From positions 1 to 64,000 of the forward strand of contig JANXMY010000036.1 in assembly GCA_025354405.1 (NCBI GenBank): a stretch of DNA of 64,000 nucleotides, given 5' to 3'. Of the stretch, positions 1 through 64,000 are shown in pieces (the stretch's first letter is position 1; each line of letters starts with the position of its first letter). Below the pieces are notes generated by a model. That model was not told the origin of the DNA. It ran no database searches and saw nothing but the letters and a program-made list of their open reading frames with translations. Origin of the DNA: Armatimonadota bacterium (lineage in GTDB: Bacteria > Armatimonadota > Armatimonadia > Armatimonadales > Capsulimonadaceae). The translations under genes were made by a program, and so were the position numbers.

Positions 1-1184
1 ATTCTAACGAAGTGACAGCAATGTTGGCTCAAAACAGCAGCCCTGATCCACAGCCTGGTGTGGAGGGTCAGCCCCTGATAACACTGTATTCTGCCACATT
101 TAGCGGTACCAAATACACCGTGCAAAAGGATGGTAATCCGGCGACATATGCAAGTAATGGTGCAGGCGGTGTCCGTTCGCCGGAAATACTGCAAAATCAA
201 TATGCCTCCCCACTCTGTTACAAGTTGGGGACGACACCCACTTGTACCGCCGTATTTAATCTTAACATTTCCGGTTCCGTGACGGCCCAATTCAAGTTAA
301 ATGCCGTATTGGCAAGCACTGGATTACAATTCAGCTACGTCTCGCAGCAATATACGCTTTCTGGCTCCTCGGTATCAGTTGCATTTCCGACAGAACTCAA
401 CGGCACAGTTTTGCCAGCACGGATAGACAACACAAACTTCAAAGAAACGTGGCTCGTATCTTATGATGGGGGCAACAGCTACACACAGATAGCTAATACT
501 TCCAACACAATGTTTGCAGTCGCCGGAACGCCAAGTGGTGGTTCATTGACAAGCATGAGAATCAATCGGGTTACAAGCGATTGCCGGACACTGTCGGCAC
601 CGGCTGATGTTGTAAACGCTATTTGGATGAATACGATTGGTCCTTTGACGTATAATTATCGAAATATGCAAAAGCCAATATGGGCAAATCTAGACCCTAG
701 TGGTACAGGACTATGTTACGACATTATTACTTTGATGGATAATGCAATTAAGATGACTGGGCTTACTTCCCCGGGAACATTTGTTTACTGTTATCCTAGC
801 GTAAATATGACTTCATTTGCAGTAAGTGCCCTAAATGCCGAGGATTTTCGCTCTTGCAAGATTGGTGATAACGGCCATACTGCTAAAACAAGCGGGTCAC
901 ACGCACTTTTTGGCCCAAATGAACTCTTATTCTCGGTGGACAAGACAGGGCAGGGAACTAACATTTTAGAAGCTTGCTACCTTTTTAACAGGACTCTTTA
1001 TCCGGGAGGAGAGGGAAGTACTACAACATATCCATATACAACTGAAGGTATTCAAAGAGTTGTAAAGACTATTACTTCTCAAACTGAATGGCATTACCTG
1101 TTTGATAATAGTGACATTACCAATCCAATTTATACAAATTGTATAACACCAGGGCCGTACCCTGAGGCGGTTTGGGGACCATGA
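1..1184 (+). CDS. Exported protein of unknown function, possible transglutaminase-like fold (5' partial)
   Basis: The reading frame is open to the left edge, so the true start and any signal peptide lie outside the window; the first in-window start is GTG at 12 (390 residues from there). The N-terminal half is rich in Ser, Thr, Gly and Asn, typical of beta-rich surface domains. In the C-terminal half a segment around Cys235 (GTGLCYDIITLMDNAIKMTG) resembles the G-x-C-x-D helix start of transglutaminase-like cysteine proteins, and His289 or His297 with Asp310 could complete a Cys-His-Asp triad. That reading is inference from pattern only. It is visibly AT-richer than the genes from 2543 on. The next gene, 57 bases downstream on the same strand, is also exported and unrecognised. 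Confidence 0.6.
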   Translation, partial: SNEVTAMLAQNSSPDPQPGVEGQPLITLYSATFSGTKYTVQKDGNPATYASNGAGGVRSPEILQNQYASPLCYKLGTTPTCTAVFNLNISGSVTAQFKLNAVLASTGLQFSYVSQQYTLSGSSVSVAFPTELNGTVLPARIDNTNFKETWLVSYDGGNSYTQIANTSNTMFAVAGTPSGGSLTSMRINRVTSDCRTLSAPADVVNAIWMNTIGPLTYNYRNMQKPIWANLDPSGTGLCYDIITLMDNAIKMTGLTSPGTFVYCYPSVNMTSFAVSALNAEDFRSCKIGDNGHTAKTSGSHALFGPNELLFSVDKTGQGTNILEACYLFNRTLYPGGEGSTTTYPYTTEGIQRVVKTITSQTEWHYLFDNSDITNPIYTNCITPGPYPEAVWGP

Positions 1185-1241
1185 TCGTTCCAATTACTAG
1201 TGCAAATCGGAGAGTATATTAGATAGAGGGTGAACCCACTT

Positions 1242-2405
1242 ATGAACTTTACTAGTTGCGTTTTAAAATTATTCAACGTATTAGTCGTAATGATTGTCTT
1301 TTTAATCAGCATTATTACGAGTGTTGCTGCGGATGTACCCAATAAGCACTATGATAAAGTCCTTTCAAGTTTGATGGGGCTTACAAGTAGAAATCCAAAT
1401 GTTGCTTTAGCAAAGGATAATGCTTCTTACTTCACCGATTTATTTCTGTCCCCTGATTTCCCCCCCCCATTGGGTAGTTCTTACGTTCCAATACAGCGGG
1501 TTAGGGACGGTGATTGTGACATATTGCGTTTGACTTATAGATCTGGAGACTACTGGATAACCATATCTCAGATTTTTAGTATGTTGCTATGCCAAATCGA
1601 TCTACCTGCATCTAAAAATGACAATCTGTTATCAATCAAAGAAGTTGAGGAATTAATGGGTCGCTGTCTTAATAAACGTGAGTTGAAAGGTTATTTTATT
1701 GTCAGAAACCCAGAAGATGGTATGGTCAAAAAACTAACTGACCCTAGCGGTAATGGCCGGAGCTGGTGGCAAAAACCTGGACATATTGGCTTTTACTTAG
1801 TCAAAGGTGATGGCAAACCCAGTTCCCGTCCGCTGACGTTGGATATGGGAGCCAACGCTCATTGGTTCACAGAAAGCAAACAACAAGAAAATAACCCTGG
1901 ATACTGGAAGCGTTTAAATTCCCCAGAATTGGTTTTGACACAGATGATTGCACCGAAGTTCGACCCTTTTATACCATTGGAGCTAACGAGTGCATTATTG
2001 ATTCAACGATGGGTAATAGATAATTCCCAGCCTCCGAAGGGTTTAAGGTATGTATCTATACCACTAGAACGTACAAATGGAAATGCTGTATTACAACTAA
2101 GTTACAAGCTAAATGGACAAACGATTACTGTTCGCCAAACCTCAACCGTGACGATTATTCAAGTAGAAAAACCTGGGCTTGATTACCTCGCCCCGTTATC
2201 CGATGAAGAAACAGAAAAATTAGTTCAACAATTATTCAGGGACTCTGACGGCGTGAAAATCCTGACGACTAATGCTACTGCGACAATGGCGGAAGGCTTT
2301 ACAAAGGTTGCAGCGGAATCAAAAGCACCTTGGCTTAACCGGCTTCACTGGTGGCAGGATTCCGGGCGGGTCATCTTTTACCTGCCTCAGGATGCGACGA
2401 AGTGA
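1242..2405 (+). CDS. Secreted protein of unknown function with two internal repeats
   Basis: A 387-residue protein I do not recognise. ATG 1242 is chosen over GTG 1230 because AGAGGG at 1225-1230 lies 11 bases before the ATG. The N-terminus is a signal peptide (hydrophobic stretch about residues 7-29, then SVAAD). The rest holds two diverged copies of one unit, about residues 80-200 and 268-387. Each begins YVxI and contains a LRLTYR/LQLSYK strand, an ITISQ/ITVRQ strand, an SxxE helix and a closing WWQxxGxxxFYL strand. A run of nine C lies at 1460-1468. Composition matches the gene before it and not the helicase after it. No function can be assigned. Confidence 0.7.
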   Translation: MNFTSCVLKLFNVLVVMIVFLISIITSVAADVPNKHYDKVLSSLMGLTSRNPNVALAKDNASYFTDLFLSPDFPPPLGSSYVPIQRVRDGDCDILRLTYRSGDYWITISQIFSMLLCQIDLPASKNDNLLSIKEVEELMGRCLNKRELKGYFIVRNPEDGMVKKLTDPSGNGRSWWQKPGHIGFYLVKGDGKPSSRPLTLDMGANAHWFTESKQQENNPGYWKRLNSPELVLTQMIAPKFDPFIPLELTSALLIQRWVIDNSQPPKGLRYVSIPLERTNGNAVLQLSYKLNGQTITVRQTSTVTIIQVEKPGLDYLAPLSDEETEKLVQQLFRDSDGVKILTTNATATMAEGFTKVAAESKAPWLNRLHWWQDSGRVIFYLPQDATK

Positions 2406-2542
2406 AATCCACTTCTCCTACTTGGTTAAGCTTTTTGCAAAGGGCGCGTAAATGTTGATACTTACGACTGGTGGCGAGACCAATTGCTGGGAAAGCATAT
2501 GCTGTAGTAGTTACATCCGACTGAGAAGTCACTTCACGGCAT

Positions 2543-4528
2543 TCATGACTCCTCCCCAAAGAACGCCTGCACCTGCCCAATATCGAAAACTCGGCGGGCG
2601 GGGGGCAGGAAGCGCAGGAAGCGCTCGCCGTAGGTTTTGCGGACGATTCGGGTGTCTAAGATCGCGACCACGCCCCGGTCGGTGCTGGTGCGGATCAGAC
2701 GCCCGAAGCCCTGCTTTAGCTTGAGCTGGGCCTGGGGGAGGGCGAAGTCGTTGAACCAGTCGCCGCCGGTGGCGGTGATGCCGTCGACGCGGGCCTTGTT
2801 CAGAGGGCTGTCGGGGACAGCGAAGGGGATACGGTCGATGATGACGAGCCGGAGGTCGGCCCCCGGCACGTCGACGCCCTCCCAGAACGACTGGGTGCCG
2901 AGCAGGACAGCGTTCTTCTCGGCCTTGAAGGTGGAGATGAGGCGGGCGTTCGGCATCTCCCCCTGACGCAGAATAGGGTAGGGCAGGTCGGACTGCGTGA
3001 GATGATCGTAGGCGGCGTTCAAGGCGCGATAGGAAGTAAACAGCAGAAACGCCCCGCCGCGGGAGGCTTCGAGCAGGGCCAGCATTTCGTTGGCCGTGTC
3101 ATACGCATAGCCGGGATCATCGGAAGGGATCGGCAGGTGACGCGGGATGTACAGAAGACAATTCTTTTCGTAGTCAAATGGTGAGCCGACAATGGTTTCC
3201 GAGGCGGAATGATGACTGCCGGAGTCCGGCAATCCCAGTCGCTCGCGGACGTAGCCGAAGCCGCCGTCGGTGGAGAGTGTGGCGGAGATCAGCGCGGCTC
3301 CCACTTTGCGCGGCTCGCGCCAGAGGGCGGCTTGCAGGATCGGAGCGACGGAGATGGGAGTCCAGTTGAGGGTCGCCTGCGGGCCGCGCCGGGCCTGCCG
3401 CGACTGGGACCCCCAGCGAACAAAGTTGGCGTCATCGCCGCCGAAGACCAGCAGCAATTCTTCTTTGGCACGGGCACACTGGCGGCGCAGGCCGTCGACG
3501 CGGTCCTTGAGGGCAGGCTGACCGCCGGTATCCTGCTTAAGCAGCTCGGTGGCCACCGAGTCCAGCAGCGTCCCGATTGCGGACGCCTGGGCACGGGCGG
3601 TTTGCAGCGCCGAGTCTCCCGGCAGAATATCGGAGACGAAAAAGTCCTGCCGATTGGCCTGAACAAACGGCTCAAAGAGTGATTGAGAGTAGGACTCGAT
3701 GGACTTCAACCGTTCGACACTCATATCCAGGGACCGGGCCACGCGCCGTACTTTGTCCAGAAGCGCGGGCAGTCGGCCCGAGGAGAACGCTACACCGAAG
3801 GCTGACGCGGCGGCGGTCTCGAGATGATGAGCTTCGTCGAAGATCACGAAGTCGTAGTCCGGCAGCAGCTTCGCCTCCGGGTCCCCGCTGCGCCGCATCG
3901 CGAGGTCGCTGAAGAAGAGGGCGTGATTGACCAGGAGTATTTCCGCATCCTGCGCTTCGCGCCGCATCCGGTAGTAGAAGCAGCGATCGAAAAAGCGGCA
4001 TTCCTGGCCTTTGCAGGTGTCGGTATTGGCCCGAATATCATTCCAGCCGGGGTAGGTGAAGTCCAGCTCGGCGACATCCCCGGTCGGCGTCGTATTGCTC
4101 CAGGCCGCGATCTGCATAAACTGCGGGTCGCCGACAGTCCAGAGATCTCCACGGGCGGCATCCATATCCTGGAGACACAAATAGTTGCCCCGGCCTTTGA
4201 CGACGGCAGAGCTGATCGGCTTCTTCCACACGGACTGCACCAGGGGAATATCTTTTTCGGCAAGCTGTGACTGGAGTGCCAGCGTGTGGGTCGAAACGAT
4301 AATGCGCCAGTTTGGCTTAGCCTTTTGAAGTGCAGGGATCAAATAGGCGAGCGTCTTCCCAACTCCGGTTCCGGCTTCGATGAGTGCCAGCCCACCGGGA
4401 GTGCTGAGGGCAGCTTCGACTGCAGCTGCCGCTTCCTGCTGCTGCGGGCGGACGGAAAAGCCTGGCAGGGCTGTTTTCAGTATTCCCTGCGGGCCAAAAT
4501 AACGCTGAAGATAAGGTTTTGTCGTCAT
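2543..4528 (-). CDS. dinG: ATP-dependent DNA helicase, DinG/YoaA family
   Basis: 661 residues, a superfamily 2 XPD-like 5'-3' DNA helicase of the repair group. Visible motifs: Walker A EAGTGVGKT (about 51-59); a four-cysteine iron-sulfur segment (NYLCLQ followed by CKGQECRFFDRC); the DEAH box FDEAHHLE; the motif GTQSFWEGVDVPG; and the motif VI-like QGFGRLIRTSTDRG near the C-terminus. Family members use the Fe-S cluster to unwind damaged or R-loop DNA. The gene stands alone on the minus strand between the AT-rich island and the divergent FAS1 gene. Length and motif order are normal. Several long plus-strand frames inside it are GC-rich shadows. The choice between DinG and YoaA cannot be made by eye. 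Confidence 0.9.
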   Translation of the reverse strand: MTTKPYLQRYFGPQGILKTALPGFSVRPQQQEAAAAVEAALSTPGGLALIEAGTGVGKTLAYLIPALQKAKPNWRIIVSTHTLALQSQLAEKDIPLVQSVWKKPISSAVVKGRGNYLCLQDMDAARGDLWTVGDPQFMQIAAWSNTTPTGDVAELDFTYPGWNDIRANTDTCKGQECRFFDRCFYYRMRREAQDAEILLVNHALFFSDLAMRRSGDPEAKLLPDYDFVIFDEAHHLETAAASAFGVAFSSGRLPALLDKVRRVARSLDMSVERLKSIESYSQSLFEPFVQANRQDFFVSDILPGDSALQTARAQASAIGTLLDSVATELLKQDTGGQPALKDRVDGLRRQCARAKEELLLVFGGDDANFVRWGSQSRQARRGPQATLNWTPISVAPILQAALWREPRKVGAALISATLSTDGGFGYVRERLGLPDSGSHHSASETIVGSPFDYEKNCLLYIPRHLPIPSDDPGYAYDTANEMLALLEASRGGAFLLFTSYRALNAAYDHLTQSDLPYPILRQGEMPNARLISTFKAEKNAVLLGTQSFWEGVDVPGADLRLVIIDRIPFAVPDSPLNKARVDGITATGGDWFNDFALPQAQLKLKQGFGRLIRTSTDRGVVAILDTRIVRKTYGERFLRFLPPARRVFDIGQVQAFFGEES

Positions 4529-4725
4529 GATTATCTATATTCTCGCGGCATCAATACCCGCCCCTACAATCCCCAAAGGAATATAACTTGGAAAGGTTTG
4601 ATTTTTCGGTTTCAGGAGGTATAACAGACTTGTACTGCATCGATCTTTTTGCGAGCAAAAAACTTGCTAGCTGCAGCTTTAGTCTCGGCTGTATCCTGTA
4701 ACACTCAGAAGGAGTATCCCCTCAC

Positions 4726-5727
4726 ATGCGAACACGCAACCTTTCCCGAAATTGGACAGTCGCCGCGGCAGTTGCCGCTATGCTCGCGGCTTCGACATCT
4801 GGAGTACGCGCTCAAGATGCCATGACACCTCCAGCCGCACCGGCGACTGGCAATATGGCTGCTGCCCCCATGGCTGCTGAACCTATGCCGGGAATGATGG
4901 CTACGGGAGTCATTGATTACACCCCGCTTAGCAATTCCTTGTACAGCTACGGCGATTTGCAGCTGGCAAAAAACCGCGGGTTTTCGGACAGCCAGATCGC
5001 AACCATTGCCAAGATTTCCAAAAAGACTTATCTCCCATTTAGCGTCGTCTCGGCGGCGGTAGAGCGTGGTGAGACCTTTCCAACCCTCGCCACTCAGTAC
5101 GGCCTGAACCTGGGCGATGTTTACGAAAATGACAAGGAAAAGACGGAGATTGCTAACTACAACACCGCCTATGAATCCTTGAACGCACAAAAGCCCATGA
5201 TGGCCTCCGATATGAGCATGCCTGTGATGGGCGGGGCAATGGCACCGGCAATGCCGATGGCTGCTGACAAGCCCGCCGCGATGGCCACGCTCGATATTGT
5301 CGACACCGCGATGGCGGCTAAGAATCTCACCACACTGGTGAAAGCACTCCAGGTCGCTGGACTTGTCGAGACACTCAAAGGAGCTGGCCCCTTCACAGTC
5401 TTTGCCCCGGACGACAAGGCTTTCGCCAAGCTGCCTGCCGGAACTTTGGATGCCCTTTTGGCAGACCCGGTAAAGCTCAAGTCGATTTTGACTTACCACG
5501 TTATCCCGGCCAGCGTCGATGCCGCCGCCGCGATGAGCATGACCAGCCCGACCTCGCCTCCAACTGTTCAGGGCGCGACCCTTCAGGTCACGAAAGGCCG
5601 TCGTGGCAAGCTGATGATTAACGACGCCACCGTGATCAGTGCAGACATTCATGCAACAAACGGGATCATCCATATTATCGATAAGGTACTGCTGCCCCCA
5701 GCGGACGCCACAGTCCCACCGATGTAA
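4726..5727 (+). CDS. Secreted fasciclin (FAS1) domain protein
   Basis: 333 residues. The signal peptide is [20 protein letters not shown] followed by an Ala-rich stretch ending GVRAQD. A Met/Ala/Pro-rich linker (25-60) leads to a helical region (about 65-145, with [20 protein letters not shown]) that I do not recognise. A second Met-rich linker then leads to a complete FAS1 fold, about 187-330, with the hallmarks [32 protein letters not shown] and [10 protein letters not shown] and the closing [17 protein letters not shown]1 proteins act in cell-surface adhesion or matrix. The start ATG follows AGAAGGAG at good distance. The gene stands alone and is closed by a strong terminator at 5759. Confidence 0.88.
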
Positions 5728-5750
5728 GCAGTAAACGCTTCGCTCGATAA

Positions 5751-7544
5751 CTAAATTGGCCTTGGGAGAAAGTAATTTCTCCCAAGGCTTTTTTGGCTCT
5801 GAACAACGGCTTCACCCCAGAGCGGTACGAGGCACAGTGCCGCTGCCACGGTCCCCGCATCATTGAACAATAAACAAGCCGCGACTGCGACAAATCCAGC
5901 CATTGAGAGGGGCCTGGCCTGCCTCAAACAGACAATCCCGATCCAAAGAAGGGCAGCCCAGGTACTATGCCAGGCAAGTCTTCCCTCAACTGCCAGTTTG
6001 CGGATGATGATGCCCCGTGCTTCTCCAAAACCATCGCTGCGGATGCGCTGTATTGCTTCGCCCATATGCGACTGGTGCGATGGCTGCAACAGGGAATCTC
6101 CGAGTGCCACGACGCCGAGAAGACCGACGGATGCCATTCCTACAAATGCGACCATACGCCACGACCATTTCCCGCCGTGTTTTTCCCAGAGGAATATGCC
6201 GAAAGCAGACGACGCTACTAGCAGCCCGCCCGCTTTCGCCCCTGCCTGGGGCAGGCCCAGAAGAATAGTCACTCCGATCAACAAAGCGAGTGTGCAGACT
6301 TTAGAATATTTCCCCAACGGCCAAAGCCACGCAGCGACCACCAGCGCAGACCCCACCAGAAGGCCCATCGCCTCATTGCCGATCCCGTAGTAGCGTGCTC
6401 CCTCGACTGCAGAGTATCCCAAAAGACTGCTGTGCATCAGAGAACCACCCATGGCCAGAGCGACAACGAGTACAAAAATAATTCCTGACGCTAGAATAGA
6501 AACTGCACGTCTCCATCCACAGCGTGCGGCCACCCCGAAGCCCAAAAGTATCAACAGTGGAAAGTAGGCGCATGCCTCAGCCGCAGACCTGGCAAGAAGG
6601 AGTGCCAGTGTCGCAGTCAGCGGAATGGCCGCTGCCCAGGCTGGAAGTTTCCCCCGAATAAGCAGAAGGGTGGCGAGCAATATCCAAATGGCAAACACGA
6701 GGGCGGCATAAGGGAGAATACGCATTTCTCTCCCTTGTCGATAGGCCTCCTCTTCCAGAACACTGGTCTGTATTGCTGCAGTATGCGTCTCTTGGAAGGT
6801 CCAGGCAAAGCCAAAGGGCCGGGCGGGGAAATCGGCTCGGCTCAGCCCAAAGTAGTCAGCGACGGTAGGCGCGAAGTCCGTGTTTGTCACAAGACCGGGA
6901 CGGCGCGTCGATGCCGATACCAGAAGTCCCCCAGGCACGGCCTTGCCATACTCCAGTACGGGAGATAGCCGCCGCCCTTGTGCGTAGTCAGCGTTGCTGG
7001 CAAAGGCAGCGAGAACAATTAATCGCCCCTTCCGTGTGTCTACCTGCCCTGCAGCATTGCCGATGAGGGTGTCGGCGGCTTGAATGTCACTGCCGGCATC
7101 CCAAATTGTGCAGCCTGGCGCAAGGGTCGTCAGTGATGCAGCAGAAAGTATTTCTCCGCTCTGGGAAGCGGCAACAAGAAGCGCATTTTCTCCTCCCCCG
7201 GTCCGGATGACCACGTGCGCTTTCGCCAGCGCATCCGTCAAATTTCCAGGTAGCACTCGGTAGCCAATGGCCTTTGTCGCCGTGGAAGCGGCTCTTGACC
7301 CGGCTCCGAGAGTGATCAGAGCACTTTGGGGGGACTCGCGCTGCGTGTCACCGGACTGACGAGCCGTACGAGTATTCATCACCGCCAGGGCGCCGAATTT
7401 CATAAGGCGATGCAGAGATGGCGCATCGGCATTCTGCCAGTCGCGCAGGCTTGTCCCCGGAAGTAAGATCACCACCAGCGGCCCCGGTTTCCCGAGGCAG
7501 GGTCCAGTCAAAAGCAGAAGAAGTAAGAGACTGAGCAGCTTCAT
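5751..7544 (-). CDS. Polytopic membrane protein with extracytoplasmic alkaline-phosphatase-like domain
   Basis: 597 residues. A signal peptide (MKLLSLLLLLLLTGPCLG) is followed by an outer domain, about 19-268, with an alkaline-phosphatase/sulfatase-like layout: a VVILLPGTSL strand, a DAPSLHRLMKFGAL helix and the late motif VTNTDFAPTVADYFGL. The usual first metal ligand Asp in the opening strand is not obvious (LLPG), so activity is doubtful. About ten hydrophobic segments follow from residue 273, with a GIGNEAMG motif between them. The gene overlaps the radA stop by 4 bases (ATGA), so it is translationally coupled to radA. Substrate unknown. Confidence 0.75.
   Translation of the reverse strand: MKLLSLLLLLLLTGPCLGKPGPLVVILLPGTSLRDWQNADAPSLHRLMKFGALAVMNTRTARQSGDTQRESPQSALITLGAGSRAASTATKAIGYRVLPGNLTDALAKAHVVIRTGGGENALLVAASQSGEILSAASLTTLAPGCTIWDAGSDIQAADTLIGNAAGQVDTRKGRLIVLAAFASNADYAQGRRLSPVLEYGKAVPGGLLVSASTRRPGLVTNTDFAPTVADYFGLSRADFPARPFGFAWTFQETHTAAIQTSVLEEEAYRQGREMRILPYAALVFAIWILLATLLLIRGKLPAWAAAIPLTATLALLLARSAAEACAYFPLLILLGFGVAARCGWRRAVSILASGIIFVLVVALAMGGSLMHSSLLGYSAVEGARYYGIGNEAMGLLVGSALVVAAWLWPLGKYSKVCTLALLIGVTILLGLPQAGAKAGGLLVASSAFGIFLWEKHGGKWSWRMVAFVGMASVGLLGVVALGDSLLQPSHQSHMGEAIQRIRSDGFGEARGIIIRKLAVEGRLAWHSTWAALLWIGIVCLRQARPLSMAGFVAVAACLLFNDAGTVAAALCLVPLWGEAVVQSQKSLGRNYFLPRPI
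5759..5794 (+). terminator. Intrinsic terminator after the FAS1 gene
   Basis: A perfect 13-base arm (5759-5771), loop GTAA, matching arm (5776-5788) and six T (5789-5794). It lies inside the 3' coding end of the convergent minus-strand membrane gene, whose stop is at 5751. Confidence 0.9.
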
Positions 7545-8929
7545 CGGCCCGCTAGTGCGGCGTCCAGTGCCTGCCGTACCGTCTCTACCCCGATGACGTT
7601 CAGGCCGGTCGACCCGCGCAGGTTAGCCTTACTGCGTGCGCAGATGATCGCCTGGGTAAACCCCATACGGGAGGCCTCACGCAGCCGCTGCTCCATGTGA
7701 CCGACAGCCCGTACTTCGCCTCCTAGCCCGACCTCCCCGGCCAGAACGATGGAAGGATCTATCGGACGCTCCTGAAAATTCGAGGCCGCGGCTACGGCAA
7801 TGGCAAGGTCCGCGGCGGGTTCATCGACACGGACACCCCCCGCTATATTCACGAAAACGTCCTGGTTAGCAAGACTGAGCCCAACTCGTTTTTCCAGCAC
7901 GGCCAGGATCAAGTTCACGCGGTTGGTATCTACTCCAGACACGGTCCGGCGCGGATTGCTTAAATACGAGGGAGCGACGAGGGCTTGGACTTCGATTAGC
8001 AGGGGGCGTGTACCCTCGATAGTTGCGGTAATTGCAGAGCCAGCGGTGTTATGTGTTCGCTCCGCAAGCAGCATTTCGGAGGGATTAGGGACTTCGATCA
8101 GCCCCTCTTCGTGCATTTCAAACAGGCCCAGCTCATCGGTAGAGCCAAACCGATTTTTGACTGCTCTTAAGATACGGTAAGTATAATGTCGATCACCCTC
8201 GAAGGTCAGCACCGTGTCAACCATATGTTCCAGAACTCGCGGCCCGGCCAGGGTTCCTTCTTTGGTTACATGACCGACCAGAAAGATTGGGATACCCTCA
8301 CCTTTGGCAACCTGTGCCAGCTGGGCGGTAGCGGCACGTACCTGGGACACACTGCCAGGTGCCGATTCGATCTCCGGGTGCTGCATGGTCTGAATGCTGT
8401 CAATAATAACGAATGCCGGACGTTCCGCCAGGATCGTGGCAGTAATCAATGTGACATCGGTTTCGTTATGCAGAAGAAGATCGTTGGTCGTGATTCCGAG
8501 CCTCTCCGCCCGGAGTTTGATCTGGGTTGCGGACTCCTCTCCGGAAACATATAATACCGTGCCGCCGCGTCCGGCGAGATTTCCGGCGACCTGGCTGAGG
8601 AGAGTGGATTTCCCGATCCCAGGCTCCCCACCAATCAGAGTCAATGCGCCACGCACAATGCCACCGCCGAGCACACGGTCAAACTCCCCGATGCCAGAGA
8701 GTATCCGGCCCTCTTCGCTGGGGGAGGGGACTTCGCTCAGTCGCAGCGGCCGGCTGTGACCGACATAAGAGGTTGAAAGCGGGGAGCGGGCGGCTATTGA
8801 CTTGGGCGACGCTAGGGAGATTGTTTCATCGAGTGTGCCCCATTCGTCGCATCCGGGACACTTGCCGAGCCATTTCGCACTTTCGAATCCGCATTGTCGG
8901 CAGATATATTTGGTCTGCACTTTAGCCAT
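7541..8929 (-). CDS. radA: DNA repair protein RadA/Sms
   Basis: 462 residues. It is a RecA-like ATPase that promotes branch migration and processing of recombination intermediates. Seen: a C4 zinc finger (CRQCG and CPGC) near residues 8-25, Walker A GGEPGIGKSTLLSQ, the RadA-specific KNRFG motif in VKNRFGSTDELG, and a C-terminal Lon-protease-like domain (DLAIAVAAASNF). The frame stays open upstream to 9070, but MAKVQTKYICRQCG at 8929 is the family's usual N-terminus. A promoter whose +1 would fall on this ATG supports that start and suggests a leaderless message. Its stop overlaps the downstream membrane gene. Confidence 0.95.
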   Translation of the reverse strand: MAKVQTKYICRQCGFESAKWLGKCPGCDEWGTLDETISLASPKSIAARSPLSTSYVGHSRPLRLSEVPSPSEEGRILSGIGEFDRVLGGGIVRGALTLIGGEPGIGKSTLLSQVAGNLAGRGGTVLYVSGEESATQIKLRAERLGITTNDLLLHNETDVTLITATILAERPAFVIIDSIQTMQHPEIESAPGSVSQVRAATAQLAQVAKGEGIPIFLVGHVTKEGTLAGPRVLEHMVDTVLTFEGDRHYTYRILRAVKNRFGSTDELGLFEMHEEGLIEVPNPSEMLLAERTHNTAGSAITATIEGTRPLLIEVQALVAPSYLSNPRRTVSGVDTNRVNLILAVLEKRVGLSLANQDVFVNIAGGVRVDEPAADLAIAVAAASNFQERPIDPSIVLAGEVGLGGEVRAVGHMEQRLREASRMGFTQAIICARSKANLRGSTGLNVIGVETVRQALDAALAGR

Positions 8930-8964
8930 GATAATATTGTACCTTATAGGCAGTGATTTGACAG
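8930..8964 (-). promoter_or_regulatory. radA promoter, possibly giving leaderless mRNA
   Basis: Read on the minus strand: CTGTCA (8964-8959), 17 bases, TACAAT (8941-8936), then six bases to the A of the radA ATG. The -35 box shares bases with the divergent promoter at 8958. Confidence 0.55.
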
Positions 8965-8986
8965 GGACAGAAGATTCTGCTAAAAT
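8958..8986 (+). promoter_or_regulatory. Promoter of the zinc-ribbon coiled-coil gene
   Basis: TTGACA (8958-8963), 17 bases, TAAAAT (8981-8986) with an extended TGC in front. Near-consensus sigma-70 type. Expected start about 8993, 30 bases before the ATG at 9023. Confidence 0.75.
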
Positions 8987-9022
8987 CACTGGAGACGTGC
9001 AGGAATGAGGAGTACTTTCCCG

Positions 9023-9736
9023 ATGGCTACTTTGTCGGAAACATTGACGGCCCTCTATGCTATTCAGCAAATAGATACCCGTATTCAGCGTGCAAAGCGT
9101 TTACAATCGACTTTGGATAACGGGATGGAGGCAGCAGCGCAGTCGGCGGCAGCGCGTGAGAATGCGGCTGCAAAGCGCAGCATTCAGCATCATGTCAGCG
9201 GGGACCTGAAAGACAACGAGCTGAAACTAGACACAGTCGAAGCAAAACGTAAAAGTTATCAGCAGAAGCTCTATCAAGGCTCCATCACGAACGTCAAAGA
9301 GCTGGCAAATATCGAGAAAGAGATCGAAGCGTTGGGACGTCAGATATCTGATCTAGACGAGCGTATTTTGGAGCTGATGGAGCAGGCAGAAGCAGCGCAG
9401 GCGGAGCTGACAGCGGCGGATGCCGAAGCGACAACTGCCGAAGGACATCGAACGGATACGGTTGCGGCATTTCGGGCGCGGTACGAAGAGCTCGGCCTGG
9501 AACTCACCGATTTGACCCGTCTGCGCGAAGCCGCTGCGGCCGGGACCGAGGACAAATCACTGCTGAAGCGCTACGATGATATTCGACTTAAAGCCGGCGG
9601 TGTCGGTATCGGTCGCCTCGACGGAAATGCCTGCGGTGGCTGCCATATGACATTACCCTCAACCCTAATTAAAGCCGTCAAAGAAAGCGTGCAGCTCCAA
9701 ACTTGCGACAACTGCGGCCGTCTGATGCTCCCCTGA
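9023..9736 (+). CDS. Coiled-coil protein with C4 zinc ribbon (CT398/DUF164 family)
   Basis: 237 residues. A long heptad-rich helical region (about 1-185, Glu/Ala/Arg-rich) ends in a zinc ribbon with CGGCH and CDNCG about 28 residues apart, the layout of the CT398-like family thought to bind nucleic acid or act as a protein scaffold. AGGAG at 9008-9012 favours ATG 9023; ATG 9005 in the same frame is the alternative, but its Shine-Dalgarno would lie at the very end of the predicted transcript. It has its own promoter and the kinase gene after it also has one. Precise role unknown. Confidence 0.85.
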   Translation: MATLSETLTALYAIQQIDTRIQRAKRLQSTLDNGMEAAAQSAAARENAAAKRSIQHHVSGDLKDNELKLDTVEAKRKSYQQKLYQGSITNVKELANIEKEIEALGRQISDLDERILELMEQAEAAQAELTAADAEATTAEGHRTDTVAAFRARYEELGLELTDLTRLREAAAAGTEDKSLLKRYDDIRLKAGGVGIGRLDGNACGGCHMTLPSTLIKAVKESVQLQTCDNCGRLMLP

Positions 9737-9759
9737 TTTTTAGAAAATCTCGCTCACGA

Positions 9760-9789
9760 TTGACGAGGCCGGACTCGCTATGCTATAAT
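9760..9789 (+). promoter_or_regulatory. Promoter of the histidine kinase gene
   Basis: TTGACG (9760-9765), 18 bases, TATAAT (9784-9789) with an extended TGC. It lies inside the longest possible kinase frame, which argues for the start at 9814. Confidence 0.75.
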
Positions 9790-9813
9790 CAGGTCAGAGG
9801 TAAGCTGCTCTCC

Positions 9814-11610
9814 ATGCCGCAGAATTCGCCGTCCCCATTTGGGTCAAATGAGCCCGATCCCCTTCCGACCGTCTATGAAGATCGGAAGCAGTATATCCAG
9901 CAGTTGGAACGAACCAACATCGACCTGGAACAGCGTATCCAGAGTGCGGAAGCGCACCTCCACGCCGCTGACTCGCCTTCCCCACCTTCCGTCCATCCGT
10001 TAGGTCTCCCCTCATCGGGAGAGTTCGAAAACACCTTGAGACGGCTCGTGGATAAGATCGCCAAGATCTTACAGGCGGAAAAGTGTGTCTTTATGCTCCA
10101 TGATGCTGGAGCGGCAACACTTTACGCCACGCACCCGGCGATGGGTTTCGACCGCGACGAGCTGGCGCTTCTCGAGCGTCGCGTAGCGGAAGAGGGCGTG
10201 TCCAATGAAGTTTTCCGGACAAACTCTTCACTGATTACCTATGATGCCGCGCTGGACCCTCGTGCTGCAGCGGAAGGCCTCACACGTCTCCGTATCCACA
10301 ATGCCGTTTCAGTTCCCCTGGTCGTTGAGAAGCGAGACGAAGACAACCGAGTTTTAGAGCGTACGACTGTCGGCGTTCTGCACGTCTTCAATAAAAAGTA
10401 TGGCGGGATTTTCGTCGAAGAAGATGTCCGGCTTTTGGAACAGCTTGCCCGTCAGGGGGCGGCCGTCATCGCCTCTGCGCAGATGTACCGCGAAGTCGTC
10501 CAGGAGAAGCAGGAACTCCTCCACACGATCGATAGCCTTTACGCTGGCCTGATCATGGTGGGAATCAATGGCCGCCTCCTGCAGATGAACCCTTCCGCCC
10601 GTGCGATCTTAGGAATCAATTCCACTACGCCGCTCATCGATATGCCCTACGCCCGCGCGATTTCAGACAGCCGGATCCGGAAGATCATCTCTGCTGCCCT
10701 TTCGACGGGAAATGCGGAAGTCGCGGAGGAGGTAGCGTTTAACCTGCCTGACGCCGGTGTCGAGGAGCAGTTCCGAGAGCGCATCTATCAGGTGCAGTGC
10801 GCAACTGTTCGCGATGATGACGGAGCTCCTGCAGGCATCGTCGCGATTTTCAACGATATTACCGAGATCCGGGGGGTGGAGCGTATGAAGACAGCCTTCA
10901 TCTCAACCGTCTCCCATGAGCTGCGAACCCCACTCACTAGTATCAAAGGTTTTATCTCCACCCTGCTTGCGGACAATGATAATTACTATGACGAACCTAC
11001 TCGGCGCGAGTTCTATGGCATCATCGATTCAGAGTGCGACCGGCTGCACCGCCTGATCAAAGATTTGCTGGACATTTCACGCATTGAGCAGGGCCGAGCG
11101 ATGCAAATGAACTGGGCCGAGGTCAACGTAGCCCAGACAACCGAAAAAGTTCTGGCGGCTCAGCGGGCCTATGCGCGCGACCACGAGCTGACGATGAACT
11201 TTCCAGCTGACTTTCCAGTGATTACTGCCGATCCTGACAAGATGGAACAGATTTTGACGAATCTCGTGAATAATGCCATCAAATATTCCCCGCAGGGCGG
11301 CACGGTCTGTGTGACCGGACGCGTAATCCCAAGCGATACAGATGGGGAAGAACCGAACTCTATCGAGCTGAATATCTCCGATGAAGGCATGGGGATACCG
11401 CGTGAGCATCTGCCGAAAATCTGGGATCGATTTTACCGCGTGGACAACCGGGATAACCGGGAGATCGGTGGCACGGGAATTGGACTCGCTCTGGTCAAGG
11501 CACTTACAGAAGGCCACGGTGGGACAGCCGCGGTCGAAAGTGAATTGGGGGTCAGCACAACATTCCTGCTGGTCTTCCCTATTCGCCGAGCCGAGTCTGG
11601 GGAGAACTAG
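9814..11610 (+). CDS. Soluble sensor histidine kinase (GAF-PAS-HisKA-HATPase)
   Basis: 598 residues. After a short coiled coil (about 25-50) come a GAF domain (about 70-225), a PAS domain (TIDSLYAGLIMVGINGRLLQ onward), the HisKA box FISTVSHELRTPLTSIKGF with phospho-acceptor His368, and an HATPase_c domain with N box NLVNNAIKYSP, G1 DEGMGIP, F box IWDRFYRVD and G2 GGTGIGLALVKAL. No membrane segment, so the signal is probably cytosolic or relayed by a partner. The frame is open back to 9703, but the promoter at 9760-9789 places the start at ATG 9814. No response regulator is adjacent; a lone receiver protein lies at 22793. Confidence 0.92.
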   Translation: MPQNSPSPFGSNEPDPLPTVYEDRKQYIQQLERTNIDLEQRIQSAEAHLHAADSPSPPSVHPLGLPSSGEFENTLRRLVDKIAKILQAEKCVFMLHDAGAATLYATHPAMGFDRDELALLERRVAEEGVSNEVFRTNSSLITYDAALDPRAAAEGLTRLRIHNAVSVPLVVEKRDEDNRVLERTTVGVLHVFNKKYGGIFVEEDVRLLEQLARQGAAVIASAQMYREVVQEKQELLHTIDSLYAGLIMVGINGRLLQMNPSARAILGINSTTPLIDMPYARAISDSRIRKIISAALSTGNAEVAEEVAFNLPDAGVEEQFRERIYQVQCATVRDDDGAPAGIVAIFNDITEIRGVERMKTAFISTVSHELRTPLTSIKGFISTLLADNDNYYDEPTRREFYGIIDSECDRLHRLIKDLLDISRIEQGRAMQMNWAEVNVAQTTEKVLAAQRAYARDHELTMNFPADFPVITADPDKMEQILTNLVNNAIKYSPQGGTVCVTGRVIPSDTDGEEPNSIELNISDEGMGIPREHLPKIWDRFYRVDNRDNREIGGTGIGLALVKALTEGHGGTAAVESELGVSTTFLLVFPIRRAESGEN

Positions 11611-11614
11611 GTTT

Positions 11615-12061
11615 TTGCAAATCTCTATTGAACGTGAACCCTCTGCTCTCGATCTGCCTCTCCCGGCCTATGCGACGCATGGATCAGCCGGGCTGGACCT
11701 GCGGGCTGCCTTAGAAACTGACCTGATACTGCTTCCGGGAGAGCGAGCTCTGGTCTCCACTGGAATCCGGATTGCATTGCCGGAAGATTGTGAGGCGCAG
11801 GTGCGCCCGCGCAGCGGCCTCGCCCTCAAGCATGGTTTGACGCTGTTGAATTCGCCCGGTACGATCGATTCGGATTATCGCAATACAGTCGGTGTTATTT
11901 TGATCAATCTGGGTCAAGAGCCTGTAACCCTGCGGCGCGGTGACCGCATCGCCCAGCTAGTCGTCGCGCCAGTGCTGAAAGTGTACTGGGAAGAAGTTTC
12001 TGCAAAATCGCTGCCGCAGACGAAACGAGGGGAAGGTGGCTTTGGATCCTCTGGTATCTGA
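11615..12061 (+). CDS. dut: Deoxyuridine 5'-triphosphate nucleotidohydrolase (TTG start)
   Basis: 148 residues. Hydrolyses dUTP to dUMP and pyrophosphate, keeping uracil out of DNA and supplying thymidylate synthesis; active as a trimer. All five family motifs are present: AYATHGSAGLDLRA, PRSGLALKHG, GTIDSDYRNTVGVILIN, RGDRIAQLVV and the C-terminal lid RGEGGFGSSG. No ATG or GTG gives the expected N-terminus. TTG 11615 does, with GGGGAG at 11599-11604, so it is called as the start. It follows the kinase stop by 4 bases and overlaps the next gene by 26, implying one transcript with the kinase. Confidence 0.93.
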   Translation: MQISIEREPSALDLPLPAYATHGSAGLDLRAALETDLILLPGERALVSTGIRIALPEDCEAQVRPRSGLALKHGLTLLNSPGTIDSDYRNTVGVILINLGQEPVTLRRGDRIAQLVVAPVLKVYWEEVSAKSLPQTKRGEGGFGSSGI

Positions 12062-13019
12062 GAATAATCCATTTATTCATGAAGCCGGCTTAACGCGAGA
12101 AGTGTATACGCTGCTTGCCCAGGCAAATCTTCTCCGGATTCGCGGATGCTGGGAAGAATCCGCTGAGAGCTGCATGGCAGCACTACGCCTTGCCCCGGAA
12201 AGCTCCTCCGCGCAAAGCCTTCTCGGTGATATTTACGAAAATCAGGGGCGCTACGACGATGCCGCGCAGTGGTATCGGATGGCACTTGATGTCAACCCGA
12301 ATAGTCCTGCGGATCGGATGAAGCTGGACCTCCTTCAGCGGCTTCGCCTGGACCCTCAAACAGACGATACTGTTCCTCCGGTCCTCCCTCCCGTGAATGG
12401 ACTTGTCAAGTTCATTCGGAATCCGGAAGTGGCTCTACGTTTAAGTTCGGCGGCAGCAGTACTTCTTCTCTTTTTATTAGTTGGCCTGGCTTATGCATCG
12501 GCACACCGACACGGCTCGTACAAGGTATTCGGGCCGCCCCACGCTGCAGATGTTCAGCTCCAGCCAGTCGTCGTCTCTTCGGACCAGGCAGCGTCTGATC
12601 CGCAGACTTCTGCACCGCATGATCCCGCAGAGCAGTCACTACTTGACTCGCTCAGATACTCAGCCGATCTGCGGGCACTGGGCATAGTCGTAATCGATGT
12701 AACCAGTGATCCACGTACGTCTCAGATTGGGCTGACGTTTGGACTAACCGCGCCACCGGAAGGCATCACGCGAGCCTATGTCCAACAAATGGCGGTGCGG
12801 CTGCTGCAATCGACGGTGACAATCCCATCTGCCCAGTCGGCAAATAGTTTTCAGGTGCGCTGCCTCGTCTTGAATCAAAACTCATCCCAAGGGGCGACAT
12901 TGGTTTTTATTGGTGACCTTTCACACACTTCCGTTCCTACAGTTGATAACGTCCTGAGTAATGGTCACCTTGAAACACTGTTTGGTACGCCTTGGTGGTC
13001 CTCTTCTGTGCCGAACTGA
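12036..13019 (+). CDS. TPR-containing single-pass membrane protein
   Basis: 327 residues, GTG start 26 bases inside dut with GGGGAAG just before it. Residues about 20-95 form two or three TPR units (AQANLLRIRGCWEESAESCM and LLGDIYENQGRYDDAAQWYR). A transmembrane helix follows at about 135-157 (SSAAAVLLLFLLVGLAY). The C-terminal half is an uncharacterised probably extracytoplasmic domain. Function unknown; TPRs suggest it docks partner proteins at the membrane. The next gene, rex, has its own promoter. Confidence 0.75.
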   Translation: MALDPLVSENNPFIHEAGLTREVYTLLAQANLLRIRGCWEESAESCMAALRLAPESSSAQSLLGDIYENQGRYDDAAQWYRMALDVNPNSPADRMKLDLLQRLRLDPQTDDTVPPVLPPVNGLVKFIRNPEVALRLSSAAAVLLLFLLVGLAYASAHRHGSYKVFGPPHAADVQLQPVVVSSDQAASDPQTSAPHDPAEQSLLDSLRYSADLRALGIVVIDVTSDPRTSQIGLTFGLTAPPEGITRAYVQQMAVRLLQSTVTIPSAQSANSFQVRCLVLNQNSSQGATLVFIGDLSHTSVPTVDNVLSNGHLETLFGTPWWSSSVPN

Positions 13020-13040
13020 AAACGCACCTTTAAGTAGGAC

Positions 13041-13070
13041 TTGACGGGGCAGGGGCGACGGCAGTATAAT
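13041..13070 (+). promoter_or_regulatory. rex promoter
   Basis: TTGACG (13041-13046), 18 bases, TATAAT (13065-13070). The Rex-type operator lies 16 bases downstream, over the start of the transcript. Confidence 0.75.
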
Positions 13071-13085
13071 CATCATAATGGCACG

Positions 13086-13103
13086 CTGTGATGAAATTCA
13101 CAA
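13086..13103 (+). promoter_or_regulatory. Rex operator (autoregulatory)
   Basis: CTGTGATGAAATTCACAA fits the Rex operator TTGTGAANNNNTTCACAA at 12 of the 14 specified positions, with TGTGA and TCACA half-sites six bases apart. It sits about +10 to +27 of the predicted rex transcript, where bound Rex would block clearance. Confidence 0.75.
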
Positions 13104-13145
13104 TCGCCTAACTTATGGTTAAAGCCGTCCGATGAGATATAACCC

Positions 13146-13793
13146 GTGAACAGCAGCAGCAGCAGTCCGAAGGTGCCGATCCCCACGCTGGAACGCTTGG
13201 CGACTTATTTACGCTTTCTGATTGACCTTGAAGCATCCCATGTGGAGACGATATCGTCAACGGATGTCGAAAAGCAGACGGGCATCAATGCCGCTCAGTT
13301 CCGCAAAGACCTCTCGTACTTCGGCGAATTTGGCAAGCCCGGGGTAGGATATAATGTTCAGGAGCTGCAGGCCCGGATTGCCCGAATTCTCAAAATAGAC
13401 CAGCTTCAGCCGATTATGGTGATTGGAGCAGGTAATCTTGGAAGTGCATTGATCGGGTATCCGGGATTGACCGAACATAAATTCCATATTGCCGCTGCAT
13501 TCGACCGCGATCCCGCAAAAATTGGCTGTCTGCAGGGAAACCTTATGATACTCGACGAGGCGGATGTCTGCACTGTTAATGCCGACATCGGAGCGCGGAT
13601 TGCGATCATTTGTGTTCCCGCTTCGGCGGCTCAGGGTGTGGCAGACACGGCCATACTTGCCGGCGTCAAAGTGATACTTAACTTTGCACCTATTATTCTC
13701 AGAGTGCCGGAAAGAATTGTAGTTCGCAACGTTTCATTCCTACAGGAGCTAGCTGTACTTTCCTACCACCTTTCCAGCGATACGAAAAAATAG
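13146..13793 (+). CDS. rex: Redox-sensing transcriptional repressor Rex
   Basis: 215 residues, normal for the family. Rex binds DNA when the NADH/NAD+ ratio is low and lets go on binding NADH, tuning respiration and fermentation. A winged-helix N-terminus (about 12-82, with AAQFRKDLSYFGEFGKPGVG) is followed by a Rossmann domain with VIGAGNLGSAL at 92-102 (GxGxxG, dinucleotide binding) and a C-terminal helix. GTG start; the serine run just after it is unusual. The gene has its own promoter and operator and lies 18 bases before fumC, so fumarase probably shares its redox control. Confidence 0.95.
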   Translation: MNSSSSSPKVPIPTLERLATYLRFLIDLEASHVETISSTDVEKQTGINAAQFRKDLSYFGEFGKPGVGYNVQELQARIARILKIDQLQPIMVIGAGNLGSALIGYPGLTEHKFHIAAAFDRDPAKIGCLQGNLMILDEADVCTVNADIGARIAIICVPASAAQGVADTAILAGVKVILNFAPIILRVPERIVVRNVSFLQELAVLSYHLSSDTKK

Positions 13794-13811
13794 ATTTCAA
13801 GCAAAACTTTT

Positions 13812-15221
13812 ATGACTAACACACGCATTGAAAAAGACTCGATGGGCGAGTTCGAGGTTCCTTCAGACGCTTATTACGGGGCGCAGACAGCACGTGCTGT
13901 TGCGAATTTTCCTGTTTCCGGCATCCATTTTTCTCGTCCTTTCATCGAAGCGCTGGGCGCGATTAAGCATGCTGCTGCCGAAGTTAACGTGGAGATGGGG
14001 CTGCTGGATCCAGAGACAGCATCGGGAATCTATCGAGCCGCAGATGAAGTAATTGCTGGAACGCTTGATGATCAGTTCGTGGTAGACATCTATCAGACTG
14101 GTTCCGGAACTTCCACGAACATGAACACCAATGAGGTGATCTCTAACCGTGCCATCGAGATTATGGGCGGTGTGATCGGCTCGAAGATTCCGGTTCATCC
14201 GAACGATCATGTCAATAAGAGCCAGTCCTCTAATGACGTCATCCCGACGGCGATCCACGTCGCTGCGGCCAATGCGATGCACCGGGAACTGCTCCCTGCT
14301 TTACACGATCTGCACACAGCACTCCTTGACAAAGCTAAACTCTGGGACGATATCGTGAAGATAGGGCGGACGCATCTCATGGATGCCACTCCGATACGCC
14401 TTGGGCAGGAAGCCTCGGGCTGGGCACGTCAGATCGAGCTTTCGATTGCAAGGCTCCAGTCGGTGCAGCCCCGCCTTTGCGAGCTGGCGATCGGTGGCAC
14501 GGCGGTCGGAACGGGTATCAACTCGCCAGAAGGCTTTGGATCCGCGATTGCCGCAAAACTTGCGGCAAGATTTGGTCTGTCGTTTGTGGAAGCAAGTAAC
14601 CACTTCGAAGCCCAGGGCAGCCAGGATGCGGCGGTTGAAGCGGCCAATCAGCTTTCCACGGTTGCGACTTCACTCCTGAAAATCGCGAATGATATCCGCT
14701 GGCTCTCCTCCGGCCCGCGCTGCGGTTTAGGTGAGCTCTCACTGCCCGCAGTTCAGCCTGGGTCATCTATCATGCCTGGGAAAGTCAACCCGGTGATCTG
14801 CGAACAGCTGATCATGGTCTGCACCCAGGTGATGGGCAATGCGGTCACAGTCTCGATCGCCAACACGCACGGTAATCTGGACCTGAATGTTATGCTGCCG
14901 GTTATGGCGCGCAATCTGCTGGAATCAATCACTTTCCTCGCGAACTCGGTGCGAGTTTTCACGGATAAAGCCGTAGTCGGAGTAGTCGCGAACAAAGAGC
15001 GGGCCGAAAGCCTGGTGGAGTGGTCGATGAGTATGGTGACCAGCCTTGCCCCGGTAATCGGCTACGATGCGGCGGCAAAGCTAGCAAAACGCGCTGTCGA
15101 TGAAGGACGGACGGTGCGAGATCTTTGCCAATCTGAGAAGATACTGCCCTCCGCACAGCTCGAAGAACTGCTGAATGCACGTAAAATGACGGAACCCGGC
15201 GTTGGTGCCGGGGGAGATTAA
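13812..15221 (+). CDS. fumC: Fumarate hydratase, class II
   Basis: 469 residues. Interconverts fumarate and malate in the TCA cycle; cytosolic homotetramer without Fe-S cluster. Seen: TGSGTSTNMNTNEVISNRA, KIGRTHLMDATPIRLGQEAS and the superfamily signature GSSIMPGKVN near residue 317, followed by PVICEQL, which favours fumarase over aspartase. Full length. It lies 18 bases after rex on the same strand with no promoter between, so it is likely in the Rex-controlled transcript. Confidence 0.93.
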   Translation: MTNTRIEKDSMGEFEVPSDAYYGAQTARAVANFPVSGIHFSRPFIEALGAIKHAAAEVNVEMGLLDPETASGIYRAADEVIAGTLDDQFVVDIYQTGSGTSTNMNTNEVISNRAIEIMGGVIGSKIPVHPNDHVNKSQSSNDVIPTAIHVAAANAMHRELLPALHDLHTALLDKAKLWDDIVKIGRTHLMDATPIRLGQEASGWARQIELSIARLQSVQPRLCELAIGGTAVGTGINSPEGFGSAIAAKLAARFGLSFVEASNHFEAQGSQDAAVEAANQLSTVATSLLKIANDIRWLSSGPRCGLGELSLPAVQPGSSIMPGKVNPVICEQLIMVCTQVMGNAVTVSIANTHGNLDLNVMLPVMARNLLESITFLANSVRVFTDKAVVGVVANKERAESLVEWSMSMVTSLAPVIGYDAAAKLAKRAVDEGRTVRDLCQSEKILPSAQLEELLNARKMTEPGVGAGGD

Positions 15222-15242
15222 CTACAACCTCGAGGAGATACT

Positions 15243-15989
15243 ATGTCTGAAGCCCCTGTCCGCGTTTTAGTCTGGGATGAAGCCCCCACTCATGCGCCCA
15301 AATCCATTTATCCGAATAGTCTTAACGGCGCCATCGCCGAGGGTTTAAACACTCTCGGCGGCGGCAATATTGTTGCTAAGACAGCAAATATTGATGATCC
15401 GAACCAGGGCATCACTGAAGAAATTCTCGCTGAGACCGATGTTCTCCTCTGGTGGGGCCATGCTCGCCACGCCGAGGTTACGGACGAAACTGCCGCGAAA
15501 GTCATTAAAGCGGTCCACAATGGCCTTGGATTTATTCCGCTGCACTCAGCGCACTATTCCAAAACATTTCAGGGCGTCCTAAACTGTACTGGAGACCTTA
15601 TGGGTGGCTGGCGCGAAGCAAATCCATCGGATACGGAAGAAATCACGGTCTGTGCGCCAAAGCACCCGATTGCTCAGGGCATAGAGGACTTCGTCCTGCC
15701 GCAGGAAGAGATGTACGGAACTCCGTTCGGAGTTCCGCCTGCGTTAACCATCGTTTTCCAGTCCTATTTTCCGCTCGGCGGGGAGTATTTCCCCAGCTTT
15801 ACCGTGACTGTCGGTGAGGGTATCGACAAGACGTTTACCTGCGGTCCCGGCGGCGGGGTGGGGCAGGGTCAGGGAAAAGGGCGTGTCTTCTACTTCCGGC
15901 CCGGACATGAAGCGTTCCCAACTTACTTCGATCCGAACATCCAAAAGATCCTGCATAATGGCGTCCTCTGGGCTGCGCGGCGGATTTAG
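15243..15989 (+). CDS. ThuA-like domain protein
   Basis: 248 residues covering a whole ThuA domain, a glutamine-amidotransferase-like fold named after trehalose utilisation and often tied to sugar metabolism. Seen: RVLVWDEAPTHAPK at the N-terminus, DVLLWWGHARHAEV, GFIPLHSAHYSKTF, and the end GRVFYFRPGHEAFPTYFDP. No signal peptide. CGAGGAG precedes the ATG at good distance. It follows fumC by 21 bases and precedes the SDR gene by 2, so it belongs to the same run. Substrate unknown. Confidence 0.88.
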   Translation: MSEAPVRVLVWDEAPTHAPKSIYPNSLNGAIAEGLNTLGGGNIVAKTANIDDPNQGITEEILAETDVLLWWGHARHAEVTDETAAKVIKAVHNGLGFIPLHSAHYSKTFQGVLNCTGDLMGGWREANPSDTEEITVCAPKHPIAQGIEDFVLPQEEMYGTPFGVPPALTIVFQSYFPLGGEYFPSFTVTVGEGIDKTFTCGPGGGVGQGQGKGRVFYFRPGHEAFPTYFDPNIQKILHNGVLWAARRI

Positions 15990-15991
15990 CG

Positions 15992-16738
15992 ATGCCGCAC
16001 TGGAAATACGCAATTGTTGTCGGCGCTTCCTCAGGAATCGGAGCGGCCCTCGCTCAGGCACTGACTGCGGACGGAACACAAGTTGCTCTGGTGGCTCGCC
16101 GCGCAGATGCGCTGTCTCTGCTGGAAGAGAAGCTTAATTCATCCGCCGGGCAGGTGCTGGCACGCTCCTACTCGAGCGATGTCACCGATATCGGGACCAT
16201 TCCGTCACTCTTCGCGGAAATCACGCAGGACCTCGGCGGCTTAGACTTAATCATCTATGCCGCCGGAACAATGCCACGTATCGGGCCAGAAGAATACGAT
16301 ACTGAAAAAGACGCCGGGACGATCGCGGCGAATTTCACCGGCGCTGTGGCCTGGCTGAATGAGGCTGCTTCGCGGTTTGAGAAGGCCGGATCAGGGACTA
16401 TCGTGGGAATTTCCAGTGTCGCTGGCGACCGTGGCCGTCGTGGTTCTCCGGTTTACGGGGCGACGAAAGCCGCATTGAATACTTACTTAGAGTCACTGCG
16501 TAACCGCATCGAACGACGCGGAGCATTTGTCGTAACCGTCAAGCCCGGCCCGGTAGATACACCGATGACGCAGGGCCTCAAAATGCCTGGCATGATCTCA
16601 GCTGAACGTGCTGCGGCCGAAATTTTACTGGCGGCAAAAGATAAAGTACGCGTCGCTTACGTTCCCGCGAAATGGAAGCCGATCATGGCGGTCATTTGCG
16701 CGATCCCCGCACCACTATTCAAATGGCTGAACATCTAA
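15992..16738 (+). CDS. SDR oxidoreductase, DprE2-like
   Basis: 248 residues, a classical short-chain dehydrogenase. Cofactor motif GASSGIG at 11-17, ISSVAGD with Ser141/142, catalytic Tyr155 and Lys159 in PVYGATKAAL. A hydrophobic C-terminal helix (about 226-247) is typical of SDRs acting on polyprenyl or other lipid substrates. The FAD oxidase after it overlaps by 16 bases and resembles DprE1. In actinobacteria DprE1 and DprE2 together epimerise decaprenylphosphoryl-ribose to -arabinose. By analogy this SDR would reduce the keto intermediate. Assignment to DprE2 rests on context and the tail helix, since SDR sequences alone rarely decide substrate. Confidence 0.8.
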   Translation: MPHWKYAIVVGASSGIGAALAQALTADGTQVALVARRADALSLLEEKLNSSAGQVLARSYSSDVTDIGTIPSLFAEITQDLGGLDLIIYAAGTMPRIGPEEYDTEKDAGTIAANFTGAVAWLNEAASRFEKAGSGTIVGISSVAGDRGRRGSPVYGATKAALNTYLESLRNRIERRGAFVVTVKPGPVDTPMTQGLKMPGMISAERAAAEILLAAKDKVRVAYVPAKWKPIMAVICAIPAPLFKWLNI

Positions 16739-18162
16739 ATAATAAACCGGCTGAGCAGCGGCTGGAAAAAGTTGAAGGGTGGGGGATGTCCTCCTCTGCC
16801 CTCAGCTACGTCTACCGACCGGTCAATATCGAAGGCATACAGTCGGTCTTCGATGCGGCTCGGCAAAGTGGTCGCTCTGTCGGTCTGCGCGGAGCGGGCC
16901 GCTCCTACGGTGACGCGTCACTCAATGCGGAAAACCTGACACTCGATCTGACCCGTATGCGCCGTATTCTGGACTGGAACCCGGAGACCGGCATTATCCG
17001 AGTTGAGACGGGGGTCTCTATTCAGCAGCTCTGGCAATATACAGTTGAAGACGGCTGGTGGCCTAACGTCGTCTCCGGCACGATGTTTCCAACCCTGGGC
17101 GGGGCCGCAGCCATGAATATTCATGGGAAGAACAACTGGAAAGCTGGGCCCATCGGCGACCACATCCTGGACTTCGAGCTGCTGCTGCCGTCTGGTGCGT
17201 TGAAGCATTGCTCACGCACCGAAAACGTCGAACTCTTCCACGCGGCAATCGGTGGCTTCGGTATGCTCGGGGTGATTACGCAGCTTACCCTGCAGCTTAA
17301 GAAAATACACTCGGGATGGCTGAAAGTCGAAGCGATAGGCGTCAAGAACCTCGAAGAATTATTTCAAGTATTTGAGGAGAGGCTGCCGGTCTCTGACTAC
17401 CTTGTGGGCTGGATTGACTGTTTTGCTTCCGGGGATGCCCTCGGGCGAGGGCAGATACATCAGGCAAACTACTTGGCGGCGGGAGAGGATACCAATCCGG
17501 TCCAAAGCCTGCGCGTGGAAAATCAGGAGCTGCCAGATAGCTTGTTTGGGTTGGTCCCAAAATCTATCATGTGGCGGCTGATGAAACCATTCGTAAACGA
17601 CTCAGGGATGCAGGCTATCAATTATGCGAAATCTCTGAGCGCGACAACCGTCAGTCACGGGCAGGCCCATATTCAGTCCCATGCGGGCTTTGCGTTTTTG
17701 CTCGATTACGTCCCAAACTGGAAGCATGCCTACAAGCCTGGGGGGTTGATCCAATATCAAAGCTTTGTGCCAAAAGAATCGGCGCAGGCTGTGTTTTCCG
17801 AACAGATAAAGCTCGCGCAGTCTTATGGGATCGTGCCGTATCTGGGGGTATTCAAGCGGCATCGCCCGGACAATTTCCTGATTTCACATGCTGTCGATGG
17901 ATATTCGCTGGCGCTGGATTTTGCGGTAACACCGGAGAAAAAAGGTGCCCTGCGTAGCTTGGCGGCAGAAATGGACCGATTGGTTCTAAATGCCGGGGGC
18001 CGATTTTACTTTGCAAAAGATAGTGTCCTGCACCGCTCTGCTGCGCTGGAAGCTCTGGGGCAGGAACGTGTGTCGAAATTTCTGGCTCTCAAGCAAGAAT
18101 GTGATCCCGAAAGCCTTTTCCAAACGAATTTGTACCGAAGGCTATTTGGGCCGCAGTTATAG
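16723..18162 (+). CDS. FAD-dependent oxidoreductase, DprE1-like (decaprenylphosphoryl-ribose oxidase family)
   Basis: 479 residues. A PCMH-type FAD domain shows LRGAGRSYGDASLN, VSGTMFPTLGGAAAMNIHGKN (His134 and the HGKN motif that lines the active site in DprE1) and a GGFGMLGVIT strand. The C-terminal ALO-like domain shows GGLIQYQSFVP and FAKDS with Lys432, matching the catalytic Lys of M. tuberculosis DprE1. The position equal to DprE1 Cys387 is Ala397 here. ATG 16723 is chosen because GWG at residues 20-22 aligns with the DprE1 N-terminus, so the internal Met39 would be too late. Likely role: oxidation of a polyprenylphosphoryl sugar paired with the preceding SDR. Confidence 0.82.
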   Translation: MAEHLNNKPAEQRLEKVEGWGMSSSALSYVYRPVNIEGIQSVFDAARQSGRSVGLRGAGRSYGDASLNAENLTLDLTRMRRILDWNPETGIIRVETGVSIQQLWQYTVEDGWWPNVVSGTMFPTLGGAAAMNIHGKNNWKAGPIGDHILDFELLLPSGALKHCSRTENVELFHAAIGGFGMLGVITQLTLQLKKIHSGWLKVEAIGVKNLEELFQVFEERLPVSDYLVGWIDCFASGDALGRGQIHQANYLAAGEDTNPVQSLRVENQELPDSLFGLVPKSIMWRLMKPFVNDSGMQAINYAKSLSATTVSHGQAHIQSHAGFAFLLDYVPNWKHAYKPGGLIQYQSFVPKESAQAVFSEQIKLAQSYGIVPYLGVFKRHRPDNFLISHAVDGYSLALDFAVTPEKKGALRSLAAEMDRLVLNAGGRFYFAKDSVLHRSAALEALGQERVSKFLALKQECDPESLFQTNLYRRLFGPQL

Positions 18163-18182
18163 GCCCTTCCAGACCTGACAGC

Positions 18183-18902
18183 TCAGGCTCGTTTCTGAAA
18201 TAATATCTCAATTGGGGTGAGCTGAGAAATATCGGGGGCTGGGGGATTCTGCTGAGAGTCCTGCTGCATCTGTACGATATTCTGCACCATAGCTTCTTCC
18301 ATCTGTCGATATCGTTCGATCTCGTCCTCGTACTGCAAAACAGTGTTTTGTGAGGATTGAAGCCGCAAGTCGAGCTGAATGATATATTTTTCTACCAGAG
18401 ACAACACTTCCTGCACCTCCATAGTGTCATATCCACCCCCGGCAACACGTGTGAAATTTACCGTCTGAAGATACTTGCGTGCGCTATCGATGGAGTCACC
18501 CATGATCGAACCGGCAACAGGCCTGTTCTGGGGTGCGTGGTCAAGCCGCTGAAGCAGCATTCTTGCCGCAACGTGCCCTGGCGCATGCGACAGCAAGAAT
18601 AGTAGTGCCTCGTGCGCTGCGTCGCGTCGCTGTGCTGCCAGATACGCATGTACGAGATTAAGTGTCAGCTCAGCGGGCGGTATCGGCGTCGGCGACAGTC
18701 TAAAAGCCGTCTCGAAGGCGGCAACCGCATCCGCAGGTCTGCCTTCTGCATAAAGTGCTGCACCGAGATTGGAGCACGTTTCGAATCGAGCTGTCAGCGA
18801 AACGGACAGCTCTTGCTCAGACAGGGCAAGACTCAATTTGTCCGCAGCTTCTCGCATCCGTCCTTCTCGAAAGGCCAATAATCCCATTTGCCAATCAGTC
18901 AT
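18183..18902 (-). CDS. TPR-repeat protein
   Basis: 239 residues. Residues about 1-110 form TPR-like helical pairs (MGLLAFREGRMREAADKLSL, LGAALYAEGRPADAVAAFET). The rest is a linker and a coiled coil (about 165-215, LDLRLQSSQNTVLQYEDEIE) with a Gln/Pro-rich tail. No signal peptide or membrane segment. It starts 21 bases after the VWA gene on the same strand, so the two probably work together. It converges on the FAD oxidase with no clear terminator between. Function unknown. Confidence 0.75.
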   Translation of the reverse strand: MTDWQMGLLAFREGRMREAADKLSLALSEQELSVSLTARFETCSNLGAALYAEGRPADAVAAFETAFRLSPTPIPPAELTLNLVHAYLAAQRRDAAHEALLFLLSHAPGHVAARMLLQRLDHAPQNRPVAGSIMGDSIDSARKYLQTVNFTRVAGGGYDTMEVQEVLSLVEKYIIQLDLRLQSSQNTVLQYEDEIERYRQMEEAMVQNIVQMQQDSQQNPPAPDISQLTPIEILFQKRA

Positions 18903-18923
18903 GCCGTGTCATACTATCCTTTT

Positions 18924-20354
18924 TTATTCGCTCTGCGCTTCTTCGCTTCGTGTACTCGCCAGACGACGTGTCGTTGCTTTGATCCGTTTTACTTGAGAGG
19001 AATTTGGCGTGGAGCCAAGACCAGCGAGCTGCTCTTCCATATCGTTTGCAAGGCCCTCTTCACCGATCTTGCGAAGCTGGCGTGTTGCGGCCCCCAGTTT
19101 TTCACGCGCCGTATCAAAGTCACCTCGCTCCTGCGCACGCTGTGCATCACGCTCGTACTTGAACACGCCATATCGACTTACGAGATCCTGTATCTCGGAA
19201 TTAGTCTCGGCTAAGAGAGCGGTGTCATCTGAAAACGCCGCATTAATGACGACTCGATCATTGCCAGCGGTTCCGAGAGCCCCGGGATCATTCCATGTCA
19301 GCAGGGCTTCCACAAGCGGGTGTGTTCCGACGGCCTGGAGAGAAGGTGCGAATTGTACCACGACACTGCTGGGATCGGAAGTCGATATATCTCCAATTCG
19401 TGCCCGAAGCCAGCCTTCCTCTGTGTGTATCTCATCAAACATTGTCATTGCAGGACGCACCATAAAGATGTCCTGAACGACAGCCCCTCCAAGACCACGA
19501 ACAGCCAGATACAAGTCTGTGACTGTCGTGGTTTCGAGGGTCGTCATTTCCTGTTCAATCCGCGCGTTGATATCGGCGATGTCTGCAGCATAGTAATACT
19601 CCCCGCGGGAGTTATCTGCGATGCGCATGAGAAACTCTTCATCAAATTCCTCTCCAACACCCAGCGTAGTAATCGCAAAGCCCTGCTGCTGCACCTCAGA
19701 GATCGCCTCGAGGGTCGCCTCCTGATCCTGAACAATACCGTCGGAGATCACAATGATGCGATTGATGCCGTGGGCGAGAACATTTTGGCTCACGGCCGTG
19801 TGAGCCTGACGGATCGCTTCTGCCATGAAAGTCCCCGTGCCGATCGCTATGGGCAGCCGCTGTTCCCGCAGCAGATCCATCTGCGTTAGGCAGCTATCCG
19901 GAAAAGTAGCCCAATCCTGCTGCGTAAAGACGGAATGGACGCGGTCGGCAAAGGCGATAACAGTAATAATATCGGTCGTCCGAAGCGTAGTCATCAGGGT
20001 CTTGATGGCTTCGGCTGCCAGTGCCATCGCGGTGCTGGCAATACTTTGCATTTCCAAAAGTGTCTGACCGGTCCAGTAGACAGCTTCCGACTGGTCAGCC
20101 TCGCCCCGATCCAGTTCATCGCGCGAGATAGCGACACCCATCCAGTATTCCCGCTCTTCATCGGTGAGCTGGAAGTGGTGCATCGTTGCCGAAGAGTCCA
20201 CGACCAAAACCAGATTGAGGGGAGGGCGGGCGTCGACAGCCAGGCTGGGGATCGGCTTGATCTCCATGAGTGCGTAGACTGCTTCCTCCAAATAGTGACT
20301 GGAGGGAACATAAGGACGGCTCAGAGCCGTTTCGATCTTGAGGCGACCGTTCAC
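18924..20354 (-). CDS. Von Willebrand factor type A domain protein
   Basis: 476 residues. The VWA domain (about residues 40-235) has the metal-ion-dependent adhesion site VVDSSATM (Asp, Ser, Thr) and later strands such as IIVISDGIVQDQEA and GFAITTLGVGEEFDEEFL. A beta-rich C-terminal region (LYLAVRGLGGAVVQDIFMVR) and an Arg/Ala-rich helical tail follow. GTG 20354 is preferred over TTG 20375 because AAAGGAG lies 8 bases before the GTG. No signal peptide. Such VWA proteins form cytosolic assemblies, here perhaps with the downstream TPR protein. Role unknown. Confidence 0.82.
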   Translation of the reverse strand: MNGRLKIETALSRPYVPSSHYLEEAVYALMEIKPIPSLAVDARPPLNLVLVVDSSATMHHFQLTDEEREYWMGVAISRDELDRGEADQSEAVYWTGQTLLEMQSIASTAMALAAEAIKTLMTTLRTTDIITVIAFADRVHSVFTQQDWATFPDSCLTQMDLLREQRLPIAIGTGTFMAEAIRQAHTAVSQNVLAHGINRIIVISDGIVQDQEATLEAISEVQQQGFAITTLGVGEEFDEEFLMRIADNSRGEYYYAADIADINARIEQEMTTLETTTVTDLYLAVRGLGGAVVQDIFMVRPAMTMFDEIHTEEGWLRARIGDISTSDPSSVVVQFAPSLQAVGTHPLVEALLTWNDPGALGTAGNDRVVINAAFSDDTALLAETNSEIQDLVSRYGVFKYERDAQRAQERGDFDTAREKLGAATRQLRKIGEEGLANDMEEQLAGLGSTPNSSQVKRIKATTRRLASTRSEEAQSE

Positions 20355-20445
20355 GCAGGCATCTCCTTTGAGCAACGCTTAATTTAACTAAGTCACTATT
20401 CGCCATTAATCAAATATATCCTTCTTTGCCCTTTAGTCGTCTAAA

Positions 20446-20474
20446 TTGACTTGTGAGGCATCAAATGCTATAAT
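20446..20474 (+). promoter_or_regulatory. purH promoter
   Basis: TTGACT (20446-20451), 17 bases, TATAAT (20469-20474) with extended TGC. A weak hairpin and six T follow at 20483-20510 before the purH ribosome site. Confidence 0.75.
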
Positions 20475-20482
20475 AATGCTCC

Positions 20483-20510
20483 GGGCGGCTTCGAACAAAC
20501 CGTCTTTTTT
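20483..20510 (+). promoter_or_regulatory. Possible attenuator hairpin in the purH leader
   Basis: GGCGG (20484-20488) can pair with CCGTC (20500-20504), including one G-U pair, and is followed by TTTTTT. It is only 9 bases past the -10 box, and the stem is short, so it may be chance. Confidence 0.3.
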
Positions 20511-20543
20511 AACGAATTCCCATTGCTTAAGGAGAGAATAATA

Positions 20544-22127
20544 ATGATTCGCATTCAGCGAGCACTGATCAGCGTATCCGACAAGACCGGTCTGCTGGAC
20601 TTTGCCCAGACCCTTGTAGATCTAGGGGTTGAGATAATCTCCACCGGAGGGACCGAGAAGGCTCTGACAGCCGCCGGAATTCCGTCAAAGAACATCTCGC
20701 AAATTACAGATTTCCCCGAAATGCTGGATGGTCGAGTCAAGACACTGCATCCGGCTATTCATGGCGGACTACTGGCGGATCGCTCCAAACCGGAGCACAT
20801 GCAGACGATCGCAGAGCACCATATCCTGCCTATCGACCTTGTCGTTGTAAATCTTTATCCTTTCGCAGAAACGATTGCAAGGCCCGGTGTTTCCCGCGAA
20901 GAAGCGGTCGAGAATATCGATATCGGCGGTCCTTCGATGATACGCTCCGCCGCAAAAAATCATGCCTCCGTCGCCGTGGTCGTTTCGCCTGCTGATTATG
21001 CTCTGCTAACGGATGAGCTGCAGCGAAATGAGGGTGCACTTTCTCAGGCAACACGCTCCCGGCTTGCCGTGCAGGCCTATGCCCATACAGCAGCATATGA
21101 TGCCACCATTACACAGTATCTTGCAAAGCAGGAGCCGGAAGGGGCAGGAGATACTTTTCCCTCACTTCTGGCACTCGGCTTCACGAAAGTACAGGATCTG
21201 CGCTATGGCGAAAACCCGCATCAGCAGGCAGCGTTCTACCGAGAGCAAGGGGCCGTCGGCGGAGTAGCCTCAGCCCTGAAGAGAAATGGTAAAGAACTTT
21301 CGTTTAACAATATTTACGATCTGAATGCAGCTTATGGTTTAGTACAGGAGTTCGCGGACAGAAAAGAGTTTGCAGCGGCGATTATCAAGCATACAAACCC
21401 CTGTGGTGCCGCGATTGCCGATACACTAGCCGAAGCCTTTCGACAAGCACGAGAAAGTGATCCTATTTCCGCGTTTGGAGGCATTCTCGCGGTGAATCAG
21501 CCGATCGATGCGGAGACGGCCCAGCTGATCACCGGCAAGAACACTTTCTTTGAAGCAATCATCGCACCTGGCTACTCAGAAGAAGCTTTTACAATCCTCT
21601 CAACGAAAAAGCAATGGTGTCAAAACTTGATACTTCTGGAAACTCACACGGATCCCGCCCAAACAGCTGCTGAGTGGGATTACAAGCGTGTCTCCGGTGG
21701 ACTGCTAGTGCAGACCCCGGACACGGCCGTGCTGCAAAGCTCAGAGACCGAATATGTCTCCGAGCGTGAGCCGACAAGCGAAGAGCTCTCCGATTTGATG
21801 TTTGCCTGGAAGTTAGTTAAGCATGTGAAGTCGAATGCGATTGTCATCGTGAAAAATAAAGCCATGGTTGGGGTAGGGGCCGGGCAGATGAACCGGGTGC
21901 AAAGTGTCCGCCTTGCAGTCGCGCAGGCCGGAGTGAAGGCACAGGGGGCCGTTTTAGCCTCGGATGCCTTCTTCCCGTTCCCAGATGGCCCGGAAGCCGC
22001 GCTTCAAGCCGGTGTCACGGCCATCATACAGCCGGGTGGCTCGAAGAAAGACGACGAATCGACTGCAATTGCCGATCAATACGGCGCTGCGATGGTTCTC
22101 ACGGGCCGCCGCCACTTCCGTCACTAA
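20544..22127 (+). CDS. purH: Bifunctional AICAR transformylase / IMP cyclohydrolase
   Basis: 527 residues. Catalyses the last two steps of IMP synthesis: formyl transfer from 10-formyl-THF to AICAR, then ring closure. The N-terminal MGS-like cyclohydrolase domain (about 1-200) shows SVSDKTGLLDFAQTL, STGGT and EMLDGRVKTLHPAIHGG. The transformylase part shows LRYGENPHQQAAFY, IIKHTNPCGAAIA, SDPISAFGGI and the end DAFFPFPDG with GGSKKDDE. ATG 20544 follows AAGGAGAG; TTG 20523 in frame is ignored. Monocistronic, with its own promoter and terminator. Confidence 0.97.
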   Translation: MIRIQRALISVSDKTGLLDFAQTLVDLGVEIISTGGTEKALTAAGIPSKNISQITDFPEMLDGRVKTLHPAIHGGLLADRSKPEHMQTIAEHHILPIDLVVVNLYPFAETIARPGVSREEAVENIDIGGPSMIRSAAKNHASVAVVVSPADYALLTDELQRNEGALSQATRSRLAVQAYAHTAAYDATITQYLAKQEPEGAGDTFPSLLALGFTKVQDLRYGENPHQQAAFYREQGAVGGVASALKRNGKELSFNNIYDLNAAYGLVQEFADRKEFAAAIIKHTNPCGAAIADTLAEAFRQARESDPISAFGGILAVNQPIDAETAQLITGKNTFFEAIIAPGYSEEAFTILSTKKQWCQNLILLETHTDPAQTAAEWDYKRVSGGLLVQTPDTAVLQSSETEYVSEREPTSEELSDLMFAWKLVKHVKSNAIVIVKNKAMVGVGAGQMNRVQSVRLAVAQAGVKAQGAVLASDAFFPFPDGPEAALQAGVTAIIQPGGSKKDDESTAIADQYGAAMVLTGRRHFRH

Positions 22128-22130
22128 GCT

Positions 22131-22163
22131 AAAACCCCAGCCTGAACTCAGGCTGGGGTTTTT
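22131..22163 (+). terminator. purH terminator
   Basis: CCCCAGCCTGA (22135-22145) pairs with TCAGGCTGGGG (22148-22158), flanked by AAAA and TTTTT, just after the purH stop. Confidence 0.93.
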
Positions 22164-22521
22164 AATATGTGTATAGCATATAAGCTTTTAGATATAAGTT
22201 AGTTTAGCTTACTTATTGAGCGTGAGAATTATGCCATATTAAATTGAACGCAGAAATGGAGCCCGCAGATGACTGCGCCCCAAGTATAAAAAACTGATGA
22301 AGTTTAGTGTTAGATGGCATCGTCTCTTATGGCAGGGTTTCCTGTGGCATGGTCTCGAATTGTGCAACAACACCGTGTTAGATTACATAATGTATATTAT
22401 CGGAACCAAAATAGATCAATTATGAGGCTGGGAATATTCTTCGATCTCGCTCACACAAACAACGAGGCCGCTAACAAATTGTTAGCGGCCTCGTTTTAAA
22501 ATACATTCAATTCGAATAGAT
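22164..22521. other. Gene-free stretch, possible small-RNA locus
   Basis: About 358 bases, AT-rich, with no credible protein. The only frame (22314-22499 +) runs into the terminator arm and has no ribosome site. TTGAGC near 22216 followed by TATTAA could be a weak plus-strand promoter. The stretch ends in a perfect 15-base-pair terminator hairpin with a T run on the plus strand, and no plus-strand gene after purH needs it. A small RNA ending at 22496 is possible but unproven. Confidence 0.35.
22461..22496. terminator. Perfect 15-bp terminator hairpin
   Basis: AACGAGGCCGCTAAC (22461-22475), loop AAATT, GTTAGCGGCCTCGTT (22481-22495), then T. Reads best on the plus strand. On the minus strand it is followed by a looser T-rich TTGTTTGTG and can close the long liv-gcv operon, whose last gene stops at 22522. 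Confidence 0.9.
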
Positions 22522-22809
22522 TTACAAACTACGTCCTGGTAGCTGCTGCACTTCTGTTTCCAGCTGACGAATCCGTGATTGACACGTTTTGAGGATATCA
22601 TTGACATCCGTAAGTGCTTTGTGCGTTCCCTGCCTCTTGGCAAGCCAAAGTGCATAGGACCCGGAAGCAATCGCTGCCATCATACAGACAGTGCTGACCG
22701 CGATGAGAACAACGAGCGTAGATCGAACACTTTGAGCGGCATCAACGGCTGCGTCGTCCATAGAGTCTGAGATGACAAGCTCAGGGCCTCTATTATCTAC
22801 CATCATCAT
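22522..22809 (-). CDS. Small single-pass membrane protein with coiled-coil tail
   Basis: About 95 residues. Three consecutive ATG codons (22809, 22806, 22803) lie inside the end of the response-regulator gene, so the start is uncertain by two residues. A transmembrane helix (STLVVLIAVSTVCMMAAIAS) is flanked by an acidic N-terminus and a C-terminal heptad-like helix (VNDILKTCQSRIRQLETEVQ). No family recognised. Its overlap with the receiver gene suggests translational coupling and perhaps a membrane partner. Confidence 0.6.
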   Translation of the reverse strand: MMMVDNRGPELVISDSMDDAAVDAAQSVRSTLVVLIAVSTVCMMAAIASGSYALWLAKRQGTHKALTDVNDILKTCQSRIRQLETEVQQLPGRSL

Positions 22810-23221
22810 CAGTTTGCTCGAGTGTGTACCGTTTTTCATCCGCGATCCCATCTTCCATAGAAAAGATTCGCTTGACAAACGCAATCAACTCCATGGGGTT
22901 GAATGGCTTCGTCAAATAGCATTCGACGCCAGACTGCCAGCCCCGCAGAACATCGGAGTCCTGAGCGCGAGCCGTCAGCATGATTACCGGAATATTTTCC
23001 GTTTCCGGGTCTTTCTTAAGCTTTTCCAGTACCTCAAATCCGGTCATCTCCGGCATCATTACATCCAGAACGATTAAATCAGGGCGATCTTCTTTGACTT
23101 TCTCCAGACATTCCAGCCCGTTGAAGGCCGTGATCACCTCATAGCCCTGCCGCTCCAGATTGACCTGTATCAGTCGAACGATGTGCTTTTCATCGTCACA
23201 CGTTAAGATTTTACGCGCCAT
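22793..23221 (-). CDS. Stand-alone response regulator receiver protein
   Basis: 142 residues, a CheY-like domain and a short acidic tail. Phospho-acceptor Asp53 in VLDVMMPEM, the acidic pair CDDE near the N-terminus, the conserved Thr in IMLTARA and Lys in LTKPFNP are all present. No output domain, so it acts by protein contact. ATG 23221 is preferred because GAGGA lies 6 bases before it; ATG 23227 is too close. It overlaps the lipoyl-transferase gene upstream and the small membrane protein downstream, placing a signalling protein in the glycine cleavage operon. Its kinase is not adjacent; the soluble kinase at 9814 is one candidate. Confidence 0.9.
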   Translation of the reverse strand: MARKILTCDDEKHIVRLIQVNLERQGYEVITAFNGLECLEKVKEDRPDLIVLDVMMPEMTGFEVLEKLKKDPETENIPVIMLTARAQDSDVLRGWQSGVECYLTKPFNPMELIAFVKRIFSMEDGIADEKRYTLEQTDDDGR

Positions 23222-23904
23222 GGGCATTCCTCGCTCTCTTCATTCTCAGTGTACCATACCGTACGAGTCGTGTCAATTGTTTGCCAAACTCCAATTTCCA
23301 GTGCTTCTTGAAAAGCGCTTTTTAGGACATCTATAAAATCATCTAAATTCGGTATGACCGCCAGTGGCAAAGACATTTGCTGCAGTATCGCTTCGCCTTC
23401 ACGTCGCTGCGCACTCCCGAGAATTTTCTGCCCGGTGCGAGCGTCGATCAGGTCACAAGCACCTGCCAGATCAAAGCAATTCACGCTCTTTTCGGAGGCA
23501 TTGACCAGGTTATCTGATCCGAACTGGGTTACGACCCCCACCCTGCACAAGCCTTGAACCACACCAGCAAGAATCAGTCGATACGCGCCGAGAACACCTG
23601 GCTTACAGTGGCTCGGCAGATGGCTTGTCAGAAGTGCAGCCGTAATCGTTAGATCTTCGCCATGCACGACGGCTCTACCTCCCGTTGGACGGCGTATGCG
23701 CGGCAAATTCGGATAATAATTTTCTACCGCTGCCTCCGACTGCAGCCGGCCAAAGCTGACTGAGGGACGGTCCCAGTGGTAAACCCGGATAATTGGCAGC
23801 GTCGCTTCACCGTCCCTCAGTTCGCCGAGCAGTGCCGCGTCCGTCGCCATGTTAAATTCTGGGCTGCCAGGCTGCCTTTGCTCCAGCCATCGCCAGCAAT
23901 TCAT
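23203..23904 (-). CDS. Lipoate-protein ligase A / octanoyltransferase (LipM-like)
   Basis: 233 residues of the biotin/lipoate A/B ligase family. Seen: RRPTGGRAVVHGEDLTIT (acyl-binding loop), CFDLAGACDLI with a Cys in the LipM nucleophile region, and GQKILGSAQRR. It probably moves octanoyl or lipoyl groups to GcvH, encoded four genes upstream, which fits the operon. Its ATG overlaps the gcvPB stop by one base (TAATG). Whether it is LipM, LipL or LplA cannot be settled without alignment. Confidence 0.85.
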   Translation of the reverse strand: MNCWRWLEQRQPGSPEFNMATDAALLGELRDGEATLPIIRVYHWDRPSVSFGRLQSEAAVENYYPNLPRIRRPTGGRAVVHGEDLTITAALLTSHLPSHCKPGVLGAYRLILAGVVQGLCRVGVVTQFGSDNLVNASEKSVNCFDLAGACDLIDARTGQKILGSAQRREGEAILQQMSLPLAVIPNLDDFIDVLKSAFQEALEIGVWQTIDTTRTVWYTENEESEECPWRVKS

Positions 23905-25379
23905 TACTTATGCTGTTCCCGCCAGCGCAGAACCGGCTTTCGGGCCGCAGTCGCTTCGTCGAGTTTATGCACCACAGTCTCATGCGGCGCAGACAACACA
24001 ATCGCTGGGTCGGTCTCGATTTCACTTGCAATCTGACGCATCGCACTTATGAAGCTGTCCAGTGTCTCCATGCTCTCCGTTTCCGTCGGCTCGATCATTA
24101 AAGCTTCCGGCACCAAGAGTGGAAAATAGATCGTCGGCGGGTGGAATCCGAAGTCCATCAGTCTCTTTGCAATATCTAGTGCCCGAACACCACGCTCACG
24201 CTGCTGACGCTTTGCCGTGAACACGCATTCGTGCATACATAGTTCATTATAGGCGACGTCGAAGGAGTTCTGTAGCTGAACACGAATATAGTTTGCATTC
24301 AGCACGGCATTCTCCGCGATATTCGCGAGGCGCTCCCGTCCATAGTACAGAATATAGGCATAGGCACGGAGGATACATAGAAAAGAGCCATAGTAGCCAT
24401 GAATTCGGCCAATCGATTTTGGACGATCATAATCACGTCGGTATCCCCCGTCTGTCTTTACGACCTGCGGTACAGGCAGATAGGGTTCCAAAATCGACTT
24501 TATCCCGACCGGACCAGACCCAGGTCCCCCACCCCCATGCGGTGAGGAAAACGTCTTATGAAGGTTGAAATGCATGACGTCGAAACCCATGTCACCAGGA
24601 CGCGCCCGCCCAACCAGTGCATTCATATTTGCGCCGTCGCAGTAAACCAGGCCGCCCGCGGTGTGGATCATCGCGCAGATCTCGGCGATATCGTCTTCAA
24701 ATAGCCCGAGTGTATTGGGGTTTGTGAGCATCAGTCCCGCGACATTCTCCTGATTTTCAGTAAGCAGCGTTCGAAGATGCGCCATATCTACGCGACCACG
24801 TCCATCGGATTTTATCGTCACTGTCGTGTATCCGCAGCGTGCTGCCGACGCTGGATTTGTTCCATGCGCGGCCTCCGGCACAAGCACGAGACATCGCTGC
24901 CCCTGACCGTGGTCATCATGGTATGCTTTGATCAGCATCAGGCCAAGAAGCTCACCGTGCGCTCCCGCCGCGGGCTGCAGGCTCACCGTGTCCATGCCAC
25001 CGATCTCCGCCAGGATCTCCTGCATCGAATATAAGACTTCTAATGTTCCCTGGGCTGCCGTGTCAGGGAGATCTGGGTGGACACGGGCAAACCCAGGCAA
25101 GCGGGCCACTTCTTCGTTCAGCTTGGGATTGTACTTCATGGTACAGGACCCAAGCGGATAAAACCCGGAGTCCGTCGAGTAGTTAAGCTGCGACAAATGG
25201 GTGTAATGCCGAATAACTTCGGGCTCCGACAGCTCCGGCAACGGCAGTGTACTGCGCAGTCCTTCGGAAGGCAGCAGGTCAGAGATCGATAAGACTGGAA
25301 CATCACACGCAGGCAGCTCAACACCGGAGCGTCCCGGCTTGCTGAGTTCAAAAAGCAGAGGCTCGATCGTCAGTTTCAT
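23904..25379 (-). CDS. gcvPB: Glycine dehydrogenase (decarboxylating) subunit 2
   Basis: 491 residues, the PLP-bearing half of split P-protein, which decarboxylates glycine and loads the aminomethyl group on GcvH. The PLP lysine is in [20 protein letters not shown]. The N-terminus has [20 protein letters not shown] and [14 protein letters not shown], typical of the subunit. The start at 25379 overlaps the gcvPA stop by 4 bases (ATGA); the longer frame to 25448 is rejected. Length is normal. Confidence 0.96.
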
Positions 25380-26692
25380 CTCATTTCCTCTGAAAGCGCG
25401 GCGACGAGTGCATCGATTTCGACGCGGGTTCGCTGCTCCGTGACGCAAAATAGCATGGCGTGCCCTAATTGCGGGCGCTGCTGCGTCAGTGGCAGGCCGC
25501 CGATGATGCCACGGGCCAGAAGCCGTTCGTTGATCTGTACTGGGTCGGTTGGTGTTGTCACCGCGAACTCTTTAAAAAATGGTTTCTCCGGAAACGCCAA
25601 GGCAAACCCTGGAAGCCTACCTATCTCTGCCGCGGCATAGTGCGACTTCTGCAGGCAGAGCTCCGCCACCTGCCGCATTCCCTGCTTACCCATTGTTGCC
25701 AGATATACCGACGCTGCAAGCGCATACAAAGCTTCATTCGTGCAGATATTACTGGTGGCCCGTTCTCGCCGGATATCTTGTTCACGAGTACGCAGGGTCA
25801 TAACAAATGCCCGTTTGCCATCGGCATCCGTGGTTTGCCCAACGATACGCCCTGGGAGACGCCGCATAAACTCGTTTTTGCAGGCAAATAAGCCAAGGAG
25901 TGGCCCACCATATCCCATAGGGCAGCCCAGGGCCTGCCCTTCGCCGACGACGATATCTGCGCCGTAGTCGCCCGGCGGAGTCAAGATTCCAAGGGAGATC
26001 GGATCTACACAGACAACCAACAAAGCACCTTTTGCATGGGCCGCTTCGGAAAGCTTATCCATATCTTCCAGGTTCCCGTGAAAGTTCGGATGCTGAACCA
26101 GAAGCGCGGCAGTCTCGTCTCCTAAATCATCGCTGCTTTCAACGATGTCCAGTGCGATATTTATGTGCCGGAGGTACGTCTCCGTGACCGCTCGGTAGTT
26201 CGGATGAACTGTGCTGAGCATCGCAATGCGGCTGCGGCCCGTGAGATCACTTGCCATAATCGCGGCTTCCGCGAGGGCCGTCGCCCCGTCATACATGGAA
26301 GCATTCGCCACGTCCATACCCGTCAGCTGACAGAGGAGAGTCTGGAACTCGAAGATGCTTTGCAGCATGCCCTGGCTGACTTCCGGTTGATAGGGGGTGT
26401 AGGACGTGTAAAACTCGGACCGCCCGGTGATTGCCGCCACTGTCGGAGGGGTGTAATGGTCGTAGATACCTGCCCCTAGAAAGCAGGGAAAGTCGTCCGC
26501 ATGGACGTTTTTCCGGGCGAGAGTAGTCAGATGCCGCATCAGGGAGATCTGATCCAGGCGCGGCGGTATGTTCAGTAGACCCTGAAATTGCTGGGGCTGT
26601 GGTATTTGGTCAAAAAGTGCGTCAAGCGACGACACTCCGATTGTCGCGAGCATCTCCGACCGATCGGTGTCCGTGTTTGGAATATAAGACAT
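25376..26692 (-). CDS. gcvPA: Glycine dehydrogenase (decarboxylating) subunit 1
   Basis: 438 residues, partner of GcvPB in the split P-protein. Seen: the start [58 protein letters not shown] and [20 protein letters not shown], all conserved in the family, and [16 protein letters not shown] precedes the ATG. It lies 9 bases after gcvH and overlaps gcvPB by 4. Confidence 0.96.
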
Positions 26693-26701
26693 GCTGTGTT
26701 C

Positions 26702-27076
26702 CTAGAAAGTGGCTTCATACGCGGCACTGTCCAGTAACGTCTCGGCATCGGCGGGCTGCGTCATTTTAATTTTGACCATCCAGCCCTTTCCATACGGATC
26801 GTCGTTGACTAGCTCAGGAGCATCATCGAGAGCTTCATTGACGGCAACGACTTCTCCCGAAACTGGCGCGTACAGGTCGGAGACAGCTTTGATGCTTTCG
26901 ATCTCACCTAGTTTGTCGCCGCGCTGAAGCATCCGTCCAACTTCCGGCAGAAGTGTCAGCGCGACATCGCCAAGCTCTCCCTGTGCATGGTCTGAGATTC
27001 CGACAGTGGCGATATTCGCGTCAATGCGGCACCATTCGTGAGTCGAACTGAAATTCAAGTCAATTGGAGTGGGCAT
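26702..27076 (-). CDS. gcvH: Glycine cleavage system H protein
   Basis: 124 residues. The lipoylated shuttle between P, T and L proteins. Lipoyl Lys63 lies in EIESIKAVSDLYAPVSGEV, and the start holds THEWCRID. ATG 27076 is chosen over an in-frame TTG at 27082. It sits between gcvT and gcvPA with gaps of 14 and 9 bases. No L-protein gene (lpd) is visible in the window, so that subunit is shared from elsewhere. Confidence 0.96.
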   Translation of the reverse strand: MPTPIDLNFSSTHEWCRIDANIATVGISDHAQGELGDVALTLLPEVGRMLQRGDKLGEIESIKAVSDLYAPVSGEVVAVNEALDDAPELVNDDPYGKGWMVKIKMTQPADAETLLDSAAYEATF

Positions 27077-27090
27077 AGTCAATTCACTTT

Positions 27091-28155
27091 CTAAACACCG
27101 TTACGGTAAAACGGCAGGGCAACGACTTTCGCGGGACAGGCACGCCCCCGAATATCTACGGAAATGGGCGTGCCAAGAACCGCAAATTCAGCATCGACAC
27201 GGGCCATCGCGATACCTGCTCTGAGTGTAGGAGACCAGGTTCCGCTGGTCGTATGGCCTATCAATTCCCCATTGGCTGAGATAGGATAGTGTTCGCGCGG
27301 GATCGCACGCTCGTCCATCTGGAGGCCAACGAGGCTGCGGTTTTTCGGCAGGTCCAGCAAAGCAGCGCGGCCAATAAAATTCCCTTTATTCATTTTGACC
27401 GCCCAGCCGACCCCAGACTCGAAAGGGCTAGCCTCGGCATCGAGTTCATGTCCGTAAAGCGGGTAACCTGCCTCCAGGCGCAGGACATCCCGTGCTCCCA
27501 AACCGGCGGGCACGCCCCCGGCATCGGTGAGTTTCTGCCAAAGGCTTGGAGCATCGGCACTTTCACAGAATATCTCGAAGCCATCGTCCCCCGTGTAGCC
27601 GGTACGTGAGTAGATTAATCCGCATTGACCCCGCGAAAACTGAAAGCGTTTCAGCTCACTCAGATTTTCTTGACCGGTGAGCTGCGAAATCAATTCCACA
27701 GCTTTTGGCCCCTGCACGGCGATCAACGCTGTCGATTTGCTGACATCTTCCAGTACGACATTTGCTTTCCCTTGCACCTGCGCCTGCAGCCAGTCCCAAT
27801 CTTTGTCCTTACAGCCTGCGTTCAGAACGATCAGATACGCATTGGAAGCCAGGCAATAGATAATAATATCATCAATTACTCCCCCATTCTCGTTGAGCAG
27901 AAGCGAATACTGCGCTTTTCCGGGGGAGAGTCTGGCGGCGTCATTGGTCGTTAAATATTGGATAAAGTCGAACGCGCCGGACCCGCTCACACTGACTTCT
28001 CCCATGTGGGATACATCAAATAGGCCTGTGGAACTGCGCACGGCGGCGACTTCCGCCACCGTGCCGGCATAGGAAACTGGCATCTCCCACCCTGCGAAGG
28101 GAACCATCGTGGCGCCGGCAGCGAGATGTGTTTCATACAGGGAGGTGCGTTTCAT
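27091..28155 (-). CDS. gcvT: Aminomethyltransferase (glycine cleavage T protein)
   Basis: 354 residues. Releases ammonia from the aminomethyl-GcvH and forms 5,10-methylene-THF. Seen: FAGWEMPVSYAG, GLFDVSHMGEVSVSG, YSLLLNENGGVIDDIIIYCL, SRTGYTGDDGFEIFC and GLGARDVLRLEAGYPLYGHE, in family order. The start overlaps the livF stop by 4 bases, which couples it to the ABC transporter genes. Confidence 0.97.
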   Translation of the reverse strand: MKRTSLYETHLAAGATMVPFAGWEMPVSYAGTVAEVAAVRSSTGLFDVSHMGEVSVSGSGAFDFIQYLTTNDAARLSPGKAQYSLLLNENGGVIDDIIIYCLASNAYLIVLNAGCKDKDWDWLQAQVQGKANVVLEDVSKSTALIAVQGPKAVELISQLTGQENLSELKRFQFSRGQCGLIYSRTGYTGDDGFEIFCESADAPSLWQKLTDAGGVPAGLGARDVLRLEAGYPLYGHELDAEASPFESGVGWAVKMNKGNFIGRAALLDLPKNRSLVGLQMDERAIPREHYPISANGELIGHTTSGTWSPTLRAGIAMARVDAEFAVLGTPISVDIRGRACPAKVVALPFYRNGV

Positions 28156-28856
28156 TCGCCCAGGTATGCTTTCTTGATGTCGTCGTTCGCAAGCAGTGCC
28201 TTTGCTTCATCCGCCATCACGATGTGACCGGTCTCTAGAACGTACCCGCGATGAGCGATACCAAGCGCTAGATGGGCATTTTGTTCGACCAGAAGCACGG
28301 TCGTTCCCTGCTGGTTAATATCTTGGATAATCCGAAAAATGTCACGCACCAAAAACGGTGCCAGGCCCAGGGACGGCTCATCAAGCAGCAGAAGCCTGGG
28401 ACGAGCCATCAGTGCACGGGCCATCGCTAGCATCTGCTGCTCACCGCCAGAAAGGGTTCCAGCATTCTGACCGATCCGCTCTCGCAGTCTTGGAAACAGC
28501 GTCAGGCCTCGTTCCAGATCCTCAGCGATACCAGCCCGGTCGCGCCGCGTGTAAGCACCCAGCTCCAGGTTCTCACGCACACTCATATTTGCAAATATGC
28601 GCCGCCCCTCGGGAGAGTGGCCGACACCCAGCTGCACGATCTGATCCGCCGGCTTATTGGTAATTTCTTTGCCTTCGAATAGTATCCGGCCACTCTGGGA
28701 TGGAACTAAGCCGGAGATCGCGCGGAGCGTTGTACTCTTGCCGGCCCCATTCGCCCCAATCAGAGTGACGATTTCGCCGGCCGCAATTTCCAGCGAAACG
28801 CTCTTTAGGGCTTTGATTGGACCGTAAGAAACCTCGATATTTTCCAGAATAAGCAT
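28152..28856 (-). CDS. livF: Branched-chain amino acid ABC transporter ATP-binding protein LivF
   Basis: 234 residues. Walker A GANGAGKST, ABC signature LSGGEQQMLAMARALM, Walker B LLLLDEPSLGLAPF and H-loop region VLLVEQNAHLAL; the SLGLAP and EQN forms are typical of LivF. It powers uptake of branched-chain or other amino acids or amides with LivG. Genes for the permeases LivH/LivM and a binding protein are not in the window, and its operon partners here are gcv genes. Confidence 0.92.
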   Translation of the reverse strand: MLILENIEVSYGPIKALKSVSLEIAAGEIVTLIGANGAGKSTTLRAISGLVPSQSGRILFEGKEITNKPADQIVQLGVGHSPEGRRIFANMSVRENLELGAYTRRDRAGIAEDLERGLTLFPRLRERIGQNAGTLSGGEQQMLAMARALMARPRLLLLDEPSLGLAPFLVRDIFRIIQDINQQGTTVLLVEQNAHLALGIAHRGYVLETGHIVMADEAKALLANDDIKKAYLGE

Positions 28857-28859
28857 AGA

Positions 28860-29642
28860 CTAAGACACACTCGAACCGGCGTCGACTTCCCCCAGGTAGG
28901 CTTCGATAACTTTGGGATCTTCCCGTATCTCGCGTGGGGTGCCCTGTGCGATCACCTGCCCGTAGTCGAGGACCAAGATCCGCTCGCAGATGCCCATCAC
29001 AACTTTCATGTCGTGTTCGATCAGCAAAATGGTCACCCCGAACTCGTCACGCAAAGTGCGAATCTGCTCCATGAGATCGTTTTTTTCCTGTGGGTTCATG
29101 CCCGCCGCCGGTTCATCGAGCAGCAGCAATTTTGGCCGAGTCGCCAGAGCACGTGCGATCTCCAGGCGTCTTTGCTCGCCGTACGCTAGACTTTTCGCGG
29201 TGTCCCCATAATATTTCCCCAGTCCAAACCGCTCTAAAAGTGCCATGGCCTCGTCCCTGGCGGCGTTTTCGGCAAGGGTGAAAGATTTGCCGCGCCAGAT
29301 TGCACTGAGAAGTGACGGCTGATAATGCAAATGCGTTGCTGTGCGAACGTTATCCAGCACGGTCAAGGCGGGAAATAGACGGATATTCTGAAAGGTACGG
29401 GAGATGCCAGCCGCCGCGATCTGATAGGGTTTGTGCCCTGCAATCGAGCTGCCACAGAACTGAATTGTGCCGGAAGTGGGTGCGTAAACCCCTGTCAGGA
29501 GGTTAAACGCCGTCGTTTTACCTGCGCCGTTCGGGCCAATAAGGCCTACCATCTCGCCGGATTCGAGCGAGAGCGTAAACTGGTTGACAGCAGTAAGGCC
29601 ACCAAATTGTTTGGTGCAGTCTTTGACTTCCAGTAGCGGCAT
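28860..29642 (-). CDS. livG: Branched-chain amino acid ABC transporter ATP-binding protein LivG
   Basis: 260 residues. Walker [19 protein letters not shown], signature [16 protein letters not shown], Walker [17 protein letters not shown] and [21 protein letters not shown], the usual LivG forms. The frame is open to 29693, but [16 protein letters not shown] at 29642 is the natural start. The -10 box of a promoter lies exactly six bases before it, so the message is probably leaderless. First gene of the nine-gene minus-strand operon. Confidence 0.92.
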
Positions 29643-29678
29643 CTTTGGATGATACCCGAAATGGAGAACCGGTCGCAA
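29643..29678 (-). promoter_or_regulatory. livG-gcv operon promoter, possibly leaderless
   Basis: Minus strand: TTGCGA (29678-29673), 18 bases, TATCAT (29654-29649), then six bases to the livG ATG, so +1 would coincide with the start codon. The -10 is one base off consensus and the -35 two off. Confidence 0.5.
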
Positions 29679-29712
29679 TATCCCCCTGGCCAAGTCACCA
29701 GCAGAGAATCAC

Positions 29713-29742
29713 TTGACAAAGCCCCTGTTTCGTCGTTATAAT
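29713..29742 (+). promoter_or_regulatory. Promoter of the six-gene membrane operon
   Basis: TTGACA (29713-29718), 18 bases, TATAAT (29737-29742): both boxes are consensus. Expected +1 about 29749, giving a leader of about 17 bases with no clear Shine-Dalgarno. Confidence 0.8.
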
Positions 29743-29765
29743 AGGCAAACACTGTTTTTAACGCT

Positions 29766-30233
29766 ATGGACCCCATTACCGCTACTATTGCCGATGCCGA
29801 CGAAATTGGGCAGGCCCAGTCTATATTATTGAGCTGGTCGGTACATCTGATGCGGCGGCAGCCAAACCGACTGCCGAAAATTATTTGCGTGTTGGGGTTA
29901 GTTTTCCTGAGCAGCGTTTGGCTGTTTCACTCGTTCTGGCTGGCACTGCTGCCGACCCTCGCGGCACTCTTTTCCGTATCAGAATTCGTGTTCCCAATCC
30001 ATTACACTCTGACACCGAAGTCCGCGGCGATGAAATGCGGATTAACGGCCCTGGAGATCCAATGGTCCGATGTCCGCCATGCCTACCTGACCGATGAGGG
30101 CATCAAGCTTAGCCCTCTTCGAAGAAAAAACTCCCGAATGGAGCCGCTGCGCGGCGTGTTTCTTCGCTTCGATGAGGCGCAGCGCGAAGAGATCATCGCC
30201 ACCGTGACACGTCTGCGCCAGAGAGCCCAATAA
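29766..30233 (+). CDS. Two-helix membrane protein, first gene of the membrane operon
   Basis: 155 residues. Two adjacent transmembrane segments (about 41-73, LPKIICVLGLVFLSSVWLFH and ALLPTLAALFSVSEFVF) are followed by a small cytosolic beta-rich domain (IHYTLTPKSAAMKCGLTALE, IQWSDVRHAYLTDEGIKLSP, GVFLRFD) that looks like a bacterial PH-like fold. I know no function. It follows a consensus promoter and lies 2 bases before the next gene. Confidence 0.7.
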   Translation: MDPITATIADADEIGQAQSILLSWSVHLMRRQPNRLPKIICVLGLVFLSSVWLFHSFWLALLPTLAALFSVSEFVFPIHYTLTPKSAAMKCGLTALEIQWSDVRHAYLTDEGIKLSPLRRKNSRMEPLRGVFLRFDEAQREEIIATVTRLRQRAQ

Positions 30234-30235
30234 AG

Positions 30236-30583
30236 ATGGCAAATGCATTCGGGCTGTTCCAATTCGATTGGAATGCGGCCCTTAGCGATGAAGAGACAGA
30301 TCAGATGCTGGACAAAATTGCCGCCTCAATCGGTAAGTGGCGCATGGAAGTGCCGGCGATCCTGTTTTTGGAAAGCAGCGGCCCGCTCAGCCCGCTCGCC
30401 GGACAGGGATTGATCGCTTTCTCGCCATTTGTCGCGCCAGCCATGCCGCAGGGGCTGACAGATGTTCAGAAGCTGAGCAAGCTGTTGGAGCGGCCTGGGA
30501 ACGTACGCCGCCTTGTGGACAAACTCAGTGACCAACTGACATCCCGCGAGCAACTTAAGGAGACAGATGCAGCACGCAAGTGA
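30236..30583 (+). CDS. Small conserved-looking protein of the membrane operon
   Basis: 115 residues, no signal peptide. A central hydrophobic stretch (VPAILFLESSGPLSPLAGQG then LIAFSPFVAPAMP) and a C-terminal charged helix (LLERPGNVRRLVDKLSDQLT) suggest a membrane-associated partner, not a typical helix bundle. It overlaps the next gene by 17 bases. Unrecognised by me, but its tight packing in the operon supports it as real. Confidence 0.65.
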   Translation: MANAFGLFQFDWNAALSDEETDQMLDKIAASIGKWRMEVPAILFLESSGPLSPLAGQGLIAFSPFVAPAMPQGLTDVQKLSKLLERPGNVRRLVDKLSDQLTSREQLKETDAARK

Positions 30584-31379
30584 AAACTGGTGGGTCAGCG
30601 GCCTGGTTATCTTGCTGTCACTCATCATTGTCGGTAAGGTTCTCTTAGCTCAGCGGGGCCGAGTGCCTTTTATTCGCCGGATTTCCGGACTGAATGCAAT
30701 TGACGAAGCAGTGGGGCGAGCGACGGAGATGGGACGCCCCGTCATGATGGTTCCCGGCATCAGCGGCCTGGATGTTGTGACACTTCAGGCCCTCTCCATC
30801 TTCAGCTATATTGCCCGTGCCGTCGCGCGATTCGGCAATAAAAGCATTATCCCCACGATTGACCCCATCGTGACTGGGGTCGCCGAGGAGACTTTGCAGG
30901 ATGCCTATGCCGATGCCGGTCGCCCAGAATTGTATGACAGTGGCGATGTGCGTTACCTCACGGGCCAGCAATTTGCGTTTGCATCCGGGGTAGCCGGGAT
31001 TATCGTCCGTGAAAAAGTCGCGGCCTCTTTCCTGTTTGGGGCTTTCTTTGCAGAGTCGCTCATTTTCGCTGAAGTTGGTCAGCAGGTGGGGGCGATACAA
31101 GTTGCAGGAACAACCGAAACCAATCAAATCCCCTTCTTTATTGCTGCTTGTGACTATGTGATTATTGGGGATGAGTTTTACGCGGCGAGCGCCTATCTGT
31201 CCCGCGATCCGACATTGCTGGGCAGTATTGTCGGTCAGGATTATTGCAAGCTGCTCCTGCTGGCGATCATCTTTCTGGGGCTGATTGGCGTCAGTCTATT
31301 GAATGTGCCATTTCTCGCACATTCCAGTCTGTTCTCACATCCACTACACTGGGTAGTGGATCTCTTAAAGGTGAAATAA
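30567..31379 (+). CDS. DUF6754-type membrane protein
   Basis: 270 residues. An N-terminal membrane helix (GLVILLSLIIVGKVLLA) precedes a conserved soluble-looking core: RISGLNAIDEAVGRATEMGR, PVMMVPGISGLDVVTLQALS, QVAGTTETNQIPFFIAACDY and VIIGDEFYAASAYLS. A second hydrophobic helix (LLLLAIIFLGLIGVSLLN) lies near the end. I recognise this as the DUF6754 type from memory, without a search. Function unknown. Its stop overlaps the next ATG by one base (TAATG). Confidence 0.75.
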   Translation: MQHASENWWVSGLVILLSLIIVGKVLLAQRGRVPFIRRISGLNAIDEAVGRATEMGRPVMMVPGISGLDVVTLQALSIFSYIARAVARFGNKSIIPTIDPIVTGVAEETLQDAYADAGRPELYDSGDVRYLTGQQFAFASGVAGIIVREKVAASFLFGAFFAESLIFAEVGQQVGAIQVAGTTETNQIPFFIAACDYVIIGDEFYAASAYLSRDPTLLGSIVGQDYCKLLLLAIIFLGLIGVSLLNVPFLAHSSLFSHPLHWVVDLLKVK

Positions 31380-32254
31380 TGCTGCACACACTACAACATT
31401 TTTTCGCCCCGATGCCCGGACATGGAGCTTGGTATTTTGAGAAGCTTGCTCTGGGCCTGCTGTTCATGTTTGCCATTCTGGGAGCACTGCAGCTCGCTCC
31501 TCGACGGGCACGGAAAGGCATTATTGCCTTTTTCACCTTTCTGGGCGGTGCGTATTATGCTGCTGAATTCTTCTGGCCAACGAATTCCGCGACGAATCAA
31601 AATTTTCTAACACCTTACCAGGATACGGTCGCAGGACTAGCTTCGGTGGTCGGTTCATTTGCGATTGGCCTGGGAGTGATCTCGCTCCTGCAGAATCACA
31701 CGCGTCAGCTTGCCAGGCGGCGGCCGGGATGGGGCTACAGCGCGATATTCCTGGTGTTCTTTCTCGCGATGACGGTCTTCGGGCTGATGAATGCTTATAG
31801 CGCAAAATCTACGGTCATTCCTGCAGTGCCCGGATTTTGGGCACGGCAGGACGCACATGGACTATTTCAATTTCTTTTTGTGGGCGGGCTGACTAACCTG
31901 GGGTCAGCAACCTTCGCCATGATTGCGTTTTACATTGCCTCCGCCGCTTACCGCGCATTTCGTATTCGGTCTTTGGAAGCAACGCTTCTTATGATTGCGG
32001 CATTGATCATCATGTTCGGATCCGTGTCGTTTGGAACATGGCTTACACATGGTATTCACCCCGTTCTTGCGGACGGCTCCGAAAACCCCTGGGCGAACCT
32101 CCGGATCGAAAACATCGCGCAGTGGCTGATGCTGCAAGTCAACACACCGGCCCAGCGCGGGATTTTGTTTGGCCTGACCCTCGGCCTGCTCGCCACTTCT
32201 TTACGCTACTGGCTGAGTCTGGAGCGTGGTGCATACTTTGAAAAAGAACTATGA
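31379..32254 (+). CDS. Seven-helix membrane protein of the membrane operon
   Basis: 291 residues with about seven transmembrane segments (near 18-34, 42-58, 78-98, 112-130, 152-175, 190-208 and 242-260). ATG 31379 follows AAAGGTGA and overlaps the previous stop. The longer frame back to 31244 is an artefact. Charged loops carry PRRARKG and HTRQLARRRPGWGY on what would be the inside. No enzyme or transporter signature is visible. The end overlaps the next gene by 4 bases. Confidence 0.75.
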   Translation: MLHTLQHFFAPMPGHGAWYFEKLALGLLFMFAILGALQLAPRRARKGIIAFFTFLGGAYYAAEFFWPTNSATNQNFLTPYQDTVAGLASVVGSFAIGLGVISLLQNHTRQLARRRPGWGYSAIFLVFFLAMTVFGLMNAYSAKSTVIPAVPGFWARQDAHGLFQFLFVGGLTNLGSATFAMIAFYIASAAYRAFRIRSLEATLLMIAALIIMFGSVSFGTWLTHGIHPVLADGSENPWANLRIENIAQWLMLQVNTPAQRGILFGLTLGLLATSLRYWLSLERGAYFEKEL

Positions 32255-33108
32255 ATACTAACCAATGGAACCGTTTACAGACCATTGACCGGCGAGTAAT
32301 TTATGCCATTTTACTGGTGGTCATTCTCATCCCGCTCTTTTTCCCGATCACACTGCCAACGTTTCCCAGTAAGCAGTCTCGAAATTTTTATGACACAATA
32401 GAGAAAATTGCCAAAGATTCTCCAGACAAAATCGTCATTGTCGATGGATGGTGGTCACCCAGCACACGTGGAGAAAACCAGTGGCAGGCACAGGCGATCA
32501 TCACGCACCTGATGATGCGGCATTTGCATTTCGCTATTCTGTCATTTGACACGCAGAATAACACCGTCACGCAGAGCCAGATCGTTGAACCGCTGGCAAA
32601 AAAGTATGGCTATGTTTATGGAAAAGATTATGTCAACTGGGGCTTTCGACCGCTTGCCGCATTTGTCCCGGTCGCGAAGGGTCTGGTCATTGACATTCCA
32701 GGAACGATTAAAAAAGACTACAAAGGCACGCCAATTACTCAGTTTCCGGTGATGAAGGGAATAAAGACGCGCAGCGACGTTGGCGCTCTGATCGAAATCA
32801 CTCCCTCCGCCAGTGCTGAGGGTTGGCTTGGCATGTTTGAGAAAAACAACAGCCCGCCGTTTCTGTTTGCCCCCACTGCTGTCATGGCCCCAACCTACTA
32901 CCCTTACTTAGACACCGGGCAGATGGCTGGAATGCTGACCGGAATTAAAGGTGCCGGAGATTATGAGGGCCTTCTTGGGACACACAGCTTTGGCAGCCGA
33001 GCTGCGGGTGCTCTGTCACTGGTCTACGCACTGATTATTGCGCTCATCGTACTCGGGAACATTGGCTACTACGCGACACGTGCGGCGAGCCGAAAGGAAG
33101 ATCGGTAA
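32251..33108 (+). CDS. Membrane-anchored extracytoplasmic domain protein
   Basis: 285 residues. One membrane helix at each end (RRVIYAILLVVILIPLFFPI, about 13-32; LSLVYALIIALIVLGNIGYY, about 254-273) encloses an extracytoplasmic domain. That domain looks alpha/beta: DKIVIVDGWWSPSTRGENQW, HLHFAILSFD, GKDYVNWGFRP, KGLVIDIPGTIKKDYKGTP and DVGALIEITPSASAEGWLG. It could bind a ligand, but no family is recognised. Overlaps neighbours by 4 bases and 1 base. Confidence 0.75.
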   Translation: MNTNQWNRLQTIDRRVIYAILLVVILIPLFFPITLPTFPSKQSRNFYDTIEKIAKDSPDKIVIVDGWWSPSTRGENQWQAQAIITHLMMRHLHFAILSFDTQNNTVTQSQIVEPLAKKYGYVYGKDYVNWGFRPLAAFVPVAKGLVIDIPGTIKKDYKGTPITQFPVMKGIKTRSDVGALIEITPSASAEGWLGMFEKNNSPPFLFAPTAVMAPTYYPYLDTGQMAGMLTGIKGAGDYEGLLGTHSFGSRAAGALSLVYALIIALIVLGNIGYYATRAASRKEDR

Positions 33109-33791
33109 TGGAGTATATCCGGCATCTCTTCAACCCTATTCTGCTCTTCGGTGCGCTTGGCACCATGGCGATCCTCTCACTCGTGTTCAAAGAAAATCGC
33201 TTTTATCGTGTATTTGAGCATGTTTTCTTGGGCCTTGCACTAGGTTACGACCTGGAATTCACCTGGACGACCATTCTGCGTCCACTGTTTTGGGATGCGA
33301 TGGTGCGTGATGGCCAATGGGCCTGGGTCATGACGGTGCCGGTCGGCCTGATGTTCTATGGCATCTATACACAGCGCTTCACCTGGATGAGCCGAGTAGT
33401 ATTTGGTATCTTCTTTGGCCTGAATGCCGGCGCCGTCTTTCAGGACTTTGCTGGGCGGGTCGTTCCGCAGGTGACCAAATCTTTTCTCCCGAGCAAGTCT
33501 TTAATCCCGCCGCCTCCCATACCGGGTGACCCGCATGCCTTGCTGCATCAGATTTCATTTGTTCTGAATAACTTTTTGTTCCTAGGAATCGTGGTCTCGG
33601 TACTTGTGTATTTCCTATTTGCATTCGAGCAAAAAAATAAAGCCGTCTTGCGGACGGCTCAAATTGGGCGATGGGTTTTGATGTTTGCGTTTGGCGCGAT
33701 TTTCGGCTCGACCATCATGACACGTATGGCCCTGCTGATCGACCGAATGTATTTTATTTTTCACGACTGGCTGCGCTTGGTAAAGGGCTAG
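33108..33791 (+). CDS. Six-helix membrane protein, last gene of the membrane operon
   Basis: 227 residues with about six hydrophobic segments (ILLFGALGTMAILSLVF, VFLGLALGYDLEF, WVMTVPVGLMFYGIY, VVFGIFFGLNAGAV, FLFLGIVVSVLVYFLFAF, VLMFAFGAIFGSTIM) and an outer loop with PPPPIPGD. Family not recognised. Its 3' part contains a hairpin (33641-33659) that works as a terminator only on the opposite strand. Confidence 0.72.
   Translation: MEYIRHLFNPILLFGALGTMAILSLVFKENRFYRVFEHVFLGLALGYDLEFTWTTILRPLFWDAMVRDGQWAWVMTVPVGLMFYGIYTQRFTWMSRVVFGIFFGLNAGAVFQDFAGRVVPQVTKSFLPSKSLIPPPPIPGDPHALLHQISFVLNNFLFLGIVVSVLVYFLFAFEQKNKAVLRTAQIGRWVLMFAFGAIFGSTIMTRMALLIDRMYFIFHDWLRLVKG
33631..33659 (-). terminator. Minus-strand terminator inside the last membrane-operon gene
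   Basis: Minus strand: AGCCGTC, loop CGCAA, GACGGCT, then TTATTTTTTT. It would end the transcript of the zinc-ribbon gene about 130 bases past its stop, within the convergent coding sequence. Confidence 0.8.
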
Positions 33792-34193
33792 TCAGACACC
33801 TAGATGGTCCGGCTTGCTGGGGATGCCTGATTTCAATCCCGCGGCACGCTGGGCCATTCGCAGGTCGCGCTGGGTCTGGAACCGATCCCAGGCACCCTTG
33901 ATTTTACCGGACAGTCGCTCGAGCAGCGAAGCGGGACGGTCTGCCCCGAAATCTCCGACGGGACGCTGTAATTTCGCGGTGATATGTTCAGCACGAACCT
34001 CTTCGTAGAGCGACTCAAATCTCTTCCAGGCCAACTCGATCGTTGGTTGGTCCTGACTGAAACTTCCATGCCAGCCGCAGATGAAACAATCCGCGTTGCC
34101 CTCATGGTTGAGGGTCCCACAAAGGGTGCAGAGTTTAACGTCAGTTTTCTTCACAATACGGTTTGACTTATTTGTCTCTCCGAAATTCATCAC
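33792..34193 (-). CDS. Small zinc-ribbon protein of unknown function
   Basis: 133 residues. An N-terminal zinc ribbon (CTLCG and CFICG, 14 residues apart) is followed by a charged helical region (WKRFESLYEEVRAEHITAKL, LLERLSGKIKGAWDRFQTQR). No family recognised. AAAGGA lies 8 bases before the ATG. It converges on the membrane operon, the two stops abutting at 33791/33792. Confidence 0.65.
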   Translation of the reverse strand: MMNFGETNKSNRIVKKTDVKLCTLCGTLNHEGNADCFICGWHGSFSQDQPTIELAWKRFESLYEEVRAEHITAKLQRPVGDFGADRPASLLERLSGKIKGAWDRFQTQRDLRMAQRAAGLKSGIPSKPDHLGV

Positions 34194-34209
34194 AAATGTC
34201 CTTTCAACA

Positions 34210-34239
34210 CGCTTCCCACATTGGAAGTGCGGCTTTTTT
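34210..34239 (+). terminator. Probable terminator of the membrane operon
   Basis: CGCTTCC (34210-34216) pairs with GGAAGTG (34223-34229, one G-U), then CGGC and six T. It is the first plus-strand terminator after 33791 and would make the operon message run antisense through the zinc-ribbon gene. Confidence 0.5.
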
Positions 34240-34317
34240 ATCTATACCCATAATTGTTGCTGTTACCCTGATTATTGCCGGGAATAAGTGGTTTCTTTAG
34301 GCACACGGTTTTGACTC

Positions 34318-34347
34318 TTGACTTATTCTCTTGAAAGCGGGTATATT
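34318..34347 (+). promoter_or_regulatory. ffh operon promoter
   Basis: TTGACT (34318-34323), 18 bases, TATATT (34342-34347). Leader of about 63 bases to the ffh ATG. Confidence 0.6.
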
Positions 34348-34416
34348 TCCTCTCGCGTCGGTTGACTCACGCACACTTTATGACTGATGTTTTGCACTGA
34401 AAACCACTGATACTCG

Positions 34417-35841
34417 ATGTTTGAAAGCCTCGCGGATAAATTACAGGACGTATTCAAAAAGCTGTCGGGCAAGGGTGCCCTGACGGAAGCGGATGTCGCC
34501 GAGGCTCTGCGCGAAGTGCGTCTGGGCCTGCTGGAAGCCGACGTCAACTTTAAAGTCGTTAAAGATTTTATCGGACGGATTCGGGAGCGGGCCGTTGGCG
34601 TCGATATCCTCGAAGGACTGCATCCGGCACAGCAGGTTATCAAAATCGTGGATGAAGAGCTGACGGCTCTTCTCGGCGGCGAACAGGCTCCACTCTCTTT
34701 TTCGGCAAAATCGCCGACGGTGATTATGCTCTGCGGTTTGCAGGGCGCGGGCAAAACAACCCATGCCGGTAAGCTGGCTCAGATGTTGCGGAAACAGGGT
34801 CGTAATCCCCTGCTGGTCGCCGCAGACATCTACCGCCCCGCCGCGATTAAGCAGCTGCAGGTAGTGGGCGAGCAGGTCAGGACACCGGTTTTCACGCTGG
34901 ACGGTGCGGACCCGACGAAGATCGCTCAGGCCGGGGTTGCGGAAGCGATCCGAGCCGGCAATGATATTGTGATTCTCGATACGGCTGGCCGCCTGCAAAT
35001 CGACGAAACATTGATGGCTGAGCTGCAGCGGATCAAAGTGGCAGTCAAGCCGCAAGAGATTCTGCTGGTCGTGGATGCAATGACCGGACAGGAAGCAGTC
35101 GCGGTCGCACAAGGTTTTCACGAAGCCCTCGATGTTACCGGCTTGATCTTAACCAAGCTGGATGGTGACACGCGGGGCGGGGCGGCCCTTTCGATTAAAA
35201 GTGTGGTCGGACGGCCGATCAAGTTTGTCGGAGTCGGCGAAAAGATGGACGCTCTGGAAGTGTTCCATCCGGATCGGATGGCTTCGCGCATTCTTGGTAT
35301 GGGCGACGTTTTGACCTTGATCGAGCGTGCCGAAGGTGCTCTCGATCAGAAAAAAGCCGCGGAATTCGAGAAGAAGCTGCGGGCAAATAAGTTCGATTTC
35401 GAGGATTATCTCGAACAGATGCAGCAGGTCCGAAAGATGGGGCCGCTGGACCAGATTCTCAAGCTAATTCCTGGGCTTGGCGGAGCAGGGGCGCTTAAAG
35501 GCCTAGAAATCGATGAAAGCCATCTGGCGCGTATCGAGGGCATGATTCGCTCGATGACGATGCAGGAACGGCGGGAACCGGGCATGATCAACGGCAGCCG
35601 CCGCCGCCGGATCGCGATGGGCAGCGGCTCACAGATACAAGATGTCAATCGCCTGCTGACGCAGTTCGAGCAGATGAAAAAGATGATGCGCGGCTTGTCC
35701 GGAATGTCCGGCGGCGGGATGCCAAGCCTTCCTGGAATGCCGGGGGCAGCCGGAAAACACAGCGGCAGCAACAAGACTCCATCGAAGAAGAACAAGCGCA
35801 AGCCATCGCCTGGCTTCAAATTTCCGTTCGGTCGGCACTAG
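34417..35841 (+). CDS. ffh: Signal recognition particle protein Ffh
   Basis: 474 residues. GTPase that with 4.5S RNA delivers nascent membrane proteins to FtsY. The N domain (FESLADKLQDVFKKLSGKGA) is followed by the G domain with G1 GLQGAGKTTHAGKLA, DTAGRLQID and TKLDGDTRGGAAL. The Met-rich M domain binds RNA and signal sequence (MIRSMTMQERREPGMINGSR, RRRIAMGSGSQ, QFEQMKKMMRGLSGM). Lys/Pro-rich tail. First gene of the ffh-rpsP-khpA-rimM-trmD-rplS run. No SRP RNA gene is visible here. Confidence 0.97.
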   Translation: MFESLADKLQDVFKKLSGKGALTEADVAEALREVRLGLLEADVNFKVVKDFIGRIRERAVGVDILEGLHPAQQVIKIVDEELTALLGGEQAPLSFSAKSPTVIMLCGLQGAGKTTHAGKLAQMLRKQGRNPLLVAADIYRPAAIKQLQVVGEQVRTPVFTLDGADPTKIAQAGVAEAIRAGNDIVILDTAGRLQIDETLMAELQRIKVAVKPQEILLVVDAMTGQEAVAVAQGFHEALDVTGLILTKLDGDTRGGAALSIKSVVGRPIKFVGVGEKMDALEVFHPDRMASRILGMGDVLTLIERAEGALDQKKAAEFEKKLRANKFDFEDYLEQMQQVRKMGPLDQILKLIPGLGGAGALKGLEIDESHLARIEGMIRSMTMQERREPGMINGSRRRRIAMGSGSQIQDVNRLLTQFEQMKKMMRGLSGMSGGGMPSLPGMPGAAGKHSGSNKTPSKKNKRKPSPGFKFPFGRH

Positions 35842-35892
35842 GCTGGCTGAAAAATATCAAAATTACTATTGCAGAGAAAAGAGAGTTAATTT

Positions 35893-36162
35893 ATGTCCGT
35901 AAAGATTCGACTTCGGCGCATGGGCGCAAAGAAACGTCCGTTTTACCGTGTCGTCGTTGCCGACAGCCGCCGGGCGCGTGATGGTCGCTTCATCGAAATC
36001 CTGGGCTACTACAACCCATGTGTCGAGCCACCCGAGTTGAAAATCGACAACGATCGTGCTAAGTACTGGCTTGGCTGCGGCGCACAGCCCTCCGATACCG
36101 CACAAGCTTTGCTGAAAAAGCAGGGTGTTTATGAGGTCGCGGTCGCGGCTGAGTCGGAGTAG
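35893..36162 (+). CDS. rpsP: 30S ribosomal protein S16
   Basis: 89 residues with the family start [20 protein letters not shown], then [20 protein letters not shown] and [29 protein letters not shown] precedes the ATG. Follows ffh by 51 bases. Confidence 0.97.
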
Positions 36163-36201
36163 AGTTCTTTTGGGACTTAAATCATAGAAAGTAATACCCC
36201 G

Positions 36202-36221
36202 GCCCGGCACTGGTGCCGGGC
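36202..36221 (+). other. Strong hairpin between rpsP and khpA
   Basis: GCCCGGCA, loop CTGG, TGCCGGGC. No T run follows, so it is not an intrinsic terminator. It may be a processing or stability element dividing the rpsP and khpA parts of the message. Confidence 0.6.
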
Positions 36222-36244
36222 GGGCGTAGAGGAGTTGTTGTACC

Positions 36245-36475
36245 TTGAAACCCATGATCGAGTATCTCGTTAAAGAATTAGTGGATGATCCTGACAGTGT
36301 CACGGTAACGGAAATTCCGGGTGAAGAATCCACGACCTACGAAGTGCATGTTGCGCCCGGCGATCTGGGTAAAGTCATCGGCAAGCAGGGGCGGATCGCC
36401 AATGCTCTGCGGACAGTCACCAAAGCGGTGGCCATGAAGTCAAAGAAGAAAGTTTACGTCGAAATCATTGCTTGA
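36245..36475 (+). CDS. khpA: KH-domain RNA-binding protein KhpA
   Basis: 76 residues, a single KH domain with the motif VIGKQGRIANALRTVTKAVA (GxxG loop GKQG). The family partners with KhpB/Jag and acts in post-transcriptional control and cell elongation. TTG 36245 is preferred: AGAGGAG ends 10 bases before it, and MKPMIEYLVKELVDDPDSV matches the family's full N-terminus. ATG 36254 would lose three residues and have poor spacing. Overlaps rimM by 8 bases. Confidence 0.92.
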   Translation: MKPMIEYLVKELVDDPDSVTVTEIPGEESTTYEVHVAPGDLGKVIGKQGRIANALRTVTKAVAMKSKKKVYVEIIA

Positions 36476-37043
36476 AACACTTGAAACCATCGAAGATAAT
36501 GGCGATTACTCTGTACTTGCCGCGGACATTGCTGGGGCACATGGTGTCAGCGGCAGTCTGCGCCTGAAACTCATTGCCGGAACCGGTGAGAACTCCGCAC
36601 GCTCCCTGCAGGCAGGGCAAATCATTCGAGCTTTCCGTGCCTCCGACGGATTCCGCCGCGATTTGACACTCGCGAACCTGCGAAAACAGCCACAGCCCAA
36701 GGGTGCCTGGATCGCACACTTCAAAGAAGTCAAAGACCGGAATGAAGCGGAAACGCTGCATGGATGCTCTCTCCTCATCAAGGAAACTGAGCGTGCTTCT
36801 CTCCCAGAGGGCGAGTTTTATGTCGATCAGCTTCTGGGACTCCCGGTGATCACGGATGCCGGGAAATCCTTAGGTCTGCTGATTGACGTGCTCAATACAC
36901 CGGCAAACGATGTTTATGTCACGGACGGCGGGGCATTGATTCCCGTCGCCGCGGACTTTATCGTCAAAGTCGATTTGGAAGCCGGGCTGATTACTGTCAA
37001 AGATGTTCCGGGTCTTCTCGACGAGCCGGAGCCAAAAAGCTAA
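36468..37043 (+). CDS. rimM: 16S rRNA processing protein RimM
   Basis: 191 residues, TTG start inside the end of khpA. Assists 30S head assembly. The N-terminal RimM domain shows ADIAGAHGVSGSLRLKLIAG. The PRC-barrel part shows FYVDQLLGLPVITDAGKSLG and VLNTPANDVYVTDGGALIPV. Between rpsP/khpA and trmD, the standard order. Confidence 0.94.
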   Translation: MLETLETIEDNGDYSVLAADIAGAHGVSGSLRLKLIAGTGENSARSLQAGQIIRAFRASDGFRRDLTLANLRKQPQPKGAWIAHFKEVKDRNEAETLHGCSLLIKETERASLPEGEFYVDQLLGLPVITDAGKSLGLLIDVLNTPANDVYVTDGGALIPVAADFIVKVDLEAGLITVKDVPGLLDEPEPKS

Positions 37044-37046
37044 CCC

Positions 37047-37811
37047 GTGCGCATAGATGTCATTACGATCTTTCCCGATATGGTACGCTCCGGTCTTGGC
37101 TTCAGTATCCTGAAACGGGCACAGGATGCAGGCGTCCTGGAAGCCTATGTTCATGATTTGCGCGACTACGCGCCAGGTGTTCACCGAAGTACGGACGATA
37201 CGCCCTATGGCGGTGGGGCGGGCATGGTGATGCGCCCCGGCCCGCTCTTCGATGCCGTGGAGAGTCTGCCTTTAACCCCTGAGAGTCGCGTTATTCTGAT
37301 GACGCCGCAGGGCAAAACTTTGACACAGGCCAAAGCGCGTGAGCTGGCACAGAGCACGCATCTTGTCCTTCTCTGCGGTCATTATGAAGGGTTCGATGAG
37401 CGTGTGCGTCAGCACCTCGCGACTGAGGAGATCTCAGTCGGGGATTATGTACTTACTGGCGGCGAATTGCCTGCTTTGCTCGTGATCGATGCAGTCGCCC
37501 GGCTCTTACCTGATACGCTAGGAAATGCGGCTTCCGCCGAGGATGACACATTCTCAGACGGCCTGCTGGAATACCCACACTATACACGCCCACCCGATTA
37601 TCGGGGCTGGGGCATTCCCGATGTTCTGCTCTCCGGCCATCATGCCGAGATCGCTAAATGGCGACGCAAGGAGCAGTTCCGCCGTACGCAATCGCGTCGG
37701 CCAGACCTCTGGGCGAAATTTGAACCGTCTAAGTCCGAACTCAAGCTGCTCCAACAGCTTGACGAAGAAGAGGAGATTACTGTCGATGCATCCACTGATT
37801 CAGGAAATTGA
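37047..37811 (+). CDS. trmD: tRNA (guanine-N1-)-methyltransferase TrmD
   Basis: 254 residues, GTG start. SPOUT-class enzyme making m1G37 from S-adenosylmethionine, preventing +1 frameshifting. Seen: [52 protein letters not shown] and the knot motif [20 protein letters not shown]. Overlaps rplS by 26 bases. Confidence 0.97.
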
Positions 37812-38136
37812 AAAAGCCCAGCGCAAAGAGAGCGTCCCAGACTTCGGACCGGGCGACACCGTGCGCGTCCATGTCAAAGTCGTCGAAGGCGGCAAAGAGC
37901 GCATTCAGGTGTTCGAGGGAACCGTCCTGAGCCGCAAAGAGGGCATGTCCCGCGCCTGCTTCCTGGTGCGCAAGATCAGCAACGGTTACGGTGTCGAGCG
38001 AACCTTCTTAGTTCATTCGCCGCGTATCGATAAGATCGAAGTGACACGCCGCGGCCTTGTACGCCGTGCGAAGTTGTTCTATCTCCGCAAAAAGGTCGGC
38101 AAAGCCGCCCGAATTAAAGAGAAGCGGAACTTCTAG
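37786..38136 (+). CDS. rplS: 50S ribosomal protein L19
   Basis: 116 residues: [59 protein letters not shown] and [20 protein letters not shown]. The ATG lies 26 bases inside trmD with AAGAGGAG before it. The longer frame to 37525 is the trmD shadow. Confidence 0.97.
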
Positions 38137-38160
38137 GCCACTTCCCTGCGTAACTACAGT

Positions 38161-38194
38161 CGCCAAGCCTTTCAGCCTGGCGGCTTTCTTTTTG
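38161..38194 (+). terminator. Terminator after rplS
   Basis: CGCCA (38161-38165) pairs with TGGCG (38178-38182), followed by GCTTTCTTTTT. It separates the ribosomal run from lepB. Confidence 0.65.
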
Positions 38195-38226
38195 CCTGCT
38201 TTTCGACTTTCTCTTTGTGAGGTTCC

Positions 38227-39225
38227 ATGCTCGAAACTACTCCGCAGCCCAGTATTACCGAAATGCTGGCAAACCTGAACATCCTCTGGGTCCTGGTCAT
38301 CATCGCCGGGCTGACCGTCGTACGCTTAGCACTGATCAAAGTCCCCACACCAACCGCTCGGTCCATTGCTGAGATTTTGGAATCCGGAATGATTGCTGTC
38401 GCGATGGTCTTTTTGATTATTCGCCCTTTTATTCTTCAGGCCTTTTTTATCCCCTCTCCATCGATGGAGCCGACGCTGATGGGAAAAAACAACTCCGGAG
38501 ACCGTATTCTCGTCAACAAATTTGTCTATCGCCTGGCAGCACCGCAGCGGGACAATGTCGTAGTCTTTCTCGCACCACCTGAGGCCATGGCAGGTGATCC
38601 GGAGTTCATCAAGCGCCTGATTGGGGTTCCTGGTGATCGGATTGAAACAGTGGGCGGTCAAGTGATTGTCAATGGGACACCTCATTATCATACCGAAATC
38701 CGCGAGAAATTGGCGGCCGCCGGTGAGTTTGGCCTAGAGGCCAAAAATACCGATGGCGATTTACAGGCGGACCATCATGTGAAGTTTGTCAGCGGCGGCG
38801 TCATGGCTGACAATCGACTGATTGAAGGCCCGCGCCTGGCAGAGATACTCACCGGCCAGAAAGACTATCCGGTCCTTGTCAAGCCAGGCTATAACATCCG
38901 CAATGGGCAGAAGCTCGATGAGCCGTTTATTGCCGAAGACCCGGATTATGACATGAAGATCTACCATGGGTATCCACTCAAGCATGAACATGGCAACGGC
39001 ATGGACGAATATGTCTGGAACCTGCAGTCGCTCTCGGCTTCGGATTTTCAGGTAGAGTATGCGCTGCCGACGGAGCCACTCGCCCCGAAGCATTACTTTA
39101 TGATGGGTGATAACCGAAATGACAGCCGGGATAGCACTGTCTGGGGCCCCCTCGAATCCTGGCGCGTCGTCGGCCGGGCGCAGCTGGTCTTCTGGCCGCC
39201 CACGCGCATGGGCGTGATCCGTTGA
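38227..39225 (+). CDS. lepB: Signal peptidase I with a large insertion
   Basis: 332 residues. Cleaves signal peptides of exported proteins outside the membrane. Two membrane segments (about 19-37 and 55-73) precede the catalytic Ser79 in FFIPSPSMEPTL. The general-base Lys129 is in FIKRLIGVPGDRIE, and the C-terminal box is MGDNRNDSRDSTVWGPL. Between the Lys box and the last box lies an insertion of roughly 120 residues (about 150-265), absent from short Gram-positive enzymes. Neighbours are rplS (terminator between) and rnhB (4-base overlap). Confidence 0.93.
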   Translation: MLETTPQPSITEMLANLNILWVLVIIAGLTVVRLALIKVPTPTARSIAEILESGMIAVAMVFLIIRPFILQAFFIPSPSMEPTLMGKNNSGDRILVNKFVYRLAAPQRDNVVVFLAPPEAMAGDPEFIKRLIGVPGDRIETVGGQVIVNGTPHYHTEIREKLAAAGEFGLEAKNTDGDLQADHHVKFVSGGVMADNRLIEGPRLAEILTGQKDYPVLVKPGYNIRNGQKLDEPFIAEDPDYDMKIYHGYPLKHEHGNGMDEYVWNLQSLSASDFQVEYALPTEPLAPKHYFMMGDNRNDSRDSTVWGPLESWRVVGRAQLVFWPPTRMGVIR

Positions 39226-39851
39226 TCGATCCTTCAATCGATCTCTGGCAGCATGAGCGCCTGGCCCGTGCGGCAGGATATTTGATGATCGCCGGGGTGG
39301 ACGAGGTCGGGCGCGGCCCCCTTGCGGGCCCGGTCGTGGCGGCGTGCGTTATATTGCCGGAGGGCTTTGACCTCTCCGGCATCAACGACTCAAAAAAACT
39401 GACTGAGAAGCAGCGGGAACGAGCCGAGATTCGTATCCGCGCCGAAGCTGTGGCCATCGGCCTCGGCATTGTACCCTCGGAAACCATCGACCGCATCAAC
39501 ATACTTCAAGCCACACGCGAGGCCATGCGGATGGCGTTTCGACAGCTCTCCCCCACCCCTGATTATGTTCTCATTGATGGACTGCCCGTGCCCGACTTCC
39601 CCTGCCTAGTCCAAAAGTCCGTCATCAGTGGCGACTCCCAGAGCGTGAGCATCGCGGCGGCCTCGATTGTCGCGAAAGTTGCACGGGACCAGATGATGCG
39701 TGATTACGCAATCCTCTATCCCGAATATGGCTTCGCCGGCCACAAAGGTTACGGTGCGGCCACCCACATGGCCGCCCTGCGCGAGTTTGGTCCCTGCCCG
39801 ATACACCGCCGCTCGTTTGCACCTGTTGCGGCAAGCTGCCGTACCCCGTGA
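39222..39851 (+). CDS. rnhB: Ribonuclease HII (TTG start)
   Basis: 209 residues. Removes ribonucleotides and RNA primers from DNA. Active-site Asp and Glu in MIAGVDEVGRGPLAGPVVAA, then INDSKKLTEKQRE, YVLIDGLPVP, IAAASIVAKVARDQMM and YGFAGHKGYGAATHM. The TTG start shares TTGA with the lepB stop. The last four bases overlap yraN (GTGA). Confidence 0.96.
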   Translation: MIDPSIDLWQHERLARAAGYLMIAGVDEVGRGPLAGPVVAACVILPEGFDLSGINDSKKLTEKQRERAEIRIRAEAVAIGLGIVPSETIDRINILQATREAMRMAFRQLSPTPDYVLIDGLPVPDFPCLVQKSVISGDSQSVSIAAASIVAKVARDQMMRDYAILYPEYGFAGHKGYGAATHMAALREFGPCPIHRRSFAPVAASCRTP

Positions 39852-40258
39852 CCGATACGCGCAAAGCAACCGGCGCATCGGGTGAGCGTGAGACGCTGGT
39901 GTTTTTAGAAGCACAGGGCTACCGGGTCGTGGACGTGAATATCCGTCCCCTAGAAGGCATGGCTCGCGGGGAAATCGATGTGATCGCCTGGGACGGCGAA
40001 TATCTGGTCTTTATCGAAGTCAAAACCCGCCGTGCAGCAATCGGGGCGCAGGGTTCCCCTGCGGAGGCAGTGGATATGCGCAAACGAAAGCAGCTCACAA
40101 AGCTTGCACTGGCGTATATCGCCAAACACAATCTGGACGACGTCCCCTGCCGCTTTGACGTTATTGCTATCGTGCATCGTCCCAATTGCCCAATGGCTTT
40201 TACACTCCTGCGGGATGCATTTACTGCTGAGACTGACTCAGAGTGGGCACAGAATTGA
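39848..40258 (+). CDS. yraN: YraN family (UPF0102) endonuclease-like protein
   Basis: 136 residues, GTG start overlapping the rnhB stop. Restriction-endonuclease-like fold: GASGERETLVFLEAQGYRVV, ARGEIDVIAWDGEYLVFIEV then KTR (the E-D-ExK nuclease pattern), and PCRFDVIAIV. Role uncertain in the family; the gene is classically next to rnhB. Confidence 0.92.
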   Translation: MTDTRKATGASGERETLVFLEAQGYRVVDVNIRPLEGMARGEIDVIAWDGEYLVFIEVKTRRAAIGAQGSPAEAVDMRKRKQLTKLALAYIAKHNLDDVPCRFDVIAIVHRPNCPMAFTLLRDAFTAETDSEWAQN

Positions 40259-40289
40259 CAACCTCTCCCTGCTATGCTAGAATACGAGC
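40255..40289 (+). promoter_or_regulatory. aroA promoter giving a probably leaderless mRNA
   Basis: TTGACA (40255-40260), 17 bases, TAGAAT (40278-40283) with extended TGC, then six bases to the A of the aroA ATG at 40290. The expected +1 is the start codon itself. Confidence 0.7.
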
Positions 40290-41603
40290 ATGGCCGCACT
40301 CACTTATCCCAAACAGCTTCTTCTCCATCCCGTTTCCGGCCCTGTGAATGCGTCTGTACGACTTCCCGGCTCGAAGAGCATCACCAACCGCGCCCTGCTG
40401 CTGGCTGCTCTGGCGGAGGGCGAGAGTCGCTTGATCGCTCCCCTGCACTCCGACGATACGTTTTATATGACCAGCGCTTTAAAGGAGCTGGGCGTTTCCA
40501 TTGAAGAAACCTCTGAAGGAGATTTTTTGGTGGGCGGCACGGGCGGAAAGTTTGAGGCACCGGGCAAAACCCTCTTTATTGGCAACTCCGGAACCACCGT
40601 GCGCTTTTTAACCGCTGCGTGCTGCTTTGTCCCTGAAGGGACGGATGTTATGCTGGACGGGGTCGCGCGGATGCGTGAGCGCCCGATTCGAGACCTTCTG
40701 GGGGCTTTGCTAACCCTCGGCGTTGTCGCTGAAAGTGTCAATGGTCACGGCTGCCCCCCGGTGCGTGTGCGCGGCGGCGGCCTGCCGGGTGGCGACTGTC
40801 GCCTGCGCGGGGACGTCAGCAGTCAGTTCCTAACCGCCCTTCTGCAAGTCGCCCCCTACGCCGGTCGTGATGTTCGGATCGAGATAGTGGGCGACCTGAT
40901 CTCAAAGCCCTATATTGACATTACGCAGTCCGTCATGCGTTCCTTCGGCGTCGAGATGCAAAACGATGAGTACCGGCGGCTCTCTGTGAAGGCGGGTCAG
41001 CGATATCTCGGGAGGGAGTATGTCGTTGAGGCCGACGCCTCGAATGCCTCTTACTTCCTCGCCGCCGCTGCCGTTACTGGCGGCTTGGTGACGCTCGAAA
41101 ACCTCGGGTCTCATTCGATCCAGGGGGATATTCTCTTCGTCGATGTTTTAGAGCGCATGGGCTGCAGCATCTCACGGGGCGAGAGACTCTCAATTACAGG
41201 TCCTGGCAGACTCCAGGGGATCGAAGCCGACCTGGAAGCGATCCCTGATACGGCTCAAACTCTGGCCGTTGTGGCAGCTTTTGCCGAGGGCCCTTCGCAC
41301 CTCACGGGGCTTGCGAGCCTGCGCGTGAAAGAAACCGACCGCCTGAAAGCGATCACCACAGAGCTGTCGAAATTGGGGGTGCGTGTGGATGAAGGCCGGG
41401 ACAATTGGACCATCACACCGCCGCTGGATGGCGTATATACCACAGGAGCGATTGATACGTACGACGATCACCGCATGGCAATGTCTTTTGCGGTCGCCGG
41501 CCTGCGTGTCCCCGGCGTAACGGTCAACGACCCTGGCTGCGTCGCCAAAACATTCCCCGACTTTTGGGAACGATGGGAAAGGGCGTTTGGACATGGCAAG
41601 TAG
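40290..41603 (+). CDS. aroA: 3-phosphoshikimate 1-carboxyvinyltransferase (EPSP synthase)
   Basis: 437 residues. Joins shikimate-3-phosphate and phosphoenolpyruvate in the shikimate pathway. Seen: LPGSKSITNRALLLAALAEG, LFIGNSGTTVRFLTAACC, DVSSQFLTALLQVAPYA, VEADASNASYFLAAAAVTG, RVKETDRLKAITTEL and TYDDHRMAMSFAVAGL. The N-terminus MAALTYPKQLLLHPVSGPVN fits the family, so the ATG that coincides with the predicted transcription start is credible. Overlaps the next gene by 11 bases. Confidence 0.96.
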   Translation: MAALTYPKQLLLHPVSGPVNASVRLPGSKSITNRALLLAALAEGESRLIAPLHSDDTFYMTSALKELGVSIEETSEGDFLVGGTGGKFEAPGKTLFIGNSGTTVRFLTAACCFVPEGTDVMLDGVARMRERPIRDLLGALLTLGVVAESVNGHGCPPVRVRGGGLPGGDCRLRGDVSSQFLTALLQVAPYAGRDVRIEIVGDLISKPYIDITQSVMRSFGVEMQNDEYRRLSVKAGQRYLGREYVVEADASNASYFLAAAAVTGGLVTLENLGSHSIQGDILFVDVLERMGCSISRGERLSITGPGRLQGIEADLEAIPDTAQTLAVVAAFAEGPSHLTGLASLRVKETDRLKAITTELSKLGVRVDEGRDNWTITPPLDGVYTTGAIDTYDDHRMAMSFAVAGLRVPGVTVNDPGCVAKTFPDFWERWERAFGHGK

Positions 41604-42027
41604 TCAATTTCAAAGCGATGAATCATCAAGTAATCAACTCACCGGGGAAGAGTTCACGAATGTCGGGGTTGCTGGAGCATTAGCTCATGCCTACGCCGAA
41701 GACACGCGCGGCTTTCTGCCCCTGTTGGCGGTTGTGCTGTCCGGTGCAATGCCGGACGAGACCACTGTGGAACGCAAAGGCGGCCTCTTCCAGCGTGAAA
41801 AGCCGGTGCGCAAGGTGTCAGTCACGCTCGGAGATTTCGTATATACTCTGGAAGATCTAAGCCATGGCCCGCTGGCTGCCTGCCGAGTGAAAGTGGTGCG
41901 TGGGATCAAGCTCAAGACCGAGCCGATGCCCGCTGAAGTCTGGCTGGCGGAGCTGAGTACGGAAATTGCGGATCGTGCACGTCAAAATGAAAAAGCCTTC
42001 TTCGCTCTGCGCCGTCTTTTGGAGTAG
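41593..42027 (+). CDS. Hypothetical protein upstream of the YbjQ-like pair
   Basis: About 144 residues, soluble. A predicted alpha/beta layout (FTNVGVAGALAHAYAEDTRG, FLPLLAVVLSGAMPDE, FQREKPVRKVSVTLGDFVYT, CRVKVVRGIKLKTEPMPAEV) ends in a helix (RQNEKAFFALRRLL). No family recognised. It starts inside aroA and ends 3 bases before the first YbjQ-like gene, so it probably works with that pair. Confidence 0.7.
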   Translation: MASSQFQSDESSSNQLTGEEFTNVGVAGALAHAYAEDTRGFLPLLAVVLSGAMPDETTVERKGGLFQREKPVRKVSVTLGDFVYTLEDLSHGPLAACRVKVVRGIKLKTEPMPAEVWLAELSTEIADRARQNEKAFFALRRLLE

Positions 42028-42030
42028 CTC

Positions 42031-42921
42031 ATGTCTCTCTTCGATAAACGTAACTCGGACGTCGACGCTCGGGCTAAATCCGATCTGGATCGCCTCGCCT
42101 GTGGCGGTTTGCCAGCAGGAGCGGAGCGCCGTCTGAACGCTCTGCGGCAGAACGGAACGTTCTTTACCAGCAATTTGAGCGTCAATGAATTGGTTATGGC
42201 TATGACAGAAGGTGTCCGCCCACTGGGGCAGGTGATGGGCAGCACGGTGTATCACGTCGGCTGGCAGTTTACGCCATTGTACCGAAGTACGGAACTGACT
42301 GCTCTCAGCCACGCGCAGTATCAGGCCCGCCTGCTCGCAATTTCGCGCCTGCAGCAGGAAGCGCGGCTTTTGGGGGCGCATGGAGTGATCGGTGTCCGCC
42401 TGGAGCGTCAAGCGTATGCCTGGGGTGAAAACCTGATCGAGTTCTCGGCGCGTGGCACGGCCGTCGCTTTGCCGGAGATGCCGGTTCCAGAACACCCCTT
42501 CGTCTGCGCTCTCTCCGGGCAGGAATTTTACGCTCTGCGCCGCGGCGGCTTTTTCCCGGTGGGATTTGCTTTCGGCACCTGCACCTATTACCATGTCGCT
42601 ACTTCTGCCAACCAGTGGGTGACGCAGGGCGGCGTTTTCGGCGGCGGTTCTCTGCAGAATATGGAGTTAACCGACTACACCCAGGCCATCTACACTACCC
42701 GCCACCTCGCCATGACCCAGATGAACAACGAAGCGTCCCGCGTCTCTGCGGAGGGCATCGTCGGTGTCATCATTGAGAAGTCGATCCAGACCCGCGAAGT
42801 TGAGGTCAACCAAATCCCCCGGCGCGATTTGGTCGTCGAGTTCACCGCAATGGGCACTGCGATTGTCGCTGCGGGTTCGGACACGATGACCATTGATTAC
42901 GCCCTTTCACTCTCGGATTAA
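42031..42921 (+). CDS. Two-domain YbjQ/UPF0145-like protein (first paralogue)
   Basis: 296 residues holding two YbjQ-like units. The first (about 42-150) has TSNLSVNELVMAMTEGVRPL, a YHVGWQ strand, a QARLLAISRLQQEARLLGAH helix, GVIGVRLE and ARGTAV. The second (about 153-285) repeats this with LSGQEFYALRRGGFFPVGFA, the helix MTQMNNEASRVSAEGIVGVI and FTAMGTAIV. The family is annotated as putative heavy-metal binding, and this is from structure, not proven function. A close paralogue follows at 42936. Cytosolic by sequence. Confidence 0.78.
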   Translation: MSLFDKRNSDVDARAKSDLDRLACGGLPAGAERRLNALRQNGTFFTSNLSVNELVMAMTEGVRPLGQVMGSTVYHVGWQFTPLYRSTELTALSHAQYQARLLAISRLQQEARLLGAHGVIGVRLERQAYAWGENLIEFSARGTAVALPEMPVPEHPFVCALSGQEFYALRRGGFFPVGFAFGTCTYYHVATSANQWVTQGGVFGGGSLQNMELTDYTQAIYTTRHLAMTQMNNEASRVSAEGIVGVIIEKSIQTREVEVNQIPRRDLVVEFTAMGTAIVAAGSDTMTIDYALSLSD

Positions 42922-42935
42922 GGAGAACACTTGTT

Positions 42936-43766
42936 ATGCCAAGCCCCTACACACCCGGCTCACAGGAAGGCCTGCCGATACATGCTCGTAACCGCCTGGC
43001 GGCTATGAAGCCGGGGGCAAACCAGAAGGGCCTCTTTACCAGTGACCTTTCGGTCAATGAATTTCTGCTAGTCAAGGAAGCCGGGTTCGACCCGCTTGGC
43101 CTGGTAGTCGGCTCCAGCATCTACCATATCGGCTGGCAAAAACCGGCTATGAATCAGAGCATGGAGCTGGAAACATTGACACAGGCCATGTACCATGCCC
43201 GTGAGCTGGCCATGACCCGTATGGAAGAAGAGGCGGACAGTCTTGGGGCGGACGGTATCGTAGGCGTTCGACTGGAAGTCGGGCGGCAGGAATGGGGAGA
43301 GAACCTGGCAGAGTTTATCGCCATTGGTACTGCCATCAAAGCCCAAAACGGCGAATCACATCGGGCACCGAACGGCCGGCCTTTTACGTCAGACCTCAGC
43401 GGGCAGGACTTCTGGACTTTGACCAAGGCGGGCTACCGGCCAATTTCGTTCGTCATGGGAAACTGCGTCTATCATGTCGGCTATCAGGGCGTCAAGGCCT
43501 GGTTCTCCCAAATCGGACAGAATGTCGAGATGCCGACTTACACGCAAGCGATTTACGATGCCCGCGAGCTATCTTTGGCCCGAATGCAGGCAGAGGCCGA
43601 GCAGCTGGGAGCGGATGGAATCGTTGGAGCGACGATCAAGGAAAGCTCACATGGCTGGGGCAGCCATGTGATCGAGTACTTTGCTGTCGGGACCAGCATC
43701 ATCGCGACCCGTGCCGATCACACAATTCCGACTCCCTCGCTGATACTATCATTGTCAGACAAATAG
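42936..43766 (+). CDS. Two-domain YbjQ/UPF0145-like protein (second paralogue)
   Basis: 276 residues, clearly related along its length to the preceding gene: TSDLSVNEFLLVKEAGFDPL, IYHIGWQ, MTRMEEEADSLGADGIVGVR, FIAIGTAI, then TSDLSGQDFWTLTKAGYRPI, CVYHVGYQ, RMQAEAEQLGADGIVGATIK and YFAVGTSII. AAGGAG precedes the ATG. The two genes give four YbjQ-type units in tandem, presumably from two rounds of duplication. Confidence 0.78.
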   Translation: MPSPYTPGSQEGLPIHARNRLAAMKPGANQKGLFTSDLSVNEFLLVKEAGFDPLGLVVGSSIYHIGWQKPAMNQSMELETLTQAMYHARELAMTRMEEEADSLGADGIVGVRLEVGRQEWGENLAEFIAIGTAIKAQNGESHRAPNGRPFTSDLSGQDFWTLTKAGYRPISFVMGNCVYHVGYQGVKAWFSQIGQNVEMPTYTQAIYDARELSLARMQAEAEQLGADGIVGATIKESSHGWGSHVIEYFAVGTSIIATRADHTIPTPSLILSLSDK

Positions 43767-43867
43767 GAACATTGGGAGGAAAAGCGCCTCCTCGTCCCGA
43801 ATAAGACGTTAACACACGCCAAGCGATACGAAAACACACGGAAGTTAGAGAGTTCAGGAGGAACACC

Positions 43868-45400
43868 ATGCTTGCACAAGTCGATTCCAGTGCCATTCTC
43901 GGCATTGATGCGTATGTCGTCCGGGTCGAGGTGGACATTTCGTCCAGCGTACCCATGTTCACGATTGTGGGCCTGCCCGATGCCGCCGTTCAGGAGTCGC
44001 GGGAACGGGTTCGCAGCGCGATCAAGAACACGGGGCTGGACTTCCCGCTGCGGCGGATCACGATCAATCTCGCTCCGGCAGATATCAAGAAGCAGGGACC
44101 GGCCTTTGACCTGCCGATTGCGGTCGGCATTCTTGCTGCAACGGGGCAGGTGCGAAGCGAAACCATTGCCGGAGGTATGTTTGTCGGGGAGCTGGCACTC
44201 GACGGTGCTGTTAGCCCTGTTTCCGGGGTTCTCCCCATGGCGATCAAGGCCCGCGCGGACAAACGGCCCTTCCTTGTCGTCCCTGCCGCCAATGCGCTTG
44301 AAGCGGCGATAGTCGGCGATGTCAATGTTTACGGAGTGAAAACGCTGGCCGACGTAGTGGCTTTGCTGAGTGACTTCGACGCCCATACCCCGCTCACTTC
44401 CGATCCGGAAGCGCTGCTGCAGGTCGTCGGGGCGGATGATCTGGACTTCTGCGAGGTCAAAGGCCAGGAGCACGTCAAGCGGGCTTTGGAAGTGTCGGCG
44501 GCGGGCGGGCACAATATCCTTCTGGTGGGGCCCCCCGGCTCCGGGAAGACGATGCTGGCCCGTCGAGTGCCGTCCATTCTGCCGCCGCTGTCACTTGATG
44601 AGTCGCTGGAAGTTACAAAGATCTACTCAGTGGGGGGATTGCTGGGAACGACTGCTTTGGTGACGAAGCGGCCTTTCCGCGCTCCGCATCATTCGATCTC
44701 AAATGCGGCACTTGCCGGTGGCGGAACCGTGCCGCGCCCGGGGGAAGTCTCGCTCTCGCACAATGGAATTTTATTTCTGGATGAATTGCCCGAGTTCAGG
44801 CGTGATGTCCTGGAAGTTCTGCGGCAGCCGCTGGAAGACGGCCATGTCACGATTGCCCGGATCGCGGGAACTATGACGTATCCCGCACGTATTATGCTTG
44901 TAGCGGCAATGAATCCCTGTCCCTGCGGGTATTATGGAGATACGGTCAAGACATGCTCCTGCTCGCCGCCGATGATCGCCAAATATCTGCAGCGCATCAG
45001 TGGCCCGTTGCTGGACCGGATCGATATCCATATTGAAGTGCCGCGCCTGCGCCAGGATGAAATGATCCACGGTGGCGGCACCGGCGAGCCTTCGGTTTCG
45101 ATACGCGACCGAGTTCTTGCCGCCCGTGCGGTGCAGAAAGCCCGATTTGAGGGGACCACCTTGCACTGCAATGCTCATATGGGGGCAAGGCAAATCAAGC
45201 ACTTTTGCGCGGTCACCGATGATGTGAAGGATCTGTTGCGGGCGGCGATCTCGCAGCTTGGCCTCTCTGCCCGGGCCTATGACCGTATTCTTAAACTGTC
45301 CCGAACTGTGGCCGATCTGGACGGCCAAGGGGATATTCAGCTGGCCCATGTCGCCGAAGCGATTCAATACCGTGCCCTGGACCGAAAATTGTGGGGATAA
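43868..45400 (+). CDS. YifB/ComM-family Mg-chelatase-like AAA ATPase
   Basis: 510 residues. An N-terminal ChlI-like/Lon-C-like domain (VVRVEVDISSSVPMFTIVGL, PDAAVQESRERVRSAI, LAPADIKKQGPAFDLPIAVG) precedes the AAA core with Walker A LLVGPPGSGKTMLARRVP, RAPHHSISNAALAGGG, Walker B GILFLDELPEF and NPCPCGYYGD. ComM homologues are hexameric helicases aiding integration of transformed DNA, which fits dprA at 48054. AGGAGG lies just before the ATG. Full length. Confidence 0.93.
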   Translation: MLAQVDSSAILGIDAYVVRVEVDISSSVPMFTIVGLPDAAVQESRERVRSAIKNTGLDFPLRRITINLAPADIKKQGPAFDLPIAVGILAATGQVRSETIAGGMFVGELALDGAVSPVSGVLPMAIKARADKRPFLVVPAANALEAAIVGDVNVYGVKTLADVVALLSDFDAHTPLTSDPEALLQVVGADDLDFCEVKGQEHVKRALEVSAAGGHNILLVGPPGSGKTMLARRVPSILPPLSLDESLEVTKIYSVGGLLGTTALVTKRPFRAPHHSISNAALAGGGTVPRPGEVSLSHNGILFLDELPEFRRDVLEVLRQPLEDGHVTIARIAGTMTYPARIMLVAAMNPCPCGYYGDTVKTCSCSPPMIAKYLQRISGPLLDRIDIHIEVPRLRQDEMIHGGGTGEPSVSIRDRVLAARAVQKARFEGTTLHCNAHMGARQIKHFCAVTDDVKDLLRAAISQLGLSARAYDRILKLSRTVADLDGQGDIQLAHVAEAIQYRALDRKLWG

Positions 45401-45474
45401 ACCATTGGAAGTGACTGAGGGCAGCGCGGTTTCTTTCAGGCCTTTGTAGATTTGCACTTGGAAAGTTAGATAAA

Positions 45475-46386
45475 ATGCGTTACAACACGCCCAGTACACC
45501 GCTCGATAATTTGAAGGATCTCATGACCCGCGGCGGCATCCCGGTCACAATGACACTGCTTGCGTGCAGCGTGGCTCTGTTTCTGGGATCGTTCTTCACT
45601 TCGCAGGGCCTTGATCGGTTTATTCTTTCCTATGTGGCATTTTCGCCGTACAATATTCTGCATGCACCGTGGACGGTTTTCACGTATCCAATCGTTGCGG
45701 GTGGTTTTTTCAACCTGCTGATTGGAGGCTTCTTCTTTTGGCTGGCTGGGGGAAGCTTAGAGCGTGGCTGGGGAAGCCAGCGATACGCGATTTTCTTCTT
45801 CTCCCTGACGGCGATTACCGCGATTTCACTTCTGCTGGGATACATCCTGGCGGGACGAATCGCCATGCCAAATTTCCTGCTCGGCAACGGCGTTCCGCCA
45901 ATGTTTGGCTTTACTCTGCCACTCAGTGGTATGATTGTCGCTTTTTGCATGCTGAACCCTAACCTGACGCTGAACTTTTACTTTGTCCCCGTCAAAGCCA
46001 TTCATGTTGCCTGGATTATCGCACTTCTAAGTTACTTCATGGCTGGGATGGGGCCTGTACTTAATCTATTTGCCTGCGGCGGGATTTTCGCGGCTTTTCT
46101 TTACGTGAAGTTCGGCCGCTCCTGGGGCGATATCAGCTCGTATAGTGCTCCGCGCCGCGCCCCGCGCGGACCGGACCTGCGGATGGACACACGGTCCACG
46201 AAACCGACGGGTCGGCAATCGTTTAAGACGACGCTCGATGGGTCATCCAACCAGCGCAGCCCCTTCGATATCTCCGGACGAATTCGGGACTGGCAGGATC
46301 GACGCAAGCTGGAAAAGCTCTGGCGAAATTCCGGCCTCTCCGATTCGGAGCCGGAATGGCGCGATGACGAAAAGCGTAAACGCTGA
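45475..46386 (+). CDS. Rhomboid-like membrane protein, probably catalytically dead
   Basis: 303 residues. Six hydrophobic segments in residues 22-212 have the rhomboid layout: WTVFTYPIVAGGFFNLLIGG, then LAGGSLERGWGSQRYAIFFF matches the L1/TM2 region, and LPLSGMIVAF holds Ser151 where the nucleophile belongs. The catalytic His of TM6 (usually HLGG) reads ACGG at 200-203, and the usual GxSG is PLSG, so proteolysis looks lost. A basic, disordered cytosolic tail (about 213-303) ends DDEKRKR. It may act like an iRhom or derlin, binding membrane proteins without cutting them. Confidence 0.75.
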   Translation: MRYNTPSTPLDNLKDLMTRGGIPVTMTLLACSVALFLGSFFTSQGLDRFILSYVAFSPYNILHAPWTVFTYPIVAGGFFNLLIGGFFFWLAGGSLERGWGSQRYAIFFFSLTAITAISLLLGYILAGRIAMPNFLLGNGVPPMFGFTLPLSGMIVAFCMLNPNLTLNFYFVPVKAIHVAWIIALLSYFMAGMGPVLNLFACGGIFAAFLYVKFGRSWGDISSYSAPRRAPRGPDLRMDTRSTKPTGRQSFKTTLDGSSNQRSPFDISGRIRDWQDRRKLEKLWRNSGLSDSEPEWRDDEKRKR

Positions 46387-46435
46387 TTAGAATGGAACAA
46401 AACGGTTCAAAGACGAACACACGAAGGGAAAAAAT

Positions 46436-48010
46436 GTGACCATACGCACCACGCTTGCTCTACTCCTGGCCGCTCCCTTGAGCGCCGCATTGGCCCAGAC
46501 AGTGCCCCCCCCCACTCCTGTGGAGTTTTACCGGTCTAACATCGGCCACACGGGAGTCTCAACTGAAAATTTGGCGGCTCCTCTCTCCCTTCTGTGGCGG
46601 CATACAACGAGTCAGGCAAAGAACAATCCAGCCTCGGCAGTATACGGAGACTCGACCGCTTACTTTGTTTCTGGCGGCTTTGTGTACGCCGTAAAAAGCA
46701 GCGATGGTACCGTGAAGTGGCAGTATCCTTCGGGAGCGAAGTCCTCTACGTTCTTTGCAACTACCCCTGCCCTCTCGGGCGGTGCGCTGTATCTTACCGA
46801 CGATAATGGAGGAGTTTACAAGCTTGACGGCGCGACGGGTCGCGAACTTTGGAATGTAAAGCTTGATGGCGCGATCCGTTCCGCTCCGGTTGTGAGCGGT
46901 GGAGTCGTCTACTTCGGCAGCGGCAATAGTCACTGCTATGCCCTGAGTGCCGATACCGGTGGCATAGTTTGGGATGAGAAGACCGATGGCGCAATCACGA
47001 CCTCGCCGACGATCACCGGCGGACTTGTCGTTTTCGCATCGGGCGACAACAACGTTTACAGCCTCAGTGCTCGAACAGGTCGGAAGGCCTGGTCACTCTC
47101 TTTCGATGCTGACCCCAGCACTCTTCCTTTGGTCTTTGACGGCTCTACACTGTATGTTACGGCTGGCGATACAATTTATGGTCTGGATCCGAGCAACCGA
47201 ACGCAGCGCTCGAAATTGACCCTCCCGACAAATCTGCTTCAGCCCCCCACGGTCAGCCGCGATTCAATTTATACTATCACACAGACGAATGTCTTGTATG
47301 CATTAACGCTGACGGGACGTTCCCGCTGGCACATTTCACTCAACGGGGCCGCCACCGCCCCGCCGCTTCTCGCCGGCAATTTACTGGTTATCGGAACACA
47401 GGGCGGAGTTATGTCGGGCTACGAAGCCGGCAGTGGCAAGCTTCTCTGGCAGTATGTGATGCAGGCATCGGCGACCGATAGCCAGCCTAAGTATGCCTCG
47501 GCCAATGTCTTCGCCGCGCCGATCCTGGCCGGTGGCACCTTATACGTCGTCAGCGACGATGGCTCTCTCAGTGCCTTTCGCGCGGATGGATCGGACAATA
47601 TCGGCCCGCAGCTGACCCAGCGTGTCCCCGAATCGGGTGCTTCCGTTCCCAGCCAGAACCTCACATACGGCACGTATTTGGTAGATGCAGGAACCGGGAT
47701 CGATCCAGCCAGCGTCGTTCTGTCTCTGGATGGTCAGGTCACAGCAAAAGCAGTCTACCTCCCCGGACAAAACGCCATTTACTCCACGCCTGCGACGCCG
47801 CTAAAAGAAGGACGGCATGAAATTACCGTGAAAGCGGCTGACTGGCGTGGCAACAGCACCCTGCAATCCTGGAGCTTCACGGTCGACGATCATTCCGCGG
47901 GGGCATCGGACCAGCCCGGCAGGTTTAATCCCAATGCCTACCGTTATCAGGGAGGCGGTGGGCGCAATCCCAATGCTCCCCCGCCTCCACCGCCGATTAC
48001 GCCTTTCTAA
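46436..48010 (+). CDS. Secreted PQQ-type beta-propeller protein with Ig-like C-terminus
   Basis: 524 residues, GTG start. Signal peptide MTIRTTLALLLAAPLSAALA. Residues about 45-390 carry repeated propeller blades of the PQQ/BamB type (YAVKSSDGTVKWQYP, YKLDGATGRELWNVKLDGAI, YALSADTGGIVWDEKTDGAI, YSLSARTGRKAWSLSF, YEAGSGKLLWQYV). An Ig-like unit follows (about 400-490, RVPESGASVPSQNLTYGTYL to DDHSAG), then an Asn/Pro-rich tail ending PPPPPPITPF. It probably acts outside the membrane as a binding scaffold. No quinoprotein dehydrogenase residues are evident. Confidence 0.85.
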   Translation: MTIRTTLALLLAAPLSAALAQTVPPPTPVEFYRSNIGHTGVSTENLAAPLSLLWRHTTSQAKNNPASAVYGDSTAYFVSGGFVYAVKSSDGTVKWQYPSGAKSSTFFATTPALSGGALYLTDDNGGVYKLDGATGRELWNVKLDGAIRSAPVVSGGVVYFGSGNSHCYALSADTGGIVWDEKTDGAITTSPTITGGLVVFASGDNNVYSLSARTGRKAWSLSFDADPSTLPLVFDGSTLYVTAGDTIYGLDPSNRTQRSKLTLPTNLLQPPTVSRDSIYTITQTNVLYALTLTGRSRWHISLNGAATAPPLLAGNLLVIGTQGGVMSGYEAGSGKLLWQYVMQASATDSQPKYASANVFAAPILAGGTLYVVSDDGSLSAFRADGSDNIGPQLTQRVPESGASVPSQNLTYGTYLVDAGTGIDPASVVLSLDGQVTAKAVYLPGQNAIYSTPATPLKEGRHEITVKAADWRGNSTLQSWSFTVDDHSAGASDQPGRFNPNAYRYQGGGGRNPNAPPPPPPITPF

Positions 48011-48053
48011 TCCTCGGGGTCGGATCAGAAACTTTCCAAACAAGGAGTGAGAT

Positions 48054-49181
48054 ATGTTGGCTATGGATGGCCAGGACGCTCAAGACGCCTGGCTCAGATT
48101 AAACGTTCTCGAACTCGCAACGCACCGAAAGCATACACTTCTGGACGCTTTTCAAGGTGATCCGGTGGCGTTATTTAGAGCCAAGACCGACGAATGGTTG
48201 GAGCGTTTACCCAAATTCACCGGCAAGCGTTTGGAACAGATATTCTCCCTTCGGTCCCTAGACCTTTCCTCTTACTGGGCCGCCATCGAGAAATGCGGGG
48301 CCACCTTGGTCACGTTCGATTCACCGAATTACCCGGCTAATTTGCGTCCACTTCCCGATGCGCCGCTTGTTCTATTAGTCCGTGGTGAGCTTGTGCCGGA
48401 AGATAAGTTCAGTATCGCAATCGTCGGTTCTCGCGGGGCAACCCACTACGGCCTGACTATTGCAAAACAGTTTGCACGGGAATTGGCTGGGCATGGACTT
48501 ACCATTGTCTCCGGTGGTGCCCGTGGCGTGGATACGGAAGCCCACAAAGGTGCACTGGAAGCCGGTGGGCGTACACTCGCCTATCTCGGCTGCGGCGTCG
48601 ACCACGACTATCCGCGAGATAATCGCGGCCTGTTCGACGATATCGCCTGTGGCAGTGGGGCGGTTCTCTCCGAATTCCCGATGGGGACGCTGCCAGAACC
48701 CTGGCGTTTCCCCGCCCGAAACCGTCTGATCTCCGGAACCTCTCTCGGGGTATTGGTGATAGAGAGCCCGGTCAACAGCGGCTCTCTCATTACAGCGAGG
48801 GTGGCGGGAGAGCAGGGTCGGGACGTTTTCGCAGTCCCTGGCCCCATCGGGTTCGGCCATAATACCGGCTGCCACAAGCTAATTCAAGATGGTGCCAAGC
48901 TGGTCGAAAGCGTCGACGATATTCTTACCGAGCTGGGCGAGCTGTCACTCCGCTCCCCGGATCTGCGTACAATCGGGGCTCTTCCCCTCCCCGGCCCTCC
49001 ACTGCCACCCGAACAGCGGCGCGTCCTGGACCTTCTCACCCTTCAGCCGCGCATCGTCGAAGGCATGCAGTATGAAAGTGGTCTCACCGTCCCGCAGGTC
49101 ATGGGTATCCTGACTCTCCTGGAGATGCGCGGATTGGCCCGCCGTGTTCCCGGCAACGCCTTCGTGCGGGTGCTGTCGTAG
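48054..49181 (+). CDS. dprA: DNA-processing protein DprA
   Basis: 375 residues. Loads RecA on incoming single-stranded DNA during transformation. A SAM-like N-terminus is followed by the Rossmann core (SIAIVGSRGATHYGLTIAKQ, GLTIVSGGARGVDTEAHKGA, LGCGVDHDYPRDNRGLFDDI, GSLITARVAGEQGRDVFAVP, GPIGFGHNTGCHKLIQDGAK) and a winged-helix C-terminus (about 310-375). It sits ahead of topA, a common order, and together with yifB suggests competence functions. Confidence 0.95.
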   Translation: MLAMDGQDAQDAWLRLNVLELATHRKHTLLDAFQGDPVALFRAKTDEWLERLPKFTGKRLEQIFSLRSLDLSSYWAAIEKCGATLVTFDSPNYPANLRPLPDAPLVLLVRGELVPEDKFSIAIVGSRGATHYGLTIAKQFARELAGHGLTIVSGGARGVDTEAHKGALEAGGRTLAYLGCGVDHDYPRDNRGLFDDIACGSGAVLSEFPMGTLPEPWRFPARNRLISGTSLGVLVIESPVNSGSLITARVAGEQGRDVFAVPGPIGFGHNTGCHKLIQDGAKLVESVDDILTELGELSLRSPDLRTIGALPLPGPPLPPEQRRVLDLLTLQPRIVEGMQYESGLTVPQVMGILTLLEMRGLARRVPGNAFVRVLS

Positions 49182-49250
49182 ATGTCGGGGCTGAGTTTGT
49201 AGCCATCACTCCTTGTTTCTTCCATATGGTAACAAAAAACGCCGTTTGAG

Positions 49251-49259
49251 TGTTATAAT
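49251..49259 (+). promoter_or_regulatory. Extended -10 promoter of topA
   Basis: TGTTATAAT: TATAAT at 49254-49259 with TG one base upstream. No good -35 at 16-18 bases. Leader of about 21 bases with AAGG near the ATG. Confidence 0.55.
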
Positions 49260-49286
49260 AAGAAGACTACAAGGATTAAGGCATTT

Positions 49287-51572
<2,286 letters not shown>

Positions 51573-51597
51573 TTACCTGAGGGAGCGACACGAGTTC

Positions 51598-51954
51598 ATG
51601 CTGGCACTGAATTTTTACCACGATTTGTATGGTGATGCCCTGAAAAAGGGCCGGAAGTCGGCGACTATTCGCCTCGGGGACAAAAGCGACAAGTACCAAT
51701 CCGGGCAGATCGTCTGGGTGACGGTCGGGCAGCGTTTTGCCCGGCGCAAGAAGATGTTCAGCGCTATTCTGGATGCCGTCGAAGTCAAGCCCTGCGGGGA
51801 CTTGTCTCCACGCGATGTCCAGCGGGAAAGCCCGGAGCTGCGGACTAAAGAGGAAGTGATGACCCTGCTCTCACGCATTTACGTACGTGACGTCACCGAA
51901 TCAGATGTCTGTACCGTGATCTATTTTTCTCCTGTCGATGAATACGAGCTGTAA
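51598..51954 (+). CDS. ASCH/PUA-like domain protein
   Basis: 118 residues, a single beta-barrel domain of the ASCH/PUA-like type: HDLYGDALKKGRKSATIRLG, KSDKYQSGQIVWVTVGQRFA, FSAILDAVEVKPCGDLSPRD and SDVCTVIYFSPVDEYEL. Such domains bind RNA or modified nucleotides. AGGGAGCG lies before the ATG. It sits between topA and trmFO with a 5-base gap to the latter. Confidence 0.7.
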   Translation: MLALNFYHDLYGDALKKGRKSATIRLGDKSDKYQSGQIVWVTVGQRFARRKKMFSAILDAVEVKPCGDLSPRDVQRESPELRTKEEVMTLLSRIYVRDVTESDVCTVIYFSPVDEYEL

Positions 51955-51959
51955 ATCCC

Positions 51960-53267
51960 ATGACTGACGAAATTACGATTATCGGCGGCGGCCTCGCAGG
52001 CAGCGAAGCCGCATGGCAGGCCGCAAATGCCGGTGCGAAAGTGCGCCTGATCGAAATGCGGGGAGTTAAACCGACCCCCGTCCATCAGACCGACCAATAT
52101 GCAGAATTAGTCTGCTCAAACTCACTCAAATCGAACCTTTTGACGAATGGTGCCGGTCTCCTGAAAGAAGAGATGCGGCGACTGGACTCGCTGATCGTCG
52201 CTGCTGGAGACATCTCCAGTGTCCCCGCCGGGGAAGCTCTGGCTGTCGACCGCAGTCTTTTCGCTGCTTATATCACGAATAAGCTGGAAGGCCATCCGAA
52301 TATCACGCTGGACCGGGCCGAAGTTACAACAATCGACGAAAACTCCGTCCATATCATCGCCACCGGGCCACTAACCTCCGACGCCTTGGCCATTGATGTC
52401 GGACGGCTTACCGGGCAAACGCAGCTCTTCTTCTACGATGCCGTCGCCCCGACCATCGATGCTTCAACTATTGACCGCGATATTGCTTTTTTAGCTTCAC
52501 GCTATGAAAAAGGTGAAGCGGCGTACCTGAACTGCCCATTTAACAAAGCAGAGTATGAAGCATTCTATGAAGCGCTGCTGAGTGCAGAGCTGGCGCCTCT
52601 TCAGGAACATGAAGCTAAAGTCCCCTACTTTGAGGGCTGCCTGCCAATCGAAGTCATGGCTGCACGCGGCCCGAAGACCCTCTCGTTTGGCCCGATGAAA
52701 CCCATGGGCCTGATCGACCCACGTACCGGGCATCGCCCGTGGGCCTGCCTGCAGCTGCGGCAGGAAAACCGGGCTGCAACCCTGTACTCGATGGTTGGTT
52801 TCCAGACACGTATGAAATGGGGCGACCAAAAGCGCGTCTTTCGGATGATTCCCGGCCTCGAGAATGCTGACTTCGTTCGATACGGGGTGATCCACCGAAA
52901 TACCTATATTCAGTCGCCGCAGGTGCTGGCAGATACGCTGCAGATGCGGGCCTACCCTAACGTTTTCTTTGCTGGGCAGATTACAGGTGTCGAAGGTTAC
53001 GTCGAATCGGCGGCAACAGGTATCCTCGCAGGTCGAAATGCCGCGAAGCACCTGCTGGGGCAGCCGCTGAGGTCTCTTCCCGAAACCACGATGCTCGGTG
53101 CTTTAGCGAACTATGTTGCGCACTATGACGGCAAAGACTTCCAGCCTATGAATGCAAACTGGGGTATCGTCCCGCCCCTGCCCGACCGCATCAAAGACAA
53201 AAAAGAGAAAAATGGTCTGCTCGCCGAGCGCGGCTTGGCGGCACTCGAAGCCGTCCTGCCCCTTTGA
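51960..53267 (+). CDS. trmFO: Methylenetetrahydrofolate-tRNA-(uracil-5-)-methyltransferase TrmFO
   Basis: 435 residues. Folate- and FAD-dependent enzyme making m5U54 in tRNA, used in lineages lacking SAM-dependent TrmA. FAD motif TIIGGGLAGSEAAWQAANAG at the N-terminus, then QYAELVCSNSLKSNLLTNGA, LKEEMRRLDSLI, PFNKAEYEAFYEAL, GCLPIEVMAARGPKTLSFGP and VFFAGQITGVEGYVESAATG. Full length; overlaps xerC by 4 bases. Methylene-THF links it loosely to the glycine cleavage system. Confidence 0.96.
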   Translation: MTDEITIIGGGLAGSEAAWQAANAGAKVRLIEMRGVKPTPVHQTDQYAELVCSNSLKSNLLTNGAGLLKEEMRRLDSLIVAAGDISSVPAGEALAVDRSLFAAYITNKLEGHPNITLDRAEVTTIDENSVHIIATGPLTSDALAIDVGRLTGQTQLFFYDAVAPTIDASTIDRDIAFLASRYEKGEAAYLNCPFNKAEYEAFYEALLSAELAPLQEHEAKVPYFEGCLPIEVMAARGPKTLSFGPMKPMGLIDPRTGHRPWACLQLRQENRAATLYSMVGFQTRMKWGDQKRVFRMIPGLENADFVRYGVIHRNTYIQSPQVLADTLQMRAYPNVFFAGQITGVEGYVESAATGILAGRNAAKHLLGQPLRSLPETTMLGALANYVAHYDGKDFQPMNANWGIVPPLPDRIKDKKEKNGLLAERGLAALEAVLPL

Positions 53268-54169
53268 TTGAAGCCTGCGGTGATGCCTTCTTGAAGTCCC
53301 TGGAAACTGTTCAGGGTGCGTCACCGAACACAATCAAAGGCTATGCCGAAGACCTGCGACAATTCAGTGATTTTGCTGAGACTTCGGGTGTCACCGATAT
53401 TCATGCGGTGACACCTGCCCTCCTCCGTCTCTATCTCAGCGCTTTGGAGTCTTTTGGGCTGTCCCGCGCATCCCGAGCTCGCAAGACTGCCTCCCTGCGC
53501 TCTTTCTTCGCTTACCTCACCCGTCAGTCAATTCTAAGCGCCTCACCGGCAGCTGGTCTGCGCAGTGTGAAACAGGAGCGGCGCCTGCCGAAGTTCCTGC
53601 GCTCCGACGAGATCGAAGCCCTGCTGGCCGCGCCGGACCCGGAGAAGGCCCTGGGATTGCGAGACCGCGCTCTGCTGGAAACACTCTATGCCACGGGAAT
53701 GCGTGCGGGTGAGCTGGTAACGCTCGCTGTGTCCGACATTGATTTTGATGAGGGGATTATCAAGGTCATCGGCAAAGGGGATAAGGAGCGCGTGACGCTG
53801 CTCGGCCGGCAGGCACTTTTCGCATTGCAGCGTTACATTCGTAAAGGCCGTTCCGAGCTGATGCTGCAGGTGGCACAGGACCACGGGGCACTATTTGTCA
53901 ACCGCTATGGCGGGCGGCTTTCCGACCGGGGTGTCCGAAAAGTTTTCGACAAATATTGCGCCGCCGCCTCGTCCCACCTGAAGATCACCCCCCATGTCCT
54001 TCGCCATACTTTTGCGACCCACCTGTTATCGAATGGAGCGGATCTGAGGCTGATTCAAGAGCTTCTGGGCCATGCAAGCGTTGCCACGACCCAGATGTAC
54101 ACGCATGTTACGACGGAACGTTTGCAGGAAGTCTATGCGAAAGCACACCCACGAGCAAAGAAGTCCTAA
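53264..54169 (+). CDS. xerC: Tyrosine recombinase XerC
   Basis: 301 residues, TTG start sharing TTGA with the trmFO stop. SAM-like N-terminal domain (FLKSLETVQGASPNTIKGYA) and catalytic domain with Arg in YATGMRAGELVTLAV, Lys in VIGKGDKERVTLLG, HVLRHTFATHLL, LLGHASVATTQMYTHV and nucleophile Tyr279. Probably resolves chromosome dimers at dif; the trmFO-xerC order is common. XerC versus XerD is not decided by eye. Stop overlaps the convergent pgi stop by 4 bases. Confidence 0.92.
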   Translation: MIEACGDAFLKSLETVQGASPNTIKGYAEDLRQFSDFAETSGVTDIHAVTPALLRLYLSALESFGLSRASRARKTASLRSFFAYLTRQSILSASPAAGLRSVKQERRLPKFLRSDEIEALLAAPDPEKALGLRDRALLETLYATGMRAGELVTLAVSDIDFDEGIIKVIGKGDKERVTLLGRQALFALQRYIRKGRSELMLQVAQDHGALFVNRYGGRLSDRGVRKVFDKYCAAASSHLKITPHVLRHTFATHLLSNGADLRLIQELLGHASVATTQMYTHVTTERLQEVYAKAHPRAKKS

Positions 54170-55521
54170 AATTCCACGGTTGTATTCTTTGGCAATGCTT
54201 CCAGCCGTGCATTGACTGCCGCCGTCTCCTTCTCAAACTTCGGCTTACCAAGGAGGGCAAACATATTTGACTTGTATGCCTCGACCCCCGGCTGATCGAA
54301 GGGATTGATCCCCATCAAATAGCCTGACACGCCGCAGGCACGCTCGAAGAAGTACAGCAATGCACCCATGGAGTAAGCGTCGCGCGTCGTCATGTGCACG
54401 GTCGAGTTGGGAACACCGCCGTCCCGGTGTGCCAGAGCAGTAGCATGGTAGGCAGCTTTGTTAACATCGGCCATCGATGTTCCAACCAGATAATCCAGCT
54501 CGTCCAGATTGTTGTCTGCCGCAGGAATCAAGAGATTCGGCTCTCCGCCATCCACGATCACGAATGTTTCGGTGATCGTCCGCCGCCCCTGCTGTATCCA
54601 CTGGCCCATCGAATGCAGGTCGGTCGTCAGTTCCACAGATGCGGGGAAGAAGGAGATATGACTTTTCCCTTCGCTCTCCCCAAAAAGCTGCTTCCACCAC
54701 TCAGCGACGTAATGTAGGCGCGGCTCAAACGTCGCAAAGATCTCGATAGTGTAGCCTTTGAGGTAGAGAAAGTTGCGGGCGGCGGCATAAAAGTACGCCG
54801 GGTTTTTGGAGATGTCCGGATTCGCACAGGCGGCCGCCGTATCGCGTGCTCCGGCCAGCAGCGCATCGATATCTACTCCTGCCACGGCGATGGGAAGCAG
54901 CCCGACCGGGGACAGTACGGAGTAGCGGCCACCGATATCATCGGCGATATTGAGCGTGGCGTAGCCTTCGTCGGTCGCCAGCTTGCGCAGTGCGCCTTTG
55001 CTGGCATCTGTCGTCGCGACTATCCGCTTCCGAGATTCTTCCTTGCCCACCGATTTCTCCAGTGCATCCCGGAACAGACGAAACGCGATGGCAGGCTCCG
55101 AAGTCGTGCCGGATTTTGAGATGGCGTCGATTGAGAACCGTTTCCCATGCAGCCGCTGGAGCATGCCATAGTGCTCATGAACCGAGAGTGACTTCCCCGC
55201 GAAAATGACTTCTGGCCCCTGCCCCGGCATGGCAACAGCTTCGATCACTGCCCGCGCACCCAGATAGGAGCCGCCGATGCCGATGGAAACCAGCACGTCG
55301 GAATCATCTTGGATCCGCTTCGCCAGGTCTTTGATCTTCAGCACTTCCTCGGGGCTAACGATCTTGCCCGGGTCGACCCAGCCGAGATACTCCGACCCGA
55401 GTCCCCCGCCCATGGTTACTTTTTTGTGTGCCAGGTCAACATTGTCCTGATAAGATTTCACTTCATCAAAGTCTACGTCCGGGGCAAGATACCCGTAGTC
55501 AAAAGAAATCGGCAGTGCCAT
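54166..55521 (-). CDS. pgi: Glucose-6-phosphate isomerase
   Basis: 451 residues. Interconverts glucose-6-phosphate and fructose-6-phosphate. Seen: VLVSIGIGGSYLGARAVIEA, SIDAISKSGTTSEPAIAFRL, IADDIGGRYSVLSPVGLLPI, LHSMGQWIQQGRRTITETFV and GINPFDQPGVEAYKSNMFAL. ATG 55521 follows GAGGAGA. A strong hairpin lies only 21 bases upstream of the start, so expression may depend on read-through from sdhB or an unseen promoter. Confidence 0.96.
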   Translation of the reverse strand: MALPISFDYGYLAPDVDFDEVKSYQDNVDLAHKKVTMGGGLGSEYLGWVDPGKIVSPEEVLKIKDLAKRIQDDSDVLVSIGIGGSYLGARAVIEAVAMPGQGPEVIFAGKSLSVHEHYGMLQRLHGKRFSIDAISKSGTTSEPAIAFRLFRDALEKSVGKEESRKRIVATTDASKGALRKLATDEGYATLNIADDIGGRYSVLSPVGLLPIAVAGVDIDALLAGARDTAAACANPDISKNPAYFYAAARNFLYLKGYTIEIFATFEPRLHYVAEWWKQLFGESEGKSHISFFPASVELTTDLHSMGQWIQQGRRTITETFVIVDGGEPNLLIPAADNNLDELDYLVGTSMADVNKAAYHATALAHRDGGVPNSTVHMTTRDAYSMGALLYFFERACGVSGYLMGINPFDQPGVEAYKSNMFALLGKPKFEKETAAVNARLEALPKNTTVEF

Positions 55522-55538
55522 AATATGTCTCCTCAATC

Positions 55539-55566
55539 AAAAGGGCGAAGGCTTTTGCCTTCGCCC
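55539..55566 (-). terminator. Terminator or attenuator between sdhB and pgi
   Basis: Minus strand: GGGCGAAGGC, loop AAAA, GCCTTCGCCC, then TTTT and GATTGAGGAG, which is the pgi ribosome site. The short T run suggests partial termination. Confidence 0.7.
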
Positions 55567-55588
55567 ACCATTGTACCCAAAATAAAAT

Positions 55589-56344
55589 TTACTTGCCTCG
55601 AAAGAACTGCTTAAACTTGTAGAGTGTCACATCCCGGTTCATTTCAGCGATGGCTTCCGTTAATGGGATCTGCTTCGGACAGGCCTTAACACAGTTCTGG
55701 GCATTGCCACAGCTTGTGACGCCGTCTGCCCCGGAGATCGCTTCCAGGCGCTCCTCTTTGGTCATTGCACCAGTCGGGTGGCTGTTGAAGAGACGTACCT
55801 GACCGATTGCCGCCGGCCCGATAAAGTTCGAATGCTCGCTTACCTGTGGGCAAGCCTCGAGACAGGAGCCGCAGGTCATACACCGGGCAAACTCATACGC
55901 TTCCTGCCGGTCCCGCTCTGCGATTCGTGGTCCGGGGCCGAGGTCGTAGGTACCGTCGATCGGAATCCAGGCCCGAATCTTCTTGAGGTTCGCAAACATC
56001 CGGGACCGATCAACCGCGAGGTCTTTGATGGTCGGAAACTTGCTCATCGGCTCCAGGGAGATCGGCTGGGTCAGGTTGTCCACGAGTGTCGCACAGGACT
56101 GGCCGACTTTGCCGTTCATCAGCATCGTACAGGAGCCACAGACGTTCTCCAGGCAGTTCATTTCCCAGACGGGGGCACTGGTCGCTTTGCCGTCGCGCGT
56201 GACCGGATTTTTTCGAATTTCCATCAGGCAGGAAATGACGTTCATCGCGGGCCGGTACGGGATCTCGAATTCTTCCCAGTAAGCGGGCGACTCTTGGTCG
56301 GCTCGCCGCTTTATTTTCAAAACAATCGTCTTCTGATCAGACAT
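55589..56344 (-). CDS. sdhB: Succinate dehydrogenase iron-sulfur subunit
   Basis: 251 residues. Carries electrons from SdhA to quinone. The [2Fe-2S] cysteines lie in NCLENVCGSCTMLMNGKVGQ and the following SC. The two further clusters lie in CMTCGSCLEACPQ and CGNAQNCVKACPK. Follows the small secreted gene by 12 bases and belongs to the sdhC-sdhA-X-sdhB operon. Confidence 0.96.
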   Translation of the reverse strand: MSDQKTIVLKIKRRADQESPAYWEEFEIPYRPAMNVISCLMEIRKNPVTRDGKATSAPVWEMNCLENVCGSCTMLMNGKVGQSCATLVDNLTQPISLEPMSKFPTIKDLAVDRSRMFANLKKIRAWIPIDGTYDLGPGPRIAERDRQEAYEFARCMTCGSCLEACPQVSEHSNFIGPAAIGQVRLFNSHPTGAMTKEERLEAISGADGVTSCGNAQNCVKACPKQIPLTEAIAEMNRDVTLYKFKQFFRGK

Positions 56345-56356
56345 TTCTATCTCTTT

Positions 56357-56836
56357 CTAAGGCTGTGCCGGGCGGTTAAACGGACGGCGCAAGTGATTGC
56401 CTGCGTGGAGAGCATTCTCTATCGCTAAAATATCGTCATGCAGAGCCCTCGCGAGAGGGCCGGAAGGCAGAGTTAAGTCGGGGGATCTCTGTCCCCGATA
56501 AATCACATAAGTATCCGTGCCGAATGAGGCGCTGCGCATCCCATGCCGGACTGGAAGAGACGCGAGCGGCATGGCCGCCACTACATCGGCAAACAGCTTT
56601 GCAGTGGCGTTTAGAGAAAGAGCCTGTGCTCGAGGCTTCGCACCGGATTCGACATACAATGCACTCCCGCGCGACGACACCACAATTTTGTAGCCTGCGG
56701 TGTTCGTCGACCCGGAATTCTCGATCGTCACGGTCTCTTCAATGGTCTTCTTTGGTGCCGTCTTTGCGAAGAGAGGCAGCGCAGCTAGCAGCAGTCCGGC
56801 AGTGATACTAGTAACGACGCTAACGCGTGCTGACAA
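56357..56836 (-). CDS. Small secreted protein inside the sdh operon (TTG start)
   Basis: 159 residues, unrecognised. TTG 56836 is chosen because GAAGGAGAG lies just before it and it yields a clean signal peptide (MSARVSVVTSITAGLLLAAL, then PLFAKTA). Longer frames run back into sdhA. The mature part is a small beta-rich domain (IEETVTIENSGSTNTAGYKI, VVSSRGSALYVESG, FGTDTYVIYRGQRSPDLTLP). It overlaps the sdhA stop by 17 bases and lies 12 before sdhB, so it is locked into the operon. It might be an outer-face factor for SDH or simply inserted. Confidence 0.65.
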   Translation of the reverse strand: MSARVSVVTSITAGLLLAALPLFAKTAPKKTIEETVTIENSGSTNTAGYKIVVSSRGSALYVESGAKPRAQALSLNATAKLFADVVAAMPLASLPVRHGMRSASFGTDTYVIYRGQRSPDLTLPSGPLARALHDDILAIENALHAGNHLRRPFNRPAQP

Positions 56837-59027
56837 GTTTCTCTCCTTCGACCGAAACCGGATTTGAGGCTTTTGCCGGATCGGCATCGGCGGCATCATT
56901 TGCTCCGGTTAGCCAGTTGTCATCGGCAATCCTAATCTCTTCTTTCGCGCCGAGTGAGTACGGAGAATCGCGCCGTGCTTCAGGCGGGCGAGTCGAAAGC
57001 TGGTCGCCGCTGCCATTCGCATCAGCTCCCGCAGCAATCTGCATTTCCTGCCGAGTTGCCCCCGTGAGGCCTGTCCCGAACGACTCTTTTCCATTCGCAC
57101 CATTTGTCCCATGGCTTGTGTTTGTTGAGACGACCAGCTTCTCCTTAACTGACTCAGCTTCGGGCGCTGCTGTTTCCGATTCGTTCTTTTCCGCGGCATA
57201 ATTGCGAAGGCGCGGCTTGATGAGTGACGTATCCACATCTTCATACGAAAGCTTCGGACCATCCGAGGTCCACTCTGCAATCGTGGATTTCAAGAAGCGG
57301 GCATCGTCACGCTTTGGAAAGTCCGGCTTGTAATGTGCCCCGCGTGATTCGTCGCGGGCCAGTGCGCCTAGCGTCACCGCACGCGATAAGTGCAGCATGT
57401 TTTTCAGCTGACGCGTGAACGGGATTAACTGATTTGTCCAGCTTGAATTGTCGGCGATCGAAACCCGCTCGACCCGCTCCTGCAGTTCCTGGATCTTGGC
57501 GTCGGTAGCCTTCAGGCGGTCGTTATAGCGAACGACCGTCACATTCGCCGTCATCACGTCCCCCAGCTCTTCATGCAGCTTGTAGGGGTTCTCCGTACCA
57601 ACCGAAGCCGCCAATTTCTCATACTGCACCTGGCGCACTTTCTTCTCGCGCTCAAACAGCGACGCCGGCAGATCATCGACGCTCTTAGGCAAGTGCTTGA
57701 CATATGTTGCAACACCCGGCCCGGTCATCTGCCCCGCTGTCAGGCAGGAGAGCAGCGAGTTAGCCCCCAGACGGTTCGCACCGTGGTACTGGTACTCACA
57801 CTCACCTACTGCATAGAGGCCCATGATGTTGGTCATCTGGTTGCGTGGGTCGCCGACCACCAAGCCGCCTGATGTGTTATCTTTGACGAAATCTACCCAG
57901 AGGCCGCCCATGGAGTAATGCACCGCGGGGAAGATACGCATTGGTGTCGTGCGCGGGTCCTCGCCGATAAACTTCTCATAAATCTCCAGGATTCCGCCAA
58001 GCTTAATATCAATCTGCTTCTTATCAAGATGGGTCAGGTCAAGATAGACTTGGTTCTCGCCGAACACGCCCATCTTCTCATCCACACACATCGCAAAGAT
58101 CTCACGCGTCGCAATATCGCGTGGTACCAGATTGCCATAGGCTGGATACTTTTCTTCCAGGAAGTAAAATCGCTCCGCCTCGGGGATAGCCTCGCCGCGT
58201 CGCTTGTCGCCCGGCGTCCGAGGTACCCAAACTCGCCCACCTTCGCCGCGAGCGGATTCTGACATTAGCCGCAGTTTGTCCATACCAGGGATGGCTGTTG
58301 GATGCACCTGGATAAACTCACCATTTGCATACTTAGCCCCCTGCTGGTACACCGCAGAAGCAGCCGTACCCGTGTTCATTACCGAGTTTGTCGAGCGGTT
58401 ATAGATAATCCCCGGCCCGCCAGTCGCCAAAACCACGGCGTCGGCCCGGAACTCCTGTATCATCATTGTCCGCAGGTCCTGAGCGATAATTCCCTTGCAG
58501 GCACCATCATCATCTTTGACTATGCCTAGGAATTCCCAAAACTCATGCTTTACGACTTTCCCCTCGACTTCGTGCCGCCGGGTCTGCTCATCCAGCGCAT
58601 ACAGCAGCTGCTGGCCGGTTGTTGCCCCGGCATAGGCGGTCCGATGATACTGGGTCCCACCAAAGCGCCGGAAGTCCAGAAGGCCTTCGCCAGTTCGGTT
58701 GAACATGACACCCATACGGTCCAGAAGGTTGATGATGCCGGGCGCATGGTCGCACATATGCTTGACCGGCGACTGATTTGCCAGGAAGTCCCCACCATAG
58801 ATCGTGTCGTCAAGATGCTCATAGGGCGAATCGCCTTCGCCTTTCGTGTTCACCGCGCCGTTGATCCCCCCCTGGGCACAGACCGAGTGGCTGCGTTTTA
58901 CAGGAACGAATGAAAACAAATCCACGGGCACACCTGCCTCGGCGATCTGTATTGTCGTCATCAGTCCGGCCAGGCCGCCACCGACAACAATTACCTTCGG
59001 TTTTGTATTGCTTGCTACCGTAACCAT
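56820..59027 (-). CDS. sdhA: Succinate dehydrogenase flavoprotein subunit with long C-terminal extension
   Basis: 735 residues; B. subtilis-type SdhA is near 590. FAD motif VIVVGGGLAGLMTTIQIAEA, the covalent-FAD His in KRSHSVCAQGGINGAVN, HPTAIPGMDKLRLMSESARG with the active-site region, EGGRVWVPR and GANRLGANSLLSCLTAG. The catalytic domain ends near residue 620 (SLIKPRLRNYA). The last roughly 115 residues are Glu/Ala/Gly/Asn-rich and look disordered. ATG 59027 is preferred over in-frame TTG 59075. Oxidises succinate to fumarate, feeding fumC. Confidence 0.95.
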   Translation of the reverse strand: MVTVASNTKPKVIVVGGGLAGLMTTIQIAEAGVPVDLFSFVPVKRSHSVCAQGGINGAVNTKGEGDSPYEHLDDTIYGGDFLANQSPVKHMCDHAPGIINLLDRMGVMFNRTGEGLLDFRRFGGTQYHRTAYAGATTGQQLLYALDEQTRRHEVEGKVVKHEFWEFLGIVKDDDGACKGIIAQDLRTMMIQEFRADAVVLATGGPGIIYNRSTNSVMNTGTAASAVYQQGAKYANGEFIQVHPTAIPGMDKLRLMSESARGEGGRVWVPRTPGDKRRGEAIPEAERFYFLEEKYPAYGNLVPRDIATREIFAMCVDEKMGVFGENQVYLDLTHLDKKQIDIKLGGILEIYEKFIGEDPRTTPMRIFPAVHYSMGGLWVDFVKDNTSGGLVVGDPRNQMTNIMGLYAVGECEYQYHGANRLGANSLLSCLTAGQMTGPGVATYVKHLPKSVDDLPASLFEREKKVRQVQYEKLAASVGTENPYKLHEELGDVMTANVTVVRYNDRLKATDAKIQELQERVERVSIADNSSWTNQLIPFTRQLKNMLHLSRAVTLGALARDESRGAHYKPDFPKRDDARFLKSTIAEWTSDGPKLSYEDVDTSLIKPRLRNYAAEKNESETAAPEAESVKEKLVVSTNTSHGTNGANGKESFGTGLTGATRQEMQIAAGADANGSGDQLSTRPPEARRDSPYSLGAKEEIRIADDNWLTGANDAADADPAKASNPVSVEGEKLVSTR

Positions 59028-59102
59028 AGTCTTGCTCTTTCTAGTTCTTACACGCCGCTTTAACTTCACTGCCAACTCTTGGAAAGCTGTTAAATAACTC
59101 TT

Positions 59103-59840
59103 TTAACGTACCATTCCTGCTGCCGATGAGGTCTGAGTCAATTCTGCACGCATTCCGTCCGCACGCAGATGTACGATGCTCCAGATGCCCATACCGGCAA
59201 AGATGAAAAACAAGCCCCAGCAGCCATATTGGTTCAATCGCTGGGAGCGGGCCGAGATCGTCAGGCCCCACCGGATACAGAAGTTCCAAAAACCGTTGGT
59301 GAAGTGAAACACAACGGCAACGATGCCGACGACCTGTATCCAGAAATGCAGTGGGTCCGCCATCTGCAGCGCCATCGCATGGTAGCTGATCGCCTGCTCC
59401 GGATTTGGATTGCCCTGCCAAAGCAAAAAATATTTCTGCAGACTGGTATTCCAAATATGATAGCCGATGTAGAAAAATGCAATGATGCCGCTGGCACGCT
59501 GCATAAAATACATCCAGTTCCGGCCATAGCTGTAGCGGGTCAAATTCGACTGACCATACGCCGTGATCCAGATGCCGTAGATCGAATGATACAAGATAGG
59601 AATGTAAATGAGAACTACTTCCAGCACTGCAACAAAGGGCAGACCACCATAGACCCTGATCACCGTGTTGTAGGCTCCTGCTCCGCGGAGAGCATAGGAG
59701 TTTGCAATCAAGTGCTGAATGAGAAAAAATCCAATGGGGAAGATACCTGATGCCGAATGCAATCTATGCCACAGGTATGGATCGTGCAAGCGTCCCTTAG
59801 CCCGCGTGGTTTCTTTGTTCTCCGGTGATGCGACTGCCAT
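59103..59840 (-). CDS. sdhC: Succinate dehydrogenase cytochrome b558 subunit
   Basis: 245 residues, the di-heme membrane anchor of the B. subtilis/epsilonproteobacterial type. Five membrane segments carry His candidates in HRLHSASGIFPIGFFLIQHL, IYIPILYHSIYGIWI, FYIGYHIWNTS and AVVFHFTNGFWNF. ATG 59840 (MAVASPENKE) follows GGAAAGGG. The frame back to 59924 crosses the promoter and is rejected. First gene of the sdh operon. Confidence 0.93.
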   Translation of the reverse strand: MAVASPENKETTRAKGRLHDPYLWHRLHSASGIFPIGFFLIQHLIANSYALRGAGAYNTVIRVYGGLPFVAVLEVVLIYIPILYHSIYGIWITAYGQSNLTRYSYGRNWMYFMQRASGIIAFFYIGYHIWNTSLQKYFLLWQGNPNPEQAISYHAMALQMADPLHFWIQVVGIVAVVFHFTNGFWNFCIRWGLTISARSQRLNQYGCWGLFFIFAGMGIWSIVHLRADGMRAELTQTSSAAGMVR

Positions 59841-59871
59841 GACAATGCCCTTTCCAAATGCTCTACCACTA

Positions 59872-59900
59872 ATTATACCCATCTCACCTGACAATGTAAA
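59872..59900 (-). promoter_or_regulatory. sdhC operon promoter
   Basis: Minus strand: TTTACA (59900-59895), 17 bases, TATAAT (59877-59872). Near consensus. The -35 lies inside the inverted repeat at 59891-59909. Confidence 0.75.
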
Positions 59901-59909
59901 ATGAATTGT
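59891..59909. promoter_or_regulatory. Inverted repeat over the sdhC -35, candidate LysR-type site
   Basis: ACAAT (59891-59895), nine bases, ATTGT (59905-59909). It covers the sdhC -35 box in the sdhC-lysR divergent region. Confidence 0.4.
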
Positions 59910-59921
59910 TTTGCATGGTAT

Positions 59922-59938
59922 CATAAGAATAACTTATG
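59922..59938. promoter_or_regulatory. LysR-type box over the regulator's own start
   Basis: CATAAGAATAACTTATG: six-base arms, five-base centre, containing T-N11-A (T59924 to A59936). It overlaps the regulator's ATG and its likely transcription start downstream of an extended -10-like TGGTATCAT (59916-59924), a position suited to autorepression. Confidence 0.55.
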
Positions 59939-60841
59939 ACACATCTTAATCTCGATAGCTTGCAAATGTTTACCGACCTGGTTGAAACCGGAAGCTTCTC
60001 GCGTACTGCGGAGAAAAACTTTGTTTCCCAGTCTGCTGTGAGCCAGCGCATCCGCACTTTAGAACAAGAATTTGGCGAAAGCTTACTGGAGCGCGGTCAA
60101 GGGCGCGGGAAGGTTACTCCTACCGCCGCCGGAGATACGCTTTACAGGGGGGCAAAACCCCTGCTGCAAAATGCCTCGCTGTTAGACTCTCAAATGCGGC
60201 AGCTCTCGGACGAAATTGCCGGTACCGTCCGTGTCGCAACAGTTTATTCTGTTGGTCTTCATGCCCTGTCGCCACGACTGAAGCCTTTTCTCGCTGAACA
60301 CCCACGCATCAATATTCACCTGGAATATGAGCAAACGGAGAAGGTCTATGAAAATGTCGCCTCCGGGGTGGTCGATGTGGGTATCGTCGCCTGCCCCAGC
60401 CCAAGGCGCGGCCTGGAAATTGTGCCCTTCGCGGAAGAGCCAATGGTGGTAATCATGGCCCCTGAGCATCCGTTAGCCGTTCACGCGGAGCTTTCTCTTA
60501 AGCAGCTCGATACCGAACCGTTTATCGCGTTTGCAGAGCATATCCCTACGCGGCGGCTTGTTGACGAGCACTTAAGGGCAGCAAATAGCCGGGTGAAAAT
60601 TATCGCGACTTTCGACAATATCGAAACCATTAAAAATCTGGTGGAAATTGGCAGCGGGGTGAGTATTTTGCCAGCCGACACTGTGCGTCAGGAAGATCGT
60701 GAGGGGATGCTGGTAGTACGTCAACTGCAATCGAAAGAAGCTTTCAAAAGACCGACCGGCCTGCTCGTGAAATCGAAGCAGATACAGCGTGCTGCCATCA
60801 GTGCATTTGTCGAAGCAATGCGGCAGAAATCGCCGATTTAG
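59936..60841 (+). CDS. LysR-family transcriptional regulator
   Basis: 301 residues. N-terminal winged helix (LDSLQMFTDLVETGSFSRTA, NFVSQSAVSQRIRTLEQEFG, LLERGQGRGKVTPTAAG) and a two-lobed effector domain (GTVRVATVYSVGLHALSPRL to VRQEDREGMLVVRQL). Diverges from sdhC, sharing about 95 bases of promoter with two inverted repeats, so sdhCAB and itself are the likely targets. Effector unknown. Its stop overlaps the convergent GNAT stop by 4 bases. Confidence 0.92.
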   Translation: MTHLNLDSLQMFTDLVETGSFSRTAEKNFVSQSAVSQRIRTLEQEFGESLLERGQGRGKVTPTAAGDTLYRGAKPLLQNASLLDSQMRQLSDEIAGTVRVATVYSVGLHALSPRLKPFLAEHPRINIHLEYEQTEKVYENVASGVVDVGIVACPSPRRGLEIVPFAEEPMVVIMAPEHPLAVHAELSLKQLDTEPFIAFAEHIPTRRLVDEHLRAANSRVKIIATFDNIETIKNLVEIGSGVSILPADTVRQEDREGMLVVRQLQSKEAFKRPTGLLVKSKQIQRAAISAFVEAMRQKSPI

Positions 60842-61764
60842 AAGCCGTCACTTTCCCACCAGGCCGCCGACCCGTTTCTGTAAGCTTCACCAACTTGTGC
60901 GAAATCCCCAGGAAGCAGTGAAATGCGGCGGATCATGCCTGCGGCTTCTGTTTCCTCACGGAGAATGCCAAAATCTTCAGAAGCAGATTTATCGATAAAC
61001 TGTGGTATCGCAGAGAGGTAGACCGAAGCATACAGACGCCTTGAAGCCTCAGCAATGACAGCCTGCAAGAGTAAATGCTCGGAGGCGGCATCTGCTGCCC
61101 GCCATTCCAGCAGGAGTACGGGTTCTTCGTGATCTCCCGGAAACTCCGCGACGACATATCCACTGTCCGTTGAGTGAATCTCTGCCGCATGAGAGCGCCA
61201 GACCCAACTGGCCCACTCAACAAAGTAACGCGGCGAGCGGATAAGTTGCAGCGGTCGAGGCGATTGTTCGTAGAGAGAAATCAAACCACTGATCGAATGG
61301 ACCGGCTGCCAGTTCCCTGCGGTCCGAAGCGGGGTGTCTGCGTGAAGGTTAATCGTCACCTGAGGGCGGAGAATTTGTTCCCAGCCTAAATTGGCATAAT
61401 GGGCGTGTGTCCCTGTTGCAAGCAGCGAAAAGTCAAACTCTTCCCGCTCCATCTTCAGAATTATCTCTCGAAGCAGCAAACTGGAAAAACCCCGGCGGCG
61501 ATAGCCGGGATCCGTCGCAACGTTCGCGATCGCCCCGCACAGAAGTGTTACGCCGTTCCAGACCAGGCGGCGACGGCACAACAGAACGGTGCTCGCCAGC
61601 GTCGCCCCGTCCCAAATACCTATTAGGTCTCCAAGTTGGTACTGTTCATCTGAGTCAAAGTAGCGCGAGAAATAGCCGCTGGACGTATCCTCGAAAACCT
61701 TGTCCCAGAGATTGAGGGCCGCTTCTTGTTCGGATTCAATGACAGCACGTGGGGCGGCAATCAT
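60838..61764 (-). CDS. GNAT-family N-acetyltransferase (Eis-like layout)
   Basis: 308 residues. The N-terminal GNAT domain has the acetyl-CoA loop VATDPGYRRRGFSSLLLREI (about 83-102) and FDFSLLATGTHAHYANLGWE. A long second half (about 135-308) is unlike simple GNATs and recalls the multi-domain Eis type. Acceptor unknown. It starts 3 bases after sucD on the same strand and probably shares its transcript. Confidence 0.78.
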   Translation of the reverse strand: MIAAPRAVIESEQEAALNLWDKVFEDTSSGYFSRYFDSDEQYQLGDLIGIWDGATLASTVLLCRRRLVWNGVTLLCGAIANVATDPGYRRRGFSSLLLREIILKMEREEFDFSLLATGTHAHYANLGWEQILRPQVTINLHADTPLRTAGNWQPVHSISGLISLYEQSPRPLQLIRSPRYFVEWASWVWRSHAAEIHSTDSGYVVAEFPGDHEEPVLLLEWRAADAASEHLLLQAVIAEASRRLYASVYLSAIPQFIDKSASEDFGILREETEAAGMIRRISLLPGDFAQVGEAYRNGSAAWWESDGF

Positions 61765-61767
61765 TTT

Positions 61768-62640
61768 CTACAGCTTCTCCAGCGCCTGTTTGACCAGCCC
61801 CGGAATATCGGCCGTTGTCTCTGCGACCAAAACACCTGCGGCTCGGAGTGCATCCACTTTCGCCTGTGGGCTGCCCGAAGTGCCGGAAATGATTGCACCG
61901 GCATGGCCCATACGCTTTCCGGGAGGAGCGGTCAGACCAGCGATAAAGCCGATGACCGGCTTTGTCATCGTCTTAATGTACTCCGCTGCGATTTCCTCAT
62001 CGGATCCACCGACTTCGCCGCACATAACGATGACTTTCGTCTCAGGGTCAGCTTCGAAGAGTGGCAAGACGTCGATAAAGCGCGTTCCCGGCATGGGATC
62101 GCCACCGACGCCCACACAGGTGGTCTGTCCCAGCCCGGCACGGGTCAGTGCGTCCACGGATTCGTAGGTCAGCGTGCCTGATCGAGACACAATGCCAACC
62201 GGCCCGGGGATAAATATATTAGCCGGGATGATCCCGATCTTGCAGCCGTTGACTGTGAGGATGCCGGGGCAGTTCGGCCCAAGCAGCCGAGAATTGGAGA
62301 ACTTGACTACGTTGACCGCGCGGATCTCATCTTCGATCGGAATGCCTTCCGTGATGCAAACGATGAAGTTGATTCCAGCATCTACCGCTTCCAAAATACC
62401 ATCCGCCGCCCCGCGTGCCGGGACAAAGATACAGGTGGCATCTGCCCCAGTGGCATCTTTAGCCTGGCGCACGGTATCGAAGACCGGGACGCCCTGCACG
62501 GTCATACCACCCTTGCCCGGCGTCACGCCGGCAACGACCTTCGTGCCATAAGCAATCATCTGGGCCGCGTGAAACTCACCCTCACGGCCAGTGATACCCT
62601 GGACGATCACTTTGGTGTTTTTGTCAACTAATATACTCAT
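61768..62640 (-). CDS. sucD: Succinyl-CoA ligase alpha subunit
   Basis: 290 residues. Forms succinate, CoA and nucleoside triphosphate with SucC. CoA-binding [54 protein letters not shown] and the phospho-His loop [21 protein letters not shown] 62640 ([10 protein letters not shown]) is the family start; the frame to 62760 is ignored. SucC is not adjacent, which is unusual. Confidence 0.96.
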
Positions 62641-62777
62641 ATTGTAAAAATCAGGCTCCCAATTAATTCGAACTGAAATTTGGCGGCGGACTGAGGCACT
62701 TCCCCGAACGTCATCACGAGAAACAAGCAGCAGAGAGAGGAATGCGCGAGTTTCGAGCACGTTTCTCTGACTTACTC

Positions 62778-62981
62778 TCAGGCTTTGCGACGCTTGAAAT
62801 AAAACACGGTGACAGGAACGTTCTCGTCTTCTTCGCCTTCTTCAGCCTCATCATTCGCACGGACATCGGCAACCGCATTGACAAGCTCCCAGCCTTCGGA
62901 CCCATGCGTGTTTAGCGTCTCTTCGTCTGTCTCATCGTCGGCATCACTGACAAAAATCTTGTACTCAAATAAATCAGCCAT
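62778..62981 (-). CDS. Small DUF4177-like protein
   Basis: 67 residues. FEYKIFVSD at the start, [18 protein letters not shown] in the middle and VFYFKRRK at the end match the DUF4177 layout; an acidic stretch ([11 protein letters not shown]) is inserted between. GGGAG lies 6 bases before ATG 62981 (62984 is the alternative). Lies between the M42 peptidase and sucD on the same strand. Function unknown. Confidence 0.72.
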
Positions 62982-63014
62982 CATGTTCTCCCTGTAAGTA
63001 ACTTCGAAATATCT

Positions 63015-64000
63015 TTACTGCGCTACGAGATAGTACCCAATAACTTTCGCGGTGTCTACCAGAGCTTCCGTGTGCGTACGCTCATACCCATGCGATGCAT
63101 CTACTCCTGGGCCGATCAAAGCCACACGGATATCTGCACCAGCATTCCACAAGGCCTCGCCATCGGAGCCGTAGAAAGGATAAATATCGGGCCGAAGCTC
63201 AACACCATTCTCCGCCGCAAGCAGCCGAAGCTTGCGATTGAAGTCGCGGTGATACGGCCCCCCGCTGTCTTTGACGCAAAGTGAGCAGTGGAACTCGTCC
63301 GATGCCTGCCCCTCCCCGATCGCCGCCATATCCACCGTCAGCAGCTCCACAATATCCGAGGGAAATCCCCCCGCCGCCCCGTGCCCCACTTCTTCATAGT
63401 TGCTGAAAAAGAGGGTCGTACGCTGCGCCGCTGTCTCCCCGCTGTCGAGGACTGCTTTGACCGCCGCCAACAGACACGCGACCGCCGCTTTGTCATCGAG
63501 GTGTCGGCTCCGAATAAAACCATTCGTCACTTCAACACGCGGGTCGAGATAGACGAAGTCGCCAACGGAAATGCCGAGTTTTGTGGTCTCACCTGCGCTG
63601 CTGGTGCGTGCATCGATGCGCACTTCGAGGGTTGCCGCGCTGCGTTTTGTCTCTCCAACCGCCGAACTATGGACGTGCGAAGAAGCTTTGACGAGCTGTA
63701 CCGAGCCGCGGCAGCTCCCCTTCCCTTCCGTTGCTATCGTGACGCCCTCACCTTCGATAACATTCCACGCATAGCCGCCGATCTGCGTCAGCACTAACCG
63801 GCCATTTGGCTTGATCTCCTTGACCATAGCCCCCAGCGTGTCGACATGCGCCGTTACCGCCCGAGGCTCCGCCTCAGACATCCCAACCAGCGTTGCGACC
63901 AAAGCCCCTTTAACCGTCCGCCGCGTTTCGAGGCCCAGCTGGTGCAGCGCGCGCTCGACATAAGCAATTCCGCACTCCGTGTCCCCCGTCGGACTGGGCG
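63015..64000 (-). CDS. M42-family aminopeptidase (5' partial)
   Basis: The frame continues to the right edge, so the N-terminus is missing; in-window upstream codons read PSPTGDTECG and LETRRTVKGAL, the usual M42 beginning. Co-catalytic metal ligands are visible: AHVDTLG, SRHLDDKAAVACLL, FSNYEEVGHGAAGG (Glu-Glu), TVDMAAIG and the closing GVDASHGYERTH. M42 enzymes (PepA/FrvX-like) are cytosolic dodecameric aminopeptidases. It is 30 bases upstream of the DUF4177 gene on the same strand. Confidence 0.9.
   Translation of the reverse strand, partial: PSPTGDTECGIAYVERALHQLGLETRRTVKGALVATLVGMSEAEPRAVTAHVDTLGAMVKEIKPNGRLVLTQIGGYAWNVIEGEGVTIATEGKGSCRGSVQLVKASSHVHSSAVGETKRSAATLEVRIDARTSSAGETTKLGISVGDFVYLDPRVEVTNGFIRSRHLDDKAAVACLLAAVKAVLDSGETAAQRTTLFFSNYEEVGHGAAGGFPSDIVELLTVDMAAIGEGQASDEFHCSLCVKDSGGPYHRDFNRKLRLLAAENGVELRPDIYPFYGSDGEALWNAGADIRVALIGPGVDASHGYERTHTEALVDTAKVIGYYLVAQ

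Follow-up and report, generated by a model that had tools for sequence, protein, structure and literature searches.

The window analysed here, a stretch of 64,000 nucleotides from an Armatimonadota bacterium, carries at positions 29766-33791 a run of six plus-strand open reading frames (g1-g6), and the question raised by this locus is what these genes, most of them encoding membrane proteins, do together. A first-pass annotation had taken them for the parts of one membrane complex of unassigned function. Our answer is that the operon encodes the larger part of an eight-component membrane system that has not been described before and consists of two modules. Module M, the quartet g3-g4-g5-g6, would form the membrane unit, and module C, comprising g1, g2 and two further genes referred to as mutL and p375, would form a mainly cytosolic unit. 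The window shows the system only in part, as mutL and p375 sit on other contigs. The features of the window are as follows.

29713..29742, + strand: promoter, sigma-70-type, TTGACA-18-TATAAT, 12/12 consensus
29766..30233, + strand: g1, two-helix membrane protein, possibly PH-like, module C; homologues start the Bacillota and deep Armatimonadota operons
30236..30583, + strand: g2, small protein without a family, module C; co-occurs with DUF6754 and lies directly 5' of mutL elsewhere
30567..31379, + strand: g3, DUF6754 (PF20539), transmembrane helix, cytosolic alpha/beta domain, transmembrane helix; quartet; E = 1.8e-94
31379..32254, + strand: g4, polytopic, six family helices and one N-terminal extra; second quartet gene
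32251..33108, + strand: g5, extracytoplasmic alpha/beta domain with a helix anchor at each end; third quartet gene
33108..33791, + strand: g6, polytopic, five to six helices; fourth quartet gene

Operon structure and promoter

The first-pass annotation had described gaps of 2 bases, overlaps of 1 to 17 bases and a consensus promoter, and all of these were confirmed. The open reading frames, which were called mechanically, are separated by a 2-base gap (g1/g2) followed by overlaps of 17, 1, 4 and 1 bases. The start of g4 is the ATG at 31379; the longer TTG-started frame that begins at 31244 overlaps with g3 and is unlikely to be the one used. The promoter matches the consensus in all 12 positions, and looser matches (9/12) were about as common as in shuffled sequence (5 versus 3.9 expected). 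The same hexamers and their flanks are found 5' of g1 in the relatives L002 and L093, where their conservation exceeds that of the surrounding DNA. The nearest named relative is the first of these, an Armatimonadetes MAG with a g3 identity of 86%. Upstream in the window lie divergent branched-chain amino-acid ABC ATPases and glycine-cleavage genes, which were rejected as partners given that they are kept in close relatives only.

Family assignment

The protein that had been called a DUF6754-type core protein, g3, is a full-length member of that family (316 bits against a cut-off of 27, positions 9-245 of 257). The Pfam entry PF20539 names g3 only and gives no function, DUF6754 was not mentioned in the literature searched, and neither the quartet nor the second module nor the link between them appears in the databases and papers searched. 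No match above Pfam, NCBIfam or PADLOC cut-offs was obtained for g1, g2, g4, g5 or g6, and the PH-like label given to g1 received weak support only (bPH_6 in 2/11 members, best E = 0.005). The statement that no known transporter or secretion family is matched was upheld by the database searches. Specifically, Pfam searches of g1-g6, mutL and p375 gave no ABC_tran match and no EI, HPr or EII domain, g4, g5 and g6 matched no permease of the DctM/TctA type and no binding protein of the DctP/TctC type, and searches of the components turned up no kinase, cyclase, receiver or DNA-binding domain. Profiles of g3, g4, g5 and g6 had no significant match to PDB chains, and p375 and mutL gave only weak matches there to unrelated proteins.

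Several candidate identities were rejected, each resting on weak single matches below cut-off: Acyl_transf_3 for g4, ABA_GPCR or GldL for g6 and an F420-0 binding protein for g5. A defence system was likewise rejected, as there was no PADLOC match, and no DUF6754 relatives were found on viral contigs and plasmids. The mean pLDDT of AlphaFold2 models was 45 for g3 (4 sequences) and 35 for g5 (3 sequences), a low confidence that is probably due to too few sequences, and no conclusion of this analysis rests on a fold. A similar motif order in the inner domain of g3 and the outer domain of g5 gave rise to the idea that the two are homologous; the hhalign probability was 5-11% (P 0.003-0.007, best of 15 profile pairs), which is weak, and homology is not claimed.

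A fixed gene quartet in three phyla

Profiles of g3-g6 were run against all six reading frames of about 80 loci. Of the 80 g3 genes, 4 were truncated at a contig end, and 71 of the other 76 were followed by g4, g5 and g6 in this order on the same strand, with a median junction of 6 bases. Among the five exceptions are loci with tandem duplicates (L086, L087), one with a frame that was missed (L091), one whose g6 is dispersed (L097) and one with a g3-g4 remnant (L113). Complete quartets span Armatimonadota, a Bacillota group and Bathyarchaeia, that is three phyla and two domains. A lack of conserved neighbourhood had been named in advance as an outcome that would refute the single complex, and this outcome was not observed. 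The four proteins also co-diverge, with distance correlations of 0.67-0.79 that were reached in 0/500 permutations, and co-divergence holds also among 25 paralogues within a single genome (G201). Fixed order and co-divergence of g3-g6 support and extend the proposal of one membrane complex, complex formation itself being an inference; the proposal was incomplete in that g1 and g2 belong to a second module with mutL and p375.

DUF6754 was present in 173/201 genomes from the phylum of the window (127/140 good ones), in 7/101 Bacillota genomes, one match being weak, in 2/121 genomes from the phylum of a Bathyarchaeota MAG and in 0/14 control genomes. Where it is rare it is multi-copy, with 27 copies in a Bacillota MAG (G201), 9 in an archaeal MAG (G202) and 7 in the archaeal genome G364, in which the copies are carried by contigs of 0.19-1.08 Mb; Armatimonadota mostly have a single copy of the system. 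When 71 g3 proteins were placed in a tree, all Armatimonadota sequences fell into one supported clade, and the Bacillota and archaeal copies formed several interleaved old subfamilies. The relatives are mostly MAGs, so that names and binning may err, and G201 and G202 are fragmented.

Topology and conservation of the quartet proteins

Averaged over 71 operons, g3 and g5 each have one helix on either side of a domain of about 200 residues. The short tails of g5 are basic at both ends, and this charge bias places the domain outside, in agreement with the extracytoplasmic alpha/beta domain described in the first-pass annotation. In deep Armatimonadota the first helix of g3 is preceded by a signal peptide (of lipoprotein type in L081) and by repeat domains that resemble, by eye, fibronectin type III; this places the N-terminus of g3 outside and the DUF6754 domain inside. 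Six family-wide helices with alternating charged loops were found in g4, and one more at the N-end of the window copy, for which the earlier count of seven is thus right. For g6, said to have six helices, five peaks were clear and the sixth weaker.

Mean identity was highest for g3 (40%) and lowest for g5 (31%). In g3, R51, E54, D196 and E203 are invariant, and invariant or near-invariant charged residues, which also include R148, E163, E169 and D225, cluster in the inner domain. The variable g5 is a candidate for the substrate-binding part.

The shared module and its ATPase-like protein

In deep Armatimonadota (L078, L079, L083, L084, L088) mutL and p375 lie between g2 and g3, and all eight genes form one operon. 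In three Bacillota genomes (G220, G232, G274) g1-g2-mutL-p375 form an operon of their own, in that order and apart from the quartets, the g1 homologues being recognised with E = 4e-25 to 2e-14. The deep Armatimonadota operon is both Bacillota-type operons joined, and the window operon is the joined form minus its middle. The missing genes of the window genome are located on other contigs (mutL at G000:C173:27357-28769, p375 at G000:C229:44488-45606), and loss of p375 was ruled out by the whole-genome search that located it. The archaeal genome G364 has one mutL-p375 pair, one g2 elsewhere and seven quartets.

Co-occurrence links the two modules across genomes. g2 was found in 24/24 DUF6754 genomes tested versus 0/14 without DUF6754 (Fisher P 1e-10), p375 in 23/24 versus 0/14 (Fisher P 2e-9) and long mutL in 32/33 versus 4/56 (Fisher P 1e-18); these tests treat genomes as independent samples, which they are not. 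The four genomes with mutL and without DUF6754 are all Armatimonadota MAGs at most 92% complete. One DUF6754 genome (G221) had no detectable mutL or p375, and mutL is split into pieces in two others (G118, G090). In at least three Armatimonadota families (f6, f9, f11) DUF6754, g2, p375 and mutL are jointly missing, and two of these families (f9, f11) hold DUF6754 genomes too. The short GlmL proteins of other Bacillota do not track DUF6754.

The small protein g2 has a conserved motif, PAI.FLES..PLS...SQ. No dedicated family exists for p375, whose members gave RnfC/NqrA and biotin-lipoyl barrel-sandwich matches (best E = 1e-6) and, weakly, KOW. mutL has about 600 residues and matches PF13941 (MutL/GlmL), the accessory ATPase of methylaspartate (glutamate) mutase, over its whole length (E = 7e-128), with the ASKHA phosphate motifs DCGSTTTK and DIGGATTD kept in most copies. 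It differs from GlmL in its length with an extra C-terminal part, in its linkage to membrane genes and in scoring far below the NCBIfam cut-offs, the window-genome copy reaching 221/475 bits for GlmL, 211/600 for Or-4 and 163/204 for glmL_fam. mutL is a separate, long GlmL-like subfamily and, judged from its motifs, a predicted ASKHA-type ATPase.

GlmL acts as a reactivase or chaperone for a B12 mutase. A membrane-anchored enzyme or cofactor complex, in which mutL keeps this role and an enzyme that breaks down amides or amino acids is held or repaired by the quartet, would be consistent with the membership of mutL in the GlmL superfamily, the lipoyl/NqrA/RnfC-type barrel domains of p375 and the many invariant polar residues of g3. 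However, no B12-dependent mutase was recognised beside the modules in the loci read, where the neighbours of mutL are g2, p375 or unrelated genes, mutL falls below the cut-offs of the GlmL families, and as many as 27 diverged membrane units in one genome would be hard to account for, so that we regard such a complex as unlikely, though conceivable.

The arrangement of quartets around one shared module could also be read as transmembrane sensing, with g5 sensing outside, g3 relaying inside and g1-g2-mutL-p375 as the common output. Many receptor-like quartets would then be served by one module, like many chemoreceptors on one kinase core, and a sensor-like outer domain combined with a most conserved inner domain would be in keeping with this. 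Yet two polytopic proteins per unit exceed the needs of a relay, and the absence of any recognised signalling output domain from the components, as reported above, makes sensing a distinctly improbable explanation.

Gene neighbourhood and proposed function

The quartets of Bacillota and archaea frequently lie beside genes for the breakdown of amides and amino-acid derivatives. These neighbours encode D-aminoacylase-type amidohydrolases, M20 hydrolases, creatininase, MlrC, formiminotransferase and AAT-type hydrolase, and further amidase, nitrilase, class-I glutamine-amidotransferase-like (C26) hydrolases and a thiohydantoin-desulfurase relative. In G201 there were 6 cases of an Amidohydro_3 gene at most 3.5 kb from a quartet versus 1.4 expected (P = 0.003), and neither M20 nor creatininase was on its own significantly enriched near the quartets of this genome. 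The enrichment is modest and post hoc, and the genomes are rich in catabolic genes anyway; the neighbours are taken as suggestive. No consistent catabolic context was seen in Armatimonadota.

Substrate-specific membrane units combined with a shared energising part characterise uptake systems like the PTS and the ECF transporters. Given the many diverged membrane units, the variable outer domain, the few shared soluble proteins, one of them with an ATPase-type fold, and the varied catabolic neighbours, we propose that the system is a multi-component uptake system for small nitrogenous solutes, for example amino-acid or amide derivatives, a reading to which we assign a probability of about 45%; both transport and the substrate class are inferred. 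One module C would be common to many M units in a genome. The variable g5 domain would select and bind the substrate outside, g4 and g6 would form the membrane path and translocate it, and module C would dock on the cytosolic domain of g3 and power or gate translocation, with g3 relaying energy or control. The conserved inner g3 and variable outer g5 speak for uptake, and the copy numbers in G364, with seven quartets versus one each of mutL, p375 and g2, may be read as the pattern of a shared module. Against uptake, there is no homology to any transporter, and the role in Armatimonadota, where the system is mostly single-copy and without consistent catabolic context, may differ.

This single-copy form might instead reflect an ancestral role in export or in the cell envelope, handling a peptide, lipid or polymer with the help of the ASKHA ATPase. 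Retention in most good Armatimonadota genomes resembles an envelope function more than optional uptake, near-universal single-copy presence fits export no worse than uptake, and the g3 extensions in deep lineages are extracytoplasmic. Export is at odds with the copy number in Bacillota and archaea and with the catabolic neighbours there, and also with the lack of any recurring secretion, lipid or glycan gene beside the operon in the loci read, and we find this role doubtful at best.

If the system does take up solutes, it resembles known transporters in plan but not in parts. ECF transporters likewise combine a shared cytosolic module with many substrate-specific membrane modules per genome, but the shared part there is EcfAA'T, the ABC ATPase, EcfT and S component are absent here, and the subunit plan differs. 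The PTS works in a similar way, with shared soluble proteins serving many permeases near catabolic genes, whereas its domains are absent from the present components. TRAP and TTT transporters also have an extracytoplasmic domain and a larger and a smaller polytopic subunit, encoded near genes of carboxylate or amide catabolism; there was no match to these families, the outer domain here is tethered at both ends, and the present system additionally has a conserved subunit with a cytosolic domain and a shared ATPase-like module. The system could accordingly be imagined as a new class of primary transporter with an ATPase of ASKHA fold (actin/Hsp70/sugar-kinase type), in which mutL-p375-g2 would be the energising unit docking on DUF6754. 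ATP coupling is an inference, ASKHA ATPases are not known to energise transport, and this more specific proposal remains speculative and is unlikely on present evidence.

Significance

An ordered gene set present in three phyla and two domains, with up to 27 copies per genome, had previously been described by a DUF number only. Through co-occurrence the orphan domain DUF6754 is now placed in a defined eight-gene set, which gives a common, testable context to seven uncharacterised families (g1-g6 and p375) and one GlmL relative. If the system is a transporter, it would have a new architecture, without an ABC ATPase and without a known permease fold, and would account for how uncultured bacteria that degrade amides and amino acids, and Bathyarchaeia, may feed.

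Genes around the operon in the window

The following genes were located outside the six-gene membrane operon (g1-g6, + strand).

28152-29693, - strand: livF, livG-like pair of branched-chain amino-acid ABC ATPase genes
25376-28155, - strand: glycine cleavage genes gcvT, gcvH and gcvPA
33792-34193, - strand: gene for a small zinc-ribbon-like protein
42031-43766, + strand: two neighbouring genes with similar products

The gcv genes directly continue from the ABC ATPase pair in a run divergent from the operon, and the pair occupies the same position in two related loci (L002 and L093). The zinc-ribbon-like gene is convergent with g6 and its product has a weak likeness to HVO_0416 (E = 0.003, under the cut-off). 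Each protein of the 42031-43766 pair apparently consists of a YbjQ-resembling domain present twice, as judged by eye.

Variation in the quartet and the shared module

Within otherwise normal operons of the quartet g3-g4-g5-g6, g5 was duplicated in tandem in L086 and g3, the DUF6754 gene, in L087. Extracytoplasmic repeats resembling fibronectin type III were found N-terminal to DUF6754 in three deep Armatimonadota loci (L078, L081 and L088), preceded in L081 by a lipoprotein-type signal; the window copy lacks them.

In the one-contig genome G090, mutL of the shared module (g1, g2, mutL, p375) is seen as two incomplete genes separated by about 48 kb (C1:4149731-4150696 and 4101206-4102006), the second followed by p375, reflecting either a rearrangement or a misassembly.

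At L122 in the Bacillota MAG G201 (G201:C34), a further fragment of p375 and a further copy of g2 stand ahead of g2-mutL-p375, and two amidohydrolase-like genes come after it. G201 carries 27 DUF6754 quartets (L003, L043-L062, L072-L077) together with 80 Amidohydro_3 and 46 M20 matches, and its genome is unusually directed to amides and peptides.
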